From NCBI RefSeq assembly GCF_902833045.1, contig NZ_CADFDU010000001.1:434001-498000 (forward strand): 64,000 bases of DNA. Reading direction: 5' to 3'. Positions 1 through 64,000 of the stretch are shown here, one piece after another; positions within the stretch are counted from its first letter, which is position 1; each line of letters starts with the position of its first letter. The stretch is from Burkholderia sp. BCC0322 (GTDB lineage: Bacteria > Pseudomonadota > Gammaproteobacteria > Burkholderiales > Burkholderiaceae). Position numbers and translations under genes: made by a program. The notes below the pieces were generated by a model. The model had not been told where the DNA came from. It worked only from the letters and a program-made list of their open reading frames with translations, and ran no database searches.

Positions 1-819
1 AGAGCCCACATTCGTTGTGATGTCGGAGTTGATTGGCCTGATCCACGCGCACCCGGTCGATCACCTCGCGACCGCATTTTGGCCACGACGTGGTACAGAT
101 CGAAGACGATTTCCGCTTGCGGGCAGTGTTCGTTGATCTCCGGCTCACAGGCCGTGGTCATGTCGATCGCGACCGCTTCGATGCGTTCGGCACCGCCTTC
201 AGGCAACTGTTCGAAGAAGGTTCGAGCCGTTTCGCGCGAGCGTCCGGGGCCGATCCAGAGCACCTGGTGGCTGATCGGATCGACGACCACTGTCGCATAG
301 CGATGGCCCTTGTGAAGGGCAAATTCGTCCATCGCCAGATAGCGCACTTGCGTCCAGTGGAGTTGCACAATACTGGTTTGCAGACTCGCTTTGTCGATGG
401 ATATGACCGTGTGCCAGTTCAAGTCGTAGCACGCTGCCACGGCTTGCACACTGGTCGACTTCAGCAGCACTTCGTAAGCCTTGGCAAACTGGGCCGTGAC
501 TCGCGGGTAGCGCTCCTGTCAGTCCAGTTTCTCGAGCCGAGGGCCGCCGCAGTGTTCACACCAGACCCGCCGGCGCGGAACGCGCAGTACCACTCGATAC
601 TCGAACAGCGGCAAATCCCGCCCCCGTCGGATCGTCGTCTCATGAATGTACTGGCAGCGCTTGCCGCACTGTTCGCAGTACATCCGCCTTGCTGACCGGC
701 TTGAGATCCAGCGATAGCGTTCGGCTGCTCTCTGACGGCCACTCCACCCGTTCAACACGGTAGCCCGTCCAGCAGCTCAGCGCCTGCAGTGCTTTGCGAT
801 CCAGCAATTTGGCATCCAA
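1..819 (-). pseudogene. ISL3-family transposase, broken and truncated by the window edge
   Basis: Read leftward, the sequence encodes an ISL3-type transposase. A zinc-ribbon-like N-terminus (CEQCGKRC ... VWCEHCGG) precedes RDLPLFEYRVVL, then the catalytic region with YLAMDEFALHKGH, VLWIGPGRSRETA and AVAIDMT. It is disabled twice. The first ~45 codons (from a TTG near 819, ending DLKPVSKAD) are in a different frame from the zinc ribbon, so there is a frameshift near 690. An in-frame TGA at about 519-521 also interrupts the protein just after LEKLD, where relatives carry Trp. After the stop the reading frame continues cleanly to position 1. The C-terminus lies outside the window. The lower GC than the surroundings fits a mobile origin. 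Confidence 0.85.
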
Positions 820-881
820 CGCCCGTTTCTAGCAGCATCAGATTACCAATTGCCTCGAAAACGTCCACGGCTTTCCACGAT

Positions 882-898
882 GAACCCAAAAAATACCC
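882..898. repeat. Candidate terminal inverted repeat of the ISL3-like element
   Basis: GGGTATTTTTTGGGTTC (minus strand) lies about 60 bp outside the transposase start. A G-rich start of this kind is plausible for an ISL3-type end. The other end is outside the window, so the pairing cannot be tested here. Confidence 0.25.
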
Positions 899-969
899 GT
901 CTGGTTTTCGGTTGTAAGGTCATCGGTCTGAAACCCATACTTGAACCATATCCAAGTGAGGAACAGTCC

Positions 970-1743
970 ATGAAATTTGCCCAACTCCATCAACAAAACG
1001 AACCGCTGCTGCTTGCCAATGTCTGGGATGCCACCAGTGCTCGTGCGGCAGAAGCCGCCGGCTACGCGGCGCTCGGAACCTCCAGTGCAGCTATTGCCGA
1101 TTTGTTGGGCTATGCCGACGGAGAAGGGGTCAGTTTTCCGGAATTGAAGGCACTGGTCGCTCGTTTGCGATCCGTATCCGATCTGCCGCTGACCGTTGAT
1201 GTCGAGGCTGGCTATGGCGCGACTCCCGAGGCCGTGGTAGCCAATCTCCGCGAACTGGCCGCTCTGGGCGTGGCCGGTGTCAATCTGGAGGACAGCATGG
1301 TGCGTGAGGGGCAGCGTACCCTTGTGGACGCAGATACCTTCTCGCGGCGTCTGCACGATATCGATACGGGCTTGCTAGCATCCGGAGTCAAGCTGTTTCT
1401 CAACGTGCGCACCGATACCTTCCTGATGGGCGTCGCCCATGCACGTGAAGAAACCCTTGCCCGCGGTCGGCGCTATGCGGAAAACGGGGCAAATGGTCTC
1501 TTTGTGCCCTGCGTAACCGATGAAGCGGATATCGCCGCGATCGTCGACGGTATTTCACTTCCGTTGAACGTGATGTGCATGCCGAATTTGCCGTCGTTCG
1601 AGCGATTGGCTGCACTGGGCGTCAAGCGCGTCAGCATGGGCAATTTCTTGCACCAACATGCGCTCCAAGTATTACAGAAACTTTTCATCGACGTGCGAGC
1701 AAGCCAGTCTTTCAAGCCGGTATTCGATCATGCAAGTCACTGA
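970..1743 (+). CDS. Isocitrate lyase/PEP mutase family protein
   Basis: 257 aa TIM-barrel enzyme of the isocitrate lyase/PEP mutase superfamily, which makes or breaks C-C or P-C bonds next to a carboxylate. Visible motifs are LLANVWDATSARAAEAAG at the N-terminus, the metal/substrate region DVEAGYG, GVNLEDS, and LNVRTDTFL. The KRCGH catalytic loop of true isocitrate and methylisocitrate lyases is missing, so a phosphonomutase- or oxaloacetate-decarboxylase-like activity is more likely; the substrate is unknown. The ATG at 970 follows an AGTGAGG ribosome site. Its 3' end overlaps ada by 14 bp, implying translational coupling. GC content is lower than in the rest of the window. Confidence 0.85.
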   Translation: MKFAQLHQQNEPLLLANVWDATSARAAEAAGYAALGTSSAAIADLLGYADGEGVSFPELKALVARLRSVSDLPLTVDVEAGYGATPEAVVANLRELAALGVAGVNLEDSMVREGQRTLVDADTFSRRLHDIDTGLLASGVKLFLNVRTDTFLMGVAHAREETLARGRRYAENGANGLFVPCVTDEADIAAIVDGISLPLNVMCMPNLPSFERLAALGVKRVSMGNFLHQHALQVLQKLFIDVRASQSFKPVFDHASH

Positions 1744-2776
1744 CACTCGGCAGATCGATACTTATTACCGTGCGCTGGTTGAGCGCGCGGCGGACCATGT
1801 CGGCATCTTCTACGTTGGGGTGAAGACCACTGGTGTGTTTTGTATTGCGACATGCCGGGCGCGCAAGCCAAAACGCGAGAACGTCGTGTTCTATACAGAG
1901 CTCAAGGAAACACTCGACGCCGGTTATCGACCCTGCAAGGTATGCAAGCCGACCGAGAACGCTAACACTGCGCCACCCGAGGTGGCGGAGGCCATCGACT
2001 GGGTGCGCACCCATCCTAAGGAGCGCCTGAGTGATTATCTCCTCAGGCAACGCGGTCTTAGTCCGGAGCGTATTCGTCGCTGGTTCCAGCAGCACTACGG
2101 GATGAGTTTCCAAGCGTTCCAGCGTTCGCTGCGGATCAATACGGCGCTGGAGGAACTGAAGGCCGGTCGGAGTACCACCGAGGTCGCGTTAGACAGTGGA
2201 TACGACTCGCTCAGCGGATTCGGCTACACCTGCAGGAAACTGACGGGGCGCGCGCCGACCGAGGCGACGAATGTCATCCTCATCCATCGCTTCACCACGC
2301 CCTTGGGACCGATGTTCGTGTGCGCCAGTGAGCAGGGCGTATGTCTGCTGGAGTTCGTTGATCGGCGGATGCTGGAAACCGAATTCAAGGATCTCCAACG
2401 ACTCTTGCGGGCACGCATCCTAGCTGGGGAAAATGCTCACACGCGCCAAGCCGAGCGCGAAATCGGCGAATACTTTGCCGGCACGCGCAAACAGTTTGAT
2501 CTGACACTAGACACGCCCGGGAGCCCATTCCAGCAATCGGTATGGCAAGCGTTGCAGGCCGTCCCCTATGGAAGTACGGCCAGTTACGGTGAGCAGGCGG
2601 AGAAACTCGGCAAACCCTTGGCAGTGAGGGCAGTAGCGGGCGCCAATGGGGCTAATCGAGTCTCGATTGTCATACCGTGTCACCGAGTGCTGGGGAAGGA
2701 TGGGACGCTAACAGGTTATGGCGGTGGCCTAGCTCGTAAGCAATGGCTTCTGGATCACGAGAAGCGCCATGCATAA
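1730..2776 (+). CDS. ada: Bifunctional DNA-alkylation sensor/repair protein Ada
   Basis: 348 aa, close to the E. coli length. It transfers methyl groups from methylphosphotriesters and O6-methylguanine to its own cysteines and, once methylated, activates the adaptive response. The N-terminal zinc/acceptor cysteines are at residues 38, 42, 69 and 72, the same numbering as E. coli Ada. An AraC-type helix-turn-helix follows (ERIRRWFQQHYGMSF, about 125-185). The C-terminal methyltransferase domain has IPCHRV with the acceptor Cys at about 317. The ATG at 1730 lies inside the preceding gene, so the two are probably co-translated. All key residues are present and I expect a working protein. Its GC is lower than that of flanking chromosomal genes. 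Confidence 0.95.
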   Translation: MQVTDTRQIDTYYRALVERAADHVGIFYVGVKTTGVFCIATCRARKPKRENVVFYTELKETLDAGYRPCKVCKPTENANTAPPEVAEAIDWVRTHPKERLSDYLLRQRGLSPERIRRWFQQHYGMSFQAFQRSLRINTALEELKAGRSTTEVALDSGYDSLSGFGYTCRKLTGRAPTEATNVILIHRFTTPLGPMFVCASEQGVCLLEFVDRRMLETEFKDLQRLLRARILAGENAHTRQAEREIGEYFAGTRKQFDLTLDTPGSPFQQSVWQALQAVPYGSTASYGEQAEKLGKPLAVRAVAGANGANRVSIVIPCHRVLGKDGTLTGYGGGLARKQWLLDHEKRHA

Positions 2777-2835
2777 ATGAATGATTTTCTGTTGGTCGAC
2801 TTTGGAGCGGTCGGCCTTTTTTAATGTCGATGGCG

Positions 2836-3117
2836 CTAGATCACGGTATCGCTAGCAAAAATTTCCGTGCCCTCGTAGGACGTACCCTCCGTAGCTCTGT
2901 ACAGTCGAGCCCCCTCGCCTGCCTCAAGCGAAACGACGTAGCGAATTACGTCGTCAACGTATCCTTCCAACACTAGATGTGTAACCGTCTTATTAGTCTG
3001 CGGAGTGGCGCCGCGATCTTCCGTTGTGATAGTCGGCGAATTGGCCGCGGCCAGATGCGGGTCGAGCTTGGCATCGCGATCCCCGACAGCCCCAGGCGGG
3101 TCAATTCCGGGTGAACA
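2836..3117 (-). pseudogene. Start-less gene remnant, unknown function
   Basis: A 93-codon open frame ends at a TAG at 2836-2838 and reads coherently (THLVLEGYVDDVIRYVVSLE ... TSYEGTEIFASDTVI). It runs into an in-frame stop at 3118-3120 with no ATG, GTG or TTG start, so it looks like the 3' part of a larger gene cut off upstream. I do not recognise the family. It sits next to the acquired ada block. Confidence 0.35.
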
Positions 3118-3178
3118 TCAACGAGAGCGCCGCCCGCGGCCCGAACCAATCAGCCGATGCAGGACGCCGGCAGCCTGA

Positions 3179-3466
3179 TCACATGTCGAGGACCGAAGCT
3201 CCGCTCACCTTTCCGTCGATGATGTCCTTTCCCTGCTGCCCGGCGGCACGCCTTGCCATTCCAAAGTCGGAGAATGCATGCGGTTGGCCCAGCCTGAAAA
3301 CACGGCTTGCGGTGGAGGTTGCGATCGCGCCCGGGCGACATATCCGTACCGCGATGTCATACCCTTCGGCGTAACGGGAATGTCCGTCAAAGCGACTGAA
3401 TGTGCGGGCGAAGACGAGGGGATGAAGTTCGTACCCCTTGTAGAAAATATGCAGGTGTGTCGACAC
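3179..3466 (-). CDS. Small hypothetical protein
   Basis: 95 aa. Start chosen at the GTG at 3466 because a GGAG ribosome site lies 8 bases upstream; an alternative GTG at 3475 lacks one. The sequence begins STHLHIFYKGYELHPLVFAR and contains RFDGHSRYAEGYDIAVRICR, an Arg/Tyr-rich pattern with no membrane segment or signal peptide. It belongs to a run of small minus-strand genes (3179-4683) whose spacing suggests individual promoters. No domain that I can name. Coding character is supported by the balanced composition compared with antisense frames. Confidence 0.6.
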   Translation of the reverse strand: MSTHLHIFYKGYELHPLVFARTFSRFDGHSRYAEGYDIAVRICRPGAIATSTASRVFRLGQPHAFSDFGMARRAAGQQGKDIIDGKVSGASVLDM

Positions 3467-3515
3467 GTTGGTCACTCCACAGGGGACGACTCGCTATACT
3501 CTCGAACGAGGTTTC

Positions 3516-3788
3516 TCATTTCCGCTGCCGCAGCCGGCTCAGCAACTCGAGCACCATCGTGTCGGCGTCGTTGTTGATCATTTCCGCTCGCAACAGCAGG
3601 CCGCCAACACGAACGGTTGCATCCCAACTATCTTCCGTCATGACCTGATGGTTGCGTGCAAGCTGCTCGGCAAGTGTCAGGAGCGCCGCCATTCTTGGCG
3701 ACTCGCCGGAAGTCCGGCGTTCCTCTCTTCCGGCAATTAGCCGGAACAGACCCAGGACCGACTCGGCGGTAACGGAAGGGATAGTCAT
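3516..3788 (-). CDS. Small hypothetical protein, mostly helical
   Basis: 90 aa from the ATG at 3788 (MTIPSVTAESVLGLFRLIAG ... LELLSRLRQRK). A longer form starting at a GTG at 3833 is possible but the extra residues look non-coding. It is predicted helical and soluble, ends with basic residues, and contains TEDSWDATVRVGGLLLRAEM. No recognised domain. It lies between two other small hypotheticals on the same strand. Confidence 0.5.
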   Translation of the reverse strand: MTIPSVTAESVLGLFRLIAGREERRTSGESPRMAALLTLAEQLARNHQVMTEDSWDATVRVGGLLLRAEMINNDADTMVLELLSRLRQRK

Positions 3789-3851
3789 TCGAACTTTATA
3801 CGCTCTTTCGATCCGCCCCGCCCATATATTCACGCCGGCCCCAGAACCTGC

Positions 3852-4049
3852 CTAGTACCGCCTCGCATACCCCTCGCGATACAGCGACGCGCCGATCGAC
3901 GTCAGCAGTGTGACCTCATCCTCGCTCAATCGACTCCATGCCTCCGCCAACCAGCCGGCGAACTCGGCGCAAGCATGGTCCAGATCGGCGGCAGCCCTTC
4001 CCTGTGCGTTCATCCGCTCGAAGATTGTCATCACGTCATGGGGTGTCAT
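3852..4049 (-). CDS. Small hypothetical protein
   Basis: 65 aa, acidic and helical (MTPHDVMTIFERMNAQGRAA ... GASLYREGYARRY). AAGGAA lies 6 bases before the ATG at 4049, which decides the start. A longer upstream extension in the same frame has an Arg-rich, shadow-like composition and was discarded. No recognised domain. Confidence 0.6.
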   Translation of the reverse strand: MTPHDVMTIFERMNAQGRAAADLDHACAEFAGWLAEAWSRLSEDEVTLLTSIGASLYREGYARRY

Positions 4050-4150
4050 GGTCGGTTCCTTGCAGCAGCATTGTGCAACGCCCGCGCGACGCGCTGACGA
4101 ACGTCGTGTTATCGATCGAGGCTGCGTAACGACCGAGCCGCGAGGCTGGT

Positions 4151-4399
4151 TCAATCGATTCCCTGCGTCTTTTCGTACCCCTGGATTTTTTCTTCGAGCA
4201 AAGCGCGCGCGAGCGACCGAGCGGCGTCGCGCGCTTCCACGTTCGTCGCAAAATCCCCTTCGGTATCGTGTTGTTCGGAGAAGCCTGGATCCTCTCCGAT
4301 GCGGTGCAAGTGGACGATGCCGCGATAGCGCCCAGACACGGTCTTCATCACACGAAGGCGCGCCACGTGCGTATGGGTCGTACACACTTCGTCATCCAT
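4151..4399 (-). CDS. Small hypothetical protein
   Basis: 82 aa, starting MDDEVCTTHTHVARLRVMKT. The ATG at 4399 is preceded by AAGGAAGG with good spacing. The N-terminal half looks like two beta strands and the C-terminal half is a charged helix (DAARSLARALLEEKIQGYEK). The pattern of short beta strands followed by a helix with DTEGDF resembles small uncharacterised soluble proteins of Burkholderia. I cannot name the family. Confidence 0.6.
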   Translation of the reverse strand: MDDEVCTTHTHVARLRVMKTVSGRYRGIVHLHRIGEDPGFSEQHDTEGDFATNVEARDAARSLARALLEEKIQGYEKTQGID

Positions 4400-4527
4400 G
4401 ATGCCTTCCTTGCCAAGACACTTGGTGAGACAACGACATAGCCGACTTCACCCGCCCGTCGGCGTCCGTGAGCGTGGTTCCCGGAAAACTTCGGCAAGGC
4501 GGCGTTATCGCCGCCCGCGCGGAGATG

Positions 4528-4683
4528 TCAATGTTTGCGATGCATCCACCCCAAGTGATGGGAATCCAACCATTGAACGACGTGCATACCTGGATGTTCG
4601 CTCTGGAAACGACGCGCCAACGCGACTGCAACCACCGCGATCACCGCAAGACCAACCACCCATCCAATCATCGACTGAGTCAT
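4528..4683 (-). CDS. Small single-pass membrane protein
   Basis: 51 aa. A strong AAGGAGG ribosome site 6 bases upstream fixes the ATG at 4683. Residues 5-22 (MIGWVVGLAVIAVVAVALAR) form one transmembrane helix followed by a short cytosolic or periplasmic His/Trp-containing tail (HVVQWLDSHHLGWMHRKH). Function unknown. Confidence 0.6.
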   Translation of the reverse strand: MTQSMIGWVVGLAVIAVVAVALARRFQSEHPGMHVVQWLDSHHLGWMHRKH

Positions 4684-5535
4684 GACAGCCTCCTTGTGGA
4701 ATGCAGCCATGACTGAATTCTAGGCGTCTTGCAGGAAGGATTCCGAAGTCCTGCGTCATGCCGCGCAGACGAACCGCCTTCCCAATCATGGGGACGGTAC
4801 GCTCGCCCTCTACCTGATCGGTAGCGCCCCATATCCAAGGTTCACGAACAACCGCTCGTTGCGTGCGAGCGGGTGCGAAATACACGCTTTCTTGTGGACA
4901 ATCGGACGAAGGGGAGCGAAACAGAAAATGCCCGCTCATCAAGCAGGCGTTTGAAGAGATGGGGTGGGAACATGCGGCGGAACCACGTCCAAGCCGGTAA
5001 GCCTCGCCCCCTGTTTTCTTTCGCCGAACATAGGCTGGCTACGACGTGAGAGCAGCCCCGCAATTTTGCAAACCCGCGACGTGTGTACCCGACCCTATCC
5101 CGCCGCACCGGCCTCGATCGATGTGACGTCAGGCAGCGGGTCTTCAGTGCGTCCTCCGGACGTCGCCCGAGATATCGCTAGCCGCTCGGCTGATTCGAAG
5201 CGCACCCCGAAGGAGCTTCTGCGCGCTTTCCGAGCCCGTCAGCCGGCTCAGTGTATTGCGATGAAAATGGCGCGGCCGCGCGAATGTTTGCATATCGATA
5301 TGCAACGCAGCCGCGAAGCGGCGCGCCGAGGCGATCGGCGCGTCGCTCTCACGCTCCGCTCTGATCCCGGATATGACGGGCGTGACCACTTCTATCCGTG
5401 CGCGATGTACGCGACGGCGAAGCGATGGCCGATCCCTGCGGTAGGTGCCAGGTCGGAACTTGCGCTGTCGCGACACCCGGTGGCGCCCGGCGGCATGCTG
5501 ACCGCGATGGTGATGCGGGATTTCGGACGCCGCGT
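4684..5535. other. Gene-poor stretch
   Basis: About 850 bp with no open frame that I trust on either strand; the frames that stay open are Arg/Pro/Ser-rich in the way expected of non-coding GC-rich DNA. The stretch contains the ribosome site of the small membrane protein at its left end and the perfect palindrome at 5288-5305. Confidence 0.5.
5288..5305. promoter_or_regulatory. Perfect 18-bp palindrome, candidate regulator-binding site
   Basis: TTGCATATCGATATGCAA is identical to its reverse complement. Its size, AT-rich arms and symmetry resemble operators of MarR- or TetR-type dimers. No credible gene starts immediately beside it on either strand, so its target is unclear. Confidence 0.5.
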
Positions 5536-5979
5536 CTAGAGGATTCGGTTCCATGAACCGCTTTCCGATTTCTCTGGCTCGACGAATGCCCAGATCGAGC
5601 GGCAGCAGGTGCAGCGACAGTACATGACCGAACCCGCTGAATCGTGGCCTTCGGAAGCAAAATGAGGTTGAGGAATGATTTCGGAGAGGACGCCGCTTGC
5701 GACGGCTGCGTCACGACGACGGGTGTATTGCTGATATTCCTGACGCGACGCGAACGCTTTGGGCTTGCCGACACCGAGACAGTGTAGGCAAGCCGGAAGC
5801 AGGCGCGCGATCGCGCCGTTGCTTTGCGCTTCACTCCCTCGCATGAGTTTCAGCCATTCACCGCGTGGGACTTGTGCATCCACACGCGCTCTTTCGCCGT
5901 CAAGCCACGCGCGTACCTGATGCAGGGCGATCTCTCGTTCGCGATAGCGGCGGAGCATGTTCTGAATATCCTGGTCCAT
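5536..5979 (-). CDS. Hypothetical protein with C-terminal Cys cluster
   Basis: 147 aa. The N-terminal part is helical and charged (MDQDIQNMLRRYREREIALH). The C-terminal part carries cysteines at LPACLHCLG and YCRCTCCRSIWAFVEP, a spacing that could bind zinc in a small treble-clef or ribbon fold. No catalytic motif is visible. It is not obviously in an operon; the next gene rightward is the TetR regulator on the same strand 242 bp away. Family not recognised. Confidence 0.6.
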   Translation of the reverse strand: MDQDIQNMLRRYREREIALHQVRAWLDGERARVDAQVPRGEWLKLMRGSEAQSNGAIARLLPACLHCLGVGKPKAFASRQEYQQYTRRRDAAVASGVLSEIIPQPHFASEGHDSAGSVMYCRCTCCRSIWAFVEPEKSESGSWNRIL

Positions 5980-6221
5980 TGCGGTGCGTACCTGATTTTC
6001 GATGAACGTTGTCCGGCAGAAACACGGTGAGGGACGCGATTCCGTGTGCGCGAATATTCCCGGTGGTGGCGACGTGCCGCGAGAGGCGATGCCTCGAGGT
6101 CCGGAAGCACTTGAATTGCGCTTCCTTCCGGTGTGCTCAAACCGGAGGGTGACAACGATTCAGCGTTCCCGACTGCGTCCGCGTCGCGATCGGAGCGCCG
6201 CGTCCCGTCAGTCGTGCCGCG

Positions 6222-6827
6222 TCACGCCGCGTCGCGCACCGCCATCGCGAGCGGCAGCATCGCCGGCCCGATGGAGGCGAGCAGCCGCTCTTTCGATACC
6301 CCGTCGCGGGATTGCACTGAAATGCCGTGCAACTGCGTCGCGTAGAAATCGGCCAGCGCCTTGATGTCGGTGCCCCGCGCGAGTTGCCCCTGTTCGGCCG
6401 CGAGCTGCAGGCGCTCGACGATCGAGTGTGTGCGTGCGCGCCGATGGGCGGCCAGCCATTCCATCACCCCTTCGTTTTCGGCGGAGTAGTTGGTGGCGGC
6501 GGAGACCACCATGCAGCCGTGCGGCTGGCCGCGCCGGGTATAGGCGGCGACGGCGTCGCGCAGCATCCGTTCGACGGCTGCGCGGACATCGCTTTCCTCG
6601 ACGAGCGCGCGATCGGCGAAGCCGCCTTCGCCTTGCTCGTAGAGCGCCACGGCCTCCTGGAACAATGCTTCCTTGCTGCCGAAGGCGGCATAGATGCGCG
6701 CTGACGCGATGCCCATCGCTTCGACCAGGTCGGACATCGACGTGCCTTCGTAGCCGTGTCGCCAGAACGCCAGCATCGCGCGTTTCAGCGCCGTGTCGCG
6801 ATCAAATTCTCTCGGTCGTCCCGCCAT
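6222..6827 (-). CDS. TetR/AcrR-family transcriptional repressor
   Basis: 201 aa from the ATG at 6827 (MAGRPREFDRDTALKRAMLA). The N-terminal helix-turn-helix (about residues 10-55, with HGYEGTSMSDLVEAMGIA and YAAFGSKEALF) is typical of TetR regulators; the rest is the helical ligand-binding/dimer domain. It is divergent from the isomerase/hydrolase operon at 6938, and the palindrome between the two genes overlaps the operon's likely start site. It most likely represses that operon until a ligand, perhaps the operon's substrate, binds. An in-frame extension upstream of 6827 lacks a ribosome site. Confidence 0.9.
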   Translation of the reverse strand: MAGRPREFDRDTALKRAMLAFWRHGYEGTSMSDLVEAMGIASARIYAAFGSKEALFQEAVALYEQGEGGFADRALVEESDVRAAVERMLRDAVAAYTRRGQPHGCMVVSAATNYSAENEGVMEWLAAHRRARTHSIVERLQLAAEQGQLARGTDIKALADFYATQLHGISVQSRDGVSKERLLASIGPAMLPLAMAVRDAA

Positions 6828-6877
6828 ATCCCTTTCGTCCGTCGTCACATCGTGCACCGATTTTATCGCGCGCCGTG

Positions 6878-6907
6878 TTGACACGTGCCGTACCGCTACC
6901 CTATTCT
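6878..6907 (+). promoter_or_regulatory. Sigma-70-type promoter of the 6938 operon
   Basis: A consensus -35 box TTGACA (6878-6883) and a -10 box TATTCT (6902-6907) are separated by 18 bp and lie about 30 bp before the isomerase start codon. Confidence 0.6.
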
Positions 6908-6922
6908 TTGTCGATCAACAAA
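6907..6922. promoter_or_regulatory. Candidate TetR operator
   Basis: TTTGTCGATCAACAAA is a near-perfect palindrome (one mismatched base pair, centred on GATC) placed immediately after the -10 box, where a repressor would block initiation. Confidence 0.55.
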
Positions 6923-6937
6923 CAATAGGAGTTGATC

Positions 6938-7993
6938 ATGCGTACCCTCAAGGGCCCCAGTCTCCATCTCGCGCAGTTCGCCGACGATGCGGTGCCGTTC
7001 AACAGCTTGCCGAACATCGCGCAATGGGCGGCCGGCGTCGGCTTCAAGGCGTTGCAGATTCCCGCGTGGGAAGGCCGGCTGTTCGACGTGGCGACGGCCG
7101 CGGAAAGCCAGGCCTATTGCGATGACGTGAAGGGGATGTTGGCCGAACACGGGCTGGAGATCAGCGAACTGACCACGCACATCTTCGGGCAACTGGTCGC
7201 CGTGCATCCGGCGTACGACGCCATGTGCGACAACTTCGCGCCCGAGGCCGTGCGTGGCAACCCGAACGCGCGTACCGCGTGGGCGCTGGATCGGCTCAAG
7301 CTGGCCGCGCGGGCTTCCCGACGCCTGGGGCTGACCGACATGGGCACGTTTTCGGGCTCGTTCGCGTGGCCCTACCTGTTTCCGTTCCCGCAACGGCCCG
7401 CCGGCCTGATCGAGGCGGCCTTCGACGAGCTGGCGCGCCGCTGGCGGCCGATTCTCGACGTCTGCGATGAAAACGGCGTCAACCTCTGCTACGAGATCCA
7501 TCCCAGCGAAGACCTGCACGATGGCGTCAGCTTCGAGCGTTTTCATGCGCTGGTCGGCCAGCACGCACGCTGCAAGATACTGTTCGATCCGAGCCATTTC
7601 GTGCTGCAGCAGCTGGACTATCTCGCGTACATCGATATCTACCGCGACCACATTCGCATGTTCCATGTGAAGGATGCCGAGTTTCGGCCTTCGGGCCGAC
7701 AAGGCATTTACGGCGGCTACGGTTCGTGGCTCAAGCGCGCCGGCCGGTTCCGCTCGCTCGGCGACGGTCAGGTCGACTTCAAGGCGATTTTTTCGAAATT
7801 TGCTCAGTACGACTATGCAGGATGGGCCACCCTCGAGTGGGAATGCTGCCTCAAGGACCAGGAGGACGGCGCGCGCGAAGGGGTTGCGTTCATCAACGAC
7901 CACATCATCCGGGTGACGGAGCGCATCTTCGACGACTTCGCCGGTGCCGCGGTCGATCAACGGCAAATCCACGACATGCTCGGCATCGCCTGA
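6938..7993 (+). CDS. Sugar phosphate isomerase/epimerase-family protein
   Basis: 351 aa TIM-barrel protein of the xylose isomerase-like/AP endonuclease 2 fold. The metal-binding pattern is visible in CYEIHPSEDLHDG, FDPSHFVLQ, MFHVKDAEFR and TLEWECCLKD (Glu, Asp, His, Glu ligands). These enzymes act on sugars, inositols or their oxidised forms; the substrate cannot be told. It is the first gene of an operon with two hydrolases (29-bp and 2-bp gaps) and a divergent TetR gene. The ATG at 6938 has the ribosome site AGGAG upstream; an in-frame start two codons earlier is less likely. Confidence 0.88.
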   Translation: MRTLKGPSLHLAQFADDAVPFNSLPNIAQWAAGVGFKALQIPAWEGRLFDVATAAESQAYCDDVKGMLAEHGLEISELTTHIFGQLVAVHPAYDAMCDNFAPEAVRGNPNARTAWALDRLKLAARASRRLGLTDMGTFSGSFAWPYLFPFPQRPAGLIEAAFDELARRWRPILDVCDENGVNLCYEIHPSEDLHDGVSFERFHALVGQHARCKILFDPSHFVLQQLDYLAYIDIYRDHIRMFHVKDAEFRPSGRQGIYGGYGSWLKRAGRFRSLGDGQVDFKAIFSKFAQYDYAGWATLEWECCLKDQEDGAREGVAFINDHIIRVTERIFDDFAGAAVDQRQIHDMLGIA

Positions 7994-8022
7994 GCCGCCC
8001 CCCATTGCGAGGAACCATCAAT

Positions 8023-8904
8023 ATGTCCGCTCAACTTCAATCGTCAGCCGACGCTCAACGCGTTGCCCATCAATACGTCCGCGTCGACGGCCAGCGCATT
8101 CATTGCGTGACGGCCGGCGCAGGCACCCCGGTCCTGCTGATTCCGGGATGGCCGCAAACCTGGTACGCATGGCGTCATGTGATGCAGGCGCTCGCCGCGC
8201 GCGGCTTCATGGCCATCGCGGTCGATCCGCCCGGCACCGGCTATTCCGACCGGCCGCATGCGGGTTACGACACGGGCCACACGGCGGCCACGTTGCATCG
8301 CGTGATGGTGCAACTGGGCTTCGATGTGTACCAGGTGGCCGGCCACGACGTCGGCATGTGGGTGGCCTATGCGCTGGCGAGCGATCGGCCCGAGGCGGTG
8401 AAGTCGCTGGCGCTCACGGAGGCGGTGATCCCCGGGCTGGCGCCGGCGCCGTCGATCTTCGCTCCGCCGGAACAGAACATCTTCCTGTGGCATTTCATGT
8501 TCAACCAGCTGGCCGACCTGCCCGAGACGCTGATTGCCGGACGTGAACGCGCCTATCTGGAGTTCATGTTCAACCGCTGGTCGTTCCGGCGCGATTGCGT
8601 GGCCGTCGACGTGTATATCGACGCCTATGCGGCGCCGGGCGGCCTGCGCGGCGGCTTCTCCTATTACCGTGCGATTCCGGAGACGATCCGGCAGAACCAG
8701 GCGCGGGCGCAGCGCAAGCTGACGATGCCGGTGCTCGCGATCGGCGCCGAACATGCCACCGGCGATGCGCCGCTGGTCACGATGCGCGACAACGCGACGG
8801 ATCTGCAGGGCGCGGTCGTGCCCGATTGCGGCCACTTCATCATGGAAGAGGCGCCCGACGCATTCATCGGCCATCTGCTGCCGTTCCTGGAACGGAGCCG
8901 CTGA
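8023..8904 (+). CDS. Alpha/beta hydrolase, epoxide hydrolase-like
   Basis: 293 aa alpha/beta-hydrolase. LLIPGWPQTWYAW corresponds to the oxyanion motif (HGxP replaced by PGWP). VDPPGTGYSDRP follows. The nucleophile elbow AGHDVGMW carries Asp rather than Ser, as in epoxide hydrolases and haloalkane dehalogenases. The histidine is in PDCGHFIMEEAP. A cap domain fits between about 145 and 220. It opens an ester-like alkyl-enzyme intermediate; the substrate is unknown. The middle position in the operon with another hydrolase suggests stepwise breakdown of one compound. Confidence 0.85.
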   Translation: MSAQLQSSADAQRVAHQYVRVDGQRIHCVTAGAGTPVLLIPGWPQTWYAWRHVMQALAARGFMAIAVDPPGTGYSDRPHAGYDTGHTAATLHRVMVQLGFDVYQVAGHDVGMWVAYALASDRPEAVKSLALTEAVIPGLAPAPSIFAPPEQNIFLWHFMFNQLADLPETLIAGRERAYLEFMFNRWSFRRDCVAVDVYIDAYAAPGGLRGGFSYYRAIPETIRQNQARAQRKLTMPVLAIGAEHATGDAPLVTMRDNATDLQGAVVPDCGHFIMEEAPDAFIGHLLPFLERSR

Positions 8905-8906
8905 AC

Positions 8907-9845
8907 ATGCCGATCGACGACAACATCGCCGCGCTGCTGGCGCGCCTGGCGCTGGCTGAAGCGCCTGCGTCGCTGGGCGCGTTGCGGCAGGCGACCGAGA
9001 CGACACTGCGAGGCTGGCACGGGCCGCTGGAAGCGGTCGACCGCACGGAAACCTTCGCGGTGCCCACGCGCGACGGGCGGCAGATTCGCGTGCGGGCCTA
9101 TTGGCCGGCGGTCGCGGCGGCGCGCGCGGCACGGCGGCCAGCGATCGTTTATGCGCACGGCGGCGGGTGGTGCCTCGGCACGCTCGAGCTTTACGACAAT
9201 CCTTGCCGCGCGCTGGCCAACGCGACGCAGTGCGTCGTGCTGTCGGTCGATTACCGGCTCGCGCCGGAGCATCGGTTTCCGGTGCCGGTGGACGATTTCT
9301 GCGATGCGCTGGACTGGGTGTTCGGCGAGGCGGACGGCCTGGGGCTGGACCCGGCGCGCATCGCCGTCGGCGGCGACAGTGCCGGAGGCAACCTTGCAGC
9401 GGCTGCCTGCCTGGTCGCACGGGAGCGGGGCGGCCCGTCGATCGCGCATCAACTGTTGCTGTACCCGCCGCTGGATGCGTCGATGAGCACGACGTCCTAT
9501 CGGACCTGCGGGCAGGGCTACTACCTGACGCAAGCCATCATGCAGTATTGCTTCGACCTGTACCTGACCGATCCGGCCGATGCCGGCTCACCCTGCGTGT
9601 CGCCGCTGCGGGCGGCTTCGGTCGGGGGTCTGCCACCGGCCACGTTGCTGGCGTGCGAGTACGATCCGGTGCGCGACGACGCGCACGCGTATGCGGAACG
9701 ATTGCGGGAGGCCGGTGTGCCGGTCGAATTGGTCGTGCTGCCGGGGATGATCCATGCGTGCATCCATATGGTCGGCGTGACGCCGGCAGCCCGCCAGGTG
9801 TTCGACGTGGCCGGCGCGTGGATGCGCAGGGCGTTCCAGCGGTGA
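8907..9845 (+). CDS. Alpha/beta hydrolase fold-3 (HSL-type) esterase
   Basis: 312 aa esterase of the hormone-sensitive lipase group. It shows YAHGGGWCLG (oxyanion HGGGW), DYRLAPEHRFP, and the serine elbow GGDSAGGN. The Asp lies in LLACEYDPVRDDA and the His in LPGMIHACI. It probably hydrolyses a small ester or lactone. It starts 2 bp after the preceding stop, so it is co-translated with it. A hairpin follows directly after its stop codon. Confidence 0.9.
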   Translation: MPIDDNIAALLARLALAEAPASLGALRQATETTLRGWHGPLEAVDRTETFAVPTRDGRQIRVRAYWPAVAAARAARRPAIVYAHGGGWCLGTLELYDNPCRALANATQCVVLSVDYRLAPEHRFPVPVDDFCDALDWVFGEADGLGLDPARIAVGGDSAGGNLAAAACLVARERGGPSIAHQLLLYPPLDASMSTTSYRTCGQGYYLTQAIMQYCFDLYLTDPADAGSPCVSPLRAASVGGLPPATLLACEYDPVRDDAHAYAERLREAGVPVELVVLPGMIHACIHMVGVTPAARQVFDVAGAWMRRAFQR

Positions 9846-9846
9846 G

Positions 9847-9890
9847 CGCATGGCCGTGCGTGGAGGGTTGCACGGTCCGGCGGCCATGCG
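9847..9890 (+). terminator. Hairpin closing the 6938-9845 operon
   Basis: CGCATGGCC (9847-9855) pairs perfectly with GGCCATGCG (9882-9890), with a further GTGC/GCAC pairing inside the loop. It begins 2 bp after the stop codon. It lacks a T tract, so termination strength is uncertain. Confidence 0.45.
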
Positions 9891-9967
9891 ATATCAGGAA
9901 GACCGGTGCGATTTCCGCGATGTCGACGGACTTCCTGTCCGACAGCAGGTTGTCTAGATTCTTCTCC

Positions 9968-10039
9968 ATGCACGCACTTTTCATCACGACCACCACCACG
10001 ACCGCCCATGGCGGGCCGGGAGGAGGTTGCGCGTCGTAG
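9968..10039 (+). CDS. Putative poly-threonine leader peptide (orphan attenuator)
   Basis: A 23-codon frame begins MHALFI, then six consecutive Thr codons, then AHGGPGGGCAS and TAG. Runs of one amino acid followed closely by a terminator are the signature of ribosome-mediated attenuation, as in E. coli thrL. Here the terminator at 10062-10092 starts 22 bp after the stop. The frame is open upstream to 9920, so a longer form is possible. No clear ribosome site is visible. No plus-strand structural gene follows; the next genes run the other way. It could be a remnant of a relocated biosynthetic operon or a regulatory RNA of its own. Confidence 0.4.
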   Translation: MHALFITTTTTTAHGGPGGGCAS

Positions 10040-10061
10040 GTCAGTGCGTCGAACTCACCCC

Positions 10062-10092
10062 AAGCCCCGCCGGAAACGGATGGGGCTTTTTT
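10062..10092 (+). terminator. Rho-independent terminator
   Basis: AAGCCCC (10062-10068) pairs with GGGGCTT (10082-10088) around a 13-nt loop and is followed by a run of T. It points in the plus direction, behind the poly-Thr leader frame. Confidence 0.8.
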
Positions 10093-10250
10093 CATGCTCC
10101 GCCTGGCCGGCCTCGAACGTCAGCGGAGAACATGATGGATGAGTGCGCGCGTCGGGATGGTTCCGTTTTATGGGAATCGCGCTGGCCGGCCTGCTCGCAT
10201 TCCGCGGGCAGCGCCCGGAATAGCCGGGGCCACGGTCGCGGCGGCGTGAA

Positions 10251-10982
10251 CTACCTGCGCCTCCGAACCCGCGCCTTTGCACACTTGAACCACAGTCGCA
10301 TCGCACCGACGCCGCCGGCGACCGGAATCCGCGGCAACAGGAACCGATCGTCGTACGCATCGGCGCAGCCGCGCCGGGTCGTCGTCGCGTTGTGGTACCC
10401 CGCGGCGGCGACCTGGTCGCGCACGCGCGGGTCCAGATCGCCGTACGGGTAGCAGAACGATTCGACGGGCTGGCCGCTCAACGCTTCGAGCCGCTGCTTC
10501 GATTCGATGATCTGAACCGCCGATACGTGCGCCGGCACGTGCGACAGCGCGACGTGATCGAGCGTATGCGAGCCGATTTCATGGCCGTGATCGCGCCATG
10601 CGAGCATGTCGGCGTACGTCATGAGCGGCGAGCGTGCGGTATCGGCGCCCGCGTCCCAGTCGTTCTCGCCGCCGAACCGGCCGGCGACGAAGTAGCAGGT
10701 CGCGGTGAAGCCGAACGCGTCCAGCACGGGCATCGCATGCGTCAGCACGTTGCGAAAGCCGTCGTCGAACGTGATGCCGAAGACCTTCCCGCTGCGCTCG
10801 CCGCGCAGGTACGGTTGCAGTTCGCGCACGCTCAGGCCGCGGTAGCCGAGCCGCCTGAACAGTGTCATCTGGCGGCGGAACGCGTCGGGCGCGACGCTCA
10901 GGCCGCGCAACCGGTCGAGCGGCGGCGGCGTGCGGACCTGGTGATACATCAGGATCGGGTAGCGCGTGGCGGGCAGCAGCAT
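10251..10982 (-). CDS. Polysaccharide deacetylase (NodB-type)
   Basis: 243 aa. The carbohydrate esterase 4 fold is shown by ILMYHQV, the metal/catalytic motif TFDDGFRN, GHEIGSHTLDH (the two His ligands) and SFCYPYGD. It removes acetyl groups from N-acetylated sugars in a glycan. There is no signal peptide, so it probably acts in the cytoplasm or on a lipid-linked intermediate. It starts inside the end of the upstream methyltransferase-like gene (34-bp overlap) and is the last gene of a three-gene glycan operon. The start at 10982 was chosen because family members begin a few residues before ILMYH. Confidence 0.88.
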   Translation of the reverse strand: MLLPATRYPILMYHQVRTPPPLDRLRGLSVAPDAFRRQMTLFRRLGYRGLSVRELQPYLRGERSGKVFGITFDDGFRNVLTHAMPVLDAFGFTATCYFVAGRFGGENDWDAGADTARSPLMTYADMLAWRDHGHEIGSHTLDHVALSHVPAHVSAVQIIESKQRLEALSGQPVESFCYPYGDLDPRVRDQVAAAGYHNATTTRRGCADAYDDRFLLPRIPVAGGVGAMRLWFKCAKARVRRRR

Positions 10983-11572
10983 GAGCGGGTCGCGAGAACG
11001 GGGAATGACGCGGCCTTGCGGAAAATCCGCAGGGTTTTGAAGTCGCCGACTTCGACGAAATCGGCATTTGCCGCCCATTGCTCGATGATCGGCTCGGCCT
11101 TCCGGTACGCCGACGAGCCCTTGTAGAACAGCAAGTGGCCGTCGCGCGCGGTATGGCGTGCGAACAGGTCGAGCACGTCGGCGTCAGTCTTCGCGCCGTA
11201 GCGGCTGTTCGTCTCGTCGCGGAATTCGCACAGATGGAACAGCGTGACGACGTCGAACGCCGGCAGCAGGTCCGAGTTGCTCGTGTAGATGTCGCCGAAA
11301 TAGGCCAGATAGGTCTTGCTCACCTCCGGTTGCCGCGTGACGAGATCGACGTACGACTTGTATTCCTTCGGCGACGCCGTCACGCCGAAGACGGTGTTGT
11401 TCAGGTGCGGCCGCGCGCATTCCACGCCGACATGGTGGTGGCCGCCGGTGCCGAAGTGATAGATGCGGATGCCGTTGAGGCGCGCGGTTTCCAGCCATTC
11501 GACGAAGTGCACGTCGCACGGGCACTCCTGCGTGCGCAGGTCCCAGTACTTCTTCCAGATGTTCATGGCCAT
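10949..11572 (-). CDS. SAM-methyltransferase-like protein of the glycan operon
   Basis: 207 aa. It begins MAMNIWKKYWDLRTQECPCD. A glycine-rich segment IYHFGTGGHHHVG fits a Rossmann nucleotide loop, followed by VVTLFHLCEF and DGHLLFYKGSSAYRKAEP, the order found in class I methyltransferases. The triple His after the Gly-rich loop is unusual. It overlaps the glycosyltransferase stop by one base (TGATG) and the deacetylase start by 34 bp, so the three proteins are tightly coupled. A role in modifying the glycan or its carrier is inferred from neighbours only. Confidence 0.65.
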   Translation of the reverse strand: MAMNIWKKYWDLRTQECPCDVHFVEWLETARLNGIRIYHFGTGGHHHVGVECARPHLNNTVFGVTASPKEYKSYVDLVTRQPEVSKTYLAYFGDIYTSNSDLLPAFDVVTLFHLCEFRDETNSRYGAKTDADVLDLFARHTARDGHLLFYKGSSAYRKAEPIIEQWAANADFVEVGDFKTLRIFRKAASFPVLATRSCCCPPRATRS

Positions 11573-12717
11573 CAAACGGACCTCATGGACGTCACCCGAC
11601 GATACGGGTTGTGGCGAATCGATTTCTGGTAGACGGACAGCGTCGCGTCGACGAATCGTTCGAACGAGAACTCGCGCTTGCCCTTCAGCCGCGCGTTGTG
11701 TCCCATCGCTTGCACGCACCCGGGCTCGCGCATGATCGCGCGCAGGATTGCCTCGATCGCTTCGGGTTCGCGCGGCGGGACGACCCAGCCGTCCACGCCC
11801 GGCTCGACGTTCTCGGGCAGCCCGCCCACGCGCGTCACGATCACGGGGCAGCCGAGCGACATCGCTTCGCGGCACGCATACGACAGGCTCTCCTGGTACG
11901 ACAGCACGAACGACACGTCGACGATCGAGAACGGTGTCCGCACGTCGTCGAGCCGGCCGGTGAAAGCGGTGCGCGCGGCCATGCGGTGCAGCGCGATCTG
12001 CTCGCGTTGCTCGCCGGTCGGCTCCGCGCCGACCAGCAGCACGCGAAACCGCTCGCGCTCGTGTTCGGGCAAGCGGCCCAGCGCCGCGATCAGGTCCATC
12101 CAGCCTTTCTCCGGCGTGGTGCCGGCGCTGCTGCCCAGCACGATCGCGTCCGCGCCGGACGGCCCGAACAGCGCGATCTTGCGGCGGCGGATTTCGTCGC
12201 CGGCCAGTCGCTCCGCGGCCTGCCGGCGCACGCCGTGCTTGACGACCGTCACGTTTCCATACGGCGACCGGAGCGCGAGCATGCCCGCCACGTAGTCGCT
12301 GACCGCGATGGTGTGGTCGGTTGCCAGCCGGGCGCGCAGCACGTTGCCGAAGCTGTCGGCGCGATAGGTGTTGTGCTTGGTGAGCACGACCGCCGGCCGA
12401 TACCGGCAGCCGAGCAGCGCGAGCATCACCTGCCGGTGATCGGCGGACCCGTTGACGTGGATGACGTCGAAGCGCTCGGCGACGATCCGCTGGCGCAGCC
12501 GGAGGATTTCCTGGCACATCCGGTTCCAGCGCGGCTTGAATTCCATGTCGAAGATGGCCACGTCGGGACTGTCCTTCAGCAGTCGCGACAGGCGGCTGCC
12601 TTCCGGTGACGCAACGGTCACGCGATGATGCCGGCTCATCGCGGCGGCGAGATCGCGGACGTAGGTGTCCTGGCCGCCGCCGTAGTCGCCGTGGAAGTTG
12701 GTATACAGTATGTTCAT
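11572..12717 (-). CDS. Glycosyltransferase family 4 protein
   Basis: 381 aa GT-B enzyme. The N-terminal acceptor domain starts NILYTNFHGDYGGGQDTYVR with the Gly-rich loop typical of GT4. The C-terminal donor domain has VLLVGAEPTG, an E-x7-E pattern in QESLSYACREAMSLGCPVIV, and GGLPENVEPGVDGWVVPP. It transfers a sugar from a nucleotide donor to a lipid- or glycan-linked acceptor. It is first in the operon with the methyltransferase-like protein and deacetylase. The ATG at 12717 has GAGGAAAGG upstream; a GTG one codon earlier is possible. Confidence 0.9.
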   Translation of the reverse strand: MNILYTNFHGDYGGGQDTYVRDLAAAMSRHHRVTVASPEGSRLSRLLKDSPDVAIFDMEFKPRWNRMCQEILRLRQRIVAERFDVIHVNGSADHRQVMLALLGCRYRPAVVLTKHNTYRADSFGNVLRARLATDHTIAVSDYVAGMLALRSPYGNVTVVKHGVRRQAAERLAGDEIRRRKIALFGPSGADAIVLGSSAGTTPEKGWMDLIAALGRLPEHERERFRVLLVGAEPTGEQREQIALHRMAARTAFTGRLDDVRTPFSIVDVSFVLSYQESLSYACREAMSLGCPVIVTRVGGLPENVEPGVDGWVVPPREPEAIEAILRAIMREPGCVQAMGHNARLKGKREFSFERFVDATLSVYQKSIRHNPYRRVTSMRSV

Positions 12718-13162
12718 CACGATGCCGCCTTTCCTCGATCATTCATTGGGCAGGATTACTGATAAAAATGAATACCTCAGCCGGTTGAGAGCAATGATTC
12801 GAATCCGGTTCTGTGCTGCCGATGCACGATTGCGCATCGGCGCCCGGGCGGGACGTCACCTCGAATCGTTGCCAAATATTACAGACGCGTTACGGGCCGT
12901 AGTGTCAAGGTCTGCGCATCTTTGTGAGAATGTGTCGCGATCGTTGGCCGTGTCGTCACGCAGTGCGATGCCGCCTTGGGGGCGAGGGGGAGTCCGGCGA
13001 CGTGTTTCCACTCGCCGGCACATGAACCGTGGCGAGCCCGGTGCGAACGGCGAGGTGGCCCGGTTACCCCGCCGCCGACCGCGCAGGAAACGGGCAGGAT
13101 CGCGACAAAACCCGCCTTTTCGACGACATCCGGACGCCGATCAACCCGGCTGACTTTCAGAT

Positions 13163-13193
13163 TTGAAAGCCGGGGTGCCATTTGCGTTAGAAT
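13163..13193 (+). promoter_or_regulatory. Possible promoter of the 13328 symporter gene
   Basis: TTGAAA (13163-13168) and TTAGAA/TAGAAT (13187-13193) are separated by 18-19 bp. The -35 box lies inside a small inverted repeat (CTTTCA ... TGAAAG). It would give a 5' leader of about 125 nt. Confidence 0.35.
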
Positions 13194-13203
13194 GCCCCCC
13201 CTT

Positions 13204-13232
13204 GTCCGCCATGGCGACTGCCAACGGCGGAC
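13204..13232 (+). promoter_or_regulatory. Hairpin in the symporter 5' leader
   Basis: GTCCGCC (13204-13210) and GGCGGAC (13226-13232) form a 7-bp perfect stem with a 15-nt loop, about 95 bp before the start codon. No T tract follows. Confidence 0.35.
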
Positions 13233-13327
13233 TTGTCGCACCCAGTGAGACATGGGTTTCGATTCGTAGCCGGGCGCGAAAGCTGTGCCAGCCGTTAGCA
13301 ACATACGCTTTGTGATTTGGATTACTA

Positions 13328-14632
13328 ATGAAGAAGAAGCACAACATCACCAAGTACATCGTTGTCGCGATGATCCTTGGTATCGCAGTGGGTTACGCCT
13401 GTCATAGCGCATTTCCCGACCCGAACATGGCAAAGGAGGTGGCCGGCTACGTGTCGTTGCTGTCCGACGTGTTCCTGCGCCTGATCAAGATGATCATCGC
13501 GCCGCTGGTATTCGCGACGCTGACCGTCGGCATCGCGCAGATGGGCGACGGCAGCGCGGTGGGCCGCGTCGGCGTCAAGGCGTTCGGCTGGTTTTTCATC
13601 GCGTCGTTCACGTCGTTGCTGCTCGGCCTGCTGACCGCGACGATCCTGCAACCGGGCAGCCATCTGAGCCTGCCGCTGCCGGCGTCCGATGCGGCCCTCG
13701 GCCTGAAGACGGGCGCCTTCACGCTGAAGGACTTCGTGGTCCACCTGGTGCCGAAGTCGATCGCGGAAGCGATGGCGAACAACGAAATCCTGCAGATCGT
13801 CGTCTTCTCGATCTTCTTCGGTACCGCGCTGTCCGCACTCGGCGAGTCGGGCAAGCGCCTGACCGGCGTGATCGACGATCTCGCGCAGGTGATGCTGAAG
13901 GTGACGGGCGCGGTGATGTGGTTCGCGCCGGTCGCGGTGTTCGCGGCGCTGGCGTCGACGATCACGACCCAGGGGCTCGGCATCCTGCTCACGTTCGCGA
14001 AGTTCATGGCGAGCTTCTACCTGGCGCTGGCGCTGCTGTGGGGCGTGCTGACGCTCGCCGGCGTGACGTTCCTCGGCAAGCGGGCGTTCACGCTGATCCG
14101 GCTGATTCGCGAGCCGTTCCTGCTGTCGTTCGCGACGGCGAGCTCCGAAGCCGCGTATCCGAAGCTGCTGGACGCGCTCGACCGCTTCGGCGTGAACCGC
14201 AAGATCTCGAGCTTCGTGCTGCCGATCGGCTATTCGTTCAACCTCGACGGCTCGATGATGTACTGCACGTTCGCGGTGCTCTTCATCGCGCAGGTGTACG
14301 GCATCCATCTGCCGCTGGGCACGCAGATCACGATGCTGCTGATGCTGATGGTCACGTCGAAGGGGATGGCGGGAGTGCCGCGCGCGTCGCTGGTCGTGAT
14401 CGCGGCGACGCTCAACCAGTTCAACATGCCCGAAGCCGGGTTGCTGCTGATCATGGGCGTCGACATGTTCCTCGACATGGGGCGCTCGGCCACCAACGCC
14501 GTCGGCAACTCGATCGCGGCGGCCGTGGTCGCGAAGTGGGAAGGGCAGCTCGACGACCCGCGCGACGACAACGATCCGGACAACGGACGCGGCATGCAGG
14601 TGAAGGTGCCGGAGACCTCGGCATCGGCATGA
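13328..14632 (+). CDS. Dicarboxylate/amino acid:cation symporter (DAACS family)
   Basis: 434 aa inner-membrane symporter related to DctA and GltP. Family landmarks are LIKMIIAPLVFATL in an N-terminal helix, the hairpin motif FATASSEAAYPKLLDAL, PIGYSFNLDGSMMYC, and VTSKGMAGVPRASLVV. The substrate/cation motif reads DMGRSATNAVGN, intermediate between DctA (RALTNLVGN) and glutamate carriers (DMGRTxxNVxGD), so C4-dicarboxylate versus glutamate/aspartate cannot be settled. It has its own promoter region and terminator, so it is monocistronic. The basic start MKKKHN fits a cytoplasmic N-terminus. Confidence 0.92.
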   Translation: MKKKHNITKYIVVAMILGIAVGYACHSAFPDPNMAKEVAGYVSLLSDVFLRLIKMIIAPLVFATLTVGIAQMGDGSAVGRVGVKAFGWFFIASFTSLLLGLLTATILQPGSHLSLPLPASDAALGLKTGAFTLKDFVVHLVPKSIAEAMANNEILQIVVFSIFFGTALSALGESGKRLTGVIDDLAQVMLKVTGAVMWFAPVAVFAALASTITTQGLGILLTFAKFMASFYLALALLWGVLTLAGVTFLGKRAFTLIRLIREPFLLSFATASSEAAYPKLLDALDRFGVNRKISSFVLPIGYSFNLDGSMMYCTFAVLFIAQVYGIHLPLGTQITMLLMLMVTSKGMAGVPRASLVVIAATLNQFNMPEAGLLLIMGVDMFLDMGRSATNAVGNSIAAAVVAKWEGQLDDPRDDNDPDNGRGMQVKVPETSASA

Positions 14633-14692
14633 GGCACGGCCGTGCGGCAGCGCAGCGGTAGTGGCGCGTTGGCTGCTCGCCGGTAATCGATG

Positions 14693-14736
14693 ATCGCCGG
14701 CCTGGATTCGATATGGATTCAGGTCGGCGATTGTGT
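14693..14736 (+). terminator. Terminator of the symporter gene
   Basis: ATCGCCGGCCTG (14693-14704) pairs with CAGGTCGGCGAT (14720-14731) with one G-U pair, followed by a T-rich tail. Confidence 0.7.
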
Positions 14737-15141
14737 TTGGCGGAATCATTCCACCCTGAATGCGGCGGACTGCCCCGATTCCCTGAAGCCGGCGCTCGCC
14801 GTTTCAACCGGTCGTCGTTGATCGAGCGGCGATTTTCCCGATCCCCGATCCGACGCGTAAGTGACCATTCACTGCCGCGCAGCCGCGCTCGCCGTCAGCA
14901 CGCATGAGCGCGACAGGCAATGCATCGAGGCCGAACCCGTGAAAAGCGCAACGGCGCGAGCGGTCCGCAATTTTTTTCGATTTATATGGCGCTATTCTCG
15001 CGCTGCGCATGATCGAACCCATGCGGCACGTAATACCGACTGCGCCGGATGATTCAGGGGAAATATTGACGCCTCGCGGCTTTCAAGCCATCCGGCCGGC
15101 CCTTCATGTGAATGTTCGCACCCTTCAGGAGCGCATCCGTC
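14737..15141. other. Intergenic region with a small inverted repeat
   Basis: About 400 bp without a credible gene. AGTGA-CCAT-TCACT at 14860-14873 is an inverted repeat of the kind seen in TetR-type operators, but no regulator gene is adjacent. A ribosome site (CAGGAG) for the next gene is at its right end. Confidence 0.35.
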
Positions 15142-17076
15142 ATGGTCGCCAGACAACGGTTTCAGGCTGCACTTCTTGCCGCAGCGATCGCCGCGATTAC
15201 CCCCTGCGTTCATGCACGCAACACCACCGACTGGCTGGCGAACACGTATGGCACGCTCGCGGCCCACGTCGGAAACGTCGCGCGCTCGATGTGGGTCGCG
15301 CCCGAAGGCGTGATCTACACGGCATCGATGTGGGACGAGGATGAGGGGGGTGTCGCGATCTACCGGAACGGCAAGAGCGCCGGCTCGATCGGCACGCACT
15401 CGGAGTTCCAGGGCAGCGCGATCACGGGCAACGCGACCTCGCTGTTCGTCGCGCTGCAGGCGGGCAAGACGTACGGCAGCGGCGCGGTGGGGCGCTACAA
15501 CCGCGCAACGAAATATCGCGACCGCGTCATCCAGGTCAGCGCGGCGACCAACCAGCCACGCATCGACGTCGTCACCGGGCTCGCGACGGCCGGCTCGCTG
15601 CTCTATGCGAGCGACTTCTACGGCAATCGCGTGCGCGTGTTCACCACCGACGGCCTGTGGCAGCGGGATATCAGCGTATCGGAGCCGGGCGCGCTCGCGG
15701 TGGACGGCGCGGGCAACGTGTGGGTGGCGCAGAAGCGCGCGGGCTCGATCGTCGGCTTCAGCCCGGCCGGTGCGCTGCTGAACACGATCCGGATGCCGGC
15801 CGGGTCGCAGCCGTCGGCGCTGTATTTCGATGCGGCGGCCGGGCAGTTGCTGGTGGGCGACGCAGGCCCCGACCAGAACATCAAGCGCTATACCGTGTCG
15901 GGCCGGCCCGCGCTGGCTGGCACATTCGGCGTGCGCGGCGGCTATCTCGACACGACGACGGGCATCAAGGGGCAGGTCGGTGCGCAGCGCTTCACGCGCA
16001 TCGTCGGGCTCGGCAAGGACACCGGCGGCACGCTCTACGTGCTCAACAATCCGTGGGGCGGCAGCTGGGATCTCGGCCGCAACGGCGCGACCGACATCCA
16101 TGCGTACAGCAGCACCGGCAGCCTGCGGTGGACGCTGCAGTCGTTGAACTTCGAAGGCATCGCCGCACCGGATCCGGTCACGGATGGCGCGCTGTTCTAC
16201 GGCGGCACGCACGTGTACCGCGGCAGCGCGGGCGGCACGTTCGTCGCGAATACGGTCGACCCGTTCACGTATCCGGCCGATCCGCGCATCGACATGAGCG
16301 ACACGCAGCGCGACGAGCATTTCGGGCTGCTCGCGTCGGTGGGCGCGAACCGGATTCTCGTCGCGGCGGGCCAGAACCCGCCGATTTTCTACTTCTTCCA
16401 CTTCGACGCGGCGAACGGCTATATCGCGATCCCGGACGGCTCGATCCCGGGCCCCGCGTTCAACACGACGCGGCGCGTGACGAGCGGCTTCAGCATCGAC
16501 AGCAAGGGCGACGTGTGGGCCGGCCTCGACAAGACCGGCGCGATTACCCACTACCCGCTGGCCGGCTTCGACGCGAGCGGCAAGCCGTCGTGGGGCCCGG
16601 GCGTCGCGACCCGCGTGCCCGACAGCATCCAGCCGCTCACGCGCATCGTCTATCTCGCGGACAGCGACACGATGGTGCTCGCGCAGGGCGCCGTCGGGAG
16701 CAACGACTGGACCTCGATCGGCACGCGCATCGAGGTGTATCACGGCTGGCGCGCGGGCAACACGACGAAGCCGGACCCGGTGATCACGCTGCCGCACAGC
16801 GGTGCGAAATCGATCGACGCGGTGGGCAACCATCTGTTTGTCGGCTACTGGTTCAGCAGCAGCGGGCCGATGTGGCCGAACGTGGACGCGTTCAACCTCA
16901 CCACCGGCAACCTCGACACCACGCTGGTCAACGCGAGCCCCGCCACCGTGGATACCAGCAGCGCCATCGATGCGATGTACAGCATCCGCGCGTACCGTCG
17001 ATCGAACGGCGAGTACGTGGTGATGAAGAACAACGTGAAAGGAAACAGCATCACCGTGTACCGGTGGACGCCCTGA
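15142..17076 (+). CDS. Secreted beta-propeller protein
   Basis: 644 aa. An N-terminal signal peptide (MVARQRFQAALLAAAIAAIT, cleaved near VHA-RN) sends it to the periplasm or beyond. The remainder is built of repeated strands resembling NHL/SMP-30 blades, for example GALAVDGAGNVWVAQKRAG, GLATAGSLLYASDFYGNRV and SIDSKGDVWAGLDKTGAIT. Such propellers act as lactonases or binding scaffolds; no catalytic metal set is obvious here. CAGGAG lies 11 bases before the ATG at 15142, which is preferred over an earlier in-frame ATG at 15112. It stands alone and is followed by a long GC hairpin. Confidence 0.8.
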   Translation: MVARQRFQAALLAAAIAAITPCVHARNTTDWLANTYGTLAAHVGNVARSMWVAPEGVIYTASMWDEDEGGVAIYRNGKSAGSIGTHSEFQGSAITGNATSLFVALQAGKTYGSGAVGRYNRATKYRDRVIQVSAATNQPRIDVVTGLATAGSLLYASDFYGNRVRVFTTDGLWQRDISVSEPGALAVDGAGNVWVAQKRAGSIVGFSPAGALLNTIRMPAGSQPSALYFDAAAGQLLVGDAGPDQNIKRYTVSGRPALAGTFGVRGGYLDTTTGIKGQVGAQRFTRIVGLGKDTGGTLYVLNNPWGGSWDLGRNGATDIHAYSSTGSLRWTLQSLNFEGIAAPDPVTDGALFYGGTHVYRGSAGGTFVANTVDPFTYPADPRIDMSDTQRDEHFGLLASVGANRILVAAGQNPPIFYFFHFDAANGYIAIPDGSIPGPAFNTTRRVTSGFSIDSKGDVWAGLDKTGAITHYPLAGFDASGKPSWGPGVATRVPDSIQPLTRIVYLADSDTMVLAQGAVGSNDWTSIGTRIEVYHGWRAGNTTKPDPVITLPHSGAKSIDAVGNHLFVGYWFSSSGPMWPNVDAFNLTTGNLDTTLVNASPATVDTSSAIDAMYSIRAYRRSNGEYVVMKNNVKGNSITVYRWTP

Positions 17077-17086
17077 CCTTGACGAG

Positions 17087-17128
17087 GCGCGCGCGGCCGC
17101 CTCGACCCCGGTCGGCGGCCGGGCGCGC
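17087..17128 (+). terminator. Long GC hairpin after the propeller gene
   Basis: A 15-bp arm at 17087-17101 pairs with 17114-17128 with one mismatch (core GGCCGCC/GGCGGCC). It starts 11 bp after the stop. There is no T run. Confidence 0.5.
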
Positions 17129-17432
17129 GAAGCAATGACGGCATTCGTCGCGATTTCGCCGGATTTCCACGCCGTTTCCATCGAATTTCCACATCACGCG
17201 TTTGTCATGACCGGCGTGCGCAACGCGCGCCTCATCGCCCGCCGGGCGGCCGTCCCCCAACCACACGACGCGGAAAATCGGTTCCGGGCACAATGACAGC
17301 GGCACCGGCACGCACTGCGCGTGCCCGCGACGATGAACCGAATCGACTGACTGGTAGCGCCGGCGCATTGCAGCGCCGGCGAATGTGCGCGGCAGCCCCA
17401 TGCCGTGTTTTTTGAGCCGAAGTGACGAAACG
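17129..17432. other. Intergenic region with duplicated GC motif
   Basis: About 300 bp with no gene. AGCGCCGGCG occurs twice in direct orientation at 17356-17365 and 17372-17381; because its core is self-complementary the two copies can also form a hairpin. It lies about 50 bp before the parvulin gene and may be part of its leader. Confidence 0.35.
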
Positions 17433-18272
17433 ATGAAGATGAAAACCACACCGAACCGCCTGTTGCTGATCGCCATGCTGGCCGGCGCGCTGAGCGGTAC
17501 TGCCCACGCAGAGACGGCGGCGCCCACGGCGACCGTTGCGACGGTCAACGGCACACCGATCACGCAGGCCGACGTCGATGCGTTGCTGCGCGCGTCCGGT
17601 CAACCCGATTCGCCGCAGATCCGCCAGGCGATCAAGAACCAGCTGATCACGCGCGTGCTGGTTCAGCAGGCCGCCGAGAAGGCGAACTACGCCGACAAGC
17701 CCGAGGTCAAGGCGGCGGTGCAGCAGGCGAAAGCGAATGCCGAAGTGCAGCTTTACCTGCGCGACAACGTGAAGCCCGAGCCGGTGACCGAGGAACAGGT
17801 CAAGGCGCGCTACGACGAACTCGTGGCCACGCTCGGCAAGAACGAGTACAAGCCGCGCCTGATCATCGTCCAGGACCCGGTGACGGCCGCGACGGTGCTG
17901 AGCGAGCTGAAGGCGGGCAAGTCGTTCGAAGGGCTGGCGCGTCAGTACAGCATGGCGCCGAGCCGCGATGCCGGCGGCGAACTGCCGTGGGTGAGCTTCC
18001 ACACGCCGGCGACGGAAGGCAAGACGTCCGGCTTGCCGTTGCCGGTCGCGCAGGCGCTCGAGAAACTGAAGGTCGGCGCCGCGACGAGCGATTCGATTCC
18101 GGTCGATGGCGTGCGGGCGATCGTGAAGCTGGATGCGAAGCGGCCGACGCAGGTGCCGAGCTTCGCGACCGCGAAACCGGGGCTTCAGCAGCAACTGCAG
18201 GCGGCCGCCGTGGAGAAGGCGAGTGCGCAGATGATCGGCAACTTGCTGAAGGACGCGAAGATCACGCAGTAA
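17433..18272 (+). CDS. Periplasmic parvulin-type peptidyl-prolyl isomerase
   Basis: 279 aa. The signal peptide (MKMKTTPNRLLLIAMLAGAL ... AHA) is followed by an N-terminal helical chaperone part with VNGTPITQADVDALLRASG and then a parvulin domain (about 135-230) with YKPRLIIVQD, GKSFEGLARQYSMAPSRDAG and GELPWVSF. It accelerates proline isomerisation and helps folding of exported proteins. The length matches single-domain PpiC/SurA-like proteins. The ATG at 17433 gives the signal peptide; an earlier in-frame start does not. Monocistronic and convergent with the GNAT gene 25 bp away. Confidence 0.88.
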   Translation: MKMKTTPNRLLLIAMLAGALSGTAHAETAAPTATVATVNGTPITQADVDALLRASGQPDSPQIRQAIKNQLITRVLVQQAAEKANYADKPEVKAAVQQAKANAEVQLYLRDNVKPEPVTEEQVKARYDELVATLGKNEYKPRLIIVQDPVTAATVLSELKAGKSFEGLARQYSMAPSRDAGGELPWVSFHTPATEGKTSGLPLPVAQALEKLKVGAATSDSIPVDGVRAIVKLDAKRPTQVPSFATAKPGLQQQLQAAAVEKASAQMIGNLLKDAKITQ

Positions 18273-18297
18273 TGCGGCGACGTCGACACGCCGGACG

Positions 18298-18735
18298 TCA
18301 CGCGCGCCAGACCATGCTCGCACTCGTTTCGGTTTCCGATTCGCTGTGGAAGCCGAGCCGTTCGTAGAGCCGCCGCGCCGGGTTGCCATGCAGCACGCTG
18401 AGCGATACCGGCACGTGCGCGCGTGCGGCGTCGCTCAGTAGGGCGTTCAGCACCGCTTCGCCGATGCCCCGGCCCTGGCGCGCGGGGAGGATCTGGATCT
18501 GGTGAACGTGCCACTCGTCGGTCGCGCGCGTCACCTTCAGCAAGCCGATGGCGTCGTCGCCTTCGCAGACGATCATCGCATCGTCGAAATTCGCGCGAAT
18601 GCGCCGGTCGTGCGCTTCGTCATCGGTCGGCGCGCCAACGCGTTGCAGGTGCTCGGTCATCGTCAGGCGCCGCAGGTTCAACAGGAACGGCAGGTCGGCG
18701 GCAGACGCCGCGCGCAGGCGGATTGCGTGTGTCAT
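18298..18735 (-). CDS. GNAT-family N-acetyltransferase
   Basis: 145 aa from the ATG at 18735 (MTHAIRLRAASAADLPFLLN). The acetyl-CoA site is the Q/R-x-x-G-x-G/A motif in ILPARQGRGIGEAVLNALL, followed by NPARRLYERLGFHSESETE, which is the canonical end of the fold. The acceptor substrate is unknown. Convergent with the parvulin gene. Confidence 0.88.
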   Translation of the reverse strand: MTHAIRLRAASAADLPFLLNLRRLTMTEHLQRVGAPTDDEAHDRRIRANFDDAMIVCEGDDAIGLLKVTRATDEWHVHQIQILPARQGRGIGEAVLNALLSDAARAHVPVSLSVLHGNPARRLYERLGFHSESETETSASMVWRA

Positions 18736-18863
18736 CGGGCGGACTCGTTCGTTCGGGCATTCGGGATCGACGACGGGAAGGTGGCCCCCGCGGCGCATCA
18801 TTCCCGATGGCGGGCAGCCAGTCAAAGGGCGCGGCGCCGAATCCGGCGCGCATGCGTGGCCGG

Positions 18864-19769
18864 TCATGCGGCGTGCCGGCCGGACGCCTTTTGCACATCG
18901 GCGAGATTGGCGATCAGCGTGTCGACCACGACGCGTTTCAGGCTCACGAGCGCGGAAGGCGCCTCGCCTCCCCCCGCGTGGACGCACACGTCGACCGACG
19001 GCAGCGGCGGCAGGCCGTCGCGCTCGCCGAGCGGCCGCAGCGTCGGCGGCACCCCCGCCATCGTTCTCGCCGTGATGCCCAGTCCGCCCGCAACGCCGGC
19101 CCACAGGCTTTGCAGGCTGCCGGTCGTGTAAGCAAGCCGCCACGGGATGCCGGCCTGGTCGAGCGCATCGGTGCCCGCCTTGCGGAACAGGCACGGCGGC
19201 TTGTACAGCGCCAGATCCAGCGGCGCGCCGGCGCGCGGACGCACGTCGATGCCTTGCGGCCCGATCCACGCCATCGGCAGCGTGACCAGGTGTTCGGCGT
19301 CGGCGCGATGCCCGCGGCCCATCGCGAGCACGATGTCGAGTTCACCGCCATCGAGCCGGTCGAGCAACGCGCCGTTGCCGTCGACGACGATGTCGACGCG
19401 CACGCCCGGGTGCGTGCGCTTGAACTGGCCGAGCGCGACGGGCAGCCACGATTCGGCGAAGTCGCCGGGCAGCCCGAATCGCACGGCCCCCTCGATCGCC
19501 GCGCCGCGGATCGCGCCGACCGCCTCGTCGTTCAGTTCGAGAATGCGGCGCGCATAGGACAGCATCAGTTCGCCGGCCTCGGTCGGCACGAGGCCGCGCC
19601 CCTGGCGGCGAAACAGCGGCTGGCCGATCTGCGTTTCGAGCTTGCGCATCTGCTGGCTGACCGCCGACTGCGAGCGGCCGATCCGGTCGGCGGCGCGGTT
19701 GAGGCTGCCGAGCCGATCCGCGGCGAGCAGCGTGCGCAGCGCATCCATGTCGAGATTCGGAAGCGTCAT
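18864..19769 (-). CDS. LysR-family transcriptional regulator
   Basis: 301 aa. The N-terminal winged helix (about 8-67: LRTLLAADRLGSLNRAADR, RSQSAVSQQMRKLETQIG, LFRRQGRGLVPTEAG) is followed by the two-lobe effector domain. It is divergent from the lipocalin-like gene at 19932, with AT-rich sequence (about 19783-19806) close to its start that could hold its own binding site. The natural inference is control of the divergent gene. The effector is unknown. Confidence 0.9.
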   Translation of the reverse strand: MTLPNLDMDALRTLLAADRLGSLNRAADRIGRSQSAVSQQMRKLETQIGQPLFRRQGRGLVPTEAGELMLSYARRILELNDEAVGAIRGAAIEGAVRFGLPGDFAESWLPVALGQFKRTHPGVRVDIVVDGNGALLDRLDGGELDIVLAMGRGHRADAEHLVTLPMAWIGPQGIDVRPRAGAPLDLALYKPPCLFRKAGTDALDQAGIPWRLAYTTGSLQSLWAGVAGGLGITARTMAGVPPTLRPLGERDGLPPLPSVDVCVHAGGGEAPSALVSLKRVVVDTLIANLADVQKASGRHAA

Positions 19770-19838
19770 GATTCGGTTTTACTTATGAATCGATTTCGAA
19801 TTATCGTATTTATTGCACATTCTCGTCGCTACCATCAA

Positions 19839-19861
19839 GTGAACCGGTCGTTCCGGTTCAC
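19839..19861. promoter_or_regulatory. Perfect 23-bp inverted repeat upstream of the lipocalin-like gene
   Basis: GTGAACCGG-N5-CCGGTTCAC, 9-bp perfect arms. It lies 70 bp before the lipocalin-like start codon and in the divergent region with the LysR gene. It is not of LysR T-N11-A form, so it may bind another dimeric regulator or fold as a leader hairpin. Confidence 0.5.
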
Positions 19862-19931
19862 GGGGATGCGCGCGGTACGCGGCTGTGGATCTCCGTGAGG
19901 TTGCTTCCCTTCTTTTTGACGAGGACAGTGA

Positions 19932-20432
19932 ATGAACATCCGCTCGATATTCCGCCAAGGCTTTCCCGGCATGCTGCTGGCCGCATCGATGATGCCCGGC
20001 GACGCATCGGCCGCGCCGTCGCTCGCGGGGACGTGGACGCTGGTCGCGGCAGACGTACAACATCCCGACGGTACGATCGGACGCGACTTCGGTGCCGATC
20101 CGAAGGGGCTGCTGCTGATCGACGCGCACGGGAACTATTCGCTGCAGATCTTCAGGTCGGAACGCCCGCGCTTTGCGTCGAACGACAAGGCGACCGGCAC
20201 GCCGGACGAATTCCGGGAAGTCGTGCTCGGCTCGAGCACCCACTACGGCACGCTGACCGTCGATCCCGCGAACCACAAGCTCGCGTTTCACATCAGCAAT
20301 GCGTCGTACCCGAACTGGGCCGGGCAAACGCAGACGCGACGCTATCAATTGAAGGACGGCGAACTGAGCTACCGCGTGCCGCCGCGTGCCAACGGCGACA
20401 TACCGATCTCGGTGTGGCGGCGAGTGGATTGA
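19932..20432 (+). CDS. Secreted lipocalin-like domain protein
   Basis: 166 aa. A hydrophobic N-terminal segment ending ASA acts as signal peptide. The mature part starts SLAGTWTLVAADVQ, typical of the lipocalin-like family, with DPKGLLLIDAHGNYSLQIFR and GTLTVDPANHKLAFHI forming the barrel strands, and ends ISVWRRVD. Members of this family in Burkholderia are usually annotated only as lipocalin-like and are thought to bind a small hydrophobic molecule. Divergent from a LysR gene that probably controls it. Confidence 0.8.
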   Translation: MNIRSIFRQGFPGMLLAASMMPGDASAAPSLAGTWTLVAADVQHPDGTIGRDFGADPKGLLLIDAHGNYSLQIFRSERPRFASNDKATGTPDEFREVVLGSSTHYGTLTVDPANHKLAFHISNASYPNWAGQTQTRRYQLKDGELSYRVPPRANGDIPISVWRRVD

Positions 20433-20444
20433 CGCGAGAGGGCG

Positions 20445-20840
20445 TCACGGCCCCGGCGACTGAACCTGCAGGCCGGCCGGGCGATGTTCGAGGCCATCCG
20501 TGACTGCGTATTCGGTTTTTGCTTGGTCCGAGGTTTGCCACTGCCACTGCGGCATGCGTACCTGGCGGGCGAGCACGTTGCCCTTGCTGAAGCTGATCTG
20601 ACCATAGTCATAGTTCATGCACGACAGGAAGCCGGCGTCGGTGATCGCCGCGTGAATCTTCGCCGTGCCGTCGTACTGCCGCCGCTGCCGCCGCTGCTGC
20701 CGCTGCTGCCGCTGATGCCGCTGATGCCGGGTACGATCCACCGGCCGCGGGCGATTTTGGCCGCCCGGCCAAAACGACGTTCCGACATGCCCCTGACGTA
20801 CCGGGCACACACCGAACTTTTCCGATATTTTCCCGGTCAC
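20445..20840 (-). CDS. Possible hypothetical protein spanning a triplet repeat
   Basis: 131-codon open frame from an ATG at 20840. The first part crosses the CTG/CCG triplet repeat and gives a Gln/Arg-rich run; the second part (TAKIHAAITDAGFLSCMNYD, GNVLARQVRMPQWQWQTSD) looks protein-like. I cannot place it in a family. It may be a real gene, a remnant, or chance. Confidence 0.3.
   Translation of the reverse strand: MTGKISEKFGVCPVRQGHVGTSFWPGGQNRPRPVDRTRHQRHQRQQRQQRRQRRQYDGTAKIHAAITDAGFLSCMNYDYGQISFSKGNVLARQVRMPQWQWQTSDQAKTEYAVTDGLEHRPAGLQVQSPGP
20678..20728. repeat. Trinucleotide repeat (CTG/CCG)
   Basis: A run of CTG, CCG and CCGCTG/CCGATG units within the 540-bp gap before the MASE1 gene. 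Length change by triplets would keep any frame open. Confidence 0.6.
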
Positions 20841-20972
20841 AACCGCCAGCGTGCGGGCGCACCGTCGCCCGCACGCGCTTCCGGCTTCCGGTATTCCCCG
20901 GCCCGCCCCGTCCGAATATCATTCGCACATCGCGCGCCTGCCGCCCGCAGGCGCAGCACACAGGGATTCTCG

Positions 20973-22268
20973 ATGGACACCAAACGATCGCGGCCGGGCC
21001 TCGCCGCCGCGCTGCTCTGGGCGGCGCTGTATCTCGCGACCGGCTACATCTCGCACCAGTTCAACGGCCCCGTCCGGCTGACCGGCTATATCTGGCTGCC
21101 GGCCGGCGTGACGGTCGGCGCGTTCATGCTGCGGCCGATGCGCGAGTGGCTGACGCTGGCCGGCGCATTCCTGGTCGGGCAGCTCGCGCTGAGCGGCATC
21201 GAACAGGGCAATCTGGTCAACGCGGTGCTGTTCACGGTCGACGAGGTCGGTGCGGCCGCGCTCGCGGTGTGGCTCGTCCAGCGCGTGCGCTTCTCGCTCG
21301 AAGGGCTGTACTTCCTGCGCTCGGTGATCCTCGCCGGCCTGATCGCGGGCGTGGTCGGCGCGATCGGCGGCGCGGCCTGGTACACGGTGGTCAAGGGCGC
21401 GCCGTTCTTCGACGTGTGGTCGGTGTGGGGCGCGTCGGATTTCGTCGGCGTGCTGCTGGTCACGCCGGTGCTCGCGTCATGGTCGCGCTTTCGCGCGCAC
21501 CGCTCGGGCGACCACGAACGCTTCGACCTGGTGCTCGGCATGGTCTCGTTCGTGCTGGTCGTGGTCGTCGCGCTCGTGATCTTCGACGGCGACACGTCGC
21601 GGAAATTCGGCACCGGCGCCGGCTTCGCGCTGACGTACATCCCGCTGTTCCTCACCGTCGCGGTGACGCTGCTGCTCGGCGGCCGCGCGGGCTCGTCGTC
21701 GGTGCTCGCGCTCGCGCTGATCGTGATCGAGCAGACCGCGCAGGGTGACGGCCCGTTCTCGTCGTTTCACGAGCATTACGGGAGTGCGCTGCTCGAGGCG
21801 CAGCTTTATCTGGCGGTCGCGTCGCTGCTGGTGCTGACGGTGAGCACGCTGAAGACGACGCGCGAACGCGTGCACGAGCATGCGGCGGTCCTGCAGAACA
21901 ACATGGAGCTCGCGCTCGCGAGCGCCGGCCAGATCGCGTACGTGCTCGATCCGGAATCGGGGCGGATCGAGTGGAGCGGCGACGTCGAGCGCGTGTTCGG
22001 CGTCGGCGTCGATGCGTCGCAGATCGCGAGCGTGCCGCTCGTGCTCGAGCGCGTGCAGCCGGGCGACCGCGAGGCGCTGCGCGACTACTGGGATGCGGAG
22101 ATTGCAGGCGAGGACCGCGCGTCGCTGTCGCTGCGCATCGTGCAGCGCGACGGCGGCACGCAGACGATCACCGATCACGGCGCGCCGCTGCTCGATTCGA
22201 ATGTCGACGTGACGGTGGTGGCGGGCGTCTGGCAGCTCGAGCGCGTGTGGCCGGCGGCGGACGAATGA
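20973..22268 (+). CDS. MASE1-domain integral membrane sensor without an output domain
   Basis: 431 aa. About eight transmembrane helices form a MASE1 sensory domain (LATGYISHQF, YIWLPAGVTVGAFML, WGASDFVGVLLVTPVLASW). A helix (TRERVHEHAAVLQNNMELAL) then leads to a PAS-like domain (QIAYVLDPESGRIEWSGDVE to the end). MASE1 proteins normally end in a GGDEF, EAL or histidine kinase module. None follows here and the frame ends after the PAS-like part. The next gene, a hydrolase, starts 13 bp later and may be co-transcribed. Confidence 0.85.
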   Translation: MDTKRSRPGLAAALLWAALYLATGYISHQFNGPVRLTGYIWLPAGVTVGAFMLRPMREWLTLAGAFLVGQLALSGIEQGNLVNAVLFTVDEVGAAALAVWLVQRVRFSLEGLYFLRSVILAGLIAGVVGAIGGAAWYTVVKGAPFFDVWSVWGASDFVGVLLVTPVLASWSRFRAHRSGDHERFDLVLGMVSFVLVVVVALVIFDGDTSRKFGTGAGFALTYIPLFLTVAVTLLLGGRAGSSSVLALALIVIEQTAQGDGPFSSFHEHYGSALLEAQLYLAVASLLVLTVSTLKTTRERVHEHAAVLQNNMELALASAGQIAYVLDPESGRIEWSGDVERVFGVGVDASQIASVPLVLERVQPGDREALRDYWDAEIAGEDRASLSLRIVQRDGGTQTITDHGAPLLDSNVDVTVVAGVWQLERVWPAADE

Positions 22269-22281
22269 GCGGACGCGCGTC

Positions 22282-23097
22282 ATGAGCGGCCGCACGGGCG
22301 TCCTGCTGATCCACGGGCTCGGCGGCACGCAATACGATCTCGGTTCGCTGCACAAGGCGATGCGGCGCGCGGGCGGCGATACGCACATGATCACGCTGCC
22401 GGGGCACGGCACACGCCCGGAGGATCTGGTCGGCGTGCGCGCGGAGGCATGGCTCGACGCGGTGACCGAGCAGTATCGCGCGCTGGAAAACGACTACGAC
22501 ACGCTGCATGTCGCGGGCATGTGCATGGGCGCGCTGGTCGCGCTGCTGCTGTGCCACCGTGTGCAGCACGCGCGCGGCCGGCTTGCGCTGCTGGCCACGC
22601 CGGTGTTCATCGACGGCTGGTCGACGCCGTGGTACCGGGCGTTGCGGCATGTGCTGTACCGCGTGCCGGGTGTGGCGGAACGGATGCGTGTCGAGGAAGG
22701 CGATCCGTTCGGCATCAAGAACGCGACGATCCGCGCGATCGTGAAGAAGAAGTTCGAGCGCGAGGACAGTTTTCACTATGCGTGGGTGCCGCTCGCGTGC
22801 GTGCGGCAGGTCGACCGGATGCGCGGCTGGGCGCTCGAGGCCGCGGCCGGCACGCCGTGCCCGACGCTCGTGGTGCATGCGCGCGAGGACGAACTCACGA
22901 GCCTGCGCTCGGCCGATTTCCTGCTGGAAAAGATGCCCGACGCGCGCGGGATCGTGCTGGAGAACAGCTATCACATGATCTGCGCGGACAACGATCGCGA
23001 CGACGTCGCGCGCCACGTGCTCGAATTCTTCGGGTTCGATCCGGTGCATGCGGTGAGCCCGGCGATGGCGCGCAGGATGGGGCGGCTGGCGTCGTGA
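22282..23097 (+). CDS. Alpha/beta hydrolase with a cysteine at the nucleophile position
   Basis: 271 aa carboxylesterase-like hydrolase. GVLLIHGLGGTQYD is the oxyanion loop and ITLPGHGTRPEDL follows strand 4. The nucleophile elbow reads VAGMCMGALVA, with Cys81 in place of the usual Ser. The remaining triad members are visible: Asp in VVHAREDELTS and His in ENSYHMICADND. A cap region lies between about 110 and 190. Cysteine here is known in dienelactone hydrolases but unusual in this esterase group. Probably in one transcript with the MASE1 gene. Confidence 0.85.
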   Translation: MSGRTGVLLIHGLGGTQYDLGSLHKAMRRAGGDTHMITLPGHGTRPEDLVGVRAEAWLDAVTEQYRALENDYDTLHVAGMCMGALVALLLCHRVQHARGRLALLATPVFIDGWSTPWYRALRHVLYRVPGVAERMRVEEGDPFGIKNATIRAIVKKKFEREDSFHYAWVPLACVRQVDRMRGWALEAAAGTPCPTLVVHAREDELTSLRSADFLLEKMPDARGIVLENSYHMICADNDRDDVARHVLEFFGFDPVHAVSPAMARRMGRLAS

Positions 23098-23179
23098 GAC
23101 GTCGTGCGAAGCGAGCCGACGGTACGGCTGCGGCAGTGGCCCCGCGCCCAGTCTGGAATGACATCAGGTTATTGGGATC

Positions 23180-23494
23180 ATGAATCCATTTGAAGAACTG
23201 TCCGGGCGGATCAAGGCGATGCAACGCCAATTGAACAGCGAGCGGTTTCTCGAGCTTCGCATCTACCGGCGTGACGCGTACATCTATCAGCTTTCAAGTA
23301 CCGTGAATCATTCGATCGCTTGCTGGTTGAGCGAAAACCATGTGCCGTTGAGGACACTCATCGATAGGGGCCGACGCTTCATGAAGGAAGTTCCCGCCGG
23401 TCCGGGCAAGCCCGGCTGGGAGATGTACTACGATTTGGTGAATGCCTATTTCGATACGATGGAAGAGGCGCTCAACGTCCTGGAAAAAAACTAG
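23180..23494 (+). CDS. Hypothetical protein, possible immunity-type
   Basis: 104 aa, acidic-to-neutral and helical, with no signal peptide: MNPFEELSGRIKAMQRQLNS ... DTMEEALNVLEKN. It contains IYRRDAYIYQLSSTVNHSIA and PGKPGWEMYYDLVNAYFDT. Size and composition resemble single-domain immunity proteins, and it is convergent with a barstar-like gene 43 bp away, but I cannot assign a family. No toxin gene is nearby. Confidence 0.6.
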   Translation: MNPFEELSGRIKAMQRQLNSERFLELRIYRRDAYIYQLSSTVNHSIACWLSENHVPLRTLIDRGRRFMKEVPAGPGKPGWEMYYDLVNAYFDTMEEALNVLEKN

Positions 23495-23502
23495 TGCAGA
23501 AA

Positions 23503-23522
23503 GAACCGGGATGTCCCGGTTC
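23503..23522. terminator. Shared terminator hairpin between convergent genes
   Basis: GAACCGGGA (23503-23511) pairs with TCCCGGTTC (23514-23522). T-rich sequence follows on the minus strand, and a run of A precedes it on the plus strand, so it most clearly stops leftward transcription of the barstar-like gene. Confidence 0.55.
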
Positions 23523-23536
23523 GCGGTGCCGTTCGG

Positions 23537-23824
23537 TCATTCGTACTCGACATGGGAAGCGAAGGAGGGGTATTGCTGCGCCATGTTCCGCAGGCAGTCG
23601 CTCATCAGCTGCGCGTCATGGGGAAAGCGGCGTTCGAATTCAGGCCAGCCCTTCAGCCGAAGAACAAGCGGCATATCGACAAGCGCGGTAATGGCATCCC
23701 AGAAAGCATCCCAGTTTCTTCCGTACCAGCGCGGGAAGTTCAAACGTTCCATCAACCGCATGTGCAGTTGCGCGGTTGATTCAATATCGTCAAGTTCGAT
23801 TTCCACCAGCTTGTCGCGTGCCAT
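23537..23824 (-). CDS. Barstar-family protein (ribonuclease inhibitor-like)
   Basis: 95 aa. The barstar fold is recognised from KLVEIELDDIESTAQLHMRL and the signature FPRWYGRNWDAFWDAITAL followed by PLVLRLKGWPEFERRFP. Barstar blocks barnase-like RNases by plugging the active site with an acidic helix; DAFWDAI supplies the acidic residues. The ATG at 23824 has GGAG 6 bases upstream; one codon earlier is also possible. No barnase-like toxin is encoded in the window, so it may be a solitary immunity gene or inhibit a toxin encoded elsewhere. Confidence 0.85.
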   Translation of the reverse strand: MARDKLVEIELDDIESTAQLHMRLMERLNFPRWYGRNWDAFWDAITALVDMPLVLRLKGWPEFERRFPHDAQLMSDCLRNMAQQYPSFASHVEYE

Positions 23825-23899
23825 CATGGTCTCCGACGGATAGGTCGCGCAGTATTCATTTTCCGACCCGTGCGAAGCATGATAGCGCGCGGTTGGCCG

Positions 23900-24919
23900 T
23901 CAGGCTTCCGGCCGGCGTGCGATCCGCTCCCGGATTTCAGGCGACGCCAGGCACGTGGCCACGGCTTCGTAGCCGGGCGCACCGGGGTAAGGCGCCACGC
24001 GCGAAGGCGGGCTGTGATTGGCCGGGCACAGCAGCAGGGTTTCGTCGCGACCGACCGCCGACAGATCGAGGATCGCCGACGAGCGCGTCAGCAGGAACAG
24101 CGGCCGCATGCCGGCGGCGGCGTGTTCACGCAGACGGGCAATCAGTGCCTGTTGCGTGGGCCGGTCGAGATCCTGTTCGATCATGTCGACAACCAGCGCG
24201 CGCGGGCCTACGGCTTCGAGACTGGCGAGCAGCGCGGTCAGCGCCGCCGATGGCGTCGCACCTCTTTCGGCGAGCCACGCCGAGGCGCGCTCGACACGCG
24301 ACTTCAATGAAGGATCGGCGCGCAGCGCGGCAATCGCATCCGCACCGTCGTTTTCCAGCCGATCGAGGCCGACGAACACGGCGCCGGGCAGTGAGTCGGC
24401 GAGCCGGCGCGCCAGCCGCGTCTTGCCGCTGCCGAGTGAACCGATGATGTAGTTCAACGGGCGGATGTCACGACACTCGAACCATTCGCCGCCCCACGGC
24501 CACGGCAGGCTGAATGCCACGCCGGCACTGTTGTCGTCGACGACTCGCGTCAGTTCGCCGTCGGCCGGCATCCGGCCGCGTGCGAGGCCGGCGCGGATCG
24601 CGCGCACGCGGTCGACCTTGCGCACGAGATCCTGAATGCCGTGATCGAGCGCCGCTTCGTGAGCGGCCAGCGCGTCGTCCAGGCTGCGCGCGTCACCGTC
24701 GAGCACGCTGGCCACCTGCGCGAGACTGAGGCCGAGCGCACGCAGCGCCGCGATGTCGGCCGCGCGGGCGAGCGCGTCCGGGCCATACGCGCGGTAGCCG
24801 GCCGGCGTGCGCTCCGGCGTGACGAGGCCGTGCCGCTCGTACAGCCGCAGCGCCTTGATCGATACGCCGAGCCGCGCGGCGGCGGCCGATGCGCTCAAAC
24901 GGGGCGTGGACGTGCTCAT
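23900..24919 (-). CDS. MerR-type regulator fused to a P-loop ATPase domain
   Basis: 339 aa. Residues 8-75 are a MerR winged helix (SASAAAARLGVSIKALRLYE, TPAGYRAYGPDAL, LRALGLSLAQVASVL), followed by the usual dimerisation coiled coil to about 110. The effector domain is replaced by an ATPase: Walker A GSLGSGKT at about 160-167 and a Walker B-like ALVVDMIEQD at about 248. The region between (LPWPWGGEWFECRDIRPLNY) links the two. MerR proteins normally carry small ligand domains, so this is an unusual architecture. No obvious target operon is divergent from it. Confidence 0.85.
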   Translation of the reverse strand: MSTSTPRLSASAAAARLGVSIKALRLYERHGLVTPERTPAGYRAYGPDALARAADIAALRALGLSLAQVASVLDGDARSLDDALAAHEAALDHGIQDLVRKVDRVRAIRAGLARGRMPADGELTRVVDDNSAGVAFSLPWPWGGEWFECRDIRPLNYIIGSLGSGKTRLARRLADSLPGAVFVGLDRLENDGADAIAALRADPSLKSRVERASAWLAERGATPSAALTALLASLEAVGPRALVVDMIEQDLDRPTQQALIARLREHAAAGMRPLFLLTRSSAILDLSAVGRDETLLLCPANHSPPSRVAPYPGAPGYEAVATCLASPEIRERIARRPEA

Positions 24920-24981
24920 CCGTCACCTCTCTCTGCTGTCGATTCGTTGCGCTCAGCATAAAGGCGATCCCAAGGGCCGGG

Positions 24982-25953
24982 TCAAGCGCGACGGCGCGTG
25001 AATCGATGAAACGCGGGCGCACCGACGTCGATCCGGTACACCCGTAGCGCGTTGTCATGCCAGATGGCGCGGCGCTCGGCGTCGGCGAGGTGCGTCATCG
25101 CACGAGCGAACGTGCGCAGCAGCGCGGGATACGACACGCGCAGCCCGGCCACGGGAAAGTTGCTGGCGAACAGGCAGCGCTGCGCGCCGAATATCGCGAT
25201 CGTGTCGCGGATGATCCGCGCGTTGTCCGCGTCGTTCCACTCGGCGTCGCGCAAGCCGAGTTCGGAAATCTTCACGGTCACGCGCGGCGACGCGGCAAGC
25301 GCCTCCATGCCGCGCCGCCAGTGCGCGAGCCCTGCATCCGAGCGATCCCACGGCAGCCCCGCATGTTCGAGCACGACGTCGACATCAGGTGCATCGGCCA
25401 GCAGCGCGGCCGCCTCCTCGAGATGCCAGAACGGCACACGCAGGTCCCAGCACAGGCGATGCGCGACAAGGCGTTCCAGCGCGGCCGGCCAGCGCGGATC
25501 GCGCAGCGTGCCCGGCCCGTCGACCGATGCATCCGGCGCGGCCGCGGTGCGCGGCTTGAAGCGCACGCCGCGCACGCGCGGCCATGCGGCTTGCTCGGCG
25601 AGCCGTACATCCGCATCGCCGGCGAGCAGGTCGACCCACGCGACGACCGCCGACGGCAGCCCGTGCGACGCCGCGACCTCGTGCAGCCAGCGCGTTTCCG
25701 CCAGTGCCTCGTCGCGCGCACGTTCGGCCTCGACGTGCACGCTGGCGACGATTGGCGCACCCTGCGCCGCGTGCCGGAGATCGTCCACCCCGAAATCGCG
25801 GCACAGCGCCGCGTAGTCGCCGAACATGAAGCGCGCCGGATCGTAGTCCTCCTGCAGCCACGGATAGTGCGCGCCCGCATCGAGCCGCCACAGGTGGTGA
25901 TGCGCATCGACGAGCGCATCCGGCATGCCGTCGAGCGGCGACGGGTCGCGCAT
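24982..25953 (-). CDS. Amidohydrolase-2 family, sugar-lactonase-like
   Basis: 323 aa TIM-barrel metal hydrolase. VDAHHHLWRLDAGAHYPWL is the metal-binding start typical of the COG3618 group that opens sugar lactones. VKISELGLRDAEW and LFASNFPVAGL carry further active-site residues and VLEHAGLPW the central His. It begins 1 bp after the stop of the YncE-like gene and is the last gene of the leftward catabolic cluster. Lactone opening would produce a sugar acid for the dehydratase encoded upstream. Confidence 0.85.
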   Translation of the reverse strand: MRDPSPLDGMPDALVDAHHHLWRLDAGAHYPWLQEDYDPARFMFGDYAALCRDFGVDDLRHAAQGAPIVASVHVEAERARDEALAETRWLHEVAASHGLPSAVVAWVDLLAGDADVRLAEQAAWPRVRGVRFKPRTAAAPDASVDGPGTLRDPRWPAALERLVAHRLCWDLRVPFWHLEEAAALLADAPDVDVVLEHAGLPWDRSDAGLAHWRRGMEALAASPRVTVKISELGLRDAEWNDADNARIIRDTIAIFGAQRCLFASNFPVAGLRVSYPALLRTFARAMTHLADAERRAIWHDNALRVYRIDVGAPAFHRFTRRRA

Positions 25954-25954
25954 G

Positions 25955-26902
25955 TCAGCGTGCCCCGGCGAGCACGTACGACGCATCGGGCTCGCGCAGC
26001 GTCGCCAGTGCGCCGACGAAACGCCAGGTATCGAGATCGAGCTCGCGCACGTAGTCGTCCTGGAACGACACGTACGCGACGCGTCGCGACGGATGGAACG
26101 ACAGCGCAGTCGGGTTCGCGGGCAGCGCGATGCGCTCGATTTCCTCGAGCTGCCGTGCATCGAACACGGAGATCGACCGCTCGCCCGAGTTGGTGAGCAG
26201 CAGGAGGTCGCGGCCGTCCGGCGCGGTCGTGCGGTAGATGCGGTTCGGATCGCTGCGCGTCTTCACGCGGCGGCCGCAGGTCATCGTTTCGGTGTCGATC
26301 TCGACCAGCGTGTCGTCACCGCGATTCGCGACGAACAGCGTGCGCTCGTCGCTCGACAGCGCATTGCCTTCGGGGCGCGGGCCGGGCATGACCGCACGCG
26401 GCGCGACCGTCGCGTCGCGCGGATGGAACTGCGTGACGGTATTCGACAGCAGGTGCACGCCGTACGCACGGCTCGCATCGCGCGTGAGCGTGACGAGGTG
26501 CGTCTTCACGCCGCCGGACGGCACGGCCATGTTCGGCACGGGCTGTTGGGTCGGCTCGTCGAACACGAGCAGCATGTCGTGCGCCTCGCTCATCGCGTAC
26601 AGCCGGCCGTCGCGGTCGCTCGCCATCCCGTGCGGCCGGTAGTACGGCCACAGGTCGAGCATGCGCGTGTGCGTGCGTGCGGCGAGATCGATCTCGGCGA
26701 TCCGGTGGTCGCCTTCATGGCCGCGCGACCAAGCGGTCTCGATCCCGAAGATGCCGACGTACGCAAAGCGTTCGTTCACGTCGACGGTGAACTCGTGCGG
26801 GAAGTTCGGCAGCACGACGTGCTTGAGCGCGGCTTTCGTGTCGAGGTCGTAGAAGCTGAAGGTATGGGCGCATTTCTGCACCAGCAACAGGATGTCGTTC
26901 AT
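25955..26902 (-). CDS. YncE-like seven-bladed beta-propeller protein
   Basis: 315 aa, no signal peptide. Repeats such as VNERFAYVGIFGIE, RLYAMSEAHDMLLVFD, SSDERTLFVANRGDDTLVEI and NSGERSISVFDARQLEEIER are the blades of a YVTN/YncE-type propeller related to cytosolic lactonases. It lies between the MFS transporter gene and the lactonase-like amidohydrolase and is coupled to the latter (TGACATG junction). A binding or lactonase role in the same pathway is inferred from position. Confidence 0.75.
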   Translation of the reverse strand: MNDILLLVQKCAHTFSFYDLDTKAALKHVVLPNFPHEFTVDVNERFAYVGIFGIETAWSRGHEGDHRIAEIDLAARTHTRMLDLWPYYRPHGMASDRDGRLYAMSEAHDMLLVFDEPTQQPVPNMAVPSGGVKTHLVTLTRDASRAYGVHLLSNTVTQFHPRDATVAPRAVMPGPRPEGNALSSDERTLFVANRGDDTLVEIDTETMTCGRRVKTRSDPNRIYRTTAPDGRDLLLLTNSGERSISVFDARQLEEIERIALPANPTALSFHPSRRVAYVSFQDDYVRELDLDTWRFVGALATLREPDASYVLAGAR

Positions 26903-26945
26903 GGTGAGTCTCCGTAATTTCGTTCGGTGTCCCGCGTATCCGGTC

Positions 26946-28238
26946 TCAGTCCTCGCAGCGTTTCGGCAGCGTCAGCGCGAGCAGGCCGGCCACCGCGAGC
27001 GTGATCGCGAGGCTGTACACGCCGGCCGCCGCGCTCACGTGCTGGGTCAGCACGCCGACCGCATACGGGCCGCAGAAGCCGCCGAGATTGCCGAGCGCGT
27101 TGATCAGGCCGCGCGCGCTGCCGGCCGTCTCGACGCTGCAGAGCTTCGGCGGAATCGCCCAGAACACGCCGGCGGCCGCCTGCAGGAAGAAGCCGCAGCC
27201 GATCAGGAACGCGAACGACACGGCCATCGACGCATGCGTGAGCACCGACAGCGCCAGGCACGCGGCGAAGCCGACGAGCGGCAGCAGCACGAACAGGCGG
27301 CGCTTGCCGGTTCGATCAGACAAATAAGACGTGACGAACATCCCGATCACCATCGCGACATACGGCAGCATCGCGAGCAGGCCGACCTTGCCCATCCCGG
27401 TGTGCGTGAGGTTTTTCAGCAGGGTCGGCAGCCACATCGTATAGCCGTAGATGCCGACCTGATAGCAGAAGTTGATGGCGATCAGCAGCCAGATCGTCGG
27501 GTTGCGCAGCATCTCGCCGAACGATGCGGCGGCTGGCGTGCCGGCCGCGCGCTTGCGTTCCTGTTCGTCGCGCAGCGCGTCGAGGATGTAGGCCTTTTCG
27601 CGCGGCGACACCCAGCGCGCGGTCTCCGGGCCGTCGTCGGCGAACAGCAGCCACACGACGAGGCACAGCAGCGACAGCGCGCCCGCGCTGAAGAACAGGT
27701 GATGCCAGTCGTACGCGGCGAGGATGAAGCCGGACAGCGGCGCGGTGATCATGCCGGCGAGCGGCACGAACATGATGACCATCGCATTCGCGCGGCCGCG
27801 TTCGCGGTCGGGAAACCAGTGACTGACCATCGTCAGCACGACGGGCAGCATCCCGCCCTCGGCCACGCCGAGCAGGAAGCGCAGCGTCAGCAGTTGCCAG
27901 GTATGCGTGACGAGCCCGGTCAGCACCGACAGCACGGCCCAGCTCACGAGCGACCACGCGATGAAGGTCTTGCCGCTGCCGAGCGCCGCGCGCCGGCCGC
28001 CGGGAATCTGCAGGAACAGGTAGCCGAAGAAGAAGATGCCGCCGGCGAGGCCGGCCATCGTCGCGTCCATGCCGAGATCGGCGTTCATCCCGCCGGGCAT
28101 CGCGAACGCGATGTTCACGCGGTCCATGTAGGAAATGATGCAGGCGAGCAGCAGCGGCGGAATCACGCGCAGCCAGCGGCGGCGCGGAATGGCTTCGCCG
28201 GCTTCGTATGCCGGGGTGGCCGGGTTCAACGAATTCAT
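26946..28238 (-). CDS. MFS transporter, anion:cation symporter (ACS) type
   Basis: 430 aa, 12 transmembrane helices. The first helix reads LACIISYMDRVNIAFAMPGG, the D-R-x-N-x-A/F hallmark of ACS carriers for sugar acids such as galactonate, glucarate or tartrate. SHWFPDRERGRANAMVI is the helix 4 to 5 motif and SYLSDRTGKRR the loop of the second half. It probably imports the acid degraded by the neighbouring enzymes. A 194-bp gap separates it from the gene upstream, so it may have its own promoter. Confidence 0.9.
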   Translation of the reverse strand: MNSLNPATPAYEAGEAIPRRRWLRVIPPLLLACIISYMDRVNIAFAMPGGMNADLGMDATMAGLAGGIFFFGYLFLQIPGGRRAALGSGKTFIAWSLVSWAVLSVLTGLVTHTWQLLTLRFLLGVAEGGMLPVVLTMVSHWFPDRERGRANAMVIMFVPLAGMITAPLSGFILAAYDWHHLFFSAGALSLLCLVVWLLFADDGPETARWVSPREKAYILDALRDEQERKRAAGTPAAASFGEMLRNPTIWLLIAINFCYQVGIYGYTMWLPTLLKNLTHTGMGKVGLLAMLPYVAMVIGMFVTSYLSDRTGKRRLFVLLPLVGFAACLALSVLTHASMAVSFAFLIGCGFFLQAAAGVFWAIPPKLCSVETAGSARGLINALGNLGGFCGPYAVGVLTQHVSAAAGVYSLAITLAVAGLLALTLPKRCED

Positions 28239-28432
28239 GATGTCTCCAATATTGTCGATCTGCGGCAGCGATCTTCTGATGGACCGCTGTCACGCCGTGA
28301 CGAATCCGCACGGGGCTAACCGCCGATGTGCAACGCAGGTACGCATTTCCCATCGGCGCGAACGTCTGTCCGGCTGCGTGGCGTACGCGTCGGGCCGCAG
28401 CCGTGAAGCGCACACCGCAGGCGTCCGGACGT

Positions 28433-29350
28433 CTAATGCCCCCAGCGCAGCACGAGCGGGTCGAGCCGCCGCGCCGTGTCGAGCAAGCCGGCGCGCACCT
28501 GGGGATGCAGTTCGGGCCACGGCGAGCGCGGTGCGTCGCACGCGATCACGCCGCCTTCGCGCATCAGCGCCTTCGCGGTCAGGAAGCCGGACTGGCGGTT
28601 CTCGTAGTTGATCAGCGGCAGCCAGCGCGCGTACTGCTCGACGGCTTCGTCGCGGCGGCCGGCGAAATACGCGTCGGTGATCCGGCGAATCCCGTCCGGA
28701 TAGCCGCCGCCCGTCATCGCGCCGGTCGCGCCGGCATCGAGATCGGCCAGCAGCGTGATGCCTTCCTCGCCGTCCCACGGCCCCTCGATCGCGTCGCCGG
28801 CAAGCGCGATCAACTCGCGCAGCTTCGACGCGGCGCCGGCCGTCTCGATCTTGAAGTACGACACGGCGTCGATCTCGCGGGCGAGCGACGCGAGCAGCGC
28901 TGCCGGCAGCGCGACGCCGCTCGCGGGTGCGTCCTGGATCATCAGCGGAATGTCGAGGCCGTCGGCGGCTTCGCGGAAGAACGCGCGCACCTGCGCTTCC
29001 GGCACGCGAAACGTCGCGCCGTGGTATGGCGGCATCACCATCACCATCGCCGCGCCGAGCGCCTGCGCGTGCCGGTTGCGTGCCGCGCAGATCCGCGCGC
29101 TGAAATGCGACGTCGTGACGATCACCGGCACGCGGCCCGCGACGTGCTCGAGCGTGGTGCGCGTGATCAGGTCGCGTTCGTCGTCGCCGAGCGCGAATTG
29201 CTCGGAGTAGTTCGCGTGGATGCAGATGCCCTGCGAACCGGCGTCGATCATGAAGTCGAGGCAGCGGCGCTGGCCGTCGAGATCGAGCGCGCCGTGCGCG
29301 TCGAAGATCGTCGGCGCGACGGGAAAGACGCCCTGGTAGCGTGCGTGCAT
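28433..29350 (-). CDS. Dihydrodipicolinate synthase/N-acetylneuraminate lyase-family aldolase
   Basis: 305 aa TIM barrel. The Schiff-base lysine is in AVSYFKIETAG. The usual partner Tyr (in YN.P) is absent: the corresponding stretch reads PLMIQDAPASGVALP, a variant seen in sugar-acid-type members rather than lysine-biosynthesis DapA. GATGAMTGGGYPDGI is the C-terminal loop. It could cleave or dehydrate a 2-keto-3-deoxy acid made by the dehydratase whose gene ends 8 bp upstream. Substrate unknown. Confidence 0.85.
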   Translation of the reverse strand: MHARYQGVFPVAPTIFDAHGALDLDGQRRCLDFMIDAGSQGICIHANYSEQFALGDDERDLITRTTLEHVAGRVPVIVTTSHFSARICAARNRHAQALGAAMVMVMPPYHGATFRVPEAQVRAFFREAADGLDIPLMIQDAPASGVALPAALLASLAREIDAVSYFKIETAGAASKLRELIALAGDAIEGPWDGEEGITLLADLDAGATGAMTGGGYPDGIRRITDAYFAGRRDEAVEQYARWLPLINYENRQSGFLTAKALMREGGVIACDAPRSPWPELHPQVRAGLLDTARRLDPLVLRWGH

Positions 29351-29358
29351 GGCGGGCC

Positions 29359-30531
29359 TCACTCGACGATGTCGAACTGATCGAGGAACTCGGTCTTCAG
29401 CGTGAGGCCGAGGCCCGGCACGTCGTCGCGCAGTTGCACGAAGCCGTTCTCGGCCACCGGCTCTCCGTCGAAGATGTAGTAGAACAGCTCGTTGCCGACC
29501 TCGACGTCGAACATCGGGAAGTACTCGCTCATCGGCGACGCGAGCGTGCTCATCGTCAGGTGATAGTTGTGCATCTGGCCCGCATGCGGAATCACCGGCA
29601 CGCTGTACGCCTCGCACAGCGCGTTGATCTTGTGCGCCATCGTGATCCCGCCGACGCGGTTCGTGTCGTACTGGACGACCGACACGGCCTTGCGGTCGAG
29701 CAGTTGCTTGAAGCCGTACAGCGAGAACTCGTGCTCGCCGCCGGAGATCGGAATGCGCGTCAGCTGGTTCAGCTCCGCATAGCCGTCGATGTCGTCGGCG
29801 ATCACCGGTTCTTCCAGCCAGCGCGGCTGGTATTTCTCGAGCTTCGGCAGGATGCGCTTCGCGTACTCGAGGTTCCAGCCCATGTAGCACTCGAGCATCA
29901 GGTCGTTGTCGTAGCCGATCACCTCGCGGATCGCCGCAACCGACTTCAGGTTCTCGGTCACGCCTTGCTGCCCGTGCGCGGGCCCGTAGCCGAAGCGCAT
30001 CTTGAACGCGCGGAAGCCTTCCTTCAGGTAGCGCTGCGCCTCGTCCTGCATCTCTTTCAGGTCGGTGCGGTAGAGCTTCGAGTAGTAGCAGGGGATCTTT
30101 TCCTTGGTGCGGCCGCCGAGCAGCTTGAACACGGGCTTGCCGACGCTCTTGCCGAGGATGTCCCAGATCGCGATGTCGACCGCCGAGATTGCCGCCATGC
30201 CGATGCCCTTGCGGCCCCACGCGTGGGTCGCGCGATACATCCGCTGGTTCAGGTATTCGTAGTCCCACGGGTCCTGGCCGATCACGAGCGGCGCGAGGTA
30301 CTGGTCGATGATCACCTTCGCGACATGCGGTGCGAGCGCGACGTTGCCGAGGCCGACGATGCCGTCGTCGGTCTCGACTTCGACGACCGTCCATGAGTGG
30401 AAGCGGAACGTGCTCATCGTTTCCTGCGGCGCGTACAGCAGATCCATCGCGTTCGAGCAGAAGTTGCCCTGGGGCGGAACGGTCTTGCCTTTCCACTGGA
30501 ATACGCGTGCGCGCACGGAACGGATTTTCAT
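29359..30531 (-). CDS. Enolase-superfamily sugar acid dehydratase (rhamnonate dehydratase-like)
   Basis: 390 aa with an N-terminal capping domain and an enolase barrel. Metal ligands can be read in order: Glu in [10 protein letters not shown] (where rhamnonate dehydratase has Asp), Glu in RWLEEPV, Glu in SGGEHEFSL. The general-base region is [12 protein letters not shown] and a K-x-R pair stands in [10 protein letters not shown]. Such enzymes remove water from an aldonic acid to give a 2-keto-3-deoxy acid. The next gene in the operon encodes an aldolase-type enzyme, which supports that pathway. The exact substrate is not assignable. Confidence 0.85.
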
Positions 30532-30581
30532 GATGGTGTCTCCGGTAATTGATGTTGGCGGGTGCGGGAGGCGCGCGAACG

Positions 30582-31637
30582 TCACGCCGAAACGGTGGTA
30601 GTGCGGCGCGCGGCGCCCATCCGGCACGCGATCTGCAGCGCTTGCCAGGTCGCGCCGACGTCGGCCGTGCCGCGGCCTGCGATGTCGTACGCGGTGCCGT
30701 GCGCGGGCGTCGTGATCGGCACGGGCAACCCGCCCTGCACGGTCACGCCGCGCGAGAAGCCGAGCAGCTTGATCGCGATCTGCCCCTGGTCGTGGTACAT
30801 CGTGACGATCGCCTGGTAGTCGCCGGCCTGCGCCTTCAGGAAGATCGTGTCGGCGGGGAACGGGCCGTGGAACGGCGAGTCGGTCGGCCAGTCGCGCGAC
30901 TGCAGCTTGCGCACCGCCGGCTCGATGATGTCGACTTCCTCGCGGCCGCAGCTGCCGCCGTCGCCGCCGTGCGGGTTGAACGCGGCGATCGCCACTTTCG
31001 GCGCGGCGACACCGTTCGCGAGCAGCGACCGGTAGATCAGTTCGGAGGCCTGCTCGATCCGCTCGATGCTCAGGTAGCGCGGCGCATCCTTGAGCGGAAT
31101 GTGCGACGAGATGCGCGCGGTCCACAGCTCGCCGAGCGTGTTGAATTCGCAGAAGTAGCCGGTCACGCCGAGCGCTTCGGCGAAGTGGTGCAGCTCGTCC
31201 TCGTGCTTCAGCCCGCCGAGCTTCATCGCGTACTTGTTCAGCGGCGCGAAGCAGATCGCGTCGATGTCGCCGGCGAGCGCCGCGTCGAGGCACAGGTCGA
31301 GCACGGTCAGCGTCGAGCGGCCGCCGGCCGCGCCGGGCTGCCCGACCGTGACGTCGGCCGGGGCGATCGTGTCGACGGCGACGAACGCGGCGCGCGCGGT
31401 CGAGCGCCGGCCGCGCGCGGCGGCGAGCGACGCGACGGGCTCGACGTCGACCGTCACGCCGGCCACGCGCTGGCCGGCTTCCCACAGCCAGCGATCGCCG
31501 ATCAGCACGAGATTCGCGCGGGTGGTGGCGTCGGGGCGTGCGAGCAGTTTCGCGATCAGCTCGGCGCCGATGCCGGCGGGGTCGCCGAGCGTCAGCGCGA
31601 CGACGGGCAGGGGGGCGGCGGGCGAAGGGGTGGTCAT
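30582..31637 (-). CDS. PdxA-family NAD-dependent dehydrogenase (PdxA2-like)
   Basis: 351 aa. [18 protein letters not shown] is the PdxA start. Metal-binding His residues can be matched in [21 protein letters not shown] and [11 protein letters not shown], and [15 protein letters not shown] is the nucleotide/substrate region. It is divergent from housekeeping PdxA. PdxA2 enzymes oxidise 4-phospho-threonate or -erythronate in catabolic operons, usually beside a DUF1537 kinase, which is missing here. It is the first gene of the leftward operon and faces the LysR gene. Confidence 0.85.
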
Positions 31638-31723
31638 GCGGTGTCTCCGGTGGCGGCGCGTGGCCGTTTGTCTATGGGGTTGATGCTAGGTAGACGGAAT
31701 GAGTCGGTAAATTGAAAACTCTT

Positions 31724-31749
31724 GATGAATCGATAACCTGGAGTAATCA
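31724..31749. promoter_or_regulatory. LysR-type binding box A, divergent promoter
   Basis: Contains AATCGATAACC and an interrupted dyad GATAAC-N5-GTAATC of T-N11-A form, immediately before the LysR start codon and upstream of the PdxA-like gene. It matches the box at 34484-34509 in 20 of 26 positions. Confidence 0.6.
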
Positions 31750-31752
31750 GAG

Positions 31753-32700
31753 ATGGGCTCGATCGACCGACGAGACTCGACCCCGCAGTTGCTGAACCGG
31801 CTGCGCATGCGGCAGATCGCGCTGCTGCTGGCCGTGGACGAGTGCTCGACGCTGCGCGCGGCGGCCGACCAGATGGGCCTCACGCAGCCGGCCGCGACGA
31901 AGATGCTGGCCGAGCTGGAGAGCGCGCTCGGCCAGCGGCTGTTCGACCGTGTCGGGCGCGGGCTCGTGCTGAATCCGGCCGGCGAGCGCGTGCTCGGCTA
32001 TTTCCGCGGCATCCGCGGCAGCATGGAGGCGCTGAATCGCGAGCTTGGCGAGCTGCAGCTCGGCAGCGCGGGGCGGCTCGCGATCGGCAGCATCATGGCG
32101 GCGTCGCCGGGGCGGCTCACCGAGGCGCTGGTGCAGTTGAAGGCGCGTTACCCGCTGCTGGCGATCGACATCGCGGTGGATACGAGCGACAGGCTGATGC
32201 CGCAGCTGCGCGAAGGCGTGCTCGAAGTGGTGATCGGGCGCCACGTCGGGACCGATTGCGACTTCCGTGTGGTCGACGACGAGGCGCTCGCGATCATCGC
32301 GGGCCGCGACCATCCGCTCGCGGGCGCGGGGCCGGTGGCATTCGACGCGCTGCTCGATTACGCGTGGATCCTGCAGCCGGCCGGTAGCCCGGCGCGCGAG
32401 GTCGTCGAGCGCGAGTTCAACGCGCGGCATCAGCCGATGCCGCGCGGGCTGGTCGAAACGGGGTCGATCCTGACCACGATGAACCTCGTCGACCGTTCGC
32501 CGATGCTCGGCGTGATTCCGCTGACGGTGGCGCGGCGCAATGCGGCGCACGGGCTCGTCGCGATCATCGATTACACGCTCGAACAGAAGCTGCCGTCGTA
32601 CGGCAGCCTCGTGCGGCGCGACCGGCCGCTGAGCATCCCCGCGCAGCAGTTTCTCGCGCTTTTTCACCGGGACGGGGCCGGGGATGACGGCGGCGCGTAA
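31753..32700 (+). CDS. LysR-family regulator of the sugar-acid cluster
   Basis: 315 aa. The winged helix covers about 18-78 (RQIALLLAVDECSTLRAAAD, TQPAATKMLAELESALGQRL, GRGLVLNPAGERVL) with an effector domain after it. GalR/GbpR-type sequence features (GRLAIGSIMAASPG, REGVLEVVIGRHVG) suggest the branch that senses sugars or aromatic acids. It is divergent from the PdxA-like operon, with a candidate box just before its own start, so autoregulation and activation of the operon are likely. A second box lies before the 33105 MFS gene. Confidence 0.92.
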   Translation: MGSIDRRDSTPQLLNRLRMRQIALLLAVDECSTLRAAADQMGLTQPAATKMLAELESALGQRLFDRVGRGLVLNPAGERVLGYFRGIRGSMEALNRELGELQLGSAGRLAIGSIMAASPGRLTEALVQLKARYPLLAIDIAVDTSDRLMPQLREGVLEVVIGRHVGTDCDFRVVDDEALAIIAGRDHPLAGAGPVAFDALLDYAWILQPAGSPAREVVEREFNARHQPMPRGLVETGSILTTMNLVDRSPMLGVIPLTVARRNAAHGLVAIIDYTLEQKLPSYGSLVRRDRPLSIPAQQFLALFHRDGAGDDGGA

Positions 32701-32808
32701 CGGCGCGGTTTGCCAGCCCCGGCGGCCGAGCCAGCCGCGACGGCCGAGGTGGCCGAACCAGCCGCGCTGGCCGAGTCAGCCGGGTAGGCCGAATCAGCCT
32801 AACCGCCC

Positions 32809-33019
32809 GAGCCACCCGAGCCACCCGAGCCACCCGAGCCACCCGAGCCACCCGAGCCACCCGAGCCACCCGAGCCACCCGAGCCACCCGAGCCACCCGA
32901 GCCAACCGAGCCAACCGAGCCAACCGAGCCAACCGAACCAGCCAACCGAGCCAACCGAACCAGCCAAGCAAGCCAAGCAAGCCAAGCAAGCCAAGCAAGC
33001 CAAGCAAGCCAAGCAAGCC
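32809..33019. repeat. 9-bp-period minisatellite with three unit types
   Basis: Ten exact copies of GAGCCACCC (32809-32898), four of GAGCCAACC (32899-32934), a degenerate stretch, then six of AAGCAAGCC (32966-33019). Degenerate copies extend left to about 32715. The period keeps reading frames open on both strands (Pro-Ser-His, Pro-Ser-Gln, Ala-Lys-Gln repeats one way; Gly-Trp-Leu the other). It lies between the LysR stop and the end of the MFS gene and is probably non-coding and prone to slippage. Confidence 0.9.
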
Positions 33020-33104
33020 AAGCCACCACCATCGCGAACCGCAGTGAATCGTGACGCCGCCGCCGGCAAGACCGCCGACGCAGGCGAACCCGAAGCGACC
33101 CGCT

Positions 33105-34382
33105 TCAGTGTGCCGACGGCGCGGCGGGCGCGTCGGCGAGTGTCGGCATCGACGCCGACAGCGTGCGTTCCGGGCGAATCCGCAGCGCGGCGACGATGCC
33201 GATCAGCAGCATCGCGACCGAGCCGATGAACGGCACGGTCCAGCTCCCCGTGCGATCGACGAGATAGCCGAACAGGATCGGCGACAGGATCCCCGAGATC
33301 GCGGAGCCCGCGTTCATCATCCCGCTCGCGATGCCGGCGTGGGTCGGCGCGATGTCGCTCGGCACGGCCCAGATCGGCCCGATCGTCAGTTCGAGGCACA
33401 GGAACGACCCCGACAGGCACAGCGCGACGCCAGCCGTCGAGTGCACGACCGCGAGCGGCAGCAGGCACACGAGCGCGCCGACGAAGCTCGCGACGATCAC
33501 GCTCTGGCGCGACAGCGCGAGGTTGCCGGTCTTCCGGTAGATCCGGTCGCACAGCCAGCCGCCGAGCGTGTCGCCGGCCACGCCCGCGAAGAACACGCCG
33601 GATGCGAACAGCGCGGTCGACTTCAGGTTCAGGCCCTGGCCGTTCAGGAAGAACGTCGGCAGCCACGTGAAGAACAGCCACGCGGTCCAGCCGTAGCAGA
33701 AGTAGACGAAGATGGTCGGCGCCATCCGGCGGAACAGCGGCCCCCACGGCGTCGGGCCGGCGGGCGGCGCGGGGCGCGCGGCACGCGGGCGGCCATGGCC
33801 GGCTTCGTCGCCGAGCGGATACTCGCGGAAGCCGACGATCCACCACGCGAGCCACACCAGCGTCACCGCGCCGATCACGAAGAACGCCGCGCGCCACGAC
33901 AGCCAGGTCATCAGCGCGGCGACGATCGGCGGCGTGACCGCGTTGCCGAGCCGCGAGAACGAATGCGTGAAGCCCTGCACGACGCCGCGCCGCTCGCGCG
34001 GGAACCAGTGGGTGATCGCGCGGGCCTGGGCGGGCAGCGTCGCGCCTTCGCCGATACCGAGCAGCAGGCGCGCGGCGAACAGCAGCCCGAGGCTGTGCAC
34101 GAACCCGGTGGTGAAGGTCGACACGACCCAGATCAGCCCGCAGCCGATCAGCGTGATGCGGGCGCCGAACCGGTCGGCGATCCAGCCGCCGCCGACCTGG
34201 CAGATTGCATACGAATACGCGAACGCGGAGAATGCGACGCCAAGTTCGGTATTCGACAGGCCGAGTTCGGCCTTGATCGCGCCGGCCGCGGTCGCGAGGT
34301 TGACGCGGTCGACGTAGAGGATGAACGAAAGCGCGCACAGCAGCCACAACGTGTGGCGCCGTTGACGAGGGTCGTTGGGCAT
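33105..34382 (-). CDS. MFS transporter, ACS type (second transporter of the cluster)
   Basis: 425 aa, 12 helices. The first helix reads SFILYVDRVNLATAAGAIKA, again the ACS signature of sugar-acid carriers. ITHWFPRERRGVVQGFTHSF and GGWLCDRIYRKTGNLALSR mark the two cytoplasmic loops. It is about 30% similar by eye to the MFS at 26946, so it is not a recent duplicate. The ATG at 34382 has GGAG 8 bases upstream. The LysR box at 34484-34509 lies about 100 bp before it, placing it in the same proposed regulon. Confidence 0.9.
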   Translation of the reverse strand: MPNDPRQRRHTLWLLCALSFILYVDRVNLATAAGAIKAELGLSNTELGVAFSAFAYSYAICQVGGGWIADRFGARITLIGCGLIWVVSTFTTGFVHSLGLLFAARLLLGIGEGATLPAQARAITHWFPRERRGVVQGFTHSFSRLGNAVTPPIVAALMTWLSWRAAFFVIGAVTLVWLAWWIVGFREYPLGDEAGHGRPRAARPAPPAGPTPWGPLFRRMAPTIFVYFCYGWTAWLFFTWLPTFFLNGQGLNLKSTALFASGVFFAGVAGDTLGGWLCDRIYRKTGNLALSRQSVIVASFVGALVCLLPLAVVHSTAGVALCLSGSFLCLELTIGPIWAVPSDIAPTHAGIASGMMNAGSAISGILSPILFGYLVDRTGSWTVPFIGSVAMLLIGIVAALRIRPERTLSASMPTLADAPAAPSAH

Positions 34383-34483
34383 GTGTCTCACTCCATTCTC
34401 GTGCGCGGCGTGGCAATGACGCCGCGTTCACTGGCCGGGCCAGCATCGCGCGGCCGCGCGGACGCTGTCTAATGAATCTTTGG

Positions 34484-34509
34484 GATCAATCGATAACCCC
34501 AGGTATTCA
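34484..34509. promoter_or_regulatory. LysR-type binding box B
   Basis: Contains AATCGATAACC and a GATAAC-N5-GTATTC dyad closely matching the box at 31724-31749. It sits between the second MFS gene (leftward) and the 34576 membrane protein gene (rightward). Confidence 0.6.
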
Positions 34510-34575
34510 TTCCCGTTTCCGCCGCATCATTCGCAGCAGCCGTACCCGACGCAATGGAACACCACAGGTGAAGAA

Positions 34576-35262
34576 TTGACCGACGACGAAGAACTTTCAC
34601 TCCGCCGCGAGAGCCGCTTCTGGGAACTGCCGCCGGTGAAATGGTGGATCCGCGGGCATGGCCGCGACGGCTATTCGTTTCGTCTGCTGCTGTGGCCGCC
34701 GGTGATCGTGTTCGTGCTCGAATTCCTTTGCATGCTGTTCGACGCGCTGTACACCAGCATCGGCATCAGCGCCGTCGCGACGCTGTTCCTCGGCTTCGCC
34801 GGTTACCACGGCGCGCAGCGCGAATGGCTGGTGCCCTCCGCGACCACGCGCGCGCTCGTGAAGGCACGCATGAAGAAGGCGGCCGAGCGGTTCTCGTCGC
34901 TCGGCGTGGGCGCGACGGTGCTCGCGATCTTCGTCGCGGCGACCTCGCTGTCGCTCGTGATGTCGGGGCAGCCGGTGCTGGACAGCGTGTCGAAGGAGGC
35001 GGTGTCGATCTTCATCGCGCTGGTGTTCCTGCCGGTGTACGTGTCCGGCGCGGTGCGCAAGCTGGCGATCGCGCGGATCGAGGAGCTGGAGGCGCTGCGC
35101 AACGCGACCGTCGGCACGAAGCTGATATTCGACCGGGCCGGCGCCGTGCGCGCGGTCGTCGTGCAGGGCGCGGCCGGGAAAGGGAAAGTGTCCGTGCTGG
35201 AGTACACGGTGCTCGGGTTCAACCCGCCGCTCGAACAGGTCGGGCGCGAACCGCGTGCGTGA
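34576..35262 (+). CDS. Hypothetical membrane protein
   Basis: 228 aa. The TTG at 34576 is chosen because AGGTGA precedes it by 4 bases; a longer frame from a TTG at 34480 overlaps the regulatory box and has no ribosome site. Four transmembrane helices are visible: LLLWPPVIVFVLEFLCMLF, SIGISAVATLFLGFAGY, GATVLAIFVAATSLSLVMS and AVSIFIALVFLPVYVSGAV. The C-terminal part is cytosolic (KLAIARIEELEALRNATVG). Function unknown. Convergent with the two-component system. Confidence 0.7.
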   Translation: MTDDEELSLRRESRFWELPPVKWWIRGHGRDGYSFRLLLWPPVIVFVLEFLCMLFDALYTSIGISAVATLFLGFAGYHGAQREWLVPSATTRALVKARMKKAAERFSSLGVGATVLAIFVAATSLSLVMSGQPVLDSVSKEAVSIFIALVFLPVYVSGAVRKLAIARIEELEALRNATVGTKLIFDRAGAVRAVVVQGAAGKGKVSVLEYTVLGFNPPLEQVGREPRA

Positions 35263-35301
35263 CGGTTAAAGGCGGTGTAACGGCGACGTAAAGGCGGCGT
35301 C

Positions 35302-36393
35302 CTAAGCCGGAAAGCGCGCGTTGTCCGGCGCCGCCACGAGGTTGTCGGGCCACTGCACTTCGAACCGCGTACCGCCCGCGCCGGTCGGCACGCAGACGGC
35401 TTCGCCATGATGCGCGTGGGCGATCGCCGCGACGACGGCAAGCCCGAGGCCGCTGCCGCCGGGCTGCGATTCGTCTACCCGCCGGAACGCCTTGAACACG
35501 TGCGGCGCGAAATCGGCCGGGATGCCGGGGCCGTCGTCCTCGACGCGCAGCCGGCAGATGCCTTGTTCGATCCGCGTCTGGATGCGGATCGTGCCGGGCA
35601 CCGCGTGGCGGCGCGCATTTTCCAGCAGCGCGAGCAGCGCCTGACGGATGCGCACCGGGTCGCAGCGCATGCGCCGCGTGTCGAGGTCGAGCACCGGATG
35701 CTGGCCGGCGGCCTGCAGCGCATGGGCGAACACATCGACCACGGCGCGCACGTCGGCGGCGAGATCGGCTTCGCGGATCTCGATGCTCAGATGGCCGCCA
35801 TCCGCGAGGCTGACCACGCGCAGATCCTCGATCAGCCGCGTCAGCCCTTCGACTTGCGCGAGCAGGCTGCGGAACTGCGCTTCGTCGGGCTCGAACACGC
35901 CTTCGGCGAGCCCTTGCAGGCGCCCGCGCAATACCGTGACAGGCGTGCGCAGCTCATGCGCGATCGCGGCGTTCCAGATCGCCTGCTCGTTGGTCACGCG
36001 CTGCAGCTCGTCGGCGAGCGCGTTGAAGTTGTCGGCGAGCAGCGCGGCTTCGTGCAGCGAGCGGTCGCCCGCGACGGCGCGCGCGCCGAGATCGCCGCGC
36101 GCGACGCGGCGAATGCTGTCCGTGACCGAATTGAGCGGCACGAGGATGCGGCGCGCGAGATTGACGGCGACCGCGACCGACAGCACGAGGCCGACCGACG
36201 TGGTTGCGATCAGCCACAGCCATTCCGGCGCGGTCGGCAGCCAGTTCTTCGTGTTGAAATGCGTGGGCCAGTAGTTGAACGCGACGTAGTAGAAGAGGAT
36301 GGCGGTGAGTACCATCAGCAGCGTCACGCCGAACACCATCCCGGCCATCGTCAGCGCGATCTGCCGGCTCAGGCCGTCGAGCTTCACGTTCAA
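35302..36393 (-). CDS. Two-component sensor histidine kinase (BaeS-like)
   Basis: 363 aa. Two transmembrane helices (about 12-35 and 58-80) flank a short periplasmic loop. A HAMP domain follows, then the H-box IAHELRTPVTVLRGRL with the phosphorylated His. The ATP-binding domain has the N box ALLENARRHA, G1 VEDDGPGIPADF, the F-like KAFRRVDE and G2 SGLGLAVVAAI. It senses an unknown envelope signal and phosphorylates the partner encoded just upstream; the genes overlap by 4 bp (ATGA). Confidence 0.93.
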   Translation of the reverse strand: MNVKLDGLSRQIALTMAGMVFGVTLLMVLTAILFYYVAFNYWPTHFNTKNWLPTAPEWLWLIATTSVGLVLSVAVAVNLARRILVPLNSVTDSIRRVARGDLGARAVAGDRSLHEAALLADNFNALADELQRVTNEQAIWNAAIAHELRTPVTVLRGRLQGLAEGVFEPDEAQFRSLLAQVEGLTRLIEDLRVVSLADGGHLSIEIREADLAADVRAVVDVFAHALQAAGQHPVLDLDTRRMRCDPVRIRQALLALLENARRHAVPGTIRIQTRIEQGICRLRVEDDGPGIPADFAPHVFKAFRRVDESQPGGSGLGLAVVAAIAHAHHGEAVCVPTGAGGTRFEVQWPDNLVAAPDNARFPA

Positions 36394-37127
36394 CTCCAGA
36401 GCTTGTAGCCGACGCCGCGCACGCTGACCGGCACGCCCCGCACGCCGAGATCGTCCAGCTTCTTGCGCAGCTTGCTGACGTGGCTGTCCACCGTGCGCTC
36501 CAGCGCGTCGCCTTCCGGCAGGCAGGCGGCCATCAGCTCGGCGCGGCTGAACACGCGCCGCGGCGCACGCGCGAGCTGCGCGAGCAGCTTGAACTCGGTC
36601 AGCGTCAGCACGAGCCGGTGCCGTTCGCTACCCACTTCGAGCGTGGCTTCGTGGTGTTCGAGGTCGATCTCGAACGGCGCGACCCGCAGCACGCGCTGTT
36701 CTTCCTGGCGGGAGCCGGCCATCGAACGGCGCAGCACCGCCTGCGCGCGCGCAACGACTTCGGCGGGATTGAACGGCTTGACCACGTAGTCGTCGGCGCC
36801 GATGCGCAGGCCGGTGAGCTTGTCGATGTCCTGGTCGAGCGCGGTGAGCATGATCACCGGCGTGTCGCCGCGATGACGGATTTCGGCGAGCACCTTCCAG
36901 CCGTCGACGTGCGGCATCTGCACGTCGAGCAGCACGAGGTCGGGCTTGAGCTGCAGGTGCAGCTCCAGTGCGCGGCGGCCGTCGGCCGCGTGCACGGTGC
37001 GCAGGCCGCCGCGCGCGAGATAGGCGGTCAGGATCTCGGCGATCTCGGGTTCGTCCTCGGCGATGAGGACGAGCGCCTGGGCGTCCTGGCCGGCGCTGGA
37101 AGGGGGCGGGAGATCAGGCAGGGCCAT
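36390..37127 (-). CDS. OmpR-family response regulator (BaeR-like)
   Basis: 245 aa from the ATG at 37127. The receiver domain has ALVLIAEDEPEIAEILTAYL, the phospho-acceptor Asp in DLVLLDVQMPHVDGWK, the switch region VIMLTALDQ and the Lys in DDYVVKPFNPAEV. The C-terminal winged helix (TLTEFKLLAQLARAPRRVFS to RGVGYKLW) binds DNA as a dimer. It is co-translated with the sensor kinase. Targets are unknown; the neighbouring membrane protein is a possibility. Confidence 0.93.
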   Translation of the reverse strand: MALPDLPPPSSAGQDAQALVLIAEDEPEIAEILTAYLARGGLRTVHAADGRRALELHLQLKPDLVLLDVQMPHVDGWKVLAEIRHRGDTPVIMLTALDQDIDKLTGLRIGADDYVVKPFNPAEVVARAQAVLRRSMAGSRQEEQRVLRVAPFEIDLEHHEATLEVGSERHRLVLTLTEFKLLAQLARAPRRVFSRAELMAACLPEGDALERTVDSHVSKLRKKLDDLGVRGVPVSVRGVGYKLWS

Positions 37128-37222
37128 TCGAGTGAGTCCATCGGGTTTCCATCGAGCCGCCATACTACCGCATGGGAAACGCCGTCGAACGGAGGCGGGG
37201 CGGTGGTGCGCGGCGGCGTGTT

Positions 37223-38116
37223 TTACCGATGTGCGTCGAACGCGGACACGATCTCGTCGATCGTCGCGCGGATGCGTGCGGTGTGGCGCAGGTCGCGATG
37301 CGTGACGAGCCAGACCTCGTACGGCGCGTCCCGCATCTGCGCGGGCCAGATGCGGGCGAGGCCGTCGCGTTCGCCCATGTGCACCGGAACCTCACCGATG
37401 CCGAGGCCCGAGCGCAGCGCGGCGCGCATCATCAGGCTCGAATTCATCCGCGCGACGATGCGCCCGGCGTCGATCGGCTCGCCGGCGATCGCCGGCTTCC
37501 GGCTCGCCTCGACATACGGCTGGTAGACGACCAGGTCGTGCCCCGCGAACGCACTGCCGCGCGCGGGCTCGCCATGCCGTTGCAGGTAGTCGTGCGAAGC
37601 GAACAGGCCCATGTCCCAGCAGGCGAGGCGGCGCGCGACGAGATCGGGGTTGTCGGGCCGCACGGTGCGCACCGCGATGTCGGCCTCGCGTTTCGCCAGG
37701 TTCAGGATATGAGTCGACGTGTTCAGCGATACGCATACGTCGGGATGCTTCGCATGCAGCCGCGCGATCGACGGCATCACGAATTCGAGCGCGAGCGCAT
37801 CGGTCGTCGTGATCTTGACCTCGCCGGCGAGCCGCCGGTCGACACCCTGCGTCAGCCGGACGAGTTCGTGCGCGTGCTGCTCCATCGCCTCGGCGGCGCG
37901 CAGCGCCAGCTCGCCGACCGGCGTGGTCAGGTAGCCCTTCGACGAGCGCAGGAACAGCGTCGCGCCGAGCATGTGCTCGAGCTGCGCGAGCCGGCGCCCG
38001 ACCGTCGCCTGGTCGACCCCGAGCGTTTGCGCCGCGCGGCGCAACGTGCGTTCGCGATGAATTGCGAGGAACACGCGCGCGTCGTCCCAGTTCATCGATT
38101 GTGCTGACTGATGCAT
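37223..38116 (-). CDS. LysR-family transcriptional regulator
   Basis: 297 aa. The start at 38116 is supported by GAGGA 8 bases upstream; a later ATG at 38095 is possible. The winged helix (MNWDDARVFLAIHRERTLRR, GVDQATVGRRLAQLEHML, LFLRSSKGYLTTPVGE) is followed by the effector domain (GEVKITTTDALALEFVMPSI). This belongs to the single-regulator type often placed divergently from a target oxidoreductase. It is divergent from the quinone oxidoreductase gene at 38257 and probably controls it. Confidence 0.9.
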   Translation of the reverse strand: MHQSAQSMNWDDARVFLAIHRERTLRRAAQTLGVDQATVGRRLAQLEHMLGATLFLRSSKGYLTTPVGELALRAAEAMEQHAHELVRLTQGVDRRLAGEVKITTTDALALEFVMPSIARLHAKHPDVCVSLNTSTHILNLAKREADIAVRTVRPDNPDLVARRLACWDMGLFASHDYLQRHGEPARGSAFAGHDLVVYQPYVEASRKPAIAGEPIDAGRIVARMNSSLMMRAALRSGLGIGEVPVHMGERDGLARIWPAQMRDAPYEVWLVTHRDLRHTARIRATIDEIVSAFDAHR

Positions 38117-38256
38117 TTTTGCATTCCTCGTTCGGCAATTCACTGCGTGCCCGCGAGCGGCACCGTCCCTAGACTGTCTTCACACCCATTGTGATGCCGC
38201 GATTCGAGGACGGTCCGCGAATCGGCCGCGCATCGACGAACGTTGAGGATCATATC

Positions 38257-39303
38257 GTGACTGATGACGTGAAAACCCTGCCCGCCGACATGACGGCGAT
38301 TGAAATCGTGCGCCCAGGCGGCCCCGAGGTGCTCGTGCCGACCACGCGCCCCGTGCCGTCGCCGGGTTCGGACGAAGTGCTGATCCGCATTCATGCGGCA
38401 GGCGTAAACGGCCCTGACGTGTTCCAGCGCAAGGGGCTGTACGATCCGCCGCCCGGCGCGTCCGACATTCCCGGTCTCGAGGTCGCCGGCGAAGTCGTCG
38501 CGGTTGGCCGCGATGTCACGCGCTTCGCGATCGGCGACGAAGTCTGTGCGCTGATTCCGGGCGGCGGCTACGCGGAATACGCGGTAGCGGCCGAGAGCAA
38601 TACGCTCGCGATTCCCGAAGGCCTCGACATGACGGAAGCGGCAGCGATGCCCGAAACCTTCATGACCGTCTGGCTGAACCTGTTCCAGCGCGGCCGGTTC
38701 GCGGCCGGCGACAGCGTGCTGATTCACGGCGGCGCGTCGGGCATCGGCACGACCGCGACGATGCTGGCGAAGGCGTTCGGCGCGTCGACCATCATCACGA
38801 CGGTGGGCTCGGAAGCGCAGCGCGACGCGAGCCTGCGGCTCGGTGCGGATCTTGCGATCGAGTACCGCAACGAGGATTTCGTCGACGCGGTCAAGCGCTT
38901 CACCGACGGCAAGGGCGTGGACGTGATCGTCGACATCATCGCCGGCGACTACGTCGCGCGCAATTTCGCGGCAGCCGCGATAAACGGTCGCATCGTTCAG
39001 ATCGGCGTGATCAACGGGCCGGCGAAGGAGCTCGACCTGTTCCCGATGCTCACCAAGCGTCTCACGCACATCGGCTCGACGCTGCGCTCGCGTACCTACG
39101 AGGAGAAGGCGCAGCTCATCCGCGAGCTGGAGGAAGCCGTGTGGCCGCTGATCCGGCAGGGCGCGGTGAAGCCGCAGGTCTACCGGACCTTCGATCTTCG
39201 CGACGCGAGCGCGGCGCACGCGCTGATGGATTCCGGCCGCCACATCGGCAAGATCGTGCTGCGCACGCGGGCTTCCGCCGCAGACGGCAAGCATTCGGCG
39301 TGA
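38257..39303 (+). CDS. NAD(P)H quinone oxidoreductase, medium-chain (QOR/PIG3 type)
   Basis: 348 aa zinc-free medium-chain dehydrogenase. TAIEIVRPGGPEVLVPTTRP starts the catalytic domain and GVNGPDVFQRKGLYDPPPGA is the QOR/PIG3 signature. The NADPH loop is LIHGGASGIGTTATMLAKAF. It reduces quinones or alpha,beta-unsaturated carbonyls. A GTG start at 38257 is chosen because GAGGA precedes it by 8-9 bases; the ATG at 38290 is the alternative. Divergent from its probable LysR regulator. Confidence 0.9.
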   Translation: MTDDVKTLPADMTAIEIVRPGGPEVLVPTTRPVPSPGSDEVLIRIHAAGVNGPDVFQRKGLYDPPPGASDIPGLEVAGEVVAVGRDVTRFAIGDEVCALIPGGGYAEYAVAAESNTLAIPEGLDMTEAAAMPETFMTVWLNLFQRGRFAAGDSVLIHGGASGIGTTATMLAKAFGASTIITTVGSEAQRDASLRLGADLAIEYRNEDFVDAVKRFTDGKGVDVIVDIIAGDYVARNFAAAAINGRIVQIGVINGPAKELDLFPMLTKRLTHIGSTLRSRTYEEKAQLIRELEEAVWPLIRQGAVKPQVYRTFDLRDASAAHALMDSGRHIGKIVLRTRASAADGKHSA

Positions 39304-40042
39304 TCGGGCCGCGCTTCAGCCCCGCAGACGTTGGGGGGCTGAAGGGCTTGCCTCGTCACGCGACGGCACGAATCATCGTGAGGGGATCGTCGATGGTTGT
39401 CATACAAGAAATTCAGGAGTTCGCGTAGTTGTTCGGTGGCAAGTTTGCGTTCGCGAGGTTGGCCGAGGCGGATTGAATCCACCACCGCCAGCAGTTTATA
39501 GAGCGTTTCATCGCCACGAACTGCGGTTGTCACGGACTTGTATATCGGTTCCACTGCGAGCCCGAGCGTGTCCCCATGCGGATCGCGCCAGACAGGGGGA
39601 GTGCTCTCCGGCGCTGCGCAGTAAGCCCTGTCGGAATACCTCGCGTCAGACCAAGCGTCTGCGCCGGAAATACGAATTTCACGCCATACGAAAGAAATTC
39701 CTCAAGTCCCCGGCGGTTAACGACTGGCCGAACACCATGCCGCGGTGGCCTGGCGAGGCCATTCGCACAGCAGCGCCAAAGTGCGTTGCTCACTTCGGAT
39801 TTACCGATGCCGGCGGCGCTCGACAAGCCGCGCACACTATAACGGTCTGATTCAAGATTCAATTCCAAGGAGCGGGCGAAGGGATCGTCCAGATGCTCGT
39901 GTGCCGGTCTGACATCAGGTGTGAGGTCTTCGAGATGCTCGTTAAGGGGCGGGTACCCGGCACTAGCCTGCCGCTCCAGCTCGGGGCGATCTGGCGGCGA
40001 ACGGCCGCGAGCGCACGGAAGTTTCTGCAAGCGTAGCGCCAC
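39180..40042 (-). pseudogene. Frameshifted winged-helix-like protein
   Basis: Two overlapping frames join into one protein pattern: an HTH-like part (SVRGLSSAAGIGKSEVSNAL), then YGVKFVFPAQTLGLTRGIPTG, then in the shifted frame TPPVWRDPHGDTLGLAVEPI and ETLYKLLAVVDSIRLGQPRE. The frame change lies at about 39617-39625 and looks like one missing base. The N-terminus before about 39868 also looks degenerate. Relatives of this layout (YGV-Y-FPA, RGIPT, LY-LLALVDALR-G-ARER) are small HTH proteins often found next to nucleotidyltransferase-like genes; no such partner remains here. The intact C-terminal frame runs into the oxidoreductase gene. Confidence 0.6.
39314..39344 (+). terminator. Hairpin after the quinone oxidoreductase gene
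   Basis: CTTCAGCCCC (39314-39323) pairs perfectly with GGGGCTGAAG (39335-39344), 11-nt loop, starting 10 bp after the stop. No T run follows. Confidence 0.5.
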
Positions 40043-40066
40043 GACGCCGGACGCGCGGTGAGTACG

Positions 40067-40405
40067 CTATGGATAGTCGAAATACTTCGCGACCCCGTGC
40101 CTGTCACCATCGAAATCGACGGTGGGACACGAGCCGATCTCGGGGCGCCCGCCCCAGGTGAGATGCAGCACCGAATAACGGTCGGGCTCGTCGACGTGGG
40201 TGCAGATCACGTCATCGCAACCCAGTGCGTGAGCGATCACTTTCAGATTCCGCCGGTAGAACGGATGCCCGGGGTGGATTTCGATTTCAAGTTCCGCCTG
40301 GATGCGTGTGTGATCGGTATCGCACGCGCGTGACGGATCGTCGATTGTGCACCACTCGTCCGAACCTGCCGCCTGGTCCAGCTTCGTTTCGCCGTTGGAG
40401 GTCAT
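40067..40405 (-). CDS. Hypothetical protein
   Basis: 112 aa, acidic, no membrane segment. It contains IQAELEIEIHPGHPFYRRNL, VIAHALGCDDVICTH and VLHLTWGGRPEIGSCPTVDF. The composition is that of a folded soluble protein, with two short beta hairpins and conserved-looking Trp, Cys and Pro positions. The coding frame begins at an ATG with GGAGG upstream in the reverse complement. I do not recognise a family. Confidence 0.65.
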   Translation of the reverse strand: MTSNGETKLDQAAGSDEWCTIDDPSRACDTDHTRIQAELEIEIHPGHPFYRRNLKVIAHALGCDDVICTHVDEPDRYSVLHLTWGGRPEIGSCPTVDFDGDRHGVAKYFDYP

Positions 40406-40547
40406 GGGTTGCTCGTCTCGCGCGTCATGCCCGTGAATCGGCTGCCGGCCATCCCGGCGTCGGGACGGGCGCTTCGGGGATGGCCGGCAGGGCCGGCCGC
40501 CATTGTTTCATAAGCGACGCGGCCTGCCCGGCTGACGCGCCGCGGCC

Positions 40548-40703
40548 TCAGATGCGATCCAGCAGCACCAGTATGACGACGATGATGACGATCAGCCCGA
40601 CGGTGCTCGAGGGCCAATAGCCCCAACTTCGGCTGTGGGGCCATGCAGGAAATGCACCGATGAGTATGAGAATCAGGATGATGATAAGGATCGTACCGAG
40701 CAT
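40548..40703 (-). CDS. DUF3309 small membrane protein
   Basis: 51 aa. AGGAGGGG precedes the ATG at 40703. Two hydrophobic helices (MLGTILIIILILILIGAF and GLIVIIVVILVLLDRI) flank a short loop AWPHSRSWGYWPS. This is the DUF3309 pattern, common in proteobacteria and of unknown role. Confidence 0.88.
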   Translation of the reverse strand: MLGTILIIILILILIGAFPAWPHSRSWGYWPSSTVGLIVIIVVILVLLDRI

Positions 40704-40912
40704 CGCACCCCTCCTGGAACGGATTGGACATCGCGGTTCTCCCGCCGAATGCGACTGGAGCAAGCTGCGTGCCGCGATGGCGCCCGCCGGGCAACGGCAA
40801 GGTCCGGACGGGACGCGAATTCACGAGATGAATACCCCCGGATTCAGAAAATAAAGTTTAAAAATGCGCCCCTGCCCCCTATGCTGAATCCTTCTGATCT
40901 GGCGGGCATGCA

Positions 40913-41587
40913 ATGGCTGAACTTTTTCTGGTACGGCACGGGCAGGCGTCCTTCGGCGCGGACGACTACGACCGGTTGTCCGCGGCGGGCGAGCAGCAGA
41001 GCGTCTGGCTCGGCGAATACTTCGCGCAGCAAGCGCTCACATTCGACCGCGTGATCTGCGGCACGCTGAACCGCCACGCGCAGACGGTCGACGCGATCCT
41101 GCGCGGGATGGGCCGCGAAGGCGCGCCGGTCGAGCGCCACCCGGGCCTGAACGAGTACGACTTCCACGGGCTGTTCGCCGCCGCCGCGCACGACTACCCG
41201 GACATCACCCGCCTCGCGGCCGGCTCGATGAAAGAGCATTTCCGCGCGCTGCGGCAGGTGCTGCAGCTCTGGTCGGAAGACAAGCTCGGCGATTCGGCCC
41301 CCGAGACCTGGGCGCACTTCCAGCAGCGCGTGGCCGACGCCCGCGCGGCCATCCGCCACGGCGGCGGCCAGCGCGTGCTGGCGGTGAGCTCCGGCGGCCC
41401 GATCGCGGTCACCGTGCAGCAGGTGCTGGCCGCGCCGCCGTCGAGCGCGATCGCGCTGAACCTGCAGATCCGCAACTGCAGTCTTTCGCAGTTTTTCTTC
41501 AACGCCGATGCGTTCCACCTCGCGTCGTTCAACGGCATCCCGCATCTGGAGGATCCCGAACGACATGCGCTGCGAACCTACGGCTGA
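40913..41587 (+). CDS. Histidine phosphatase-superfamily protein
   Basis: 224 aa. LFLVRHGQASF contains the phospho-acceptor RHG motif; the partner residues are Arg in CGTLNRHAQT, Glu in GLNEYDF and the second His-like region SSGGPIAVTVQ, where the usual H of SHG-type motifs is replaced by Ser-Gly-Gly. It removes phosphate from a small molecule or phosphoprotein. It is the first gene of a five-gene run of acyl-CoA-type enzymes, as found in other Burkholderia and Pseudomonas, where it sits beside an aminoglycoside-phosphotransferase-like gene (19 bp away here). Confidence 0.85.
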   Translation: MAELFLVRHGQASFGADDYDRLSAAGEQQSVWLGEYFAQQALTFDRVICGTLNRHAQTVDAILRGMGREGAPVERHPGLNEYDFHGLFAAAAHDYPDITRLAAGSMKEHFRALRQVLQLWSEDKLGDSAPETWAHFQQRVADARAAIRHGGGQRVLAVSSGGPIAVTVQQVLAAPPSSAIALNLQIRNCSLSQFFFNADAFHLASFNGIPHLEDPERHALRTYG

Positions 41588-41606
41588 CCCACGAACGATC
41601 GCGACG

Positions 41607-42638
41607 ATGACGAACCCTACCCAGCAACTCGACGTAGCCCGCCTCACGCGCTATCTGGAAGCGCACGTGCCGGGCTTCGAAGGCCCGGTCGACACGGAGA
41701 AGTTCGCCGGCGGCCAGTCGAATCCGACTTTCCTGCTGCGTGCGAAGAGCGGCCGCTACGTGCTGCGCCGCCAGCCGCCGGGCGAACTGCTGAAGTCCGC
41801 GCATGCGGTCGACCGCGAATTCCGCGTGCTGAGCGCGCTGTCGGGCGCCGCGGTGCCGGTCGCGCGTCCGTATCACCTCTGCGAGGACCGCGACGTGATC
41901 GGCAGCCTGTTCTACGTGATGAGCTACGAGGACGGCCGGATCTTCTGGGATCCCGCGCTGCCGGAACTGCCGAAAGCCGATCGCGCGGCGTGCTACGACG
42001 CGTTGCTGCAGACGATGGCCGCGTTGCACGACGTCGATGTCGACGCGGTGGGCCTGGCCGACTACGGCCGCCCCGGCAACTACTTCGAGCGCCAGATCGG
42101 CGTGTGGACGAAGCAGTATCGCGCGGCCGAAACCGAGCGCCTCGACGCGATGGAAACGCTGATCGACTGGCTGCCGAAGGCGTGCCCCGCCGACACGGGC
42201 CGGCCGGCGCTGGTGCATGGCGATTTCCGGATCGACAACCTGATGTTCGCGCGCGACAGTTATCGCGTGAAGGCCGTGCTCGACTGGGAACTGTCGACAC
42301 TCGGCAACCCGCTCGCCGATCTCGCGTATTTCTGCATGTGCCTGCGGCTGCCGTCCGGCGGGCAGGTGCGCGGGCTCGCGGGCCAGGATCGCGCCGAACT
42401 CGGCGTGCCGGACGAAGCGGCGATCGTCGCGCGCTATTGCGAACTGCGCGGCATCGAGCCGATCCGCGACTGGCACTTCTATCTGGCCTTCAGTTTCTTC
42501 CGGCTCGCGTCGATCACGCAGGGCGTGAAGGCGCGCGCGCTGCAGGGCAACGCGTCGAGCGAGCAGGCGCTGCGCGTCGGCGCGATGGCCGGGCGGCTCG
42601 CCGAACTGGCCGTCGGCGTGATCGACGCGCATCGCTGA
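41607..42638 (+). CDS. Aminoglycoside phosphotransferase-family protein (ACAD10/11 kinase-like)
   Basis: 343 aa kinase-like fold. FAGGQSNPTFLLRAKSGRYV is the Gly-rich ATP loop region and YVLRRQPPGELL holds the ATP-contacting basic residues. LVHGDFRIDNLMFARD contains the catalytic HGDxxxxN and VLDWELSTLGNPLADLAYF the metal-binding Asp. This matches the kinase domain of mammalian ACAD10/ACAD11, which acts on 4-hydroxy fatty acyl-CoAs. The adjoining acyl-CoA dehydrogenase supports the same role here: phosphorylation and removal of a hydroxyl during hydroxy acid breakdown. Confidence 0.88.
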   Translation: MTNPTQQLDVARLTRYLEAHVPGFEGPVDTEKFAGGQSNPTFLLRAKSGRYVLRRQPPGELLKSAHAVDREFRVLSALSGAAVPVARPYHLCEDRDVIGSLFYVMSYEDGRIFWDPALPELPKADRAACYDALLQTMAALHDVDVDAVGLADYGRPGNYFERQIGVWTKQYRAAETERLDAMETLIDWLPKACPADTGRPALVHGDFRIDNLMFARDSYRVKAVLDWELSTLGNPLADLAYFCMCLRLPSGGQVRGLAGQDRAELGVPDEAAIVARYCELRGIEPIRDWHFYLAFSFFRLASITQGVKARALQGNASSEQALRVGAMAGRLAELAVGVIDAHR

Positions 42639-42681
42639 AGCCGCCGGGCACGACAACACATCAATGGAGGAGCACAGCAAC

Positions 42682-43446
42682 ATGGCAACGAACCTGTTCG
42701 ACCTGACGGGCAAGATCGCACTGGTGACGGGCGCGAGCCGAGGCATCGGCGAGGAAATCGCGAAGCTGCTTGCAGAGCAGGGCGCACACGTGATCGTGTC
42801 GAGCCGCAAGCTCGACGATTGCCGGGCCGTGGCCGACGCGATCGTCGCGGCGGGCGGCCGCGCCGAGGCGCTGGCGTGCCACGTCGGGCGGCTGGAAGAT
42901 ATCGCCGCGACGTTCGAGCATATCCGCGGCAAGCACGGGCGGCTCGACATCCTCGTGAACAACGCGGCCGCGAACCCGTATTTCGGGCACATCCTCGATA
43001 CCGACCTCGCCGCGTACGAGAAGACCGTCGACGTGAACATCCGCGGCTACTTCTTCATGTCGGTCGAGGCCGGCAAGCTGATGAAGGCGCACGGCGGCGG
43101 CGCGATCGTCAACACGGCGTCGGTGAATGCGCTGCAGCCGGGCGACCGGCAGGGCATCTACTCGATCACGAAGGCCGCGGTCGTCAACATGACGAAGGCG
43201 TTCGCGAAGGAATGCGGGCCGCTCGGCATCCGCGTGAACGCGTTGCTGCCGGGTCTCACGAAGACAAAGTTCGCGGGCGCGCTGTTCGCCGACAAGGACA
43301 TCTACGAGACCTGGATGGGGAAGATCCCGCTGCGCCGCCATGCGGAGCCGCGCGAAATGGCCGGCACCGTGCTGTATCTCGTGTCGGACGCGGCGAGCTA
43401 CACGAACGGCGAATGCATCGTCGTCGACGGCGGCCTGACGATCTGA
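42682..43446 (+). CDS. Short-chain dehydrogenase/reductase
   Basis: 254 aa. VTGASRGIGEEIAKLLAEQG is the NAD(P) loop and ILVNNAAANPYFGH the structural NNAA. NTASVNALQPGDRQGIYSIT carries the catalytic Ser and Tyr, and KAAVVNMTKA follows with the Lys. GECIVVDGGLTI is the classical C-terminus. It is one of two consecutive SDRs in the acyl-CoA operon. GGAGG lies upstream of the ATG at 42682. Substrate unknown, probably a hydroxyacyl-CoA or related alcohol. Confidence 0.9.
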   Translation: MATNLFDLTGKIALVTGASRGIGEEIAKLLAEQGAHVIVSSRKLDDCRAVADAIVAAGGRAEALACHVGRLEDIAATFEHIRGKHGRLDILVNNAAANPYFGHILDTDLAAYEKTVDVNIRGYFFMSVEAGKLMKAHGGGAIVNTASVNALQPGDRQGIYSITKAAVVNMTKAFAKECGPLGIRVNALLPGLTKTKFAGALFADKDIYETWMGKIPLRRHAEPREMAGTVLYLVSDAASYTNGECIVVDGGLTI

Positions 43447-43453
43447 GCGCGCG

Positions 43454-44212
43454 ATGAAGATCGACAGCTACGCCGGGCAGGCCGTGATGATCACCGGCGC
43501 CGCGAGCGGCTTCGGCGCGCTGCTCGCGAGCGAGCTGGCCGCGATGGGCGCGCGCGTCGCGCTCGGCGACCTGAACGGCGAAGCGCTCGAACGCGTGGCC
43601 GCGCCGCTGCGCGCGGCCGGCGCCGACGTGATCGCGCAGCGCTGCGACGTGCGCGTCGAGGCGGAGGTTGCCTCGCTGGTGCACGCGGCGGCCGAGCGTT
43701 TCGGCCGGCTCGACGTCGGCATCAACAACGCGGGCATCGCACCGCCGATGAAGGCGCTGATCGACACCGACGAAGCCGATCTCGACCTGAGTTTCGCGGT
43801 GAACGCGAAGGGCGTGTTCTTCGGGATGAAGCACCAGATCCGCCAGATGCTCGCGCAGCGCGAAGGCGTGATCCTGAACGTCGCGTCGATGGCCGGGCTC
43901 GGCGGCGCGCCGAAGCTGGCGGCCTACGCGGCGTCGAAGCATGCGGTGGTCGGGCTCACGAAGACGGCGGCGATCGAATACGCGCGTCACGGCATTCGCG
44001 TGAATGCGGTGTGCCCGTTCTACAGCACGACGCCGATGGTCACCGACAGCGATATCGGCGAGCGCCGGGACTTCCTCGCGCAGGGCTCGCCGATGAAGCG
44101 GCTCGGCCGGCCCGAGGAGATCGTCGCGACGATGCTGACGCTGTGCGCGAAGGAAAACACTTATCTGACCGGGCAGGCCGTCGCCGTCGACGGCGGTGTC
44201 TCGGCCTTCTGA
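43454..44212 (+). CDS. Short-chain dehydrogenase/reductase
   Basis: 252 aa. ITGAASGFGALLASELAAMG is the cofactor loop and GDLNGE following strand 2 favours NAD over NADP. INNAGIAPPMKAL, then NVASMAGLGGAPKLAAYAAS (catalytic Ser and Tyr) and KHAVVGLTK (Lys) follow. It starts 7 bp after the previous SDR. The high share of hydrophobic residues around LAAYAAS resembles 3-hydroxyacyl-CoA dehydrogenases. Confidence 0.9.
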   Translation: MKIDSYAGQAVMITGAASGFGALLASELAAMGARVALGDLNGEALERVAAPLRAAGADVIAQRCDVRVEAEVASLVHAAAERFGRLDVGINNAGIAPPMKALIDTDEADLDLSFAVNAKGVFFGMKHQIRQMLAQREGVILNVASMAGLGGAPKLAAYAASKHAVVGLTKTAAIEYARHGIRVNAVCPFYSTTPMVTDSDIGERRDFLAQGSPMKRLGRPEEIVATMLTLCAKENTYLTGQAVAVDGGVSAF

Positions 44213-44248
44213 AGAACGAACGGAACACGGAATCCCGAGGAGTCGATC

Positions 44249-45493
44249 ATGGACTTTGGCTACACCCCGAAAGTGGAAGAACTGCGCAGCCGCGTGCGCG
44301 CATTCATGGACGCGCACATCGTGCCGCGCATCCGCCAGTGGAACGAGGAAGTGCACGCGGGCCAGTATCCCGTGTCGTTCATGGAGGAACTGAAGGAGCG
44401 CGCGAAGGCGGAAGGGCTGTGGAACCTGTTTCTGCCGCACCTGAAGGACGACGAGCCTGGCACGGGCCTGACGAATCTCGAATACGCACCGCTCGCCGAG
44501 ATCATGGGGCGGGTGGGCTGGGCGTCGGAAGTGTTCAACTGCAACGCGCCGGACACGGGCAACATGGAACTGCTGCACATGTTCGCGTCGCCGGCGCAGC
44601 GCGAACAGTGGCTGAAGCCGCTGCTGCGCGGCGAGATCCGCTCGGCGTTCGCGATGACGGAGCCCGATGTGGCGTCGTCGGATGCGACGAACATCACGAC
44701 GCGCATCGAGCGCGACGGCGACGAGTACGTGATCAACGGCCGCAAGTGGTTCATCACGAACGCCGCGCATCCGAACTGCAGGATCTTCATCGTGATGGGC
44801 AAGACCGATCCCGAGGCCGAGTCGCACCAGCAGCAGAGCATGATCCTCGTGCCGCGCGACACGCCGGGCGTGACGATCGTGCGCAACATCACGGTGGTCA
44901 ATCACGTCGCGCCGGAAGGGCACTGCGAGATCACGTTCGACAACGTGCGCGTGCCGGCGAGCAACCTGCTCGGCGAGGAAGGCAGCGGCTTCGCGCTCGC
45001 GCAGGCCCGCCTCGGGCCTGGCCGCATCCACCACTGCATGCGTTCGATCGGCGCGGCCGAGCTCGCGCTGGAGCTGATGGTCGACCGCGCGCAGTCGCGC
45101 GTCGCGTTCGGCAAGCCGCTGAACCGGCACGGCACGGTCGGCGAATGGATCGCGCGTTCGCGCATCGAGATCGAGCAGGCGCGCCTGCTGGTGCTGAAGG
45201 CCGCGTGGATGATCGACAAGGTCGGCGCGAAGGCCGCCCGCAAGGAAATCGCGATGATCAAGGCGCTGGTGCCGACCGTGTACACGGACGTGTGCGACCG
45301 CGCGATGCAGGTATTCGGCGCGGCGGGGTTGAGCCCCGATACGCCGCTCGCCGACCTCTGGACCTGGGGCCGCGCGCTGCGCTTCGCCGACGGCCCGGAC
45401 GAGGTGCACCTGCAGGCGATCGCGCGGATGGAAATCAAGGGCGGCGAGCCGGGTTCGACGGCCCCGTACCTGACGCCGCCGCCGCGCGCCTGA
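44249..45493 (+). CDS. Acyl-CoA dehydrogenase
   Basis: 414 aa flavoprotein. [20 protein letters not shown] is the FAD-binding middle domain signature and [20 protein letters not shown] the substrate region. The C-terminal helical domain has [20 protein letters not shown] and [20 protein letters not shown], where the general-base Glu is expected later ([14 protein letters not shown]). It oxidises an acyl-CoA to the enoyl-CoA and passes electrons to ETF. It is of the ACAD11-like type, matching the kinase-like gene in the same operon. Confidence 0.92.
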
Positions 45494-45569
45494 GCGTCGC
45501 GCCGCGATGCGCAGGGCCGTGGACGAACGGGAGGCGCACGCCGTAAGATGCCGGCAAGGAGATCCGGCG

Positions 45570-46475
45570 ATGCGCCTTTCGAAGATTGACCTGAACCTGT
45601 TCGTCGTATTCGATGCGATCTACACCAAGCGCAACCTGACGCGGGCGGCCGAGGTGCTGAACCTCACGCAGCCGGCCGTCAGCAACGCGCTTGCGCGGCT
45701 GCGCAAGACCCTGAACGATCCGCTGTTCGTCAGCACGCCGGCCGGGATGATGCCCACGCCGCTGGCCGAGAACATCGTCGGCCGCGTGCGCGAGGCGATG
45801 CAACTGCTCGATTCGAGCGCGCACGAAGGCGACGTGTTCGATCCGGCGTCGTCTACGCGTGTGTTCCGGATGAGCATGAGCGACCTGACCGAAGCGCTGC
45901 TGCTGCCCGCGCTCGGCGAACTGCTGCAGACGCAGGCGCCCGGCATGCACGTGCGCAGCTATACGATGGACCGCCGCGAAGTGGCGACCGCGCTCGCGAA
46001 CGGCTCCGTCGACCTCGCGATCGACGCACCGCTGATCGGCGATCCGCACCTGCACCAGGCGCTGCTCGTGCGCGACCGCTATGCATGCATGATCCGCGAC
46101 GGTCACCCGTTCAAGGGCGACACGCTCACCATGGACGACTACCTGTCGATGGGGCACACCCACGTGTCGAGCCGCCGCAAGGGCAGCGGGCACGTCGACG
46201 CGGAACTGACGCGCCTTGGCCTGCGCCGCACCATCCAGATGCGCGTGCAGCACTACATGGTCGCGCCGCTGATCGCGATGCGCGGCGATCTCGCCTTGAC
46301 GGCGCCGCTGCGGCTGCTGCAGCGCTATCCGGCGCGCATTCTCGAACTGCCGTTCGAGATGCCTGCCCTCGAATACTTCTGCTACTGGCATCGCAGCGCC
46401 GATCAGGATCAGGGCAGCCGGTGGCTGCGCGAGCAACTGATGACGCTGATGGGCGGGAGCGGCGACGCGGCGTGA
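45570..46475 (+). CDS. LysR-family regulator (NodD/NahR-like branch)
   Basis: 301 aa. DLNLFVVFDAIYTKRNLTRA, NLTQPAVSNALARLRKTLND and LFVSTPAGMMPTPLAE are typical of the NahR/LeuO-type subgroup. The effector domain starts ASSTRVFRMSMSDLTEALLL. It is on the same strand right after the acyl-CoA operon (76 bp) and probably controls it. Its stop overlaps a small downstream frame by GTGA. Confidence 0.92.
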   Translation: MRLSKIDLNLFVVFDAIYTKRNLTRAAEVLNLTQPAVSNALARLRKTLNDPLFVSTPAGMMPTPLAENIVGRVREAMQLLDSSAHEGDVFDPASSTRVFRMSMSDLTEALLLPALGELLQTQAPGMHVRSYTMDRREVATALANGSVDLAIDAPLIGDPHLHQALLVRDRYACMIRDGHPFKGDTLTMDDYLSMGHTHVSSRRKGSGHVDAELTRLGLRRTIQMRVQHYMVAPLIAMRGDLALTAPLRLLQRYPARILELPFEMPALEYFCYWHRSADQDQGSRWLREQLMTLMGGSGDAA

Positions 46476-46597
46476 CGAAGGCGGTTGCGCGTCTCGTGCT
46501 GCTCGAATGGATCGAGCCGCAGCCGTTGCTCGACGGCACGCGCGTGCTGTATCACACGCTCGTCGCGCTCGATCGTTCGCTCGCGGGCGCGGCGTAA
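46472..46597 (+). CDS. Possible small peptide overlapping the LysR stop
   Basis: 41-codon frame starting GTGA at the LysR stop (TKAVARLVLLEWIEPQPLLD ... LDRSLAGAA). The overlap geometry suits coupling, but the composition is only mildly protein-like, and I do not recognise it. It may be a fragment or chance. Confidence 0.25.
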   Translation: MTKAVARLVLLEWIEPQPLLDGTRVLYHTLVALDRSLAGAA

Positions 46598-46611
46598 CGG
46601 CGGCCGGGTCG

Positions 46612-47631
46612 CTACACCGCCCGTTGCCCCTCTCTCGGCCCGTGCCCGGTCCACCGCTTGAACGCGCGCCGGAAGTTGTGCGCGTCGCTGAACCCGACTT
46701 CGTGCGCGACGTCCTCGATCGACAGCCGCGGGTTGCTCAGCAGCGTGAATGCGCGCTTGCGGCGGATCGTGTCGATCACCGTTTGATACGACACTCCCTG
46801 ATCGGCAAGCCGCCGCCGGAGGGTGCGCTCGCTCATGCACAGCTGCGCGGCGATCTCGGCGAGCGACGGCGCATGGCGCAGGTCGCGCCGCATGATCCGT
46901 TCGATCGATTCGAGAAATTCGGTACCTTCGGGTTCGGGCGGCAGCGCGTCCTGCAGGAATTCGAGCGCCTGGCGATGCGCGAGCGGATCGTGGGTCGCGA
47001 TCGGGCGGTTGCCGAGTGCGGCGTCGCACGAGAACAGGTTCTGCTCCTGTTCGAACCGCACGGGGCACGGGAACACGCGCGCGTATTGCTCCGCATAGGC
47101 CGGCGGCGGGTAGCTGAGATCGATGACCTTCGGCTGGAACGCGGGGCCGACGAGCGAGCGCCCGATCTTGATGAAGCTGCCGAACGCCTCCTCGACGAGG
47201 AACGCCTCGATGTCCGGTTCGAGGAAGACGTTGGTCGCGCGGACCGACAGCGTGCGCGCATCCGAGACAACCTCGAAGCGCATCAGCGGCCCCGTGTGGC
47301 GCTGCAGCTCGATGCCGACCACGATCGCATCCTTCAGCGTCGGGCTCGTCAGCATCGCATAGCCGACCAGGCCGATCGACGCGATCGTCTCGCTCGTGCC
47401 GAGTTCGAGGCCGAGCGCCCGCCCCGGCGCCATGTCGAGCGCGCGGCGGATCATCGTGCTCGCCTGGCGCAACGAAATCCGGCACGACGGATTCGACAGG
47501 TCCGCGACGTCGAAGCCGAGCCCGAGGCACAGCCGCGTGGGGTCGATGCCCAGCTCCTTGCTTGTCTCCGCGAGGCACCGCAACAGATGGACCGGCAGAT
47601 TCGCCGTCGTATAACGGTCGGTATCGTCCAT
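46612..47631 (-). CDS. AraC-family regulator (ArgR/OruR-type N-domain)
   Basis: 339 aa from the ATG at 47631. The N-terminal 190 residues match the AraC arabinose-binding-like domain of the OruR/ArgR group (PVHLLRCLAETSKELGIDPT, MRFEVVSDARTLSVRATNVF). The C-terminal double HTH has SLAEIAAQLCMSERTLRRRL and SIEDVAHEVGFSDAHNFRRA with FKRWTGHGPREG. Upstream lies the porin gene on the same strand, so it may regulate the porin/oxidase group or itself be part of it. Confidence 0.9.
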   Translation of the reverse strand: MDDTDRYTTANLPVHLLRCLAETSKELGIDPTRLCLGLGFDVADLSNPSCRISLRQASTMIRRALDMAPGRALGLELGTSETIASIGLVGYAMLTSPTLKDAIVVGIELQRHTGPLMRFEVVSDARTLSVRATNVFLEPDIEAFLVEEAFGSFIKIGRSLVGPAFQPKVIDLSYPPPAYAEQYARVFPCPVRFEQEQNLFSCDAALGNRPIATHDPLAHRQALEFLQDALPPEPEGTEFLESIERIMRRDLRHAPSLAEIAAQLCMSERTLRRRLADQGVSYQTVIDTIRRKRAFTLLSNPRLSIEDVAHEVGFSDAHNFRRAFKRWTGHGPREGQRAV

Positions 47632-47731
47632 GGATGCTCCGTATTTTTTTCCATGGATTGTACTCGTCCCGCCCGGCCGGAGGCCTGGCGCCGCCCCCGT
47701 CACGATTGCCCACATCACGCGCGGCGCCGCT

Positions 47732-48928
47732 TCAGAAGTAGTGCCGCAGGCCGACCGTCGCGCCGAGCTGCGTGGTGCTCGTGCTCGGTGCCTGCCCGTT
47801 GATGCCGACGAGCTGCGCGCCGATCAGCCCGCCCCGATAGATCGCGTAGTCGACCTCCGCATACAGCATGCTGCGCTTCGACAGGCTGTAGCCGGCGATC
47901 ACCTGGAACTGGCGCGCGCGGCCGTCGAAGTCCGGTGTATAGCCGGACTGCGTGGTCCACCATGCGTTGACGGCCGCGGTGAACGTCTGCGTGAAGCGGA
48001 CCGTCAGCCCCGCGAGCGCCATCTTGCGGCGGCGGAACCCGCCGGGCACCGACGGATCGACCACCTGCGCGGGCGAGATGATGCCGAGCGCCGCGAGATC
48101 GGTCGGGCCGAAAGGGCCGTTCTCGAACGACGTGAAGTCGTTGTCGCGCGCGTTCTCGATATAGCCGGCGTTGACGGTCGCGTTACCCAGGGTCACCGAG
48201 CCGTCGCCGCCGTAGACGTCGAACTTGCCGTGCGTGACGTCGTCCCAGCTGCGCATGAACGATGCGCCGATCGTGAACGGCCCCTTGTCCGGCGCATACG
48301 CGACCGCCGCGCCGGTTTGGGCGCCGAGCACGCCGCCGCCCGCATGGCCGCCGGGCGAGTACTGCGCGAGCAGGTACAGGCTGCCGAGCTGCGCGCCGTA
48401 CTGGATCATGTTGCTGGTGCGTGCGGCCGCGAGCATCGTCTGCTCGGGCTTGAACAGGTTGAAGTACGGATCCTGCGGGCCGGCCCACAGGTTCGAGCCG
48501 TAGGTCAGCGACACCATCTCGAACGGCACGTTGTACTGGCGGCCGAGCGTGAGCTGGCCGAGCGACGTCGACGTCAGCCCCACGTACGCGACCTGGAAGA
48601 AGTTCGGCGAGCCGGCCGGCACGATGCTGCCGCTGTTCGGGCCGAAGTGGCTCTCGACGTTGAACTGCGCGGACAGCCCGCCGCCGAGATCCTCCTGCCC
48701 CTTGAGGCCCCAGTAGCTTTCCGTCAGGCCGCCGCCGTCGGCCATCGAGATCCTGCGGCCCGTCGACACCGGCGAGCCGTCGGCGCCGTAGGACACGCCG
48801 TGCGTTTCGTAGCGGATGCCCGCATCGATCACGCCGTACAGCGTCACGTTGCTTTGCGCGTGCGCGCCGGTACCGGCCAGGACCAACATCGCGCAGCACG
48901 CGGCGCGAACGCTATCGTGACGATTCAT
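47732..48928 (-). CDS. Gram-negative trimeric porin
   Basis: 398 aa outer-membrane porin. The signal peptide ends GAHA; the mature protein begins QSNVTLYGVIDAGIRYETHG, the standard start of Burkholderia/Neisseria-type porins. Loop L3-like MADGGGLTESYWGLKGQEDL and FGPNSGSIVPAGSPNFFQVA are present, and the chain ends in TQLGATVGLRHYF with the terminal Phe needed for barrel assembly. It admits small solutes and probably works with the MFS carrier encoded upstream. Confidence 0.95.
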   Translation of the reverse strand: MNRHDSVRAACCAMLVLAGTGAHAQSNVTLYGVIDAGIRYETHGVSYGADGSPVSTGRRISMADGGGLTESYWGLKGQEDLGGGLSAQFNVESHFGPNSGSIVPAGSPNFFQVAYVGLTSTSLGQLTLGRQYNVPFEMVSLTYGSNLWAGPQDPYFNLFKPEQTMLAAARTSNMIQYGAQLGSLYLLAQYSPGGHAGGGVLGAQTGAAVAYAPDKGPFTIGASFMRSWDDVTHGKFDVYGGDGSVTLGNATVNAGYIENARDNDFTSFENGPFGPTDLAALGIISPAQVVDPSVPGGFRRRKMALAGLTVRFTQTFTAAVNAWWTTQSGYTPDFDGRARQFQVIAGYSLSKRSMLYAEVDYAIYRGGLIGAQLVGINGQAPSTSTTQLGATVGLRHYF

Positions 48929-49063
48929 TATTCTGGACTCCGCATCGACATGGGGAGGCGGCTCGCACCGCCGGAAACGACTGTAGAAAGCCAAATTTGC
49001 GCGGGCCAAGGCCGCGGCGGCCAATCTCGTGGTGCGTCGCGGCCACCGCATGACGCAGTGCGC

Positions 49064-50248
49064 TCAGGGCGACGCGCGCGCCACCGCACCGGGCGCCGCG
49101 CGGCGCAGCGCAAGCCGCACGAACGGGGCGGCGGCCAGCACGGCCACGCACAGCACGTGGGCGACGCGCGTGCCGCCGAAGCGGCCGAGCAGCGCGCCCG
49201 ACAGCGCGGTGCCGATGCCGGCCGCGAAGAACGTGACGACGAGCGTGCGCGCGACCAGCGAGCCGTCCGGGTCGACGTCGGACAGCATCCCCGTGAGGAA
49301 CGGCACGATCACGAAGAACGCGCTGTTCAGCACGAACTGGCTCAGGAAGTACGCGCTGCCGCCGCGCGCGCTGAAGAACCATTCGATCGACGCGATCATC
49401 GCGAGCTGCGCGGCCCAGATCAGCGCGAGCCGGTGCGGGTGGCTGGCCGGATGCGACGGAATCGCCGCGCCGACGAAGCCGAGCAGCGACGACACCGACA
49501 GCAGCACGCCGATCGTCGTGGGCGACAGCCCGGCGCGCTCGCCGACGAAGCCGGCGATCGCCCATTGCGACGCCTGCACGCCGTAGACGAGCGCGGTCAC
49601 GACCCAGATCGCGATCACCGGCCGCCACGGCAGCGTGCCGGCGCGCACGTGGGTTTGCGCGGGCGCGCTCGCGAATGCGTCGATGCCGCGGATCGCGGGC
49701 GCCAGCATGGCGACGACGGCCGCCAGCAGCGCGAAGACCCAGTGCCCGAGCCAGCCGGCCGGCAACGCGGAGATCAGCACGAGGATGCCGCCGTTGATGA
49801 CGCCCGCGAGCAGGTTGATTTGCCCCCACAGGCGGTCGGTCGACGCGCGCTGCGACACGCCGGATGCGACGACGACGAACAGCATTCCTTCGAACAGCCC
49901 CGTCATCCCGCGCGCGACTGCCGCGGACACGATCTCGGGCGCGACCGCGCTGAGCGCCTGCCCGGTGATCGTGCCGACCAGGCCGGCCAGCGTGAACGGC
50001 CGCGCGGCGCGTGCGATCCGGTGCGACAGCAGTGCGCAACTGATCGCGATGCCGAGGATCTCGGCGCTGACGAGCGCGGTCGCGGTGCCTTCGTCGAGCC
50101 TGAAGCGCGTCATCACGGCTGCGACGAGGAACGGCGACAGGATCAGGCCGTTGGTGGCCGCCGCGAACGCGAGCGCCAGGCGGACGACGGCGCCGGCCGA
50201 CGGATCGGGACGCGCCTGCGCGGCCGCGTGCAGCGTTGCTGTGCTCAT
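49064..50248 (-). CDS. MFS transporter
   Basis: 394 aa with 12 hydrophobic helices. It lacks the D-R-x-N start of the ACS family; helix 1 is ALAFAAATNGLILSPFLVAA. SLLGFVGAAIPSHPASHPHR and RGGSAYFLSQFVLNSAFFVI lie in the second half. It overlaps the upstream FAD-oxidase gene by 4 bp (ATGA) and has GGAGG upstream. As part of the PLP-enzyme/oxidase operon it may import or export that pathway's substrate. Confidence 0.85.
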   Translation of the reverse strand: MSTATLHAAAQARPDPSAGAVVRLALAFAAATNGLILSPFLVAAVMTRFRLDEGTATALVSAEILGIAISCALLSHRIARAARPFTLAGLVGTITGQALSAVAPEIVSAAVARGMTGLFEGMLFVVVASGVSQRASTDRLWGQINLLAGVINGGILVLISALPAGWLGHWVFALLAAVVAMLAPAIRGIDAFASAPAQTHVRAGTLPWRPVIAIWVVTALVYGVQASQWAIAGFVGERAGLSPTTIGVLLSVSSLLGFVGAAIPSHPASHPHRLALIWAAQLAMIASIEWFFSARGGSAYFLSQFVLNSAFFVIVPFLTGMLSDVDPDGSLVARTLVVTFFAAGIGTALSGALLGRFGGTRVAHVLCVAVLAAAPFVRLALRRAAPGAVARASP

Positions 50249-51663
50249 GAGGCCTCCTGGTCGGATCGCGGCCGATCGTGTGCGATGCCGGCCGTTTCGT
50301 GTATCGGGTGTGTCCCTCGGCGGGCCGGTGTGGCGCCAGCGGAGGCGGATGCGGCTGCGGCCGCGCTTGCGCTTCGCGGCAGGCCGAACAGCGTGCGCAG
50401 GTACGGCGTCAGGAAGCGGCCGTGTGGGTCCATCCGTTCGCGCAATGCGAGGAAATCGTCCCAGTGCGGATAGCACGCCGCCAGCTCGGCGGCTTTCATC
50501 GCATGCACCTTGCCCCAGTGCGGCCGCCCGCCGTGATTGCGGCAGATCGCCTGCACGCCCGAGAAGTACGCGTCGAACGGCATCCCGCGATACTGGTGCG
50601 CCGAGATGCGCACGCTGTCGCGCCCGTAGTCGGGACTCAGCCAGATGTCGTCACCGCGCACCCAGCGGTATTCGATCGGGAACATCAGCGGGAAGCTGCG
50701 GCGTGCGATGAACGCGCGGATTTCGCGCAACGCGTCGGCGCCGCGTTCGGCCGGCACCGACCATTCCATTTCGTTGAAGCGCACGCGGCGCACCGTCGAC
50801 AACATCGCGTAGCTCGCATCCACGTGCCGGCCGGCCGACACGGTCGATGCGCACAGCCGGCTCAGCGCCGGGCATAGCGACGGCACGCGTTTGCCGAGCC
50901 CGCACAGCGCGCCGAACACCGTGTTCTCGAGGAACGATTCCGATGCGCGGCTCGCCCAGTGCACCGGGTCGGCCGGCTCGTCGGTCATGTCCCATGCCTT
51001 GGTCAGCACGCTGTCCGTATGCGGGAACCAGTAGAACTCGAACGAGCGATGCTTCGCGATCAGCGCGTCCGCTTGCGCGAGGCAGTCGTCGAGCCGCATG
51101 CCGCCGCGCTCGAGGCGCAGCCTGAACGCGGGCACGAGGCGCAGGCCGATCTCGGTCAGCACGCCGAGCGCGCCGAGCCCGATCCGGCCGCCGGCGAACA
51201 GGTCGGGATGCGTATCGGCGCTCGCGCGGATCTCGCTGCCGTCCGCGCACATGAAGGTCAGGCTGTCGATTTGCGTCGACAGGTTGCCGAGCGTGATGCC
51301 GGTGCCGTGCGTGCCGGTGCTGGTCGCGCCGGCGATCGACTGCACGTTGATGTCGCCGAGGTTCTCCATCGCGAGGCCGTGCGCGGCGAGCGCCGGGCCC
51401 AGCGCCCGCAGCCGCGTGCCTGCATGCACGCGCGCGACGCGCCGGTCGCGGTCGACGTCGATCACGCCCTGCATCGCGTCGAGCGACAGGATCACGTCGT
51501 CGGTCTGTAGGAGCGGCGAGAACGAATGACCGGCGCCGGCCGCGCGCACGGTGGCGCCGGCTGCCGCCGCGTCGCGCAGCAGCGCCGCGAGCCCGGCGTG
51601 CGACGCAGGCGTCGACACGGTTGCATCAGGACTGCAGACATATCCCGACCAGTTGCGCCACAT
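50245..51663 (-). CDS. FAD-dependent sugar-lactone oxidase (D-arabinono-1,4-lactone oxidase family)
   Basis: 472 aa. The FAD domain (VRAAGAGHSFSPLLQTDDVI, NLGDINVQSIAGATSTGTHG) is of the vanillyl-alcohol-oxidase type and the C-terminal ALO domain has RPHWGKVHAMKAAELAACYP. It oxidises a sugar lactone or sugar alcohol with oxygen as acceptor. The last ~45 residues are an Ala/Arg-rich extension beyond the usual end. It overlaps the MFS start and follows the PLP-enzyme gene on the same strand. Confidence 0.88.
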   Translation of the reverse strand: MWRNWSGYVCSPDATVSTPASHAGLAALLRDAAAAGATVRAAGAGHSFSPLLQTDDVILSLDAMQGVIDVDRDRRVARVHAGTRLRALGPALAAHGLAMENLGDINVQSIAGATSTGTHGTGITLGNLSTQIDSLTFMCADGSEIRASADTHPDLFAGGRIGLGALGVLTEIGLRLVPAFRLRLERGGMRLDDCLAQADALIAKHRSFEFYWFPHTDSVLTKAWDMTDEPADPVHWASRASESFLENTVFGALCGLGKRVPSLCPALSRLCASTVSAGRHVDASYAMLSTVRRVRFNEMEWSVPAERGADALREIRAFIARRSFPLMFPIEYRWVRGDDIWLSPDYGRDSVRISAHQYRGMPFDAYFSGVQAICRNHGGRPHWGKVHAMKAAELAACYPHWDDFLALRERMDPHGRFLTPYLRTLFGLPRSASAAAAASASAGATPARRGTHPIHETAGIAHDRPRSDQEAS

Positions 51664-51736
51664 GGCATTGTCTCCGTGGTTGTCGCTTGAATGGGGTTAA
51701 CGGGTTGACCGGTTGGAACGACGCGCAGCGCGCCCG

Positions 51737-52963
51737 CTAGAAAAAACTCTTGCCTTCGCCGCGATAGGTGGGCGCCTCGCCGACCACACGGCCGCCGCGG
51801 ATCAGCAGCAGCGTGTTGAAGCGCTCGCACAGTTCGCCGGCCTTCGCGTGGCGAAACAGGATCGGGTCGCCGATCACCGGTGCGACGCCGCGCGGCACGC
51901 GCACGGGCGTCTGCACCTCGCCCGCGCCTTCGTTGTCGATCAGCGTGCAGCCGGCCGGCAGCCACGGCCGCGGCAGGCGGCTCTTGCCGGCCGGGCCCGA
52001 CGCGATATAGCCGCCGCCCGAACAGGTCACGATGCCCGGCCGCGGAATCCGCACGACCGGCAGCGCGAAGCCGGCGGCCGGCTGCGCATGAAACGCCGCG
52101 TAGTGATCGAACAGCGCCGGCGCGTAGAGGCCGGAGCCGGCCGCGAGTTCGGTGACCGATGCGTCGCCGAGCGTGCTTTCGAAGCTGCCGGTGCCGCCGC
52201 CGTTCACGAAGCGCAATGGGCGGCCCGCCGCCGCAAGCGCCTGCACGGCCGCCTGGCGGCGTGCGTTGATCTCGCGCGCCGAGCGACGCTTCAGGTGGCG
52301 CACCAGCGCTTTGCGCGCGCCGTTGCCCGGCGCCGTGTCGGCCAGGCCGGCGATCTGTCCTTCGTAGCCCATCAGCCCGTCGAGCCGCACGTGCTGCCGC
52401 TCGCCGACCCGGTTCGCGAGCGCGAGTACGCCGGCCACGTCGCGCACCGGCGAGCGGTACATGCCGAAGTACAGGCCCGGATACGCGGACGACATGTCGA
52501 GATCGATCGCGAGCGGGATCGTCACGCGTTCCTCTTCCGCGATGCGGTCGATCGCGTCGACCTGCGCGGCGTCGTCGACCATCAGCGTGATCGAGCGGCC
52601 GCGCCTGAGCTGCGTGGCCACCGCGCGCAGGTCGTCGGGCTCGACGGTCGGATACGCGACGACGATGTCGTCGAAGCCGCCGTCCGCGAGCCACGCGGCT
52701 TCCGCGGCCGAGTAGCACAACAGCCCCTGCATGAACGGGCCGGCGGCGAGCACCGCGCCGATCAGTTCGCGCGAGCGCACCGACTTCGTCGCGAGCCGGA
52801 TCGGCAGGCCGCGTGCGCGGCGCTTCAGGTCGGCGAGGTTCGCGTCGAGGCAGTCGAGGTCGACGAATGCGGCAGGCAGCCGGCGGCCCGCGAGCGCGTC
52901 GCGATAGGTCGGATAGTCGTGGACGGCGGCGGGCGCGCGATGCGGAAGGTCTGCACGGCTCAT
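51737..52963 (-). CDS. PLP-dependent D-amino-acid lyase/deaminase (alanine racemase-N, D-threonine aldolase-like)
   Basis: 408 aa. AAFVDLDCLDANLADLKRRA and the PLP-lysine region LPIRLATKSVRSRELIGAVL are the barrel start of the alanine-racemase-N family. VIGDPILFRHAKAGELCERF is the metal-binding H-x-C motif of the D-serine dehydratase/D-threonine aldolase type (HAKAGELC). It cleaves or deaminates a D-3-hydroxyamino acid. First gene of the leftward operon with the lactone oxidase and MFS genes. Confidence 0.88.
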   Translation of the reverse strand: MSRADLPHRAPAAVHDYPTYRDALAGRRLPAAFVDLDCLDANLADLKRRARGLPIRLATKSVRSRELIGAVLAAGPFMQGLLCYSAAEAAWLADGGFDDIVVAYPTVEPDDLRAVATQLRRGRSITLMVDDAAQVDAIDRIAEEERVTIPLAIDLDMSSAYPGLYFGMYRSPVRDVAGVLALANRVGERQHVRLDGLMGYEGQIAGLADTAPGNGARKALVRHLKRRSAREINARRQAAVQALAAAGRPLRFVNGGGTGSFESTLGDASVTELAAGSGLYAPALFDHYAAFHAQPAAGFALPVVRIPRPGIVTCSGGGYIASGPAGKSRLPRPWLPAGCTLIDNEGAGEVQTPVRVPRGVAPVIGDPILFRHAKAGELCERFNTLLLIRGGRVVGEAPTYRGEGKSFF

Positions 52964-53393
52964 GGAACGGGCTCGACTGGGTGGGGGGTGTGTCGCGCCG
53001 ACCGTTCGGCGCGTGTCGGAAACCAGCATAGGGCGCGCCAAAATCACGACCAAGCGCTCAGCGGGTCGTTCGACGGGTCTTTTCCGGCCATTCGTATCGG
53101 CCACGCCGATGCAGGGCCCTCGCGCTGCGCGCGGCTGGATCGCCGCTTGCTTGGCGTCGCGGCACACATCGCGCGTGTTGGCCCGAACCACCGCCGGGCG
53201 GGCGTGGCGCGCGACATTGGGCGCCTGGCCGTGCGACAACGAAATGCGTTTCAAACGTGTTGCCGGAGGTGGCCAACGCGACCGGGTTTAGTGCCTGCGT
53301 TCTAGCGCCGCTTTTGACTGCATGCCGGATTCGACCTAGAACCTACTCGCGGATGCACCGGCGAAGAACGGCATGACGTGACGAGGAGGCGAC
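52964..53393. other. Divergent intergenic region
   Basis: 430 bp between the leftward PLP-enzyme operon and the rightward chaperone-like/esterase pair. No gene, strong palindrome or terminator is visible. GAGGAGG lies immediately before the next start. Confidence 0.5.
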
Positions 53394-54113
53394 GTGAAGA
53401 AGAACAGGGCACTCTGGCGGCGCACGGGCGCGATCGCGGCGATCGGCGTGGCCGTCGTTGCAGTCTGGCGATATGAAGCGACGACACCGGCGCAAGCCGC
53501 GTCATCCGGCACACCGGCTGCGACGGCGAGCGTGGCGCCAGGCGCGGCCGAATCGTTCGGCACCGGCGCCGGCGCCGCGACGCGCGGCCCCGAGGAACGG
53601 CGGCTCGACGTCGATGCCCTGCGTCGCAGCCTGGCAGGGCGGCCCGATGCGGATGCCGAAGTGAAGCGCATCGTCGCATTCGCGCGCTTTCGCGACGAGG
53701 TCGCCGCGTACGGCGATCGCCGCAACAGCATGCCGCAAGCGGAGCGCGCCGCACTCGCGCGCCGGATTCTCGACGAACTGCCCGACCATGTCGCGCGCAA
53801 CGAGATCGTGCCCGTGCAGGCCGAAGCGCTGAGCGCGGCGCTGCTCACCGATACCGAAGCCGATCCCGCGACACGCAGCGCGGCGATCCGGTCGATGCGT
53901 GCGCAATGGGACGCCTATGCGCAGCAGACGCTCGGCCCGTCGCCGGCGCAGGACCCGCGCTATCTTTCGTACGAACAGCAGAGCCGCGACGTCGTCCGGC
54001 AGGTTCAGGCGAGCATTCCCGATCCCGACCAGCAGCAAGCCGTCATCGCGCAGCGCCTGCAGGCGTTGCGTGTCCAGCTGTTCGACGGCGCTTCACCGTC
54101 CGGCGTGCACTGA
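53394..54113 (+). CDS. Membrane-anchored helical protein, lipase-chaperone-like
   Basis: 239 aa, GTG start with GAGGAGG upstream. One N-terminal transmembrane helix (residues 10-26, TGAIAAIGVAVVAVWRY), then an Ala/Thr/Pro-rich linker to about 60, then a long alpha-helical, charged domain (RRLDVDALRRSLAGRPDADA, AYAQQTLGPSPAQDPRYLSY, QQAVIAQRLQALRVQLFDG). This layout is that of lipase-specific foldases (Lif). It lies 66 bp upstream of a secreted hydrolase on the same strand, so a dedicated folding helper is a reasonable inference, although sequence identity to Lif is not evident. Confidence 0.65.
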   Translation: MKKNRALWRRTGAIAAIGVAVVAVWRYEATTPAQAASSGTPAATASVAPGAAESFGTGAGAATRGPEERRLDVDALRRSLAGRPDADAEVKRIVAFARFRDEVAAYGDRRNSMPQAERAALARRILDELPDHVARNEIVPVQAEALSAALLTDTEADPATRSAAIRSMRAQWDAYAQQTLGPSPAQDPRYLSYEQQSRDVVRQVQASIPDPDQQQAVIAQRLQALRVQLFDGASPSGVH

Positions 54114-54179
54114 GCGCCGAATCCGCGACGCCGGGACGGCGCCCGGCGGCCGCGTCATGTCCATCGACAAGGAGGGGAG

Positions 54180-55556
54180 ATGTCCACAGCACGATGCCTG
54201 CTGCGCGCGGCCGTTGCCGCGCTGCTCGGTTGCGCGGCACTGAACGGCCAGGCGGCCGATACGACGATGCCGGATCCGTCGATTCCTTATTATTCGTGGT
54301 ACGAAGTGACGTTGCCAGAAAGCACCGGTGCATCGTGCGGCAACGGCACGCCGATGCGCTTCTACATCAATCGCGCGCAGTCGGACAACCTGCTGTACAT
54401 GATGGAGCCGGGCGGCGCGTGCTGGGACTACGGCACCTGCACGCAGACATCGACCGGCGCCGAGGCCGGCCTCGGCGGTTTCAACCCGGACGGCATCCCG
54501 CACAACTACATGAACGGCACGGCGAACGAGAGCCTGCTGTCGTCGTTCCTGTCGCCGCTGCTCACGCGGATGGATCTCGCGCACATTCTCGTCGGCGAAC
54601 CGAAGGTCGAGACGCAGCAGTGGACACAGGTTTTCGTGCCCTATTGCACCGGAGATATCCACATGGGCAGCGCCGTGCGCAACTACACGTCGCCGAGCGG
54701 CGACTGGCGGTTGCAGCACTACAGCGGGTTGAAGAACATCCAGGCCGTCGCGCAGTGGCTGACGTCGCACGGCTTCGGCAAGCCGAACCGGCTGCTCGTG
54801 TACGGGATGAGCGCGGGCGGCTACGGCACGCTCGCGAACTACGCGACGCTGCGCAACACGCTGCAGCCGCAGGCGCATAGTTCGCTGCTCGACGACGCCG
54901 GCACCGTGTTCAACACGCCGTTCGATGCGGACGCGGCCACGCATCCGTCGGTCGGCCTGTACGACCGGGTGCGCACCGAGTGGGGGATGACGGGCCCCGA
55001 CGGGATGATCACCGTGAACAGCCGGCTGACCCGCCATTTCGATCCGGGCAACATGGGGAGCGCGTATGCGGCGCTGTCGGCGACATTCCCGCACGACCGC
55101 TTCGGCTTCTCGAGCTACCGGCGCGACAAGATCATCGCCGCGTATCACTATCGCGCGTTCGTGCCGGCCGTGATCGCGGCGCCCGACGACGCGACGAAGG
55201 ATGCGCTGTCGCTCGCGATGTTCGACCAGGAGCTGGACGGGCTGAAGCAGACGCTGAACCCGCTGCCGAACTTCGGTTACTTCATGCCGTGGGCGCGCAA
55301 CGACTTCATCGACAACCACCAGGTGACGGCGGTCAGCTTTACCGGGTCGGGGATCCACGAGAACGGCATCGACGCGGATATCGGTACGTTCGTCGACAAC
55401 CTGCTGAACCAGCAGGACCCGGCCGATACGCCGGTAATGAAGGCGTTCCGCACGCAGCAGTGGTCGGACTTCACGTTCTCGACGTTTCTTGCGTGGATCG
55501 ACAGCATCTTCAACCTGACCGGCGAAGCGGGGCCGATCTCGGGGCACCGGGCGTGA
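54180..55556 (+). CDS. Secreted pectinacetylesterase-like serine hydrolase
   Basis: 458 aa. The signal peptide ends near GQAADT. MEPGGACWDYGTC is the oxyanion region, VPYCTGDIHMGS precedes the nucleophile elbow VYGMSAGGYGT (Ser in GMSAGG), LLDDAGTVF carries an Asp and ISGHRA the end. These are the landmarks of the pectinacetylesterase/notum family. An AAGGAGG site precedes the ATG at 54180. It is exported, possibly folded by the helper encoded upstream, and deacetylates or cleaves an extracellular polymer; the substrate is unknown. Confidence 0.85.
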   Translation: MSTARCLLRAAVAALLGCAALNGQAADTTMPDPSIPYYSWYEVTLPESTGASCGNGTPMRFYINRAQSDNLLYMMEPGGACWDYGTCTQTSTGAEAGLGGFNPDGIPHNYMNGTANESLLSSFLSPLLTRMDLAHILVGEPKVETQQWTQVFVPYCTGDIHMGSAVRNYTSPSGDWRLQHYSGLKNIQAVAQWLTSHGFGKPNRLLVYGMSAGGYGTLANYATLRNTLQPQAHSSLLDDAGTVFNTPFDADAATHPSVGLYDRVRTEWGMTGPDGMITVNSRLTRHFDPGNMGSAYAALSATFPHDRFGFSSYRRDKIIAAYHYRAFVPAVIAAPDDATKDALSLAMFDQELDGLKQTLNPLPNFGYFMPWARNDFIDNHQVTAVSFTGSGIHENGIDADIGTFVDNLLNQQDPADTPVMKAFRTQQWSDFTFSTFLAWIDSIFNLTGEAGPISGHRA

Positions 55557-55626
55557 CGCGGGACGCTTGAGCAAGCGACGGCGGCCCGCGTGCCGCCGTT
55601 CCGTTCGGCCGGAGGCGCGTGCGCGT

Positions 55627-56754
55627 TCAGAACGGCTCGTCGTCGAACCGGGACGAAGCGGGTCGGCGCTTCATGTCCTTCAGCCAGTCCCGGACCTTTT
55701 CCGGGTCGTCGAATGCGTGCAGCGCCACGGTCAGGTCGTGGTTGCTGCGCTGCATGCCGGCGATGTCGCGCGTGAGCATGCGCATCACGGTGTCGGGCGC
55801 GACCTTGACCGACGGCGCGATCCCGTAAGTCCGCCGGAAGCCGGTTTCGACGTGCTGGATCTCCTGATCCAGCTCGCGGAGCTGCTCCTCGAGAATGCCG
55901 TTGTAGCGTGTCAGCCGGTCTTCGCTCAGGCCGTCGATTGCGCGCCGGTCGATCTGTTCGATTTCCAGCTGCAGTTCCAGCAGTTGCAGGAGATTGCCCT
56001 TCGCATACGCGTGGTTGACCCGCTGCATCAGCACGGTCTTGCGCGCCTGCTCTTGCGGATCGGTCTCGCGATCGGGATGGAGCGCGCTCGCGAGCTTGCG
56101 ATAGACCTCGCGGATCGACTTGCTCGATTCGGCCTGCTCGGCTTCGCGCTTCGCCGCTGCTGCCGATTGCCGGGGCGCTTTCTTGCGTTTCGCGCGCTGC
56201 GCCTCGCGGGCCTCGTGGGCGGCCATGTCACGCCTGAACTGCTCGTCGAGTTCGGCCTGCATGCGCTCGGCGAGTTCGTCGGGCGACAGCGTGTCGAGAT
56301 CGTCTGCCGGTGCAACGCCGGGCATCGGCTCCGGTTCCGGCTTCGCCGGTGCGCGATCGACCGGCGCGGTGGCATCGTCTCCGGATGCGCTGTGCCGGTC
56401 ATGGATGATTTTCACCTGCGCGTCATCGCTCACGTCGAGCAGGTCGCGCGCCATCCCGGCGATCAGTTCGGAAAGGGTGCGTTGCTCGGCCTTGCTCAAT
56501 CCTTTTTGCAGGAATGCGTCGTCGAGCAGATTGAGCAAGCGGATCCGCAATGCGGTCGACGCCTGCTCGAGCGGCAGCAGGCCGTCGACGAATTTCTTCT
56601 GGAAGGCCGGCATGACGGCTTCCCACGCGCCGAGACGCTCGCGCCGCCGCTCGATTTGCTTGACGAGCGTATTGAACGTTTTCTGGGCGTTCGACAGGCT
56701 GGCTGTCTGATGGCCGGGTGCGATGACGACCGCGGCACCGCGACGTGCGGTCAT
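55627..56754 (-). CDS. J-domain protein
   Basis: 375 aa. The N-terminal 200 residues are helical (SNAQKTFNTLVKQIERRRER ... EQRTLSELIAGMARDLLDVS), followed by a charged Lys/Arg/Ala coiled coil. The J-domain is in SIREVYRKLASALHPDRETD with the essential HPD triad near residue 230 and NHAYAKGNLLQLLELQ. It would deliver a client to DnaK. Compared with DnaJ it lacks the Gly/Phe and zinc regions. The start was set at the ATG 56754 because the residues before it are shadow-like. Confidence 0.85.
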   Translation of the reverse strand: MTARRGAAVVIAPGHQTASLSNAQKTFNTLVKQIERRRERLGAWEAVMPAFQKKFVDGLLPLEQASTALRIRLLNLLDDAFLQKGLSKAEQRTLSELIAGMARDLLDVSDDAQVKIIHDRHSASGDDATAPVDRAPAKPEPEPMPGVAPADDLDTLSPDELAERMQAELDEQFRRDMAAHEAREAQRAKRKKAPRQSAAAAKREAEQAESSKSIREVYRKLASALHPDRETDPQEQARKTVLMQRVNHAYAKGNLLQLLELQLEIEQIDRRAIDGLSEDRLTRYNGILEEQLRELDQEIQHVETGFRRTYGIAPSVKVAPDTVMRMLTRDIAGMQRSNHDLTVALHAFDDPEKVRDWLKDMKRRPASSRFDDEPF

Positions 56755-56862
56755 GTTGAATGTCCTCCGGCCGCGGCGGGAGGCGCAGCAGGCCGGTATT
56801 TTAGCCGGATGGGCCGCGGGAGGCACGCCAGGGCGTGCTTCCCCGACGCGACCGGCGGCGCG

Positions 56863-57186
56863 TTACTGCTTCACCGCGGCCACGGCCGGCGCGCTCGACT
56901 CCGTAACGGGTACGCCGTTCGACCCATAGGCCGTTTCGGCATGCTTGCGTTCGGCGAGGCGCTTGGCGGCCAGGCGCTCCTGCGCGGCGACGATGTCGCC
57001 CGGATAGTTCTCGTCATCGGCGGCGATCGGGTCGTAGCCGACCGATTCGAGGTCGAACAGCTCCTGGCGTACCTGGGCGCGCGTGAGCGTCGAGTGCGAC
57101 GACTGCGCGTACGACACGGCCGGTGCGGCGAGGAGAACGGTGGCGGTAGCGGCGACGGTGGCGATGGTGACGATGATGGATTTCAC
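56863..57186 (-). CDS. DUF4148 secreted protein
   Basis: 107 aa. The signal peptide ends SYAQSS. LTRAQVRQELFDLESVGYDP, NYPGDIVAAQERLAAKR and the AETAYGSN end are the DUF4148 pattern, a family abundant in Burkholderia and Ralstonia whose role is unknown. Monocistronic. Confidence 0.9.
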   Translation of the reverse strand: MKSIIVTIATVAATATVLLAAPAVSYAQSSHSTLTRAQVRQELFDLESVGYDPIAADDENYPGDIVAAQERLAAKRLAERKHAETAYGSNGVPVTESSAPAVAAVKQ

Positions 57187-57339
57187 GATTTCCTCAGACG
57201 GTTTCGTTACGGTCCTGCACGCATTCGCTTGGCTGAACCGACGAGACGAGTTTAGGAACCCGGACCGCCCGGATAAATGGAGAATCCGTGACTGCAGTGT
57301 TTCAGAACGAGCAAGAGTGGGCAGCGCGGTGCCGTTGCA

Positions 57340-59724
57340 TCAGTCGCCAAACAACTGCCCCTGCCCGGAAATCACGCGTTCGAAATCGTCGCGCAGGAAC
57401 GGCAGGATCGCGTCCGCGACGGGCTGCAGCTGGCGGCTCAGGTAGAACGCGTAGTCGATCGGCGAGCGGATGGTTTCGAGCGGCTCGGGGCCAGCCGTCG
57501 TCATCACGTAGCTGATCCAGCCGCCGCGCTGATACTGCAGCGGCCGGCCCTGTGCCTGGTTGAACTCGTCGGCGATCCGCGCCGCGCGCACGTGCGGCGG
57601 CACGTTGCGCTCGTATTCGCGCAGCGGCCGGCGCACGCGCTTGCGGTAGACGAGCTGGTCGTCGAATTCGCCGGCCAGCGTGCGCCGCACGGTGTCGCGG
57701 ATGAAATCCTGGTACGGCTCGCGGTTGAACACGCGCCGGTACAACTCGCGCTGGAACTGCTGCGCGAGCGGTGTCCAGTCGGTGCGCACCGTTTCGAGCC
57801 CCTTGAAGACGAGATCCTCGCCGCCGCCGGCCGCTGCCGCGAGACCTGCGTAGCGCTTCTTGCTGCCCTCCTCCGCGCCGCGCACGGTCGGCATCAGGAA
57901 GCGGCGGTAGTGCCGCTCGTATTGCAGCTCCAGCGCGCTCTCGAGCCCGAAGTGGTCGCGCAGGTGCGTCTGCCACCAGCGGTTCACGTGCTCGACGAGT
58001 GCGCGGCCCTTGGCGCCGGCTGCGTCGTCGTCGTGCGCGCGGCCGAGCCACACGAACGTCGAATCGGTATCGCCATAGATCACTTCGTAGCCCTGCGCTT
58101 CGATCAGCTCGCGCGTGCGGTGCATGATCTCGTGCCCGCGCATCGTGATCGACGACGCGAGGCGTGGGTCGAAGAAGCGGCAGCCCGTCGAGCCGAGCAC
58201 GCCGTAGAACGAGTTCATGATGATCTTCAGCGCCTGCGACAGCGGTGCGTTGCGCTGTCGTTTCGCATCGTCGCGGCCTTCCCACACGCGGCGCACGATA
58301 TCGGGCAGGCAGTGCGCGGTGCGCGAGAAGCGCGCGCCGAGAAAGCCGGGCACCGATGCATCGTCGCCGGGGTTCGCGAGCCCTTCGATCAGCCCGACCG
58401 GATCGATCAGGAACGTGCGGATGATCGACGGATAGAGGCTCTTGTAGTCGAACACGAGCACCGAGTCGTACAGCCCGGGGCGCGAATCCATCACGAAGCC
58501 GCCGGGGCTGTTCTGCCCCGTCACGTCGCCGAGGTTCGGCGCGACATAGCCGAGCCGGTGCATGCGCGGCAGGTACAGGTGCGTGAAGGCCGCGACCGAC
58601 CCGCCGGTGCGATCGGCCGCGAGGCCCGTCACGCTCGCGCGTTCGAGCGCGAAGGACAGCAGGTCGGCCTTGTCGAAGATGCGCGTGACGAGCTCGCAGT
58701 CCTTCAGGTTATAGCGCGCAAGCGCCGGCTTGTCGTGATCGAAGCGGCGCTGGATCTCGTCCATCCGCTGGTACGGGTTGTCGATCGACTTGCCTTCGCC
58801 GAGCAGGGCCTGCGACACGTATTCGAGGCTGAACGACGGGAACGTCCACGTCGCGGATTTCAGCATGTCGATGCCGTCGAGGATCAGCCGGCCGGCCGCA
58901 CCCGCGAAGAAGTGGTCGGGCTGCTGGCCGTGCGCGCGCCAGTCGAGCACGCTGCCGCCGCGCCCGAGCTTCAGCGGCACGCCGTATTGCTCCGCGTGTG
59001 CGTGCAGGATGCGCAGGTCGAACTGTACGAGGTTCCAGCCGATCACCGCGTCGGGATCGTGTTCGTCGAACCATTCGTTGAGCCGCGCGAGCATCGCGGG
59101 CCGGCTGTCGCAGTAGTCGAGGCGGAAGTCGATCGCGCCCGCTTCGTCACCGTCGCCCCCGTTCGGCGGGCCGAGCATGTAGACCTGCCGTTGCCCGCAG
59201 CCTTCGAGCGCGATCGAATACAGCTCGCCGTGAACGCTGGTTTCGATGTCGAGCGATACGCAGCGCAGCGCCGGGCGATAGCCGGTCGCGGCTTTCAGTT
59301 CGGCGTCGGTCAGTGTGCCGTTGCGGCCGGGCTGGCCGCGAAACTGCACGCATGCCGTGATGAAGCGCTCCATCGCGTAGCGGTCGGGCGGCTGCACGTC
59401 GGCTTCGTAGACGTCGACGCCGGCTGCCGCGAGGCGCTTCTGCAGCCCGGACAGGTGGCGATAACGCTTGCAATAGAGGCCGACGACCGGGCGCTGCCGG
59501 AAGTCGCGCAGCGCGAGCGGGCGCAACTCGGCCTCGCGCTCGCCGGCCAGCGCGCGTTCGGCGAGCGTCTGCTGTTCAGCCGGAATGAACGCGACGGCTT
59601 CCTGCGGGCGCAACCGCACGCGGCGCGGACCGTGTCCGGTTGCCAGCCAGAACTCGATCTCGATGCCGGACGCGGTGTCCCGCCAGTGGCGGGTGAGGAT
59701 GAAACCCTGCTCGAACTCCGTCAA
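57340..59724 (-). CDS. polB: DNA polymerase II (family B)
   Basis: 794 aa, close to E. coli Pol II. The exonuclease domain has Exo I CVSLDIETS (about 156-163), IGWNLVQFDLRIL and ARYNLKDC. Polymerase motifs are VFDYKSLYPSIIRTF, KIIMNSFYGVLGSTG and IYGDTDSTFVWLG with the catalytic Asp pair. The C-terminus ends GQGQLFGD, a clamp-binding motif equivalent to the QLGLF of E. coli Pol II. The start codon is TTG at 59724. It copies past lesions and restarts replication. Unlike in E. coli I see no LexA-type CTG-N10-CAG box upstream. Confidence 0.95.
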   Translation of the reverse strand: MTEFEQGFILTRHWRDTASGIEIEFWLATGHGPRRVRLRPQEAVAFIPAEQQTLAERALAGEREAELRPLALRDFRQRPVVGLYCKRYRHLSGLQKRLAAAGVDVYEADVQPPDRYAMERFITACVQFRGQPGRNGTLTDAELKAATGYRPALRCVSLDIETSVHGELYSIALEGCGQRQVYMLGPPNGGDGDEAGAIDFRLDYCDSRPAMLARLNEWFDEHDPDAVIGWNLVQFDLRILHAHAEQYGVPLKLGRGGSVLDWRAHGQQPDHFFAGAAGRLILDGIDMLKSATWTFPSFSLEYVSQALLGEGKSIDNPYQRMDEIQRRFDHDKPALARYNLKDCELVTRIFDKADLLSFALERASVTGLAADRTGGSVAAFTHLYLPRMHRLGYVAPNLGDVTGQNSPGGFVMDSRPGLYDSVLVFDYKSLYPSIIRTFLIDPVGLIEGLANPGDDASVPGFLGARFSRTAHCLPDIVRRVWEGRDDAKRQRNAPLSQALKIIMNSFYGVLGSTGCRFFDPRLASSITMRGHEIMHRTRELIEAQGYEVIYGDTDSTFVWLGRAHDDDAAGAKGRALVEHVNRWWQTHLRDHFGLESALELQYERHYRRFLMPTVRGAEEGSKKRYAGLAAAAGGGEDLVFKGLETVRTDWTPLAQQFQRELYRRVFNREPYQDFIRDTVRRTLAGEFDDQLVYRKRVRRPLREYERNVPPHVRAARIADEFNQAQGRPLQYQRGGWISYVMTTAGPEPLETIRSPIDYAFYLSRQLQPVADAILPFLRDDFERVISGQGQLFGD

Positions 59725-60058
59725 AACGCTTGCCCGTCGTGGATGCCCAGGCGGCGGATTTTAGCGCTTGAATGGAGGTCGTGCCGGCGGCGGCGTGTGT
59801 GGCAACAGGTGGCAGGAAGCCATTGAGCGAGGCACGATCTTGTGCGGGCCGGACAGCGCCCCGATTTCTCGAAGCGCTTGACGGCAGGTCCGACCGTTCG
59901 CGGGCAGGCGAATGAGGATGCCGTTTCGCATCTGACCCGGGCTGTGCCGACGAAAAGATGAATCGACCGCCGGGCGATATCCACGCCACGCTATGGACGA
60001 GAGGACATGGCGATAACGGTTGAAACGGAAGGTCAGGCGCGCGACGGCAAGAAGGGGA
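59725..60058. other. Intergenic region between polB and a LysR gene
   Basis: 334 bp without a trusted gene; the frames open here are Arg/Pro-rich and lack ribosome sites. No recognisable operator or SOS box was seen. Confidence 0.45.
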
Positions 60059-61039
60059 CTACTCGCGCCGCAGCGTCTCGAGCAGGGTGGGCGACGGCTG
60101 CCGGCACTCGCCAGGGTTTTTCGACTGTAGTCCGGGCATCATGCCGGCAACAAAGTCGATGAACGCCCTGACCTTGGCCGGAACATGGTTCCGGCTGGGA
60201 TAGTAGACGTAAAGGGGGAACGTCTCGTCGCGCCAGTCCGTCAGAACCGGCTCCAGCGTGCCCGCACGCAGGTGCGTGTCGATCCCGAGGTCGATTACCT
60301 GAGCGATCCCGTAGCCGGCAACGCAGGCGCCGATTTTGGTGCCCGCGTCCGTGAGCGTCAGGTTCCCGCTGACGGCCACCTTCACTTTCTCGTTGCCACG
60401 CCAGAACTCCCATTCGAAGGGTCTGCCGGTAGCCGGGTCGATGGCAAGTATGCATTCATGGCCATCATCGACAAGATCCTGCGGCGACCTCGGCCGACCG
60501 CGTTGCTCCAGGTACGACGGCGCGGCTACAGTCAGGACCCGCGGACTGTATAGCCGGCGGCAAACCAGGGTTGAAACGGTTGGCGGTCCGAACCGGATGG
60601 CGAGATCGAATCCGTCGCTTACCAGGTCCGAGAGGTCGTTGCGGGTCTCCAGCTTCAGTTGAAGGGCGGGGTGGGCCTTCATGAACTGGGCCAGCTCCGG
60701 TGCCAGCACAAGGCGGGCGAACACGGCATCGCACGCCACGCGGAGCGTACCGTTGACAATCGAGGTCTGGTCCGAGGCGCTGGTGGTCGCCTCTTCGATT
60801 CCCTGGAGCAACGGCAGCACCTTCGACAGCAGCGCATGGCCGGCGTCCGTCACTTCGACGTGCCGGCTGGTGCGATGCACGAGCTTCGCACGCAGACGAT
60901 CCTCCAGTCGCTGGATGGCGCGACTGACCGCCGGCTGCGTCTTGCCCAGACGAGATGCCGCACGGCCGAAGCTCCCGGATTCGGCCAGGGCTGCGAGGAC
61001 GAGCAAGCCGCTGACGAGTCCCCCATCGAGGTCTTCCAT
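60059..61039 (-). CDS. LysR-family transcriptional regulator
   Basis: 326 aa from the ATG at 61039. LVLAALAESGSFGRAASRLG and KTQPAVSRAIQRLEDRL form the HTH, and the effector domain includes NGTLRVACDAVFARLVLAPE and DLAIRFGPPTVSTLVCRRLY, the pattern of LysR regulators of the CrgA/DsdC-like group. It is divergent from the SnoaL-like gene at 61143 (103 bp), its likely target. Confidence 0.9.
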   Translation of the reverse strand: MEDLDGGLVSGLLVLAALAESGSFGRAASRLGKTQPAVSRAIQRLEDRLRAKLVHRTSRHVEVTDAGHALLSKVLPLLQGIEEATTSASDQTSIVNGTLRVACDAVFARLVLAPELAQFMKAHPALQLKLETRNDLSDLVSDGFDLAIRFGPPTVSTLVCRRLYSPRVLTVAAPSYLEQRGRPRSPQDLVDDGHECILAIDPATGRPFEWEFWRGNEKVKVAVSGNLTLTDAGTKIGACVAGYGIAQVIDLGIDTHLRAGTLEPVLTDWRDETFPLYVYYPSRNHVPAKVRAFIDFVAGMMPGLQSKNPGECRQPSPTLLETLRRE

Positions 61040-61142
61040 GATCCATGTGTTCCTGTAATGGCAGCGATAACCGGGTCGCCGTAGCCGAGGGTGGGGAGGG
61101 TCGCTCACTATACGAGCCGTTCACTACCGAGGAAAGCCAGCC

Positions 61143-61517
61143 ATGACCCAGACCCAAGCCGTAGCCGCGTTGATCGAGGACTACTTCAATTTGGCTTATG
61201 AGCCGAAGAGCCGTGACTTCGACAAGGTCTTTCACCCGAGTTGCCTGATTCAGTGGCTGGATGAGGGCCAGTTGCGCATCCTGTCATCGCGGGAGTATGC
61301 GGCGCTCATCAACGGGAGGCCGAGTCCGCGATCGACGGGCGCGCCGAGAGATGAAGCGATCCTCTCGATGGAGAATATCTCGGACGGCCTTTCAACGGCG
61401 ACGGTGCGGGTGCGGATCGGAAACAGGCTGTTCAACGATCACTTCGTCATGCATAAGGTGGAGGGCAACTGGTTGATCGCAACCAAGGCGTCCGCCTTGG
61501 TGCGTACGTTCGACTGA
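61143..61517 (+). CDS. SnoaL-like/lumazine-binding-like nuclear transport factor 2 fold protein
   Basis: 124 aa. The single helical-cone fold is recognised from ALIEDYFNLAYEPKSRDFDK, FHPSCLIQWLDEG, SREYAALINGRPSPRS and ATVRVRIGNRLFNDHFVMHK ending VEGNWLIATKASALVRTFD. Members are small enzymes or ligand binders; this matches the putative lumazine-binding subgroup. Divergent from a LysR gene that probably controls it, and followed by a clear terminator. Confidence 0.85.
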   Translation: MTQTQAVAALIEDYFNLAYEPKSRDFDKVFHPSCLIQWLDEGQLRILSSREYAALINGRPSPRSTGAPRDEAILSMENISDGLSTATVRVRIGNRLFNDHFVMHKVEGNWLIATKASALVRTFD

Positions 61518-61599
61518 CACGCCGCGCGGCGGATGCGGATGACAGCCCCGATACATGAGCGCGCGAAGGCACGCACGTCAGCACCGGCGAACAAACTAC

Positions 61600-61631
61600 C
61601 CCGGGAAACTCGGCGATTTCCCGGGTTTTTT
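61600..61631 (+). terminator. Rho-independent terminator
   Basis: CCCGGGAAA (61600-61608) pairs perfectly with TTTCCCGGG (61617-61625), 8-nt loop, followed by TTTTTTA. It ends the SnoaL-like transcript. Confidence 0.88.
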
Positions 61632-61663
61632 ACGCGATCGAACGTTGACTGACTTGAAGCGGG

Positions 61664-61693
61664 TGCCGGGGACCGGACTCGAACCGGCATCCC
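61664..61693 (-). other. tRNA 3'-end fragment, possible attachment-site remnant
   Basis: On the minus strand GCCGGTTCGAGTCCGGT is a complete T arm (5-bp stem, TTCGAGT loop), followed by CCCCGGC as an acceptor-strand 3' half. No matching GCCGGGG acceptor start, D arm or anticodon arm lies at the expected distance upstream, so this is only the 3' end of a tRNA. Integrases leave such fragments at attachment sites. Confidence 0.55.
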
Positions 61694-61811
61694 AAACACG
61701 CCCGTCGTGCTCGATCGTTCCATCATGCCCCGTCGGTGATGTCACCCTGGCAAAGAGCCGCGTGCGCGTCGATGAGCAGCCGTCGGTGCGGATGTGTCGG
61801 CGACGCCGCCC

Positions 61812-63386
61812 CTACAGCGGCGCCCACGCGAAATCTTGCTTCAAATGCGCCAGCCGCTGCGGCCGCTGATACAGATAGCCCTGCGCATAGTGAATCCCGA
61901 CCGCATGCAGCGCACGATGCTGCACTTCGGTCTCCACCCCCTCCGCGATGATCTTCAGGTCGTAGTGATGCGCAACGGACGCGATCCCTTCGATCAATCT
62001 CACGCTGCCGCCGTTCAGTTGCGAAACGAACTGGCGATCGATCTTCACGTAGTCGAAGGGAAAGCGCGACAGCATGTCGAGATTGCTGTGATGCGTGCCG
62101 AAATCGTCGATCGCGAACTTCGCGCCTTTTGCCCTCAGCGCGTGGAAGATCGCGGTGGTCCGCGCGTTCTTCTCGAGCAGGATGCGCTCGGTGACTTCGA
62201 GCACCAGCGTAAAGCCGGGCGGCAGCGCGCGAATCGCCTCCTCGACGACGGACACGAACCGCGTGCGCTCGAGATCCTTCGGCGCGATGTTGACGGCGAT
62301 GCGCAGCGGCGCGGACGGCGTCAGCGCGGACAGCTCCGACACGGCTGTCCGCAGCACGAATTCGGTCACTTTCGGCAGCACCGCGCTCGATTCGATCTGC
62401 GGGATGAACACCGCCGGGCTGATGGCCCCCCACTTGGGATGCTGCCAGCGCAGCAGCGCCTCGACGCCGACGGTCCTGCGCGTCCCGACATCGACGATCG
62501 GCTGGTACACGACATGGAGCTCGTCGCGCCTGAGTGCGTTGCGCACGGCCTTCAGCAGCAGCCGGCGCGGCGCCATCGCCAGCAGGTAGGCCGCCATCAC
62601 GAGGCCATCCGCCAGCAGCACGATCGTGATGCCGATCAGCCGATAGTGTTGCCGGACCTGCGACGTATAGCGCGCGGATGCGGCAACCTGCACCGTGAAC
62701 GGCCAGCGGAGCGACATGATCGTGCTTCCGCCCGCGGGTTCCGCGGCGGATTCCGGCGAAAACTTCCCGTGCTGATCGAGATGGCCCGAACCCGCGATCG
62801 ACAGCGTCGCGGTTTCCGTCCCGTAGCGGGCGCCATGCGCGAGCGCGTCGGCCACGTAGTCGCCTTCGATCAGGTAGAGCACCCCCGCACCGGGCGCGGT
62901 GGCGTAGAACACGGGCAGCACGGGGATGCCCTGCTGGAACGGCGTCTGGCGCAATAACGTGACGCGCGTCGATCCCGGTTCCGGCTCGTGTATGTACGCG
63001 TCGAGCGGCAAGTCGATCGCCCCCAGCGCCGATGAGCACATGACGCGACCGTCGTGCACCAGCGCAACGGCGCGGAGGTAGCGCAGGCGAGTGCTTATCT
63101 CGGCGAGCGTCCGGAATACTGCCGGGCATGGCCGTCCGACGAGCGCGGTCAGTTCGTCCACGTGGCGCAGGCGCGCACCGTCGAGGATGCGGTCCACCGA
63201 GGCCACGATGTCGTTCGCGATGACGCGTTCGTGCTCGGTGACGGCATCGCGCGCATAGCGGTCGGCAAGCGCGATCGCGCATGCCGGCACGAGCACGCAA
63301 ACGATTACGGCGACGAAAAAGACGACTCGCGGCCACGCACCGCTGTGCTGGAAAACTGCCTTCGAGCCTGGCGTGAACGCCGACAT
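61812..63386 (-). CDS. CSS-motif EAL-domain c-di-GMP phosphodiesterase
   Basis: 524 aa. An N-terminal transmembrane helix (about 20-43) and a second one near 240-262 enclose a periplasmic CSS domain with cysteines in GRPCPAVF and the RVMCSSALG motif, which senses thiol redox state. The EAL domain is complete: GVEALLRWQHPKWG, NIAPKDL, VLEVTERI, AIDDFGTHHSNLDM, VKIDRQF, AEGVETE and QGYLYQRP, so it should hydrolyse c-di-GMP. The ATG at 63386 gives a normal N-terminus; a GTG at 63458 is possible. Confidence 0.92.
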   Translation of the reverse strand: MSAFTPGSKAVFQHSGAWPRVVFFVAVIVCVLVPACAIALADRYARDAVTEHERVIANDIVASVDRILDGARLRHVDELTALVGRPCPAVFRTLAEISTRLRYLRAVALVHDGRVMCSSALGAIDLPLDAYIHEPEPGSTRVTLLRQTPFQQGIPVLPVFYATAPGAGVLYLIEGDYVADALAHGARYGTETATLSIAGSGHLDQHGKFSPESAAEPAGGSTIMSLRWPFTVQVAASARYTSQVRQHYRLIGITIVLLADGLVMAAYLLAMAPRRLLLKAVRNALRRDELHVVYQPIVDVGTRRTVGVEALLRWQHPKWGAISPAVFIPQIESSAVLPKVTEFVLRTAVSELSALTPSAPLRIAVNIAPKDLERTRFVSVVEEAIRALPPGFTLVLEVTERILLEKNARTTAIFHALRAKGAKFAIDDFGTHHSNLDMLSRFPFDYVKIDRQFVSQLNGGSVRLIEGIASVAHHYDLKIIAEGVETEVQHRALHAVGIHYAQGYLYQRPQRLAHLKQDFAWAPL

Positions 63387-63635
63387 TCCCGCGGTCGCCT
63401 TCGGTGTTGTGTGTAGGGAGAGGCAAGTCGAGCCGGTCGACACGCGAACGGCGCGCACGCGTCATGCCTGGGTCGGGCGATACGTTGTGCGCGCTGGTAT
63501 CGCGATGCGATCGATTCTACGGTCGCGACGGGTATGTGCGGCAGCCCCGTCGCAATCGGCCATTCATTTCGGAGGCTTGCGTCGATGAACATGTGCCTAT
63601 GGCGCATGAATATTGACGTAGCACACCGAAAAAAA

Positions 63636-63661
63636 CCCCGGCCGCATGGTCTTGCGGCCGG
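63636..63661 (-). terminator. Terminator for leftward transcription
   Basis: CCCGGCCGCA (63636-63645) pairs with TGCGGCCGGG (63652-63661). An A tract precedes it on the plus strand, which becomes a U tract for leftward transcripts. It could shield the EAL gene from transcription arriving from the right. Confidence 0.75.
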
Positions 63662-63734
63662 GACGAAAAGACACCGTCTCTTGGCACGAGGATGGTGCGC
63701 GGCAAGTATAAGATGCGATGAGAGATTACGTAAT

Positions 63735-63750
63735 ATTGTTATTCAACAAT
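63735..63750. promoter_or_regulatory. AT-rich inverted repeat
   Basis: ATTGTT-N4-AACAAT inside a markedly AT-rich stretch (about 63715-63770), upstream of the gene starting at 63876. Candidate promoter/operator region. Confidence 0.4.
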
Positions 63751-63875
63751 TAGTGTATTTTTGTGATTGTGTCTCGACACGAAACACTCTTTCGGGATGC
63801 TGTCTTTGTCGACCTGCCGGCGGCCTGCGATCGGTCGCCGCGCGATATGGTCGCGCGGCTTGCCCGAGCTTCGGG

Positions 63876-64000
63876 ATGGAAGATGCCGTGCCCACGGTCA
63901 TCGTGACCGATGGTGCAGCCGCAGCCGACGGCGGTTCGCTGTGGATCCGCATCGACGTGAACGGGCAGGCCCGCAACGTCTTGCCCGATCGCGCGCTCGC
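63876..64000 (+). CDS. Hypothetical protein, cut by the window edge
   Basis: The first 41 codons from an ATG at 63876 are visible (MEDAVPTVIVTDG ... LWIRIDVNGQARNVLPDRAL). A GTG at 63888 is an alternative start. No family is recognisable from this length. Confidence 0.5.
   Translation, partial: MEDAVPTVIVTDGAAAADGGSLWIRIDVNGQARNVLPDRAL

Follow-up and report, generated by a model that had tools for sequence, protein, structure and literature searches.

Gene Content and Layout of the Locus

The window analyzed here, a 64,000-nucleotide stretch of Burkholderia sp. BCC0322, contains eight genes that lie together as the original prediction described, all in place and with fitting family matches. 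Reading along the reverse strand from the PdxA-family gene (30582..31637; Pfam PdxA, 1e-78), these encode an enolase-superfamily acid-sugar dehydratase (29359..30531; MR_MLE_C, 1.9e-58), a DapA-superfamily protein (28433..29350; family match 1e-23), a transporter of the anion:cation symporter type (MFS1; 26946..28238; MFS_1, 4.9e-69), a YncE/WD40-like beta-propeller (25955..26902), and an L-fuconolactonase-like amidohydrolase (24982..25953; Pfam Amidohydro_2, 1.5e-31). The intergenic gaps in this direction are 50, 8, 194, 43, and 1 nt, the last separating the propeller and amidohydrolase genes. Divergent from pdxA is a gene for a LysR-type regulator (31753..32700, forward strand; HTH_1 and LysR_substrate), and the lysR-pdxA intergenic region holds an operator-like motif, GTTATCGATTCATC, on the reverse strand (31724..31737). 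The gene for a second transporter of the anion:cation symporter type, MFS2 (33105..34382, reverse strand; MFS_1, 1.6e-57), is found 1467 nt from pdxA, with lysR inside that distance, and the operator-like motif GTTATCGATTGATC occurs about 100 nt upstream of it (34484..34497, reverse strand). The block is best explained as an operon linked to LysR, together with the gene of a transporter close by, MFS2.

Several of the nearest NCBIfam models scored below their cut-offs, namely PcaQ for the LysR protein (125 bits versus 304), TIGR00893 for MFS1 (282 bits versus 395), and L-fucono-1,5-lactonase, the sole match of the amidohydrolase (108 bits versus 400), whose best PDB match was 4dlf (3.9e-20). 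The amidohydrolase gene starts at about 25953, and the mechanically listed open reading frame (24982-26160) is overlong. No signal peptide was seen by eye in the propeller.

Conserved Residues and Predicted Chemistry

Residue conservation was counted in rows chosen by similarity to the window protein (at least 45% for PdxA, 55% for the enolase-superfamily dehydratase, and 50% for the DapA-family protein and amidohydrolase), after removal of rows with stop codons or <80% length. In PdxA, where such selection favors common residues, all 85 related rows keep the metal residues His179, His223, and His313 and have other residues in place of those typical of the phospho-substrate enzyme. The His, Asn, Asp, and Arg of a presumed genuine PdxA (genome G001) become Glu, Thr, Ala, and Ile/Val in the cluster PdxA, and the His-Thr, Asn, Arg, and Asp that alignments show for 4jqp, 2hi1, and 6e85, which form the substrate site of PdxA and PdxA2 enzymes with phosphorylated substrates, are replaced in the same 85 rows. 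Because the metal ligands are retained while these positions are replaced, the cluster PdxA likely has a non-phosphorylated substrate.

The co-occurrence of an enolase-type dehydratase with PdxA had been taken to require either a kinase or two branches, one degrading an aldonate via the dehydratase and an aldolase and the other degrading phosphorylated threonate or erythronate via PdxA and a distant kinase. Pathways with a DUF1537 kinase and PdxA2 serve D-threonate, L-threonate, and D-erythronate, with PdxA2 acting on the phosphorylated acids, and 6e85 is named a D-threonate 4-phosphate dehydrogenase. Like these pathways, the locus combines a dehydrogenase of the PdxA family with other acid-sugar genes in an operon, but it differs in lacking a kinase among its eight genes and in the replaced phospho-substrate residues. 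Furthermore, the DapA-family protein is a relative of dehydratases (see below), and PdxA adjoins the enolase-superfamily dehydratase in Variovorax, Sphingomonas, Ruegeria, Phaeobacter, and Paracoccus, though not in Qingshengfaniella. We therefore consider two branches very improbable and rejected a phosphorylated-acid branch fed by a distant kinase. No kinase would be needed, since PdxA lacks the phospho-substrate residues and its proposed product, L-lyxonate, could feed the dehydratase directly.

All 94 rows of the enolase-superfamily dehydratase carry K177, R179, D289, and H316, residues which we take to match those of the L-lyxonate dehydratase LyxD in identity and numbering. Ghasempur et al. 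2014 (Biochemistry 53:3357) reportedly identified Arg179 and His316 as catalytic in LyxD, together with a KxR motif and an Asp/His dyad, and are said to report one structure of an enolase-superfamily aldopentonate dehydratase, from Labrenzia aggregata. A 2022 review states that no such structure is known (PMC9795676). The window protein matches the solved relatives 3stp, 3sqs, and 3ssz at 622-639 bits, and these may be unrecognized L-lyxonate dehydratases. An L-rhamnonate dehydratase or pathway was rejected (NCBIfam NF011968, 231.6 bits versus a cut-off of 393).

The DapA-family protein, originally called an aldolase, turned out to resemble a dehydratase instead: it matches L-2-keto-3-deoxyarabonate (L-KDA) dehydratase (7c0c/3fkk) at 479 bits, with the next PDB protein at 81 bits, and the aldolase role was rejected on this ground. 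Its Schiff-base Lys167 is present in 80 of 80 rows. Because only C4 of a 2-keto-3-deoxypentonate remains chiral, L-arabinonate and L-lyxonate would yield the same product, and the upstream compound is implied to be an L-pentonate. In the amidohydrolase, H18, H20, K133, and H197 are invariant in 28 of 28 rows, counting that of the window, and in the propeller the polar residues H35, E36, R88, H90, E105, K132, H134, E177, R220, E303, and D305 (numbered from the second residue) are invariant over 23 sequences.

Co-Occurrence and a Shared Operator-Like Motif

A gene neighborhood comparison found that the genes do travel together. Of 61 genomes searched, the same 22 contain both the propeller and the dehydratase. 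The full set of LysR, PdxA, dehydratase, and DapA was found at 60 of 80 related loci, a count that depends on identity floors of our choosing, with some of the loci truncated at contig ends. The core is incomplete in some relatives: DapA is missing from the available stretch of L026 and L028 and was not seen in a Caballeronia locus (L099), nor was PdxA in a Gemmatirosa locus (L102).

Exact matches to the motif occur at two promoters, those of MFS2 and pdxA/lysR. Among loci L013-L030, the motif was found upstream of pdxA/lysR in the same place with at most two mismatches in all 17 that bear LysR, and it was similarly placed upstream of MFS2 in nine of 10 scanned loci whose MFS2 is at least 85% identical, the exception being L015. 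Among L031-L062, some of which have no LysR, 7 of 32 loci have the motif near LysR. The scan covered L013-L062, L093, L101, L124, and L127, leaving out L063-L092. Within the window, two occurrences with at most two mismatches were counted, a number without statistical significance, as 10 of 100 shuffled sequences also gave two; our argument is based on the exact matches at two promoters and on their conservation. A Paraburkholderia locus (L027) carries a 76% identical MFS2 copy after the cluster aldehyde dehydrogenase gene, and neither LysR nor the motif. This common operator-like motif ties MFS2 to the pdxA/lysR promoter and makes its membership in the same regulon probable, in line with the one linked, LysR-associated catabolic set originally proposed.

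Relationship to Known Pathways

Stack et al. 2020 (JACS 142:1657) are said to have described the L-ascorbate catabolic pathway of Ralstonia eutropha (Cupriavidus necator) H16, the lower steps of which reportedly employ a WD40-type propeller, an amidohydrolase lactonase, a PdxA-family decarboxylase, an L-lyxonate dehydratase, and a 2-keto-3-deoxy-L-pentonate dehydratase. The pathway reportedly also includes an ascorbate-oxidizing cytochrome b561 and a lactonase of the SMP-30/gluconolactonase family. The gene set analyzed here most likely matches the lower part of this pathway, sharing the propeller, a putative amidohydrolase lactonase, and a PdxA-family enzyme predicted to be a decarboxylase, followed by the proposed conversion of L-lyxonate to alpha-ketoglutarate. 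The original reading of the combination as undescribed is hence not supported, and the variant itself may already be described in Stack et al. 2020, a study that is cited in PMC11066805 and PMC10444878. Our literature search, whose reach excluded that study, found no paper on this operon in Burkholderia.

Two other pathways share parts of the route. Ghasempur et al. 2014 reportedly described the L-lyxonate degradation pathway of Pseudomonas aeruginosa PAO1. This pathway has in common with the route proposed for the locus an enolase-superfamily L-lyxonate dehydratase (KxR, Asp/His dyad), a 2-keto-3-deoxy-L-lyxonate dehydratase, and alpha-ketoglutarate semialdehyde, whereas here a PdxA-family gene, propeller, and lactonase are joined to these and would supply L-lyxonate. 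The study is cited in PMC10444878 and PMC6336799. The non-phosphorylative L-arabinose pathway of Azospirillum brasilense, with its L-KDA dehydratase (PDB 3FKK, 7C0C; PMC9795676), has, like the proposed route, a DapA-superfamily dehydratase acting on 2-keto-3-deoxy-L-pentonate; however, the upstream dehydratase here is of the enolase rather than the IlvD/EDD type, and the eight genes are without a sugar dehydrogenase.

Gene identities, conserved catalytic residues, co-occurrence, and the common motif were observed; all substrates, the direction of transport, and the regulation are inferred. In our reading, the block encodes a variant pathway for branched or diketo compounds arising from L-ascorbate breakdown, with 2,3-diketogulonate or 2-carboxy-lyxonolactone as its point of entry. 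MFS1, a putative importer of a diketo acid or lactone, and MFS2 would import 2,3-diketo-L-gulonate or 2-carboxy-L-lyxonolactone; the propeller, a putative benzilic-acid-rearrangement enzyme, would convert diketogulonate to 2-carboxy-L-lyxonolactone, the ring of which the amidohydrolase, as a putative 2-carboxy-L-lyxonolactone lactonase, would open. The PdxA-family enzyme would then decarboxylate 2-carboxy-L-lyxonate to L-lyxonate in a putatively NAD-dependent step, the enolase-superfamily enzyme (putative LyxD) would dehydrate L-lyxonate to 2-keto-3-deoxy-L-pentonate, and the DapA-family enzyme would dehydrate this to alpha-ketoglutarate semialdehyde, which an aldehyde dehydrogenase encoded elsewhere would oxidize to alpha-ketoglutarate. 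Within an ascorbate-derived route, we have good confidence in the roles assigned to these enzymes and in the sequence of reactions that starts with carboxy-lyxonate, and are less sure of the entrance compound. An aldehyde dehydrogenase gene does come after the amidohydrolase gene in five loci (L023-L027), and the best match of that in L025 is 2,5-dioxovalerate dehydrogenase, far under cut-off. Relatives occur in 37 of 37 genus genomes, with or without the cluster, so the enzyme is not specific to it.

Upper-Pathway Genes and the Entrance Compound

In relatives, genes for cytochrome b561 and an SMP-30 gluconolactonase are located close to the core, the Variovorax b561 belonging to Pfam PF03188. 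Judged from the genomes of relatives of the window's strain, these first two enzymes of the published pathway are apparently missing here, in contrast to R. eutropha H16. Searches with the cognate b561 found no match in 37 genus genomes (E<=1e-15), nor did PF03188 score above its cut-off in any of the 37 (one sub-threshold match in G002), and tblastn at 1e-4 found no b561 in the window. A cognate SMP-30/gluconolactonase was found in none of the 22 cluster-bearing genus genomes at E<=1e-30, a threshold that weaker paralogs could escape, and in three genus genomes without the cluster. Ascorbate could nonetheless be the growth substrate of the same enzymes, if unrelated enzymes encoded elsewhere oxidized it and opened dehydroascorbate. 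Unrelated oxidases or lactonases, and SMP-30 paralogs weaker than E 1e-30, would escape the searches, and dehydroascorbate hydrolyzes spontaneously; given that neither cognate gene was found in the genomes searched, nor PF03188 above its cut-off, we regard ascorbate as a conceivable though rather doubtful substrate.

The propellers fall into two clades. That of the window belongs to clade A, which pairs with the amidohydrolase (21 of 22 loci), while clade B goes with b561 and the SMP-30 gluconolactonase (the latter in 7 of 8 loci); the clade labels were set by the higher-scoring query and are hence partly built in, with partner genes counted separately. The propeller tree left out 11 near-identical rows, a broken copy (L094), and a truncated one (L050). 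The placement of the long rows L142, L123, and L122 is unsure, and L122, labeled B by score and positioned beside clade A, was put in no group. Add-on genes segregate imperfectly, as one clade A locus (L044) also has b561, another locus has b561 alone, and four loci have the amidohydrolase with no propeller nearby. Genome G562, rated 100% complete, has the clade B propeller, gluconolactonase, and b561, and no homolog of the window amidohydrolase at E<=1e-10; the reported step order may therefore not fit every member. The window propeller query matched in 5 of 399 genomes order-wide and the clade B query in 1 of 370 class-wide, too few for a wide propeller survey.

In a separate observation, the solved relatives of a TRAP receptor encoded at one clade A locus carry generic DctP names or are sialic-acid or other receptors, from which no substrate is deducible.

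The distinct partners of the two clades could also mean that the propeller and amidohydrolase take a different diketo acid or lactone, such as an erythorbate derivative, whose breakdown leads to a 2-carboxy-pentonate and so into the same PdxA/dehydratase/DapA core, in which carboxy-lyxonate is degraded by way of L-lyxonate. Both clades occur within one gene cluster in genome G592 (L141), and Paraburkholderia graminis has the two at a short distance from one another; with identical functions, one of them would be superfluous. In addition, 45 of 80 loci, some of them on short contigs, carry none of the five add-on genes. However, the window propeller is 47-52% identical to eight clade B rows, with many invariant polar residues common to both, and coexistence could also be explained by two import routes into one reaction; we judge a different lactone unlikely.

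Returning to entry by ascorbate breakdown products, 2-carboxy-L-lyxonolactone and its opened acid have been provisionally identified as products of diketogulonate in the plant apoplast (PMC5398285). The clade A propeller, which in an apparent difference from R. eutropha H16 goes together here with the amidohydrolase and a transporter of its own, might with these two provide another way into the carboxy-lyxonate core that does not depend on ascorbate, letting the bacteria scavenge diketogulonate or 2-carboxy-lyxonolactone released by plants. The two clades would then differ in reaction or product, A yielding a lactone that needs the amidohydrolase and B a product that does not. We offer this tentatively, as a possibility we lean slightly against.

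Implications

The puzzle of an enolase-type dehydratase beside PdxA and no kinase is replaced by a proposed linear route, and the names "L-rhamnonate dehydratase" and "4-hydroxythreonine-4-phosphate dehydrogenase PdxA" in annotated relatives are likely wrong. If the variant reading is true, plant-associated bacteria would live on the oxidized waste of vitamin C without oxidizing vitamin C themselves, and the modular layout of a core with entrances A and B would let the breakdown product used by each lineage be tested directly.

Gene content and conservation of the block

All eight genes named in the original prediction were found at 24982–34382. Six of them, running from pdxA to the amidohydrolase gene, lie on the - strand with intergenic gaps of 50, 8, 194, 43 and 1 nt; lysR and pdxA are divergently oriented, and past lysR, again on the - strand, comes a second transporter gene, MFS2. 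A tandem repeat of about 24 copies of a 9-bp unit (32806–33021) is located between lysR and MFS2, and by a rough count its length apparently varies among Burkholderia loci.

As had been proposed, the genes travel together: 22 of 61 genomes encoded the dehydratase and the identical 22 encoded the propeller, all of them within the genus (n = 37 of the 61 genomes), with the nearest comparison genome having 23% of sampled 31-mers in common with the window. Among the matches listed, the loci with the closest dehydratase came from Burkholderia species, including B. lata, B. puraquae and B. metallica. Of the best 80 named loci by dehydratase match, several of them short contigs, 75 contained PdxA, 71 DapA and 68 LysR; the full set of LysR, PdxA, dehydratase and DapA was present in 60, as scored at identity floors of our choosing. 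The same arrangement was found again in Comamonadaceae and Alcaligenaceae; Sphingomonas, Ruegeria, Phaeobacter and Paracoccus have it too, with different regulators and transporters. Across an order-wide sample, the propeller was detected in 5/399 genomes (E ≤ 1e-60), each of which also encoded the dehydratase; one of the five (G690) encodes both, yet not adjacently. The partnership is not universal: in loci of Caballeronia and Gemmatirosa, a relative of the dehydratase is present but the core (PdxA, dehydratase and DapA) is incomplete.

Regulation

The window contains two exact copies of the operator-like motif GTTATCGATTSATC, one upstream of pdxA/lysR and the other upstream of MFS2. Allowing up to two mismatches, it was present at the lysR/pdxA site in all 17 loci with LysR among L013–L030, a set of loci related to the window, and at the MFS2 site in nine of ten scanned loci whose MFS2 is ≥85% identical, but was much rarer near LysR in more distant loci (7/32, L031–L062). 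In three Comamonas loci the motif site extends into an imperfect palindrome, the form expected of a LysR-type operator. In Paraburkholderia franconis, too, a 76% identical MFS2 copy lies next to the cluster; this, together with the motif upstream of MFS2, indicates that the transporter probably belongs to the same regulon. The prediction of one linked catabolic set with a LysR regulator is supported, the lysR/pdxA motif being shared with MFS2 and kept in related loci. A + strand ORF at 34480–35262 matched nothing in Pfam; because the TTG listed as its start overlaps the MFS2 motif, its true start is probably further downstream.

Enzymes of the core and the putative lactonase

The DapA-family protein scored 479 bits against the solved L-2-keto-3-deoxyarabonate dehydratase and 81 bits against the next PDB protein, a difference that speaks for a dehydratase and not the aldolase first proposed. 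Judged by sequence, its substrate should be 2-keto-3-deoxy-L-pentonate, in which C4 is the sole chiral centre left, so L-arabinonate and L-lyxonate give an identical product. In a Sphingomonas parapaucimobilis locus (L095, 15184–16167), an AraD1-family gene (NCBIfam GguC) follows the dehydratase gene in the DapA position, which suggests replacement of DapA by an unrelated dehydratase.

The enolase-superfamily protein keeps K177, R179, D289 and H316 in 94/94 sequences; in L-lyxonate dehydratase, Ghasempur et al. (2014) reportedly assigned catalytic roles to Arg179, together with a KxR motif, and to His316. It falls far under the L-rhamnonate dehydratase cut-off, although relatives bear that name. 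Three close relatives in the PDB (3stp, 3sqs and 3ssz), labelled galactonate dehydratase or mandelate racemase, may be L-lyxonate dehydratases.

Compared with the presumed genuine PdxA of G001 (a Burkholderia-type genome; Pfam PdxA 355 bits), 85/85 related cluster PdxAs have the three metal histidines, one aspartate and one lysine conserved, and His, Asn, Asp and Arg, which we take from PdxA structures to bind the substrate, are replaced by Glu, Thr, Ala and Ile/Val in the same proportion, these rows having been picked by similarity and thus not being independent tests. Alignments of the solved proteins 4jqp, 2hi1 and 6e85 retain the original substrate-site residues. With these residues replaced, the sequences do not point to a phosphorylated substrate, and the kinase raised as one option becomes unnecessary. 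Asn265 (FASNFPV) of the amidohydrolase (24982–25953) was found in 28/28 rows, window included; metal-dependent members presumably have Asp at this position, and the enzyme may work without metal.

Probable relation to the ascorbate pathway

Stack et al. (JACS 2020) reportedly described an L-ascorbate pathway whose lower part consists of a propeller, an amidohydrolase lactonase, a PdxA-family decarboxylase and L-lyxonate degradation. Two later sources cite it as an ascorbate route needing an enolase-superfamily (COG4948) enzyme (PMC11066805; PMC10444878). Genes for cytochrome b561 (a Pfam PF03188 match in Variovorax) and SMP-30 gluconolactonase, the first two enzymes of that pathway, were found close to the core in Variovorax, Paraburkholderia graminis and Sphingomonas, and these neighbours independently fit ascorbate. 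An aldehyde dehydrogenase gene follows the amidohydrolase gene in five loci (L023–L027); the product of the L025 gene finds its best NCBIfam match in 2,5-dioxovalerate (alpha-ketoglutarate semialdehyde) dehydrogenase, yet scores 93.5 bits where the cut-off is 750. This enzyme has relatives (≥60% identity) in all 22 cluster-bearing genomes and also in genus genomes without the cluster. In two of the latter (G007 and G034) an SMP-30 gene adjoins an aldehyde dehydrogenase gene 80–81% identical to the cluster-linked one, a pair that probably serves a different sugar-acid pathway.

In contrast to the pathway of Stack et al., no cognate b561 was found in the genus (0/37 genomes; PF03188 above cut-off in 0/37), and no cognate gluconolactonase at E ≤ 1e-30 in the 22 cluster-bearing genomes. 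In the propeller tree, a branch supported at 100/99 separates two groups. Among the matches listed, clade A, which includes the window, was paired with the amidohydrolase in 21/22 loci, and clade B with SMP-30 in 7/8 and b561 in 5/8. Exceptions were one clade A locus with b561, one locus with b561 but no propeller, and four with the amidohydrolase and no propeller within the sequence covered. Both clades occur in a single cluster of one genome (L141) and, about 11 kb apart, in Paraburkholderia graminis; G562, a genome with a clade B propeller and a completeness rating of 100%, has no amidohydrolase homologue at E ≤ 1e-10. In Cupriavidus sp. P-10 (L122, 6676–9927), the SMP-30 and propeller genes are separated by one for cytochrome c, which may be an alternative electron acceptor to b561.

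Finding no cognate b561 or gluconolactonase, together with the clade A/B partner pattern, leads us to read the window as the core with a clade A entrance of propeller, amidohydrolase and transporter, which would begin with import of 2,3-diketogulonate or 2-carboxy-lyxonolactone. Both are described as ascorbate breakdown products in plants, the latter provisionally identified, in two sources (PMC5398285; PMC11066805), and another reports that the Escherichia coli TRAP importer YiaMNO recognises 2,3-diketogulonate (PMC4324149). TRAP genes occupy the MFS1 position in several clade A loci outside Burkholderia (L044, L050, L051 and L141).

The evidence does not support calling the regulon undescribed, since its predicted chemistry matches in outline the published L-ascorbate pathway: the block is a misannotated, explainable catabolic operon, with remarkable chemistry whose outline was already published. 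What may be novel, as predicted from genomes, is a variant without ascorbate oxidation and a two-clade, two-entrance layout.
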